Positions 1 through 22,632 of a stretch of DNA of 22,632 bases are shown piece after piece. Source of the DNA: a virus. Both the position numbers and the translations under genes were made by a program. The stretch spans positions 1 through 22,632 of IMG/VR virus record IMGVR_UViG_3300042261_000310; one strand, written 5' to 3'. The first letter of the stretch is position 1, and every line of letters begins with the position of its first letter. A model generated the notes under the pieces. That model was not told the DNA's origin and ran no database searches. It saw only the letters and a list, made by a program, of their open reading frames with translations.

Positions 1-2090
1 AATCCTTCTTTTCTACCAGATATTTCTTGAGCGGCAGTTTCGTATGTATTAAGAGCTTCTAAAGCCTGTTTTGCCTCTTCTTTTTGCTTTAAGTCTTTTG
101 ATTCTTTAAAAATCTTATTATATTTTTCTTTAAGTATATCGATTTCTTCTTGAGATAGTGTTTGTTTACCTTCTTTAAGTTGATCTACTCTTGATTTAAA
201 ATTGTCTATATATTTACTAAAATCAGAGTTAGTAGAAAAAGCTTGCTTTACAACCATACCTACCATATCTCCAATGTTTGATCCTAATTTAATGTCTCCA
301 CTTATTAATTTATTTTCCATTAAAGTAATCAAATGTGGTGCTATTTTTTGTGCTTTCGCGCTGGCTTCTTCTTTTGATTTTCCTAATTGTTCATAGAGGG
401 GTGCTTTTTGTTTGTTCGTTTCTTGTATCTCTTTAGAAATAGCCTTTAATGCCCTTTCTAAATCTGACTTTCTTTTCTGCTGCTCAACTGATAAAGGACC
501 ATTTTTGTTTAATTTATTTAATTTCGATAATTCGTCAGTATAAACCTTGCTTTTTTTCTGTAATTCAACTTGTCTGTCATTAATAGTATCAAGTGACTTT
601 TGAATTCTTTCTTGTTGTTCTTTTTGAATTTCAAATGGATTGGATGTTTTGTCGCCCTTCATAACCCAATCCCAGAAACTTTCAAGTTTCTCCCAGATCC
701 ACTTAAAAAAGTCTCCAGTAATTCCAAAGAATTTTTGAATCCATCCATCGCCTTTATCGTTCCACAAAAGAGCAATGCCTTTTTGAATCCATCCATCGCC
801 TTTATCGTTCCACAAAAGAGCAATGCCTTTTTGAATCCATCCATCACCTTTATCGTTCCAAAAATACTTACCAATATCTTCCCACCATCCACCCATTTTA
901 TCAAGTATACCACTAAAGAATCCACCCTTTTCGGGTGTGCCTGGTTTTGTGTTTTTATCTCCACCCCACCATCCAAAGAATCTTCCTAATAGATATATAC
1001 CAACACCTATAAGAAGAAGAATACCAATCCAAGGAGCAAAAGCGGCTATGATTGCTGTTACGATAGTCTGAACTAAAGTCTTGGCAATAACCCAAGCTAC
1101 TTTAACTACAGTCACCGCAATTGTTTTAAGTGTTTGCCAAACAAGAGTGAATACGAATTTAGCAATTGACTTTATAGCACCCCACATAACACCGACAATG
1201 AAACTAAATACTTTTGAAACTATCTTAAACATAAAAGCGAATGCTTGTTTAACAACCCAAAATAATCCTTGGAAAACTTTACCAACAACCCACATCAATC
1301 CTTTAACTAATTTCAATACACCTAACATAGCATATTTAATAGTCCCTACTACGAGACTATAAGCAGCTTTAACTGTCCAAATAAGTCCTTGTTTTAACTT
1401 ATTTAATGCCCAACCAACCCCAGCTATAATTTTCCCAGGAAGAGCTTTAACAAACTCAATTGGGTGCATTATAGCATTTTTGAGTTTAGCAAATCCAGCC
1501 TTAACCATACCAGTTAAAGCCGAAAGATTTGTTGAAATCATACTAATTTTACTTGCAACATAATCAAGAGCACCATTAATGGCTTCTTTAGTCTTTGTAC
1601 CTATGAATTGGGCAGCAGCGTTAATTTTCTCACCAGCAAACTCACCAAATGCGGTGAGTTTTTCTTCCATCATCATCTGGGTTTCTTTTTTAGTTTCCTC
1701 ATATGTTGCTTCTATTGACATATAAGATAAAGCGACATTATCAGCATACTTTCTAATATCAGCTTTAATAGCAGTATTAGCGGCATCTCTTTCTTTGGTA
1801 TAAACTCTCTCAAGATACTTTGCTCGTCTTTCGGCATCTACTTTAATATAATTAAAGTTAACCCTAATATCATTCATAATAACATCAACTGCTTGACGAG
1901 TTTTAATTGACCCCTCTTGATATAATTTATTTAACTTATCTGTGGTTTCTTTAAGTTCTTTAGGAAACTCATTTGCTAATTCATTTTGTTTCTTCTTTAA
2001 CTCATCAATAGCATCCTTAATAAGTTCTAATTCTTCATTAGCGGCTTTCGTTATTGGTTTTATTAATTTATCTTGTAGTACGTTAGCCAT
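1..2090 (-). CDS. Tape-measure-like tail protein, 3' part missing (runs off the left edge)
   Basis: I translated this frame from the ATG at 2090 to base 1 and found no stop: 696 codons are present and the C-terminus lies outside the window. Residues about 1-100 are charged and helical. About 235-344 form hydrophobic 11-residue repeats rich in Trp, Phe, Val and Lys. About 344-372 is one long hydrophobic stretch ending in LLGRFFGWWGG. About 411-453 holds a 16-residue tandem repeat, and the rest is Lys/Glu/Gln-rich probable coiled coil. Long helix, hydrophobic hendecads and a membrane-like segment are typical of tape-measure proteins, which set tail length and enter the host envelope. The gene begins 4 nt after the stop of the 92-codon ORF with only a weak SD, so translation is probably coupled. 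The tail-tube and gp26-type neighbours support the role. It is not clearly alignable to T4 gp29 by eye. Confidence 0.72.
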   Translation of the reverse strand, partial: MANVLQDKLIKPITKAANEELELIKDAIDELKKKQNELANEFPKELKETTDKLNKLYQEGSIKTRQAVDVIMNDIRVNFNYIKVDAERRAKYLERVYTKERDAANTAIKADIRKYADNVALSYMSIEATYEETKKETQMMMEEKLTAFGEFAGEKINAAAQFIGTKTKEAINGALDYVASKISMISTNLSALTGMVKAGFAKLKNAIMHPIEFVKALPGKIIAGVGWALNKLKQGLIWTVKAAYSLVVGTIKYAMLGVLKLVKGLMWVVGKVFQGLFWVVKQAFAFMFKIVSKVFSFIVGVMWGAIKSIAKFVFTLVWQTLKTIAVTVVKVAWVIAKTLVQTIVTAIIAAFAPWIGILLLIGVGIYLLGRFFGWWGGDKNTKPGTPEKGGFFSGILDKMGGWWEDIGKYFWNDKGDGWIQKGIALLWNDKGDGWIQKGIALLWNDKGDGWIQKFFGITGDFFKWIWEKLESFWDWVMKGDKTSNPFEIQKEQQERIQKSLDTINDRQVELQKKSKVYTDELSKLNKLNKNGPLSVEQQKRKSDLERALKAISKEIQETNKQKAPLYEQLGKSKEEASAKAQKIAPHLITLMENKLISGDIKLGSNIGDMVGMVVKQAFSTNSDFSKYIDNFKSRVDQLKEGKQTLSQEEIDILKEKYNKIFKESKDLKQKEEAKQALEALNTYETAAQEISGRKEG
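732..860 (-). repeat. 48-bp tandem repeat inside the tape-measure-like gene
   Basis: Two complete 48-bp copies (732-779 and 780-827) and a third partial copy (828-860) differ by almost no bases. The unit encodes 16 residues, KGIALLWNDKGDGWIQ, so the repeat keeps the frame. It sits just after the hydrophobic segment of the protein. Confidence 0.95.
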
Positions 2091-2094
2091 GATG

Positions 2095-2373
2095 TTACTT
2101 TAGGTTGCTTGTATTGGTCTTGGTGCCGAAAGCCCCTGCAATGGTCTTACAAATGACTTCAACGCTCTTACGGGCGAACTCGAAGGTATTTTTAATGAAC
2201 TCTTGCTTGTTCTTAGCTTCGGCATCAAACTTCTCCTTGAATACCTTTCTATAAATCTCAAATTCGTGAAGGTCTATATTATCTACCTCCCCTATATTTA
2301 TAGAAGGCGCAGCCCAGATGACCAATTCAATGCACTCGTTGAGGATAGCTTTATAGCAGCTATCCATCAACAT
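2095..2373 (-). CDS. 92-codon ORF, probable -1 frameshift extension of the gp26-type protein
   Basis: This 92-codon ORF overlaps the upstream stop as TAATG. No Shine-Dalgarno precedes either candidate ATG (2373 or 2367); the upstream bases are a T8 run followed by ATCAGCTA. The ATG lies at the base of a predicted hairpin. The reading frame is exactly -1 relative to the upstream gene, and a slippery heptamer sits 9 nt before the hairpin. I infer that it is made mainly as the C-terminal part of a fusion of about 356 residues, with coupled re-initiation as the alternative. The sequence is helical and rich in Lys/Glu, with a hydrophobic N-terminal stretch (CIELVIWAAPSINIG). I recognise no family. 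In T4 the gene after 26 is 51, but I see no convincing gp51 similarity. Position just before the tape measure suggests a tail-assembly chaperone role. Confidence 0.7.
   Translation of the reverse strand: MLMDSCYKAILNECIELVIWAAPSINIGEVDNIDLHEFEIYRKVFKEKFDAEAKNKQEFIKNTFEFARKSVEVICKTIAGAFGTKTNTSNLK
2295..2302 (-). promoter_or_regulatory. Possible internal late promoter (TATAAATA)
   Basis: A perfect minus-strand TATAAATA lies inside the 92-codon ORF, about 205 nt before the tape-measure-like start. It could supply extra late transcripts of that gene. It could equally be a chance match in AT-rich coding sequence (Ser-Ile-Asn-Ile codons). Confidence 0.35.
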
Positions 2374-2388
2374 TAGCTGATAAAAAAA
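2337..2388 (-). promoter_or_regulatory. Putative programmed -1 frameshift site with hairpin
   Basis: Reading leftwards, codons GTT TTT TTT ATC contain the slippery heptamer T TTT TTT (2388-2382). After a 9-nt spacer (2381-2373) comes a hairpin. Its upper stem, 2365-2359 with 2349-2343 (GGATAGC/GCTATCC), has a 9-nt loop. A one-base bulge at 2366 separates this from a lower stem, 2370-2367 with 2342-2339, extended by G2371-C2338 and T2372-G2337. Slipping back one base after F261 gives Y-Q-L and then the 92-codon ORF in frame, with no intervening stop. Confidence 0.72.
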
Positions 2389-3164
2389 ACGGCTATATTA
2401 ACCTCTTGCTCTTCTTCGTGTCCGCATTTCTCGCACTTGAATTCAAAAGGCATCTTAACACCGAAATCAGTGTTCTTGAAGTATTCAAAGACAGTATCTA
2501 ATTCGGATGCTGGGAGATTCTCAAAGAAGTCAATTGTTTCTTCGGTTGAAAGTTTAACCTCAGATTCAATATCATCTTGCTTCATATTAATTGACTTGAT
2601 AATACCCGCCATTAATGCAAAATTCTTTTCTGATGTGGAGGTTAATTTAGCCTTCTTAATGTATCTTTCAATCTCAATTTCCTTTTCTCTAGTCATAGGA
2701 CCGAGAAGTAACTTAATATTCCCATTAGCCAAAACTAACTCATCACCCTTTTCTGGTTTTGAGTAGGATTTAACATACATGGAGTTTAAATCATAGACGA
2801 TCTCTTTATTAACATGACCGCATGTTGGGCATTCGTGGGCAATCTTAGCAGTAGTTCCAGCAGCAGAAACTCTAATATGCACTAAAAGTTGGAATCTTTC
2901 TTGGGATGTTAAAGTATTAACATTAAAAGTTGAACCATCAGCATATTCGGCATATTTCTCAATAACCTCATCAAGAGCTTTATTAATAATAGTTTCGTTT
3001 TTAGATTCAATTGCTTTTAGAATCTCTTTCTTATCCTTTATCTTTAAAGGTTTTACGAATACTTCCTTCTGTGAATAGCAAAGTTTAATCGCATTTTCTG
3101 GTGCGGATTTGGTTGCATACATCTTCTTTAAATCAGTCAACGAAAAATTCGGTCTGTCGCTCAT
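2373..3164 (-). CDS. T4 gp26-type baseplate hub / tail-assembly protein with zinc-ribbon motifs
   Basis: 263 aa. The pattern matches, as I recall it, the T4 baseplate (gp26-type) family: an N-terminal region predicting a small beta/alpha module (residues about 25-75), the segment ERFQLLVHIRVSAAG, then CPTCGH (C112, C115). A second cysteine pair, CEKCGH (C244, C247), lies near the C-terminus, so the two pairs could bind one metal. In T4 gp26 belongs to the central baseplate hub pathway. Here the gene lies between tail tube and tape measure, the slot of tail-assembly chaperones in other tailed phages. The start is well supported by AAGGAGCTTTTATG. The zero-frame product ends F-F-I-S; the T8 run before the stop forms a putative -1 shift site into the next ORF. 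Family assignment is fairly sure; the exact role is inferred. Confidence 0.72.
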   Translation of the reverse strand: MSDRPNFSLTDLKKMYATKSAPENAIKLCYSQKEVFVKPLKIKDKKEILKAIESKNETIINKALDEVIEKYAEYADGSTFNVNTLTSQERFQLLVHIRVSAAGTTAKIAHECPTCGHVNKEIVYDLNSMYVKSYSKPEKGDELVLANGNIKLLLGPMTREKEIEIERYIKKAKLTSTSEKNFALMAGIIKSINMKQDDIESEVKLSTEETIDFFENLPASELDTVFEYFKNTDFGVKMPFEFKCEKCGHEEEQEVNIAVFFIS

Positions 3165-3206
3165 AAAAGCTCCTTATTGTTTAATTATTATAACAGATTT
3201 ATTAGA

Positions 3207-3911
3207 TTATATTAAAGGTACTTGTGGAACGGCTTTTCCGCCGTACACATCAAATAAACCAGTCATATTGTTTTGTGGTGTGCCCTCTTTAGGGGGGCGA
3301 CCAACAACACCACTTAAATTTAATCCACTTTGGGTATCAGTACCAGTTGCTAACTGGATTCCTTTTTCAAGCATATTACCACTGTCAACTGAGAAGTAGT
3401 CATAAGCAAAGGTAACGGTTAATTTAGAATAATCTGTTTTATCGTGACCTAACTCAATTTGACCGACTTCCATTGGAAACATACCTATGAATTGATATGT
3501 TTGAACCTTCTCACCAATTCTGGATAGTTGATGTACTTTACAGCCATCATATTTGTACGAATGCGGTGATGCGTTTGAATTTTGATGTGGGTCATATGCT
3601 TGAGACATCCATGCCAAAAATTTACTTCTTAGAGAATAAACTTGGTCATTAAGGAACTCAACTGTCCAATTTGCAAAGGTTGCTCCATTAACGACTTTTC
3701 TTTTAGCTCCTTGGAATTCAAACTCATCCACATTAAGGGCGTATGCTGGAATTGAGGTTGACATAGCGAATGCTGTTAGTTTTCTTGCATCTGTTTCTAT
3801 GTTTGGCATTTCTACCATAAACAAGTATGGACGAGAAACATCATCAATGATTTTCCTAAAACTATGTAGGTTAAAGCTCGTATCGTTACCAAAATCTTTA
3901 GGAAATGGCAT
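3207..3911 (-). CDS. Tail tube protein paralogue, second copy (gp19-like)
   Basis: 234 aa. It aligns over its whole length with the gene just upstream: shared MPFP start, RPYLFM(V/I)EMPNI, then about residue 80 WTVEFLNDQVYSLRSKFLAWM, SYKYDxxKVxQLxRxGxxxxTYQF(I/V)G(M/L)FP, and a final FAYDYF(S)VD near residue 185. These are the blocks of T4 gp19, whose hexameric rings build the tail tube inside the sheath. T4 gp19 is 163 aa, so both copies carry a C-terminal extension. A terminator-like hairpin separates the copies and the SD here is weak (AAAGGGTAATATAA before ATG), so this copy may be made at lower level. It may be a minor tube component at one end, like T4 gp54 or gp48, rather than the main subunit. 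Its tail is PPKEGTPQNNMTGLFDVYGG-like and unlike the first copy. Confidence 0.85.
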   Translation of the reverse strand: MPFPKDFGNDTSFNLHSFRKIIDDVSRPYLFMVEMPNIETDARKLTAFAMSTSIPAYALNVDEFEFQGAKRKVVNGATFANWTVEFLNDQVYSLRSKFLAWMSQAYDPHQNSNASPHSYKYDGCKVHQLSRIGEKVQTYQFIGMFPMEVGQIELGHDKTDYSKLTVTFAYDYFSVDSGNMLEKGIQLATGTDTQSGLNLSGVVGRPPKEGTPQNNMTGLFDVYGGKAVPQVPLI

Positions 3912-3925
3912 TTATATTACCCTTT

Positions 3926-3960
3926 AAAAACAGACCAATACCGTATAAACGATATTGGTC
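3926..3960 (-). terminator. Intrinsic terminator-like hairpin between the two tail-tube genes
   Basis: GACCAATA/TATTGGTC arms (3933-3940 and 3953-3960) pair perfectly and extend by CG/CG after one mismatch around a TATAAA loop. Reading leftwards the stem is followed by TGTTTTTAAA. It lies after the stop of the first tube gene and just before the second, so it probably attenuates the downstream copy. Confidence 0.65.
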
Positions 3961-3989
3961 CATTATAACATACTTCACACAGTTAATTA

Positions 3990-4655
3990 TTAGGCTCCAC
4001 CGTTTGTGGCGGTGTTTCCTGACTGTGTATTGATATCCGTTTCGCCAGAGAGAGCAGTAAGGTCGGTCTGAGCGCCAATACCAGTTGCACCAATTTGGAA
4101 AGCGTTTTCGGTTGGTACGAATGGGTTGGAAGCATCCAATGTGTAGTAGTCATATGCGAATTCAACTGGGAACTTACTCCACCCAGTTTCTTCGTGTGAT
4201 AACTGAATGTCACCAACTGAGGTTGGGAACAAACCGACGAACTGATAAGTTGCGATACGAGCGCCGTTTCTTGCTAACTGGACAACTTTAGCAAGGTCGT
4301 ATTTATATGAAACTGGAGCACCTGCTTGTAATCTCTGGATATCATAAGCAGTCTGCACCCAACTCATGAAGCGGTTACGAAGAGCATGAAGTTCATCGCA
4401 AAGGAACTCTACTTGCCAAGTTCCTTCAACATTTGCTGGGCCAGCTAATCGAAGCTTTTGTGATTGGAAAGGCACTTCAATGGTGCTGACCGAATACTTT
4501 GGTAAGCTTGAGGTACGGGCAAATGCCGTTACTTTTGCTGTATTCGTATCAATATTAGGCATCTCTATCATGAATAAGTATGGACGGCTTACATCACGAA
4601 TGGTCTGACGGAAGCTATAGAGATTCATTGGTTCTACATCTGATGGGAATGGCAT
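3990..4655 (-). CDS. gp19: Tail tube protein (gp19-like), first copy
   Basis: 221 aa; T4 gp19 is 163 aa. Similar blocks are RPYLFMIEMPNI near residue 25, SSLPKYSVSTIEVPF, a TWQVEFLCDELHALRNRFMSW helix near residue 80-100, the TYQFVGLFPTSVGDIQLS strand pair, and FAYDYYTLD. T4 gp19 shows the same order (RPNLF..., ALPAG..., DWTVTVMNDE..., GLWPTNVGELQL..., LALDYWE). This protein polymerises as the inner tube through which DNA passes. It directly follows the sheath gene gp18, as in T4, with AGGAGAAACCT before ATG. The C-terminal ~35 residues are Thr/Asn/Gly-rich and extra relative to T4. I take it as the main tube subunit because it lies nearest the sheath promoters and ahead of the terminator. 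Confidence 0.92.
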   Translation of the reverse strand: MPFPSDVEPMNLYSFRQTIRDVSRPYLFMIEMPNIDTNTAKVTAFARTSSLPKYSVSTIEVPFQSQKLRLAGPANVEGTWQVEFLCDELHALRNRFMSWVQTAYDIQRLQAGAPVSYKYDLAKVVQLARNGARIATYQFVGLFPTSVGDIQLSHEETGWSKFPVEFAYDYYTLDASNPFVPTENAFQIGATGIGAQTDLTALSGETDINTQSGNTATNGGA

Positions 4656-4686
4656 AGGTTTCTCCTGTTTATTTCTTTAATTTATT

Positions 4687-4732
4687 AAGCTCCACCGACT
4701 ACTTCTGAGAAGCTCCACCGACTACTTCTGAG
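4687..4732 (-). repeat. 23-bp perfect tandem duplication at the 3' end of gp18
   Basis: Two identical 23-bp copies (4687-4709 and 4710-4732) span the sheath stop codon, and the first 6 bases of a third copy follow (4733-4738). Because 23 is not a multiple of 3, the second copy is read in a new frame and creates the present stop TAG (4701-4699). Confidence 0.97.
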
Positions 4733-6714
4733 AAGCTCACACCAGTATTTACGGCAGTAAATACGAGTTTGATGAACTCAATTGCGCGGGTTGGTTTAAC
4801 GAGTATCTCAGCGACGAATTCGTTACGATCAACAACGTCTGGTGGGTTGTTTGATGCATCACAGACAACAAGGAAGTCACTTACGCCGCGACGAACCTTA
4901 ACATCTGATAAGAAGCCGTTAACAATTCCACGGAATCTGCTACGAGTAATCTCGTCATTGATTTCAAAGAGGAAGTAACGAGCCAACTTCTCAATTGAAC
5001 GCTCCATATGTAGGAACAAACGACGGACATTGATTCTATCGAAGGCACTTGGACGAGCCTGAAGTGTCTTTTGACCCCAAATAACGATGCCTTGACCAAC
5101 AAAGTTAACAATTGGGTTGATTCTGTTGACATACATAACATCTCTTTGTGGTTTGTCTGGGGTAATTGCAACATCGGTTATGCCGTCAATAACACCACGA
5201 TTCAATCCTGCTGGAGCATACCACTGAGCGGTGTTGAAGTCAACACGAGCAACGGTTGCTCCGACATAACCCGTTGCTGGAACCCAGCGTTCAACTTCAT
5301 TGTATCTATCGAAAATCTTGAAGTATTGACCGTAGATTGCAGAGTACGAAGAGTTAATGTTCAAATCACTTGCTACATAGTTCTTCATACTGGTTACATA
5401 TTGAGCAATTGGACGATGGGTTGATATGTTAACCATCTTATCTTCTGGGACATTAAGAATAACGAAACAATCCTTACGGATATTCTTTGCAATATCATCA
5501 AGGGCCTGCTTGAGAACAGTTGGATAATCTGGATCAAGGAACACATCAAGATCTAAGGTTTCTTTGTTTGTGAACCATTCTCTCCATTGAGATTCAATTT
5601 CACCATTCAAGTCGCCAAGAGAGGCGGTTAAAGCATCTGCACCAGCTAAGTTAATCTTTCCAGTTGTAACTGGTTCAATTCCAGAGGCGAGGGTTGGGTC
5701 GCCACCAATGAAGAAGTAAATGTATTTACTGTTTCCATTAATTACCTCTGGAGCAAACATCTTGTTCCCCAAATCATCCACTTTGTCTGGAGTATTTGAA
5801 ACGAGGTATTGTTCTACCAAGTTTCCTTTTGGATCATATACGAACAAAGCAAACTCATCGCTATTGACATATGTTGATGTATTTGTATCAAGAGTTGCTT
5901 GTGGACCATACTCAAATGAGGTATACTGGTCAAGAAGGCCAGTGTCAAGATACCAAACTTGTTTAGCATCAATTACATCTGATGTAATAAGGTCATCTTT
6001 GACAAGAGAGCAAGAGAGGTAGTCACCAGCGTCAGTGTAGTAAGCATCGCTTGATGCTGGTGGGGTCGTACCATCCCAAACAGCGTCACCAGAAAGTGCT
6101 GGAGTACCAGTGTAATATTTCTGGATGATTGCTTGCTTGGCTTGTGTGGTTACGGCCTGTGAATACTCTTCTTTAAGCTCAAGAAGGGTCTTGTAGTCAA
6201 CTGAGTTAATAGTGACAATTTGAACACCTTCATAGTAAGGACCAGCACCAACGGCATAAACGTGGAAGAATTCTGAGCCACCACCAGTATTGAATACTGG
6301 AACATTACCATTCATTGCCTCTGAGTCACCAACATTATCATATGTGAGAGGATAGAATTCTGCTGCCTTTGGAGTTGGGTAGGAACTAATGAGTGCGCCA
6401 CCGCAAGCGGTGAATGCACCAGAAGTACCAACAGTAACACCAGCGCAAAGCTTGGTCTTATCTTCTGTTCTAACAACCCAAAGCTGATCAGAAGCTTTGA
6501 GGAAGGCAGACGCGGTGAACCAATGCTTGAAGTTCACATTATCGGGTTCACCGAAAGTTTCAACAAATGTCTTTTCATCATTGATTAAAATTGGTTTATT
6601 GATAGCTCCTTTTTCGGCAGCTATGACTATTGCACCGACACTTGATGTAACGGTTGGGATTCTTACGGTGAAATCGCGTTCAATAATTTCTACGCCTGGT
6701 GAGAGTTGTGCCAT
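4699..6714 (-). CDS. gp18: Contractile tail sheath protein gp18
   Basis: 671 aa (T4 gp18 is 659). The start MAQLSPGVEIIERDFTV is typical of T4-type sheaths. The C-terminal third, from about residue 550, carries RINVRRLFLHMERSIEKLARY, FEINDEITRSRFRG, DFLVVCDASNNPPDVVDRNEF and VKPTRAIEFIKLVF, closely following the T4 gp18 C-terminal core that forms the inner sheath layer and the interlocking arms. The protein surrounds the tail tube and contracts during infection. The start is set by AAAGGAGCTTTTAT before ATG. Two late promoter octamers lie upstream. The C-terminus reads EVVGGASQK; a 23-bp duplication appears to have added SQK to an ancestral end at EVVGGA. Confidence 0.96.
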   Translation of the reverse strand: MAQLSPGVEIIERDFTVRIPTVTSSVGAIVIAAEKGAINKPILINDEKTFVETFGEPDNVNFKHWFTASAFLKASDQLWVVRTEDKTKLCAGVTVGTSGAFTACGGALISSYPTPKAAEFYPLTYDNVGDSEAMNGNVPVFNTGGGSEFFHVYAVGAGPYYEGVQIVTINSVDYKTLLELKEEYSQAVTTQAKQAIIQKYYTGTPALSGDAVWDGTTPPASSDAYYTDAGDYLSCSLVKDDLITSDVIDAKQVWYLDTGLLDQYTSFEYGPQATLDTNTSTYVNSDEFALFVYDPKGNLVEQYLVSNTPDKVDDLGNKMFAPEVINGNSKYIYFFIGGDPTLASGIEPVTTGKINLAGADALTASLGDLNGEIESQWREWFTNKETLDLDVFLDPDYPTVLKQALDDIAKNIRKDCFVILNVPEDKMVNISTHRPIAQYVTSMKNYVASDLNINSSYSAIYGQYFKIFDRYNEVERWVPATGYVGATVARVDFNTAQWYAPAGLNRGVIDGITDVAITPDKPQRDVMYVNRINPIVNFVGQGIVIWGQKTLQARPSAFDRINVRRLFLHMERSIEKLARYFLFEINDEITRSRFRGIVNGFLSDVKVRRGVSDFLVVCDASNNPPDVVDRNEFVAEILVKPTRAIEFIKLVFTAVNTGVSFSEVVGGASQK

Positions 6715-6740
6715 ATAAAAGCTCCTTTATATCTGTGAAG

Positions 6741-6748
6741 TATTTATA
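6741..6748 (-). promoter_or_regulatory. Late promoter of gp18 (proximal)
   Basis: Perfect T4-type late octamer TATAAATA read leftwards. With the motif at about -13 to -6, transcription would begin near 6735, giving a leader of about 20 nt that contains the AAGGAG ribosome site of gp18. Confidence 0.75.
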
Positions 6749-6799
6749 ATGGCAACTCCATAATTATAAATTTTTATATTTTATCATACTTTTCTATCT

Positions 6800-6807
6800 T
6801 ATTTATA
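6800..6807 (-). promoter_or_regulatory. Second late promoter upstream of gp18 (distal)
   Basis: A second perfect TATAAATA lies 59 bp upstream of the proximal one, just after the gp17 stop. Two octamers in one 98-bp gap would fit high demand for sheath protein. The gap is otherwise very AT-rich, so one of them could be a chance match. Confidence 0.6.
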
Positions 6808-6812
6808 TAAAC

Positions 6813-8447
6813 CTAAAATTTACTTAGTTCACTTTGAAAGTCATTTGATGAATTGTTGCCAAAAAAAGACTTCATAAAGGTGGAGGCGATTTGTTCATCT
6901 TCGGATTGTTCTGTTTTATCATTATTAATATTAGTGATTGGCTTCTGTGTGCTACCCAAGATTCCGTCTTTTTTTAAATAGAATATATGATCTTCCCAGA
7001 ACTTTGAACGAAGAGCATATGAAACCCAATATGTTGAAGAAACGGTATCGTCAAAATAGTTGTTTCCGCTTCTAGCCTTAAAGACCCCTGGACGGACTTC
7101 TTCAAAGTAACCCAACTCAGCAACTTCGGCATTGGAGTTAATGATTAATAAATTGTTCTCTAAATCTTCCTTCATATAGGTACAAGCTAGAGGCTTTGTT
7201 TTAACATTAGCATTAACCCCATATTCTTGCTTTTCATAATCAAAATAGGTATTTTCATATTCATGTTCTTGGAATAAGGCATCTGCAACAACGGCACCTA
7301 TTTGATTGTTTTCAATAACTACAACGGGGTTATACCATTGTTTAGTTAGCCAAACTAGTTTTAAAACGAAATCAAACAGAGGAATATCATTCTTTCTAAA
7401 CATAGCAACTTGTTCGTATTTCCCGTTGATATGCCAATCTGTCACATCAAAGATGTTTGCAACAGAGAAGTCCGAGTTTGCACCTTTAGCTACATCACCA
7501 CCTATCATATATAGTCTATTTCTTTGTGGTCGCTTCCAGATATGGTATCCTGGTTCTGGTTTTAGAATAGGATCAATACCTCGCATATTCATTAACTTAT
7601 CACCCTCAATGAGAGTATGCGAAGAACCAGTAAAGTTTAAATCATATTCTTGAGCAAACTTTATCTTACCACCATCACCAAAGGCCGAAATAATGTTTTG
7701 CTTCCACTCTTCGCTTCTTCCAGGCACAGCATTCCAACCAGCCTTGTGTGGAACGAAACTATTTCCTTCAAGGTCTAATGTTGCTTTCCTCCATAAGTCA
7801 TAGTAAAGGCCAGCGGCACCGTTTGGTGTAGAAACGATAATAACTCTACCAGAATCACCACCAATGGTTGGGAGGATAGCGGTCCAGAATTCGTCTGCGA
7901 TATTTGCAGGCAAGTGAGCGAACTCATCCACATAAAGTAAGTTAATAGATTGACCACGAATAGCATCTTTTGAAGTAGCAGCAGCAAGAATCTTGGAACC
8001 ATTATCAAACTCAATATTAAGTTCGTTCCATTCTTTCTGTCCTGGTTTTAACCAATCTGGCATTTCATAATATGCATTCTTAATATCATCCATCAATTCA
8101 GTGGCAGCCCTTTGTTTGTTAGCAAGAACAGCAACAGTATAATCTTTTGTGAAAAAAGTAATCCAAAGAATGAACATACATGAAATGGTTGACTTACCAA
8201 CCTGACGAGCAGCACAAAGGATATTATGACGATTCTTAACAAATGACTTAACTATATTCTTCTGAAAGTCGTAAAGTTGCATCAATTGCTTGCCCTTACT
8301 ATTATGAGTTGATACTATGTGGTAGTATTTCTCAGCGAAATAGATAGGGTCTTGAGAGCATTTAATATACTCTTGAAGCATCTCTGGGGTGTATTCAATT
8401 TTCGTATCGGGTCTTTTAGTACCCTTTTGAGTAAAATTAATAGGCAT
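6813..8447 (-). CDS. gp17: Large terminase subunit gp17 (packaging ATPase-nuclease)
   Basis: 544 aa (T4 gp17 is 610). The ATPase domain has AARQVGKST with K85 as Walker A, LLYVDE with D174 and E175 as Walker B and catalytic Glu, and STPNG (206-210) as the coupling motif. The C-terminal nuclease domain shows the RNase H-fold acidic residues D318 in GGDVAKG, E379 in VVVIEN and D466/D467 in NNYFDDT, corresponding to the T4 Asp/Glu/Asp set. It docks on the portal, pumps DNA into the prohead and cuts the concatemer. Start and stop codons overlap with gp16 (TAATG) and no good SD is visible, so translation is probably coupled to gp16. The last ~45 residues are polar and probably disordered. Confidence 0.97.
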   Translation of the reverse strand: MPINFTQKGTKRPDTKIEYTPEMLQEYIKCSQDPIYFAEKYYHIVSTHNSKGKQLMQLYDFQKNIVKSFVKNRHNILCAARQVGKSTISCMFILWITFFTKDYTVAVLANKQRAATELMDDIKNAYYEMPDWLKPGQKEWNELNIEFDNGSKILAAATSKDAIRGQSINLLYVDEFAHLPANIADEFWTAILPTIGGDSGRVIIVSTPNGAAGLYYDLWRKATLDLEGNSFVPHKAGWNAVPGRSEEWKQNIISAFGDGGKIKFAQEYDLNFTGSSHTLIEGDKLMNMRGIDPILKPEPGYHIWKRPQRNRLYMIGGDVAKGANSDFSVANIFDVTDWHINGKYEQVAMFRKNDIPLFDFVLKLVWLTKQWYNPVVVIENNQIGAVVADALFQEHEYENTYFDYEKQEYGVNANVKTKPLACTYMKEDLENNLLIINSNAEVAELGYFEEVRPGVFKARSGNNYFDDTVSSTYWVSYALRSKFWEDHIFYLKKDGILGSTQKPITNINNDKTEQSEDEQIASTFMKSFFGNNSSNDFQSELSKF

Positions 8448-8974
8448 TAGACTTTATCCGCATCAATTGTCTTGGTCTTGTCGCCTTGAACCTTCTTCAT
8501 CATCTCAAGAATTTCCCCAGGTGTCCCGAAGAAGTTATTATTTTGAGTTAATTTAGCTTGACCGCCACTATTGGCATTTACAAGTGCCTTTTTAATCTCA
8601 TTACCCTCTCTAGCAATAAGATTCTTCTCCTTCTTTACCTCTACCTCTTGAAGTTCCTTAGCAGCAGTTGTAACGGCATTTAAAGCCGCTGCAAGGCATT
8701 CAACGGCTCTACCCTCTGCATGGGCTTCAACTTCGGTTTGGAGAGTTCTACTGGTCTGTAAACCTATCTCCATAACCTCTCTTAAAGCTTGTTTAACATA
8801 ATCCTCATCCCCAGACTTCCTTCTAGCTTCAATCTGGTCCTTCATTTTTTGAATATTTTCAAGTTTCTCTTTAAACTTCTCTTCGTCAACAGAAGGTTTA
8901 TCATCTTTATTAAGGCTACTTAATTCGTCTTTAATATCAAGGACATTTTTAAGGCTGTCATCAACTTCGGTCAT
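8447..8974 (-). CDS. gp16: Small terminase subunit gp16
   Basis: 175 aa (T4 gp16 is 164). It lies directly upstream of gp17 with a TAATG overlap, as terminase pairs usually do. The central part (about residues 35-125) is almost entirely helical and charged, fitting the antiparallel coiled coil by which T4 gp16 assembles into rings. The C-terminal QNNNFFGTPGEILEMM resembles the short conserved tail motif of T4-like small terminases. The protein regulates gp17 ATPase and nuclease and selects phage DNA. The start has a strong GGAGG six bases before ATG at 8974. Identification rests mainly on position, size and helical character. Confidence 0.85.
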   Translation of the reverse strand: MTEVDDSLKNVLDIKDELSSLNKDDKPSVDEEKFKEKLENIQKMKDQIEARRKSGDEDYVKQALREVMEIGLQTSRTLQTEVEAHAEGRAVECLAAALNAVTTAAKELQEVEVKKEKNLIAREGNEIKKALVNANSGGQAKLTQNNNFFGTPGEILEMMKKVQGDKTKTIDADKV

Positions 8975-8975
8975 A

Positions 8976-10313
8976 TTATGCCTCCACTATGTTCCATACT
9001 AACTTATATCCATCAATACTAGGTGGGGATGATAGTTTAACAACGAAATTACCGTTATTAATACTTACGATACCATCAACGAGAATGTTTACTTCCTCTG
9101 TTGTATTATAAATCTCAACCATTGGAATAGAGGTTGAAAGAATTCTTGAATCTACGATTGTTATTGTGTCTGAGCCAATTGGGATATCAAATACAAGATC
9201 ACCAATAACCTCAACTTTCCAAACAACTTTATAGTCTGGGGAAGTTGGGACAGCAGATAATTGAATTACACAAGATCCATCAGCGACACTTAAGACACTT
9301 GAGGTTAATGGTGGGAAACCACTTGGTGTCACTACATATGAACTAATGATAGAGGATGCTCTAATCTTACTATCAACAACAGTAATAGTATCAGTTGTCG
9401 TTAAGTTACTTGGGGTTGTATTAGTGATTCCGAATAAGTCCGCTTCACCAAGATTTGGATCTCTTCTAACCATAGCGTCTATAAGGGGTCTTGGAAGATG
9501 ATTAGGTGGTATTGTGTTTGGTTGGGTAGGTAATCCAGAAACCTCATCATAATACTGCCCCATATAAATTTCATCTTCTGCTTTGAATTCCTTTATAAAG
9601 CTCCTTAAAGATTCTTCAATGTCAACAAAGCAAGCTCCTCCAGAAACAGATGAATCTATTACGAGAGTTTCACCTTGTGCTTTATCAAATGGAAGAGGTT
9701 GACCAATGTTAAGGTACATTCTTTGAATTGGTCTTGAAATTGGATTCTCTGGTTTATAAAAATTCATTTCCATATTGAAAGCTATGGTTGCTTGCAAGAC
9801 TCTTCGATCTGGTTGATTTAACTCATAGACGAAATTAAGATTTTCAGATTCTTTAGTTACTTTACATTTTCTTTCAGAACCGATTCCTTTTTCATAGAGG
9901 GAAACATATGCTTCTGGATGAAAAAATGGAAGGATATTTTCTAATAGTTGTGCCAAGTCATCCATATACTTAGCCCATAAAGTGACTTCAAAATTTAATT
10001 TATAAGGGACCGTTTGAATATCTGTGTGGACATATTTCTCATCGCAACCATCTTCGTCTTTATCAGCATATTCAACATAAAGTCTTCTCTTATCTCTTTG
10101 ACCCTTCATTCTTTCGGTATCAAGAGATATTCCATTCCAAACAATTGAAATTGATGGAAGGTAATTTTCGTAAACGATACCTTGTTGATTTGGGTTTTGA
10201 TCCCAATTTCCATTCGTTAAGGCGGAAACTACCTTCTCTTTTGGGGTAAGATAAACAGGTACTTGCTTACTGCGGACAGCTTTGCCTTCGGCATCATAGA
10301 CATAAACATGCAT
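8976..10313 (-). CDS. gp15: Tail terminator / sheath stabiliser gp15 with extended C-terminus
   Basis: 445 aa; T4 gp15 is 272 aa. Residues about 50-215 match T4 gp15: PSISIVWNGISLD, then VPYKLNFEVTLWAKYMDDLAQLLENILPFFHPEAY, then RRVLQATIAFNMEMNFYKP. In T4 this ring caps the tail tube and sheath and joins the tail to the neck. The additional ~140 residues hold two similar beta-rich units (about 307-370 and 381-445), each beginning (T/S)DTIT(V/I)VDS and ending YK(V/L)VW. It is followed by gp16 with a 1-nt gap. The ATG at 10313 lacks a clear SD and has a leader of about 95 nt from the nearest late promoter. Confidence 0.88.
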   Translation of the reverse strand: MHVYVYDAEGKAVRSKQVPVYLTPKEKVVSALTNGNWDQNPNQQGIVYENYLPSISIVWNGISLDTERMKGQRDKRRLYVEYADKDEDGCDEKYVHTDIQTVPYKLNFEVTLWAKYMDDLAQLLENILPFFHPEAYVSLYEKGIGSERKCKVTKESENLNFVYELNQPDRRVLQATIAFNMEMNFYKPENPISRPIQRMYLNIGQPLPFDKAQGETLVIDSSVSGGACFVDIEESLRSFIKEFKAEDEIYMGQYYDEVSGLPTQPNTIPPNHLPRPLIDAMVRRDPNLGEADLFGITNTTPSNLTTTDTITVVDSKIRASSIISSYVVTPSGFPPLTSSVLSVADGSCVIQLSAVPTSPDYKVVWKVEVIGDLVFDIPIGSDTITIVDSRILSTSIPMVEIYNTTEEVNILVDGIVSINNGNFVVKLSSPPSIDGYKLVWNIVEA

Positions 10314-10341
10314 ATCATTGAAGATATCACTAAATGCGGCT

Positions 10342-10355
10342 ATATGGTGCCATAT
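10342..10355. repeat. Short inverted repeat ATATGG-TG-CCATAT in the gp15 leader
   Basis: Two 6-bp arms separated by two bases lie about 30 bp before the gp15 start. It could be an operator-like site or a small RNA hairpin; no function can be assigned from sequence alone. Confidence 0.4.
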
Positions 10356-10389
10356 GCATTTATTATAATAGTAGTTTTTTATGGGACAC

Positions 10390-10432
10390 CTCTTTGTTAT
10401 TGTAGGATACCCCTATTTATAATAACAAAGAG
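10390..10432. repeat. 12-bp perfect inverted repeat around the gp15 late promoter
   Basis: CTCTTTGTTATT (10390-10401) and AATAACAAAGAG (10421-10432) are perfectly complementary, with 19 bases between them. The late octamer at 10421-10414 lies in the spacer and touches one arm. RNA reading through from upstream would contain both arms; RNA starting at the promoter would contain only one. Confidence 0.85.
10414..10421 (-). promoter_or_regulatory. Late promoter for gp15-gp16-gp17
   Basis: Perfect minus-strand TATAAATA in the 128-bp gap upstream of gp15. The expected start is near 10408, giving an unusually long leader of about 95 nt for this window. Confidence 0.7.
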
Positions 10433-10441
10433 ATAAGTTGC

Positions 10442-10639
10442 TTATAGGTTCTTAAGAACCTGTAGGAACATGGATTTCTCACGAAGCATAGTCTCGTAAA
10501 TAACCTTGGATTTATCATCATCCACTTCAAGGTCGTTAAGAATGTCTGTGCAAAATTCAATCTCTTTTTCGTAAGAAACTATAAGGGACTTGATTTTATG
10601 TGGTAATGCTAATTTTGATAGTTCATCAATATCAGTCAT
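10442..10639 (-). CDS. Small hypothetical protein (65 aa)
   Basis: 65 aa, acidic and helical (MTDIDELSKLALPHKIKSL...), with no membrane segment or metal motif. It is likely real because a very good ribosome site, AAGGAGGA, stands 5-6 bases before the ATG at 10639, and because it fills a gap between two structural genes with little spare DNA. I do not recognise it. It sits between the DUF5661-like gene and gp15, so a small morphogenesis or regulatory role is possible. Confidence 0.75.
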   Translation of the reverse strand: MTDIDELSKLALPHKIKSLIVSYEKEIEFCTDILNDLEVDDDKSKVIYETMLREKSMFLQVLKNL

Positions 10640-10682
10640 AAATCCTCCTTATGCGAAGATTATAACATATATTTTTGGTTTG

Positions 10683-11375
10683 TCAAATAAATTTTTCTTT
10701 AGATTTATTGTAAGCATCTACAACGAAACTATTTAAGTAATTGATGTCCTCTGGAGTAATAGTCTTTAAGTTTACTTTTCTCCCATTACTTTTAAACTTC
10801 TTTGTAAATTGAACGAGAAATTGGGTTGCTGGGTTAGAAGGATCTTGACTGAAATCAGTTAATCCCTTTATGAAATTTTCTGCACTTGTGATTTGATAGA
10901 GTGGTTGTTTCTCGTCTGAATAATATTCTCCACTAAATAAATCAATAAGATATTTTTTAAATTCTTCTTCGGTTGCCCACTTCTCCATTTGAAGATCAAG
11001 TATTTTTCCATCCTTATCTGGAAGATTATCAAAATATGGCATCTCATTAATAATAGACTCATCAATACCAGCAGCATCTAAAGCATCATAATAGTCTGGA
11101 CGCTCCGAAACATGGTCCTTTGCAATCTCTTTTTGCTCATCTGGATCATCTGTATGTTCAGCCTCTACATCCTTGCCTTTCTCTATTTGAGCAGTAATAT
11201 CACTTAAAGAAACTTTATGTTTCTTAGCAAGGTCTTCTGGTGTCTTATTATCTGATAAACCACCTTTAAGTTTCTCTTCTTCTCTGCATGCTTCTTTTGG
11301 TAACGGAAGAATCTTAGGGAATCCTACTGATTCCTTAAAGAGACTTTTAAGTTTATTTCTAATGAGTTTCCTCAT
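10683..11375 (-). CDS. DUF5661-like phage protein
   Basis: 230 aa from the ATG at 11375, which forms TAATG with the gp14 stop and has GGGGAG 7 bases upstream; a TTG at 11390 in the same frame would only add MGRLV-like residues and has no SD. The N-terminus is basic (MRKLIRNKLKSLFKES). Residues about 40-100 contain KTPEDLAKKHKVS, then GKDVEAEHTDDPDEQKEIA, DHVSERPDYYDAL, resembling the EHT(D)-DHLxExPDYY pattern of the DUF5661 family found in phages. The rest is helical and acidic without recognised motifs. Function is unknown. Coupling to the neck gene gp14 suggests a virion or assembly role. Confidence 0.78.
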   Translation of the reverse strand: MRKLIRNKLKSLFKESVGFPKILPLPKEACREEEKLKGGLSDNKTPEDLAKKHKVSLSDITAQIEKGKDVEAEHTDDPDEQKEIAKDHVSERPDYYDALDAAGIDESIINEMPYFDNLPDKDGKILDLQMEKWATEEEFKKYLIDLFSGEYYSDEKQPLYQITSAENFIKGLTDFSQDPSNPATQFLVQFTKKFKSNGRKVNLKTITPEDINYLNSFVVDAYNKSKEKFI

Positions 11376-12151
11376 TACCAATCTCCCCAATAAGTTCTAT
11401 CCCTCTTGAGAACAATACCGCCAGATCGAATTCCAGTTAACGTATCAACTTTTCCTTCGGTAATTTCTCTGATAGCGGCATTATCAGCCACTTTTCCACC
11501 ACCGCCATTCACATCATCTTCCATATTAAGGGTTTTTGGTTTTGGGACATTATACTTGTCTCTAACTCTTCCAGATCCGTCAGGAACTAGTGCATCTGCG
11601 GGTGCGCCAGGAACTAAATTACCTTGAGCATCTGTAACCCCATACTGTTCTCCAGAAATTTCTCTGTTCTTACATGTTAAAACATAAACATTCTTTTGAC
11701 CGAATATATTACCTTCTAGTCCTAATGTCATCCAATCAACATGGATAACCTCATAACCAAGGTTACTTACATGTGGAAGATAAAAATTATCTGAAGGCAA
11801 GGGATCTCTTGCTACTAATTTTCTAAAAGTTGGCAAGTGTATATATATTTGGAACTCAACTTGAGTAATTTCACCGAACCCGTTGTAAACAAGATTTTCT
11901 TCAAATGCTCCATCTTTAACAATAGTAGTTAATTGACGTTTATACATATATCGTTTAGTCGTGTCTTCGCCAAATATTCTATCTTTGTTGTAATTAACAT
12001 CAACGGGATAGAAATCGATTGGGATGCCACTTATGGCAAATACTTCTGCCATTGCATTATCATACATTTGTGTTTCATTGTATTGACCCCAAGGACCAGT
12101 AAATTGCTTAAAGTATTTCTTTTTAGATAGGGGATTATTTAAACCAGTCAT
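11375..12151 (-). CDS. gp14: Neck protein gp14
   Basis: 258 aa, almost the same as T4 gp14 (256). The start MTGLNNPLSKKKYFKQF, followed by NETQMYDNAMAEVFAISGIPIDFYPVDVNYNKDRIFGED, resembles the T4-type neck family, in which gp14 with gp13 seals the DNA-filled head and forms the platform for tail joining. The middle region (VEFQIYIHLPTF, YEVIHVDWMTLGLEGNIFGQKNVYVLTCK) is beta-rich. It directly follows gp13 as in T4, with AAGGG and a short spacer before ATG. The C-terminus ends at GDW, and the stop overlaps the next gene. Confidence 0.9.
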   Translation of the reverse strand: MTGLNNPLSKKKYFKQFTGPWGQYNETQMYDNAMAEVFAISGIPIDFYPVDVNYNKDRIFGEDTTKRYMYKRQLTTIVKDGAFEENLVYNGFGEITQVEFQIYIHLPTFRKLVARDPLPSDNFYLPHVSNLGYEVIHVDWMTLGLEGNIFGQKNVYVLTCKNREISGEQYGVTDAQGNLVPGAPADALVPDGSGRVRDKYNVPKPKTLNMEDDVNGGGGKVADNAAIREITEGKVDTLTGIRSGGIVLKRDRTYWGDW

Positions 12152-12166
12152 TTTTTCCCTTAATTT

Positions 12167-13126
12167 TTATCCTACGAAGAATCCTTGTGGTTCTCCGTAT
12201 TTGTTATCAGCAATCTCTTGTTCAAGTTTCTCAATTTCCTCTTTACCTTCGTTATAATAAAATTCTCCGTTTATAGTAACCCCACCTGGGAACTGCATTC
12301 CCTCGTATTTTTTAGTATTCATCCCGATTACTCTCTTACAAAGAGCCATAGCATATCTTCTAATCCAAATTTGGTCGTATAAATCTGCATCAGCGACTCT
12401 TGCCCAAACTGGTAAAAGAATCATCCCATAACAATTTGGTCTTGGAGTAATTCTTACTTTTCTTTGAGCCTCAAGGAACTGTGTTTGAACCTTAATGGTG
12501 TATCTCTGTCTCATCATTTCCATATACTGCATGCTTAATTCATATGTAATTAAATCAACACCGCCACCACCACTTCTTGAACCACCACGAGAACCATATG
12601 AATTGAATCCAGAAAAATCAGACCAAGCTGTGCCTGGGAAAAATAAACCAGCAGCAATAGCAGAACTACCAACGCCAGCTATTGTTGGGGAATTGAATGT
12701 CTCTGCGGAAGCAAAAGCAAAGTTGAGCATTGGATCATTTGGGGCATAACCGCCACCAGCAGTAACCCAATTGCCTTGAATAGTTGGTGTCATATTACCC
12801 ATATCAAGGGGGGTATTAGCAACGGCAACAACATTGCGAGGTAATTGATACTCTGCTTTAAATATAAATTCAGCAACACCGTGGGCACTTGCAGTAACCA
12901 TTTCAGAAGTAGTAGGCATTGAAGCGAATTCATTCAAACGTTGAGTTTGAATAATTGCCATATATTGCTCTTCGTTACCATGGGCACCAGCATGTTCAGT
13001 GAAGTATTCAATTGCTTCATCAATACAATCGTCCATCTGTGAAACATCAAGAATGACATCAACTACTGGTTCACCAAGTTGTCTACGAATCCAATTACTT
13101 AGGTCTGATTTTGTTCTTATTCTCAT
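12167..13126 (-). CDS. gp13: Neck protein gp13
   Basis: 319 aa (T4 gp13 is 309). The N-terminus (TKSDLSNWIRRQLGEPVVDVILDVSQMDDCIDEAIEYFTEH) follows the T4 gp13 pattern of a (K)xWxxRQLGxP opening and a helix with DC(V/I)xxA(L/I)E. The C-terminal half has LEAQRKVRITPRP, an RYAMALCKRVIGMNTKKYEGMQFPGG stretch and NGEFYYNEG. T4 gp13 binds the portal and gp14 at the head vertex. A Gly/Ser-rich insertion (GSRGGSRSGGGG, about residue 180) looks like a flexible loop. The start overlaps the upstream stop (TAATG) and has AAGGA in the preceding gene. Confidence 0.9.
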   Translation of the reverse strand: MRIRTKSDLSNWIRRQLGEPVVDVILDVSQMDDCIDEAIEYFTEHAGAHGNEEQYMAIIQTQRLNEFASMPTTSEMVTASAHGVAEFIFKAEYQLPRNVVAVANTPLDMGNMTPTIQGNWVTAGGGYAPNDPMLNFAFASAETFNSPTIAGVGSSAIAAGLFFPGTAWSDFSGFNSYGSRGGSRSGGGGVDLITYELSMQYMEMMRQRYTIKVQTQFLEAQRKVRITPRPNCYGMILLPVWARVADADLYDQIWIRRYAMALCKRVIGMNTKKYEGMQFPGGVTINGEFYYNEGKEEIEKLEQEIADNKYGEPQGFFVG

Positions 13127-13659
13127 TAGAGTTCCTTAATTATCTTCTTTAAAAATTTGAGAAGTTCCCATTTATCACTTGAGATATGCTTGTATTCAAT
13201 GTTGGCATCTTCAAGGAACTTTATAATATCTTCTTTCTTTAAAGCAAACCATTGCTTATTATCAAACGACTTAAGAGTATTTATGGTTTCTTTTGCAAAC
13301 CCAACTGGTTTATTCTTATCTTCAACAAACACAGCGGGTTTTGTGACCTGTGGAGTTATTTCTTGTACGACAACTGGTTGATTTTTTAATTCTTGTTGAA
13401 CAATCTCTTGAACTTGAACTGTCATTTCATCTAAATTATGTTCGATTATTGGTTTAGGTCTATTAATTACTAGATTTGATTTGTTAGCACCAATGTTGTC
13501 TGTTTGTTCATATAATTTTAAAAAAGCAAATCCAGATACACCCATCATTTCCTTATTATCAGCAACTACCAATTGACCTTGATGAACAACTACAGATTTC
13601 CCACCTAAATTTAATCGGATAGGATCTGAACGAATTCTTTTATAAACACATAGTGCCAT
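13126..13659 (-). CDS. Hypothetical protein with possible HeH/LEM-like C-terminus (177 aa)
   Basis: 177 aa. The first ~55 residues look beta-rich (IRLNLGGKSVVVHQGQLVVAD). The middle is Gln/Val/Pro-rich and probably extended. The last ~40 residues (LKKEDIIKFLEDANIEY, then KWELLKFLKKIIKEL) resemble two helices joined by an extended turn, the pattern of HeH/LEM or SAP-like DNA-binding modules; this is pattern reading only. It has a late promoter octamer immediately upstream, an AGAGAG-type SD, and couples to gp13 by TAATG. A neck or head-vertex role is plausible but unproven. Confidence 0.75.
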   Translation of the reverse strand: MALCVYKRIRSDPIRLNLGGKSVVVHQGQLVVADNKEMMGVSGFAFLKLYEQTDNIGANKSNLVINRPKPIIEHNLDEMTVQVQEIVQQELKNQPVVVQEITPQVTKPAVFVEDKNKPVGFAKETINTLKSFDNKQWFALKKEDIIKFLEDANIEYKHISSDKWELLKFLKKIIKEL

Positions 13660-13674
13660 AATAAGCTCTCTTTC

Positions 13675-13682
13675 TATTTATA
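13675..13682 (-). promoter_or_regulatory. Late promoter for the 177-aa gene, gp13 and gp14
   Basis: Perfect TATAAATA read leftwards, 16 bases before the ATG at 13659 and just past the preceding stop. The predicted start near 13669 leaves a very short leader that still contains AGAGAG. Confidence 0.7.
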
Positions 13683-13685
13683 TTT

Positions 13686-13946
13686 TTAAAGTTCGGCGCG
13701 TTCTTTTCTTAATTCAGTTAACTTCTTTTTATAGAAGTCATATTCCTTTTCTAAATCCTCAAGAAGTGTCTTTGTTGCCTCATAAGGTGATGTATTAATC
13801 TCACCAGTTTTTACAAAGGTTACTTGGCGTTCTCTTGCTGCAACTATACCGTTATCAATTTCATCAAGCATCTCTTCCATATTCTTTATGGAAGCGTTGA
13901 GAAGTTCTCTTTCGTTATTTGGATTCACTTGGTCCATATCTACCAT
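13686..13946 (-). CDS. Hypothetical coiled-coil protein (86 aa)
   Basis: 86 aa from ATG 13946, chosen because AAGGAG lies 7 bases upstream; an earlier in-frame start at 13982 would overlap the previous gene by 35 bases and has no SD. The protein (MVDMDQVNPNNERELLNASI...) is almost wholly helical and rich in Glu and Lys, with a long heptad-like stretch from KTLLEDLEKEYDFYKKKLTEL. No family is recognised. It begins one base after the previous stop, so the two small genes form a unit. Confidence 0.75.
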   Translation of the reverse strand: MVDMDQVNPNNERELLNASIKNMEEMLDEIDNGIVAARERQVTFVKTGEINTSPYEATKTLLEDLEKEYDFYKKKLTELRKERAEL

Positions 13947-13947
13947 A

Positions 13948-14304
13948 TTATTTCTCCTTGTTTTTCTTGGATTTTTTCTCAACTTTTGGTAATGCTACCC
14001 CACGAGTTTGCATTTCTTGTACCACATATCCATAAACAAACTGCAAAGCAGTATCGTTTGGAAGTTCCCAAAAGTCTCTTTGGGTTATTAACTGACTAAC
14101 CATTTCAAACAAGTCTTTAAATTCTTCATCAGTCGTAACTTCGGTTATTTTCTTTCTCTTTTCCAATTCTTTTTTAACTTCTGTTTTAAGTTCGTTCTCT
14201 GATTTAAGTTGATTTCTATGAACAATTACTGCTGGTTCAGCATCAATTATTACTTGTTTTTTACTAACGGGCGGTGTGTCTAATTGTTTAATAATATGTG
14301 GCAT
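13948..14304 (-). CDS. Hypothetical protein (118 aa) downstream of gp23
   Basis: 118 aa, basic C-terminus (KVEKKSKKNKEK). The middle has a helix-rich segment FKDLFEMVSQLITQRDFW followed by PNDTALQFVYGYVVQEM. The start is well supported by AAGGAGCTTTTATG, the same leader as gp18 and the gp26-type gene. It follows the capsid terminator and has a near-consensus late octamer (TATAAATC, 14348-14341). In other T4-like phages gp3 or similar tail genes can follow gp23, but I see no clear similarity. Confidence 0.72.
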   Translation of the reverse strand: MPHIIKQLDTPPVSKKQVIIDAEPAVIVHRNQLKSENELKTEVKKELEKRKKITEVTTDEEFKDLFEMVSQLITQRDFWELPNDTALQFVYGYVVQEMQTRGVALPKVEKKSKKNKEK

Positions 14305-14340
14305 AAAAGCTCCTTAAGAGTATTATATCAGAATAAAAAG

Positions 14341-14348
14341 GATTTATA
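14341..14348 (-). promoter_or_regulatory. Near-consensus late promoter (TATAAATC)
   Basis: Seven of eight bases match TATAAATA, read leftwards. It sits between the gp23 terminator and the 118-aa gene, where a new transcript would be needed after termination. Confidence 0.45.
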
Positions 14349-14352
14349 AAAC

Positions 14353-14385
14353 AAAAGACCCCCGCCAAAGGCGAGGGTCTTTTTT
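14353..14385 (-). terminator. Strong intrinsic terminator after gp23
   Basis: A GC-rich stem (AAAAGACCC-CGCC paired with GGCG-GGGTCTTTT around an AAA loop, with one C/A mismatch) lies 21 bp after the gp23 stop. Leftward RNA ends the stem with TCTTTTGTTTTA. The structure has T-runs on both strands and could act in both directions. Confidence 0.88.
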
Positions 14386-14405
14386 AGCTATCTTCTAATC
14401 AGAGA

Positions 14406-15818
14406 TTAGAATGGGCTTGTGCCGTCAGTCACGGTGCGGAAACCAGTTGTAGCAGGAACGCTTGGGGCGAGGCTACTGTTGCTGAGTCTCTTGATGTGGA
14501 TGTAACGGTAGTAGTTTTCTGAACCGAAGAGGTTGTTGCAGATGCCATAACGGGTCATGACACCAATTCTTGGGTTGAAGGAATCTTGTCCAACGGCATT
14601 GACGAACATCAATGGAACATATGGGCAGTAGATTAAACCACTGTCGTTGTCGCGTGGACCCTTGTAGCCGACTACTGCGTAGTCAACCCGAGCGAACATA
14701 TCACGGTAAACGGTGAAGCGGCCAATCTGACCAACCTTAGCAACACCAGAGACTTCGGTTGTCATGCTGGTTGCGACACTTGATGGAGCAAATGCTTCGA
14801 GGGCCTCAAGAGCAGCGATAACTGCTGGGGAAGCGAGGACGAAGTTACCAGCGCCACGACGGGTTGCGGTTGCGATTTCATTTGAAGCCTTGAGGAGAGT
14901 GGTGTAGAGAACACGGAACTTCTCTTGCTCCCAACGACCATCGGCTGAACCACTGGTTGTGCCAGCGGTGCCGTAGTCCCAGGTAAGAACGCCACCAAGC
15001 TTAGCAAGCTCAATGATGTTATTCTTGACTTCTGCATCGATCTCAGCGGCGATCTCATAGGCAAGCAAGTCGCTGAGTTCTTGGGCAACGTCAACTTGGT
15101 GCATGTTCTGGAGGTCTTGCTGAGCCTCGTGGGTCCAACGAGCAGCGAGCTTACGGGTCTTAGCAACAATTTCTTGTGCTTCAACTGAGAGGCCCATGTA
15201 ACGAATGCCTTCTGGGGATTCGCCACAGATGTAGGACTCACCGAGCTTCTCGCCAACGTGGACATCATATCCAGGCTTCTTAGCGAGTTGATAGTCGCCA
15301 CCCTTGATATTGCCGTTATCAACTCTGGTTGCCCAATCTGAAACAGCGGCCATGTCGGCTGATGTTGGGAGAGTGGTTGCAGAGGTTGGTGATGAACCTG
15401 AGAAGAGAGCGTGGACTTGGTTATATCCAGCTTCGTCTCCAGCAGTTGCACCGCCAGCAGTTGTCTGGTAGCGATAACGGAGAGCGTATGCTAAACCAAC
15501 TGGGGTAAACATTGGCTGAACACCAACGAGGTCGTTACTGACGAGTTCTGGGAACACACGAGCAACGAGAGGCATTGCGATAGCCTTGAAGCGTGCGATA
15601 CCAGCGGTTCCGTCACATGAAGCTGGGGCTTCGAGGGTGCCAGCGCCACCTGCACCTGAAACGGTTGCGCCACCGTAAGCTTCGTTAAGCTTACCGCTGA
15701 AGTAGCGGTGCTCTTGCTCAAGCATTGCGGCGGTGTGTGCAGCTTTCTTGTCGCTGCGGATATGGGAAACCATTGGCTTCCATTTTGTTAAAAGTTTTTC
15801 TGCGAGTGCGTTATTCAT
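14406..15818 (-). CDS. gp23: Major capsid protein gp23
   Basis: 470 aa precursor (T4 gp23 is 521). It begins MNNALAEKLLTKWKPMV and has the T4-type hallmarks GIARFKAIAMPLVARVFPELVSNDLVGVQPM, RWTHEAQQDLQNMHQVDVAQELSDLLAYEIAAEIDAEV, and NPRIGVMTRYGICNNLFGSENYYRYIHIKRL near the C-terminus. It forms the hexamers of the icosahedral head. KLNE(46)-A(47) fits the gp21 cleavage rule, so about 46 residues are probably removed during maturation (T4 removes 65). SD AAAGGAGATTAAA precedes the ATG, with a late promoter just upstream and a strong terminator downstream. The gene is visibly richer in G and C than its neighbours, fitting very high expression. Confidence 0.97.
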   Translation of the reverse strand: MNNALAEKLLTKWKPMVSHIRSDKKAAHTAAMLEQEHRYFSGKLNEAYGGATVSGAGGAGTLEAPASCDGTAGIARFKAIAMPLVARVFPELVSNDLVGVQPMFTPVGLAYALRYRYQTTAGGATAGDEAGYNQVHALFSGSSPTSATTLPTSADMAAVSDWATRVDNGNIKGGDYQLAKKPGYDVHVGEKLGESYICGESPEGIRYMGLSVEAQEIVAKTRKLAARWTHEAQQDLQNMHQVDVAQELSDLLAYEIAAEIDAEVKNNIIELAKLGGVLTWDYGTAGTTSGSADGRWEQEKFRVLYTTLLKASNEIATATRRGAGNFVLASPAVIAALEALEAFAPSSVATSMTTEVSGVAKVGQIGRFTVYRDMFARVDYAVVGYKGPRDNDSGLIYCPYVPLMFVNAVGQDSFNPRIGVMTRYGICNNLFGSENYYRYIHIKRLSNSSLAPSVPATTGFRTVTDGTSPF

Positions 15819-15854
15819 TTTAATCTCCTTTAAGATTGATACGCTAGATAATAC

Positions 15855-15862
15855 TATTTATA
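15855..15862 (-). promoter_or_regulatory. Late promoter of gp23
   Basis: Perfect TATAAATA leftwards, in the gap between gp22 and gp23. Expected start near 15849, leader about 31 nt with the AAGGAG site of gp23. Confidence 0.82.
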
Positions 15863-15871
15863 ACAGGAACC

Positions 15872-16912
15872 TTACATTTTTAGATTTCTGTTAAGATCCT
15901 TCACCCATGATCCCATTTCTGGGTCAAGTTTTGCGGTGTCGGTTCCGTCTACTGATTCTTGAAGTTTTTGTAATTGTTTCTTCGCGGTTTCAGTGACAAT
16001 TGGTGCTGGTTTTCTCACGGACTCTTCAATAACTACGTCTTTGATTTTCTTGAATGCTACATCAAGTTCATCAGTTTCGTACTTCTCTAACAAAACCTTT
16101 GCACGCTCTTTTTGTTTAGCAGTAAAGCCCTCAAGAAGTGAGGATACTTTAGTTGCTCTTTCAAGTTCTTTAACTCTAGCGGATAATCTCACATTGTCCT
16201 TCACCTTAGCATTTAAGCTTTCGGTGAGTTTCTCTGTTTCTACCTTTGCCTCTTTGATTGCGGCATGGCCCGTTGAATCAAATTGGATATAAGATTTGCC
16301 GAAGGTCTTTATCATTCCCTCAACAAGTGGCTTATAGGCAGCGAGTTGGACAGCAGCTTCCATAATGTTCTCTGGAATAAACTTCTCGAAGCGGGTGTCA
16401 ATATATTGACCAACGCTGTCGACCATCTTTCCTTTAAACGCATCAACTTCTCTTGCAAGAACTGCTTCTTGCGTCAATTTGTGTTCCTTTAACTCTTCAA
16501 GAGTTACGGCTTCAATATGTTTTTTGTATTCCTCACATTCAGCGAGGGTTGTTGCCATAATCTGTTCTCTGAGTTCTTGAGCAGATTCAGCAGCAATCTT
16601 CTCTGCTGATTCCATATACTCCTTGATACTCTCAAACATAACGGCTTCTTTATCTTCGGCTTCCTTAGCGCACTTTGCAGCAAATGCTGTAGCGACTTCC
16701 TCAAGAGCCTTTTCTTTTTCGGTGAGAACCTTGTTTTGTTCTGCTAACCATTCTTTTAATTTTGTTTCTTTTTCTTGAAGTTGCTTTGTAGCCTCTGCAA
16801 CCTTTGATGTAACCATTTGCTCAATCAATGAGGAAACTTCGCTTTGAACCTCTTCGGAAAGAAGTTGTTTATCGAATCCTTCAAAAAGCTTTGCTAAAAC
16901 CTTATCTTTCAT
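15872..16912 (-). CDS. gp22: Prohead core scaffold protein gp22
   Basis: 346 aa (T4 gp22 is 269). It lies between protease gp21 and capsid gp23, as in T4. Composition is extreme: Glu, Lys and Ala rich, almost all helical, with coiled coil from about residue 30 to 130 and again 220-320. The C-terminal segment (LLEGFTAKQKERAKVLLEKYETDELDVAFKKIKDVV) resembles the conserved end of T4-like scaffold proteins. Candidate gp21 sites include LFE11-G12, IME185-A186, IKE221-A222, LTE231-S232, LLE261-G262, IEE297-S298 and LQE319-S320, as expected for a scaffold degraded to peptides during maturation. SD AGAGGAA precedes the ATG. Confidence 0.9.
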   Translation of the reverse strand: MKDKVLAKLFEGFDKQLLSEEVQSEVSSLIEQMVTSKVAEATKQLQEKETKLKEWLAEQNKVLTEKEKALEEVATAFAAKCAKEAEDKEAVMFESIKEYMESAEKIAAESAQELREQIMATTLAECEEYKKHIEAVTLEELKEHKLTQEAVLAREVDAFKGKMVDSVGQYIDTRFEKFIPENIMEAAVQLAAYKPLVEGMIKTFGKSYIQFDSTGHAAIKEAKVETEKLTESLNAKVKDNVRLSARVKELERATKVSSLLEGFTAKQKERAKVLLEKYETDELDVAFKKIKDVVIEESVRKPAPIVTETAKKQLQKLQESVDGTDTAKLDPEMGSWVKDLNRNLKM

Positions 16913-16934
16913 AAGTTATTCCTCTTAATAATGT

Positions 16935-16942
16935 TATTTATA
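16935..16942 (-). promoter_or_regulatory. Late promoter of gp22
   Basis: Perfect TATAAATA leftwards, 23 bases before the gp22 ATG. The predicted leader is about 17 nt and contains AGAGGA. Confidence 0.78.
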
Positions 16943-16960
16943 TTAGACACCCTTAAAAAG

Positions 16961-17659
16961 TTAAATCTCTTTAAAGAACTTTTTAACGGCATTTAAAATA
17001 TATGTATCAACATCTTTTTTAGGCAAAGATTCCATCATATTTTCCAAGCCTTCATAAGCTCTTGAAATTTTCCTAGTGTTGATTGGTGTATAAACTCCAC
17101 CTTGGAGAATATACTCTTTTCCTTCTAAGATACCCTCAACATAACCCTCTGGTGCTGATGGGTCTGCCACGATATCTTCTGCAATTAATTCAAATTGTGT
17201 AACAAGGTTCTCACCAACTGGTCCTCTTGAAAGTTCCCCTAAACCTCTTGAAGAGACTCCAAGTTGACCACCTTGTTTAATAATTGAAGAAGCAATTCTT
17301 CCATATTCAGTGTCAAGGAGTTTTGCTTTTCCATATACATCATTGTCTTGCCAAGTTAACTCTGTAATCATATGCGAAACACGGTGTAAGTTTATTTCAA
17401 CACCTTCGGGATGCCCTAGTTCACCATATGAACGGAGTTTACCATTTGGATCTGCCATTCTCTCTTGTACATACTTAGCAACTGCTTGTTCCATTACCAT
17501 TTTATCATATACGCGACCATTTCTATTCTTTACTAAGCATTGAATAAAAATACCAGTAATATACATATCTTTAGTGCCAAGTTCCTTGTTTTCAACCAAG
17601 GTAACATCTTTAATGGCATTGAAATTTGGAGCAGCAGCTTCGGTAATAAATTTAAACAT
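16961..17659 (-). CDS. gp21: Prohead protease gp21
   Basis: 232 aa (T4 gp21 is 212). It has the T4 prohead serine protease blocks: NRNGRVYDKMVMEQAV, then GELGHPEG with His83, then GQLGVSSRGLGEL with Ser136/Ser137 as the nucleophile region, and FELIAEDIVADPSAP with a candidate Asp. It cleaves scaffold, capsid and core proteins after Glu in (I/L)xE-(A/G/S) and then itself. Self sites seen: ITE7-A8 and ILE179-G180. SD AAGGAAAAAC precedes the ATG at 17659, and a late promoter lies 18 bases upstream. The position between core genes and gp22 is as in T4. Confidence 0.95.
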   Translation of the reverse strand: MFKFITEAAAPNFNAIKDVTLVENKELGTKDMYITGIFIQCLVKNRNGRVYDKMVMEQAVAKYVQERMADPNGKLRSYGELGHPEGVEINLHRVSHMITELTWQDNDVYGKAKLLDTEYGRIASSIIKQGGQLGVSSRGLGELSRGPVGENLVTQFELIAEDIVADPSAPEGYVEGILEGKEYILQGGVYTPINTRKISRAYEGLENMMESLPKKDVDTYILNAVKKFFKEI

Positions 17660-17676
17660 ATGTTTTTCCTTCCATA

Positions 17677-17684
17677 TATTTATA
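17677..17684 (-). promoter_or_regulatory. Late promoter of gp21
   Basis: Perfect TATAAATA leftwards in the 28-bp gap before gp21. The predicted leader of about 12 nt just contains the AAGGA site. Confidence 0.75.
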
Positions 17685-17687
17685 AAA

Positions 17688-18884
17688 TTACTGATCGTGT
17701 GCTAATTTTTGTGCTTCCTTGGAGAGAATGTTTTGACAATATTTCTCTGCCCTAAGAGCAATGTTATCAGATAGGCGTGTATCCATCATTGTTTTAAATG
17801 ATTCTTCCGCACCAACATAATTATCATCTGCTAAATGATTTAAAAAGGAATTAGCAGCTTCCTTATATTTTTCTTTTGTTTCCATAATATTCTTAGCCTC
17901 CTCTATATCGACTTTATCTATTAATGTTTGGAATTCCTTCATAACACCAGACCAGAATGCGGTGTCTTTGATATCTGATGTTGCTGAGTTCTTTTGAACA
18001 GCAAGTTCCCAGAATTGTTCTAGTTGACCTTGTGGAAGACCAGTTTTCATAGCCATAGTCTTAAGTAATGTAGTGCTACTTTCATTTAACTGTTCAGTGA
18101 ATTCATCTGGTCCTAATTCAGCGGCAAATTTTTTCATAAATTCGGCAGGGTCCATTTCTGCATTTGACTTTGGTGTTGGTTCTATTTCGGAATCTGGTTC
18201 TACTGGTTTTAACTCTGCTTCAATCTCAGCGATCTTACCTTCAATGTCTTCCTTTTTCTTTTTAAGACCATCAACGAGTTTTCCCTTTTGTTCAATCTCA
18301 TCTTTATATTTGGCGGGAATACCCATACCCTTTGTAAGCATCTGTTTTGTCTTTACAAAATCATTTAAGGCAGCGTTATACTGTGTCTCAGCACTAGTTA
18401 ACTCTCTGTTTAAAGAAGTCAATCTAGCTTTAATTTCATTCTCTATGTCTTGGTCTTGTTTATTAGACATTGAAGGAGAAACTGGAGCAGCAACGGGTGC
18501 TTCATTAGGAAGTTTATCAATAAATTGGGTTACTTGCATTAAAGCGGATTTGTATTGCTCTTTTTGTTCTGGTGCCATTGGAGACTGTGAAATAAAACCT
18601 AAAATCTCTCTAGCTCTACTTGAAAGTCTTTCTTTTGAATTGTAGTTTAATGAGTAATTTCTTAAATCCTTATCACCAGCACTCTTTGAAAAAATATTTG
18701 AAAGAACCTTGGGGAGACTATCTGGATTCTGTCTATTTCTCTGGTAATCATTTATGGCTCTTAATGCTAATTCAATTTTCTGCTTATCAGCAAGAGATGA
18801 CTTAGCTGGCGCTGGAACTGGTGCTTTAAGTGCTTTCCTCCTGGCTAATGCTGCTTGAATTGCTGCTATTTTTTCTTTGTCCAT
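17688..18884 (-). CDS. Unknown 398-aa protein in the prohead-core position
   Basis: 398 aa, lying between portal gp20 and protease gp21, where T4 has the small core proteins gp67 and gp68. No family is recognised. Residues 1-30 are Ala/Lys-rich and basic. About 142-228 is a strong charged coiled coil ending in a Pro/Glu linker (229-243). The C-terminal part (245-398) is helical, with PAEFMKKFAAELGPDEF. Two sites fit the gp21 rule, LNE268-S269 and IEE329-A330. Start is supported by AAAGGAATTAACAA before ATG. I infer an internal head or core protein, perhaps processed by gp21. Codon use resembles the neighbours. Confidence 0.8.
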   Translation of the reverse strand: MDKEKIAAIQAALARRKALKAPVPAPAKSSLADKQKIELALRAINDYQRNRQNPDSLPKVLSNIFSKSAGDKDLRNYSLNYNSKERLSSRAREILGFISQSPMAPEQKEQYKSALMQVTQFIDKLPNEAPVAAPVSPSMSNKQDQDIENEIKARLTSLNRELTSAETQYNAALNDFVKTKQMLTKGMGIPAKYKDEIEQKGKLVDGLKKKKEDIEGKIAEIEAELKPVEPDSEIEPTPKSNAEMDPAEFMKKFAAELGPDEFTEQLNESSTTLLKTMAMKTGLPQGQLEQFWELAVQKNSATSDIKDTAFWSGVMKEFQTLIDKVDIEEAKNIMETKEKYKEAANSFLNHLADDNYVGAEESFKTMMDTRLSDNIALRAEKYCQNILSKEAQKLAHDQ

Positions 18885-18901
18885 TTGTTAATTCCTTTAA
18901 A

Positions 18902-20515
18902 TTATAATACCGAATCTGCGCCAGAATCTCCACCACCACCTTCGCCACCTTCTGCTTCATCTTCAGCGTTGAGAATCTTCTTGGCTTGTTTCTCTGCAAT
19001 GCGTTTTTCAACATGGGCTGCCCATTTATCGTCATCCATTTCAAGATAATCCTTGACGATTAGTTCTGTTGAGAAAATTGGATCTTCTGTATCAATTAAT
19101 TCCGAGAACTTACTGAAATTCTCAAACTTCAATTCAAGAATCTTAGCTTCAAAAAACTTATCAAATAAGTTATTGCTGAACATCTCAAGAGTGATGTCTT
19201 TTTCTTCTAATCCAAACTCTTCCCAAATTCCTTTAAGTTTCAAGTGTGTAATAAAGGTTTGCTTATAAACCTTAACGAATCTCTTTGAGAATCTCTTAAC
19301 CTCTTTGACGAATTTAACTTCTTCGCGGGTGATATCTTGAGTGTCGCCAATGGAGAACTTATTGTCCTCACCAAAACGACTCTTAGGGATCTTTAATCCA
19401 CGATAGAGTTTATTAAGGAAGTATTCAACATCGGCAATTTCACCAAGACCTTGACCACCAGGAAGAGAAGTAACATCTGAACTTCTGCCGCCTTGGAAAA
19501 CTGGGAACCAGAAGTCTTCGGTCATTGCCATCGCATCAAGACCTTCTGAAACATCTCCCGTCTTTGGATCAAAGAACTTGCGCTGACGATACTTGGTCAT
19601 TAACTCTTGAACAAAGTGTTCTGCTTTACCTTTTGGTAAGTTACCAACATCAATTTTGAAAATACGACGTTCTGGCGCACGGACAAGTCGATATATAACA
19701 AGAGCATCTTCCATCAACTTCAAACGACGATAAGTAGTCTTAGCTTGCTCAAGGAAACTTAAAATCAACTTATCTTGTTCTGTTGAGTCAAAATTTGAAA
19801 TACCAGAGTTGGCATATGAAATAGAACTCTTTGGCATACTCAAAACTTCTTTATCGTTTCTATAAGCAAAGAAAGAGATATCTTCTGCTTCAAGGTCATC
19901 CCAAATAGGATGAATTCTTGAATTCATAAGTTTCTTAACTTTGGTAATACCCTTCTCAGGTTTATCATTATCAAAGCAATTTTCTAATGCAATTTCACCA
20001 TCAATCATAAACTCTCTAAACCAAATATCAACTGTTTCATCAGCCTTCATGGTTTCATACATTAGGTGATTGAATTCTGCTTTGATAGTTTTCCTAGCAT
20101 GCTCATTATCCTTAATGGCTTGGTTGGTAATTTCAAGCTTGCAGAATTCTGTTCCTGTCTTATCAAAGTTAATTGCCTCATCAACATATTCATCTATAGC
20201 AAATGCGATTTCTGGAAACTTAGCCATTTCGCGGTAAATCTCAAGTCTCTGCTGTTTACTAGCTTCGCTTTGGTAGATGTATTTGGAATAAACATTCATC
20301 ATTCCACTAAAGTCACCAATACCAGCAAAATCTTGGAGGTCAGAGATACCGACTTTCTCTGTCTTACCTTCTTTTTCCTTCTCTTTGCCTTCTAAGGCAC
20401 TAAATATACCTTGACGGACCTTAAATAATCTTTCTTTTTCGTCTGAAGTAAGAGCATCTTCTCTCTTACGTTTACCGAAGTTTTTTCCGAAGTTAAAATA
20501 ATCTCTTAAAGCCAT
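18902..20515 (-). CDS. gp20: Portal vertex protein gp20
   Basis: 537 aa (T4 gp20 is 524). It shows the T4 portal pattern: SKYIYQSEASKQQRLEIYREMAKFPEIAFAIDEYVDEA near residue 80-115, FDNDKPEKGITKVKKLMNSRIHPIWDD, a YRLVRAPERRIFKIDVGNLPKGKAEHFVQ block, FWFPVFQGGRSSDVTSLPGGQ, and the long helix with YRGLKIPKSRFGED. Twelve copies form the DNA gate at one head vertex, start prohead assembly and dock the terminase. The C-terminal tail (NAEDEAEGGEGGGG...) is acidic and Gly-rich. SD AGAGG precedes ATG 20515. No perfect late octamer lies directly upstream; the nearest is before the 223-codon ORF. Confidence 0.96.
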   Translation of the reverse strand: MALRDYFNFGKNFGKRKREDALTSDEKERLFKVRQGIFSALEGKEKEKEGKTEKVGISDLQDFAGIGDFSGMMNVYSKYIYQSEASKQQRLEIYREMAKFPEIAFAIDEYVDEAINFDKTGTEFCKLEITNQAIKDNEHARKTIKAEFNHLMYETMKADETVDIWFREFMIDGEIALENCFDNDKPEKGITKVKKLMNSRIHPIWDDLEAEDISFFAYRNDKEVLSMPKSSISYANSGISNFDSTEQDKLILSFLEQAKTTYRRLKLMEDALVIYRLVRAPERRIFKIDVGNLPKGKAEHFVQELMTKYRQRKFFDPKTGDVSEGLDAMAMTEDFWFPVFQGGRSSDVTSLPGGQGLGEIADVEYFLNKLYRGLKIPKSRFGEDNKFSIGDTQDITREEVKFVKEVKRFSKRFVKVYKQTFITHLKLKGIWEEFGLEEKDITLEMFSNNLFDKFFEAKILELKFENFSKFSELIDTEDPIFSTELIVKDYLEMDDDKWAAHVEKRIAEKQAKKILNAEDEAEGGEGGGGDSGADSVL

Positions 20516-20533
20516 ATATACCTCTTTTTAATA

Positions 20534-21199
20534 TTATATCCCATTTCGTTTAGATAGTTTAATCGCACTTTGCATTTCTTTTAGAACATCTTCGGTGAGA
20601 ACTATTTTTTCTATATTTCTTATTCTTGAAATTTCATATGTTCGTATGAATGATTCAAAATTCTTTTGTTTCTGATTTGCTCCGTTAAAAAAAGTTTTTT
20701 CAAATCTCGTATAAGTTGATATAACTGGATTCTTAAAATTGTCTTTTTTAATAAGTATGTCTTTCCCAAGAGTATTTGGGTCTTTTAAAAGACTATACTC
20801 AACATCTTGCTCAACTTTGAACATTTTTATTATATATGTTTTAATAAAATTAAGACCCTCGCTAATAGAAATGGGTTTTCCGTTTTCTGTAGTAAGTCTT
20901 AACATGTAATTCTTTAATTCAACCGCTTGAATCATTTTTTTGGAAGGATCAGCACAAAGAAATATATCTAATCTTTCAAGAAGTTTTCCTTCTTTTGGAG
21001 TTATAAGTTTTTTTTCGTTTGCTGGTGTACTATACCTAAAGGACATGATTTCACCAAGACTTAATTCCTCCATTTCACCAGAGGATGTAGTTCTCTTTGG
21101 AAAATTTATTTTAAGAACTTTGGTGTTGCCAAATTTATCTTTAAATCTGTTTCCAGCCATTGTCATTGAGATTTGAGATGGGTTCATGCTGATACTCAT
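20534..21199 (-). CDS. Hypothetical protein upstream of the portal gene
   Basis: 221 aa if translation starts at ATG 21199, which coincides with the predicted late transcript start; a GTG at 21205 adds two residues but touches the promoter octamer. No Shine-Dalgarno is visible at either, and later ATGs in the first 15 codons are also possible. The protein is basic and mixed alpha/beta (KVLKINFPKRTTSSGEMEEL, YSLLKDPNTLGKDILIKKDNF, FIRTYEISRIRNIEKIVL). I recognise no family. It stops 18 bases before gp20 and probably shares its transcript, which suggests a head-assembly or late role. Confidence 0.72.
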   Translation of the reverse strand: MSISMNPSQISMTMAGNRFKDKFGNTKVLKINFPKRTTSSGEMEELSLGEIMSFRYSTPANEKKLITPKEGKLLERLDIFLCADPSKKMIQAVELKNYMLRLTTENGKPISISEGLNFIKTYIIKMFKVEQDVEYSLLKDPNTLGKDILIKKDNFKNPVISTYTRFEKTFFNGANQKQKNFESFIRTYEISRIRNIEKIVLTEDVLKEMQSAIKLSKRNGI

Positions 21200-21205
21200 A
21201 ACCAC

Positions 21206-21213
21206 TATTTATA
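21206..21213 (-). promoter_or_regulatory. Leftward late promoter overlapping a rightward one
   Basis: Perfect TATAAATA read leftwards. It shares the palindrome TATTTATAAATA (21206-21217) with the rightward promoter. The predicted start, near 21200, is within one base of ATG 21199. Confidence 0.75.
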
Positions 21214-21217
21214 AATA
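21210..21217 (+). promoter_or_regulatory. Rightward late promoter of the gp4-like gene
   Basis: The only plus-strand perfect TATAAATA I found, directly ahead of the only plus-strand gene. The predicted start, about 21223, lies about two bases before the ATG at 21225. Confidence 0.75.
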
Positions 21218-21224
21218 TTAAATT

Positions 21225-21728
21225 ATGAGCGACCACCTAAATTTCAAAGTTAATAAAAACAGTGACTTACATCAAGGCTTCTTTATGCCTAAAAATAGGG
21301 AAAAATATAAAGGAGTTCGTCTCCCATTCGCACGCAGCGGGTGGGAATTTCGAATGATGGAGTTTCTTGATAAAAACCCAAATGTAATTGAGTGGATTAG
21401 TGAAAAACCAGAAATTCCATATATTAACCCACACACTGGCACTAAATGGAACTACCATCCCGACTTTGTTGTAAAGTTAAAGGATGGCAATGGTACTAGA
21501 ATAGAAATGATTGAATTAAAACCAAAACATGAAACTGAACCACCCGTACCTTCACCTAAAAAGCGTAAAAAAACCCTATTAGAACAACACGAACGTTGGA
21601 TTCTAAACTCTGCTAAGTGGGATGCCGCTAGAGCTTACTGCAAGACACATAAATGGAACTTTAAGGTTCTTTATATGGAAGGTAAGATTTTTAAAGAGGT
21701 CGTGCAAGTTGGTTATCGGGTGGGGTAA
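21225..21728 (+). CDS. gp4: Head-completion nuclease gp4-like (TnsA-like PD-(D/E)XK fold)
   Basis: 167 aa (T4 gp4 is about 150). It follows T4 gp4 closely: GFFMPKNREKYKG, RSGWEFRMMEFLDKNPNVIEWISE, IPY, YHPDFVVKLKDGNG, IEMIELKPKHETEPP, WILNSAKWDAARAYCKTHKWNFKVL. Candidate catalytic residues are E41, D80 and E97-x-K99, the endonuclease pattern. In T4 gp4 with gp50 completes packaged heads before neck joining, perhaps by trimming DNA ends. Start: ATG 21225 is kept because GFFxPKN, homologous to T4 GKWVPKN, begins before the next Met (21), although AAGG lies near that Met. No SD precedes 21225. The 3' end overlaps the exonuclease gene by 38 bp on the opposite strand. Confidence 0.9.
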   Translation: MSDHLNFKVNKNSDLHQGFFMPKNREKYKGVRLPFARSGWEFRMMEFLDKNPNVIEWISEKPEIPYINPHTGTKWNYHPDFVVKLKDGNGTRIEMIELKPKHETEPPVPSPKKRKKTLLEQHERWILNSAKWDAARAYCKTHKWNFKVLYMEGKIFKEVVQVGYRVG

Positions 21729-22581
21729 CTAATTTATTAAGTATTCGCCTTACTGAAGAAATGTTATCAAACAAATCCCTGAGACTTCTATCACGAATAT
21801 ATGTTGTAAGTAACTTCGTGTCTGCCATCTTATAATCATCAATGAGATTCTCAAGACTCATTAAAAGACCCTCTGGGGTGTTCTCAAGGTCAATAAGTTC
21901 CTTATTTCTATCGTAGTTTCTCTTGATTTCCTTGGGGTTTCCTTGAGCATCAACTTCTTCAAGTAGCTTATAGATTTCTCCAGTATCAATTAAATCTTCT
22001 GCGGTGGCTGGACCAGTTCTTGCTCTAACCGCTGGAATATTATCTGACTTATCTCCAGTTAAAATTTTAATTTCAAGGAATTTCTTGGGACTTTCGCAAA
22101 CCATTTTCTTTCCTGATAAGGCATTAATAACTTCAACATTTTTATACTTTAATAATTGTAAATAGTCACTGTCATTGGTTACGATAGTGTTTATGTCATT
22201 TGAGTATCTTCTTACTAGATGAGCAGCAATATCATCTGCTTCTAACTTGTCGTGTCTTAGAGATACAAATGGAAAATTTATTCTCAATTCATCATAAAAT
22301 GAATTGAGGAAGTCATAAAACTCTTCCCAATTAACATCCTGTTTCTCGCGGAGTTCTGCGCGGTGTGCTTTATAAAAATTATATTTTTGTTTTCTCCAAT
22401 TAGACCCCTGACAATCAAAGCAAATAAATACTTTGTCTGGATTTAACTTCTCAACAGTAAATATGAGGTTTCTCAATAATTTGCTTCGTATGATATTCAT
22501 ACCAAGCATCTTTACATCGTTTAAATCAGAAAACAACCATCTATACGCTAATGGACTAATATCAAATATTAAATTTTTCAT
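21691..22581 (-). CDS. rnh: RNase H / 5'-3' exonuclease, FEN-1 family (T4 rnh-like)
   Basis: 296 aa (T4 RNase H is 305). The FEN-1/5' nuclease acidic residues are visible: D7 in IFDIS, D56 in FICFD, E114/D116/D117 in LEADDIAAHL, D137/D139 in TNDSDYLQL, and D177/D180 in GDKSDNIPAV. An HxH-like region (Arg/Lys-rich NWRKQKYNFYKAHR, 61-74) fits the arch that threads the 5' flap. The enzyme removes RNA primers and flaps from lagging-strand fragments. A helix-hairpin-helix region follows (GPATAEDLIDTGEIYKLL). It is the only replication gene here. Start ATG 22581 has AAGGA about 12 bases upstream, rather far. The end overlaps gp4 antisense. Confidence 0.93.
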   Translation of the reverse strand: MKNLIFDISPLAYRWLFSDLNDVKMLGMNIIRSKLLRNLIFTVEKLNPDKVFICFDCQGSNWRKQKYNFYKAHRAELREKQDVNWEEFYDFLNSFYDELRINFPFVSLRHDKLEADDIAAHLVRRYSNDINTIVTNDSDYLQLLKYKNVEVINALSGKKMVCESPKKFLEIKILTGDKSDNIPAVRARTGPATAEDLIDTGEIYKLLEEVDAQGNPKEIKRNYDRNKELIDLENTPEGLLMSLENLIDDYKMADTKLLTTYIRDRSLRDLFDNISSVRRILNKLVTPPDNQLARPL

Positions 22582-22601
22582 ATAAGAGGAATTCCTTATT
22601 G

Positions 22602-22630
22602 ATATTATATATCCAAAAAAATAAGGTCAA
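22602..22630 (-). promoter_or_regulatory. Possible sigma70-type early promoter upstream of rnh
   Basis: Reading leftwards, TTGACC (22630-22625) is followed after 15 bases by TATAAT (22609-22604), or after 17 bases by the weaker TAATAT (22607-22602). No late octamer is present here. An early promoter would suit a replication gene, but the perfect -10 has a short spacer and the window ends here. Confidence 0.4.
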
Positions 22631-22632
22631 CC

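Follow-up and report, generated by a model that had tools for sequence, protein, structure and literature searches.

Does the gp26-type gene that ends shortly before a tape-measure-like gene also give rise to a longer protein, and how would ribosomes reach the second reading frame? This question is raised by a locus on the minus strand of a viral sequence of 22,632 nucleotides (IMG/VR record IMGVR_UViG_3300042261_000310), the whole of which is termed here the window. At this locus the gp26-type ORF1 overlaps a second open frame, ORF2, and an initial annotation of the sequence proposed that the two are joined by a programmed -1 frameshift. Judged from sequence comparisons, the locus very probably encodes a tail-assembly-chaperone pair of the lambda G/GT type, which is generated by programmed -1 frameshifting with signals resembling those of Escherichia coli dnaX. 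The features of the locus are compiled in Table 1.

Table 1. Features of the gp26/gp51-like locus (window coordinates).
Feature	Position	Strand	Description
Tape-measure-like gene	3..2090	(-)	696 aa in the window, gene incomplete; assigned by position, coiled and central hydrophobic segments
ORF2, -1 frame extension (gp51 C-terminal-like domain)	2095..2388	(-)	FFYQLM..., 97 aa; predicted fusion 356 aa
Putative stimulatory hairpin	2337..2372	(-)	13 pairs, with U.G as a possible 14th; loop of 7 nt, single bulged base
ATG overlapping the ORF1 stop (TAATG)	2371..2373	(-)	Possible reinitiation start
ORF1, gp26-type short product (TAC-N)	2373..3164	(-)	263 aa; PF12322, PHROG 150, AlphaFold/Foldseek
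Slippery heptamer T TTT TTT	2382..2388	(-)	In phase, within the T8 run 2389-2382; conserved in relatives
SD-like putative stimulator AAGAGG	2402..2407	(-)	13 nt 5' of the heptamer; role suggested by dnaX

By its sequence, ORF1 is a member of the PF12322/gp26 family. Profile searches match it to PF12322 (T4_baseplate, E 1.2e-24), in agreement with the gp26-type first product of the initial annotation, and to PHROG 150 (baseplate hub, E 1e-23). The AlphaFold model of ORF1 (pLDDT 86) retrieves T4-like baseplate hub and hub assembly chaperone proteins as top Foldseek matches, with E-values down to 6e-13. A search of the PDB with the same model returned nothing significant, just proteasome noise, and the solved TAC fold (e.g., HK97 gp13) was not matched; therefore, ORF1 is filed here with gp26/gp51, working like G/GT, and not as a member of the TAC fold. 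Compared directly with the single T4 gp26 and gp51 sequences, the ORF1 profile gave marginal matches, and alignments of fusion profiles were used instead. The zinc ribbon that had also been ascribed to the first product is at best hinted at, as Zn_ribbon_8 matches residues 240-256 with an E-value of 1e-4, under the profile's own cut-off. The genes around the locus are T4-like structural genes and code for the tail tube (twice), sheath, terminase, sheath stabiliser, major head protein, scaffold, protease and portal. The two tail-tube genes are adjacent, divergent paralogues (window 3207-3911 and 3990-4655; both PHROG 45), and a 23-bp tandem repeat (2.4 copies, window 4687-4743) is found at and just past the 3' end of the tail sheath gene.

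The tape-measure-like gene that follows ORF2 is complete at 1211 aa in a matching IMG/VR contig (L017). While the window gene itself found no direct profile match, the ORFs in the same position of L011, L028, L032 and L055 match tape-measure PHROGs (E 7e-10 to 7e-19). In most lineages the next ORF, of 700-1211 aa, starts no more than about 55 nt after ORF2. In L020 (IMGVR_UViG_3300038463_000124) the tape-measure-like ORF starts about 398 nt past ORF2, leaving a gap. The window gene also harbours a 48-bp in-frame tandem repeat (732-864; 2.8 copies, 97% match) of the unit WNDKGDGWIQKGIALL, possibly a length-varying element. ORF1 and ORF2 are located directly upstream of the tape-measure-like gene, as is characteristic of lambda-type G/GT pairs, and the initial comparison with lambda G/GT gains support from this arrangement, in which the predicted short and long products are encoded next to a putative tape measure protein.

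ORF1 ends in ...NIAV-FF-IS-stop, encoded by GTT TTT TTT ATC AGC TAA, and the overlap of the two frames thus contains an in-phase slippery heptamer, as expected of a -1 frameshift site. Read from 2388, the -1 frame is open for 97 residues up to a stop at 2095, and it is blocked by another stop a few codons 5' of the T run. No SD is found in range of the ATG at 2373, the sole SD-like element (AAGAGG) being about 28 nt away. In these respects the initial annotation read the DNA correctly: the heptamer is in phase in GTT TTT TTT, and the downstream ORF is in the -1 frame, is open across the junction, lacks an SD and has an ATG. Its total of 356 residues for the fusion also stands, and the junction requires a minor correction, in that the unshifted product ends in FF-Ile-Ser and the shifted product would continue as FF-Tyr-Gln-Leu-Met.... 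The heptamer alone proves little, because T TTT TTN is also found within the terminase and other genes of the window. Overall, the window genes contain 52 in-phase X XXY YYZ heptamers per 6836 codon positions, a frequency at which about 0.05 are expected per stretch of six last codons. The evidence consequently resides in conservation.

Upstream of the heptamer, the SD-like AAGAGG occupies the position expected of a frameshift-stimulating SD. The GAG codon within this element is retained in most of 14 family lineages, in which GAG accounts for 13-53% of the Glu codons. Downstream, a putative hairpin is separated from the heptamer by 9-10 nt, and hence RNA structure is present at a distance suitable for -1 frameshifting. 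The stem is composed of GUUGA/UCAAC plus GGAUAGCU/AGCUAUCC; the earlier description (12-13 pairs, one bulge, a spacer of 9 nt) agrees with our count. The window hairpin has a dG of -21.3 kcal/mol, with a z-score of -4.6 against dinucleotide shuffles and of -5.5 against synonymous recodings, i.e., a stability beyond the need of the coded protein. Over the window family, the hairpins reach a Stouffer z of -11.5 against synonymous shuffles. Their sequences are unlike between lineages, yet a hairpin is present, and compensatory changes occur within sub-clades; in L009, L020 and L028 the hairpin is weak (z -0.3 to -1.0 against synonymous shuffles). Within the window's own trio, 10 of the 13 hairpin pairs are invariant, which leaves covariation uninformative there, and the case for the hairpin rests on the shuffles and on the unlike hairpins of other lineages.

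Relatives of the window were chosen without using the frameshift site, by searching IMG/VR with a profile limited to the C-terminal half of ORF2. The search retrieved 15 loci from about 12 lineages, all of which share T TTT TTT ATC ARY TRA TG with ORF2 in the -1 frame, including relatives with an ORF1 identity as low as 44%. The heptamer is kept even though the Phe codon TTT makes up just 18-25% of usage in some family genes, and in L011 (GCT TTT TTT) the run consists of exactly seven T, the minimal heptamer. Across 14 lineages, the naive codon-usage probability of the slippery codons is about 1e-13, a figure to which partly non-independent lineages and the motif-found L038 and L048 contribute. 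The latter two were left out of the unbiased evidence; of the 32 matches of the motif-pattern search, many were rejected as chance occurrences in which the open frames were short. In an alignment of 26 ORF1 sequences, including cyanophage-type gp26, the Phe pair of the slippery site represents two of only three invariant residues.

A weak match in INPHARED, cyanophage C48C1, extends the comparison: its gp26 gene ends GAT TTT TTT TAA, and gp51 is found in the -1 frame with no start nearby. P0002 gave no match in INPHARED. A profile restricted to the gp51 domain retrieved 80 cyanophage-type loci from IMG/VR, and in every one of them gp26 ends NNT TTT TTC with gp51 in the -1 frame. The codon before TTT TTC always ends in T (AGT 40, TCT 32, GAT 5, others), and Ser at this position is encoded by AGT or TCT in 72/72 cases, never by AGC, TCC, TCA or TCG. 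About 10 nt further upstream, GAG-G or GAA-GGG is present in 75 of the 80 loci, compared with a GAG usage of 32%. The hairpins of these loci also exceed synonymous shuffles (mean z -2.7), and in a stem of a common type four of the five pairs have changed on both sides. With the heptamer in all 15 family loci and all 80 cyanophage-type loci, and hairpins above synonymous shuffles, both sets support the -1 frameshift proposed initially, and neither includes a locus with a broken T run beside an ORF2 that keeps its own SD and start.

The -1 layout of gp26 and gp51, mostly with a T6C site, is shared by 16 cultivated or single-cell T4-like phages: C48C1, ACG-2014d, S-SM2, P-RSM4, P-HM2, S-PM2, S-PRM1, DSL-LC02, AG-345-D19, Melnitz, phiN3, Cr30, CZ01, F86, AS-szw and YB07. 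These span Kyanoviridae, Straboviridae (Vibrio, Aeromonas) and phages of Sinorhizobium, Caulobacter, Stenotrophomonas and Methylophilales. In ACG-2014d, AS-szw and S-PRM1 gp51 is unannotated, and in C48C1 it appears as a 34-aa fragment (L062, L156, L159 and L061 4762-4866), a probable consequence of the lack of a proper start codon for the -1 extension. There are two exceptions to the layout. The T4/Cronus clade has a full-length, separate gp51. In one distant lineage, the Vibrio phages D528/K361 (L072, L158, around 1488), gp51 is kept in the -1 frame together with TAATG, but gp26 ends CTT TTC AAG and the heptamer is lost; with its ATG kept, this lineage is a partial case of a broken T run, and a switch from frameshifting to reinitiation is possible.

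ORF2 itself is more difficult to place. Searches of Pfam, PHROG and NCBIfam gave no direct match of note, and its model (pLDDT 80) is helical (H2-26, H32-36, H40-88). When fusion profiles are compared, that of the window family and that of the cyanophages align over 286 columns (E 9e-18), in register via FF into the extension, most of the score being probably derived from ORF1. The cyanophage fusion in turn matches T4 gp51, the product of one uninterrupted gene (E 9e-10), and the alignment again crosses the junction; in T4 gp51, PF12322 covers residues 1-201 and PHROG 634 residues 147-246. Homology of the window ORF2 to the C-terminal domain of gp51 is probable and falls short of proof, because PHROG 634 fails to detect ORF2 and ORF2 alone scores marginally against the gp51 domain profile (E 0.003). 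By these alignments, T4 gene 51 encodes what other T4-like phages appear to make by frameshifting. A search of genome contigs with the ORF2 C-terminal profile found no relative and hence no clue to the host.

Several other processes could link the two frames. Frameshifting might produce the fusion while reinitiation at TAATG adds some free C-terminal domain, a combination that is compatible with the frameshift reading and that we regard as possible but doubtful. Both the window family and several non-cyanophage T4-like phages conserve the heptamer as well as the ATG; on the other hand, no need for a free C-terminal domain is known, and an ATG overlapping the stop is mostly absent from the cyanophage-type loci, 66 of the 80 having TAG as the gp26 stop. 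TRATG together with a frameshift site occurs in the window family (window 2371-2375) and in the non-cyanophage T4-like L070, L071, L154, L068, L069 and L157, but not in most cyanophage-type loci.

Termination followed by reinitiation alone would give a free ORF2 protein of 92 aa, with the T run and the hairpin being incidental or aiding the coupling. This explanation is improbable, although the TRATG overlap is present in 14/14 family lineages as well as in CZ01, F86, YB07, AG-345-D19, phiN3 and Cr30, and a coupled restart needs no SD. It does not account for the invariant phase and wobble bases of the heptamer, the conserved FFYQL codons 5' of the ATG, the presence of an SD-like element 13 nt upstream of the slippery site or the in-register homology with the single-gene T4 gp51. 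Moreover, some cyanophage-type loci lack any start codon there; in L104, L146 and L152 no ATG, GTG or TTG precedes the gp51 domain. The ATG may instead reflect a hydrophobic residue whose codon is forced to start with the A of the stop codon.

Still less probable is transcriptional slippage, by which RNA polymerase would add or drop bases on the T8 run and thus generate mRNAs in the second frame. Eight T are long enough to raise the suspicion, but the run of L011 comprises only seven, the T6C sites of the cyanophage type are short and broken, and an SD-like element 5' of the run together with an RNA structure 3' of it fits an effect on ribosomes. An assembly or sequencing error splitting one gene at an error-prone homopolymer is refuted by the recurrence of this layout in about 12 lineages from metagenomes and, mostly with T6C, in finished cultivated genomes.

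The signals, the frames, their conservation and the homology to the T4 gp26/gp51 system can be read from the sequences compared here. From these we infer that the shift occurs, at an efficiency that keeps the fusion rare, and that its products serve as chaperones. By programmed -1 frameshifting, most ribosomes would stop at the TAA and release the 263-aa gp26-type protein, and a minority would be delayed by the hairpin and the SD-like sequence. On T TTT TTT these ribosomes would slip by -1, with tRNA-Phe re-pairing from UUU to UUU in both sites, and then read YQLM... to complete the 356-aa gp26-gp51-like fusion, to which the new frame would contribute 97 residues counting the two shared Phe. 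If the pair works as lambda gpG/gpGT does, the domain common to both forms would coat the product of the adjacent tape-measure-like gene, and the C-terminal extension of the rarer form would recruit tail-tube subunits.

The lambda gpG/gpGT pair slips on G GGA AAG. The window locus resembles it in layout, with a short product, a predicted rare -1 extended product and the order before the tape measure gene (PMC5009743). In E. coli dnaX, an upstream SD, a slippery heptamer and a downstream hairpin are combined (PMC5600365); the three-part design is alike, whereas the function of the product differs and dnaX slips on A AAA AAG. T4 makes the same two protein forms, as gp51 consists of a gp26-like domain plus a C-terminal extension, but genes 26 and 51 are separate, on opposite strands and without a frameshift site, gp26 ending GAG TTC TTT GAG. 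T4 was listed as the exception to G-T frameshifting in a 2016 recoding review (PMC5009743). T4 gp51 is needed for assembly and is absent from the particle (PMC3004832).

The initial annotation did not regard such a frameshift as standard for T4 relatives, which needs correcting. Vladimirov, Gautam and Davidson reportedly identified the TAC genes of T4-like phages in 2022 (Virology 566:9-15). In papers that cite this work, poly-T -1 signals are described as known in T4-like TAC-N genes (a 2025 paper; PMC12846349), and some T4-like phages are said to carry short and long copies (PMC10885494). With T4-like chaperones and poly-T shift signals already reported, the window locus is a divergent new case; the 2022 study may itself already cover the three-signal design and how nearly universal it is outside the T4 clade. 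In common with the T4-like gp26/gp51 loci with poly-T, the window has a homologous first product, the position before the tape measure gene, a probably gp51-type -1 extension and T TTT TTN coding for FF. In contrast to the usual T4-like loci, its extension is longer and too divergent for PHROG 634, and the site is T TTT TTT A instead of T TTT TTC G, with a stop overlapping an ATG and a strong, long hairpin.

We consider it likely that a -1 frameshift governed by three signals (an SD-like GAGG, T TTT TTC/T and a hairpin) at the gp26/gp51 junction is ancestral and nearly universal in T4-like phages, that T4 and its close relatives are derived via gene duplication, and that the long-unexplained, essential gp51 corresponds to the GT form; the window clade would add a new, longer C-terminal domain. 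An unannotated clade of environmental phages, of which the window phage is known here from metagenomes alone, is now linked to the gp26/gp51 system, and gp51 proves to be truncated or missed in the annotation of several T4-like genomes, where it lacks a proper start codon. With one presumably frameshifted gene in most T4-like phages and two duplicated genes in T4, the role of the essential gp51 and the required ratio of short to long form become testable.
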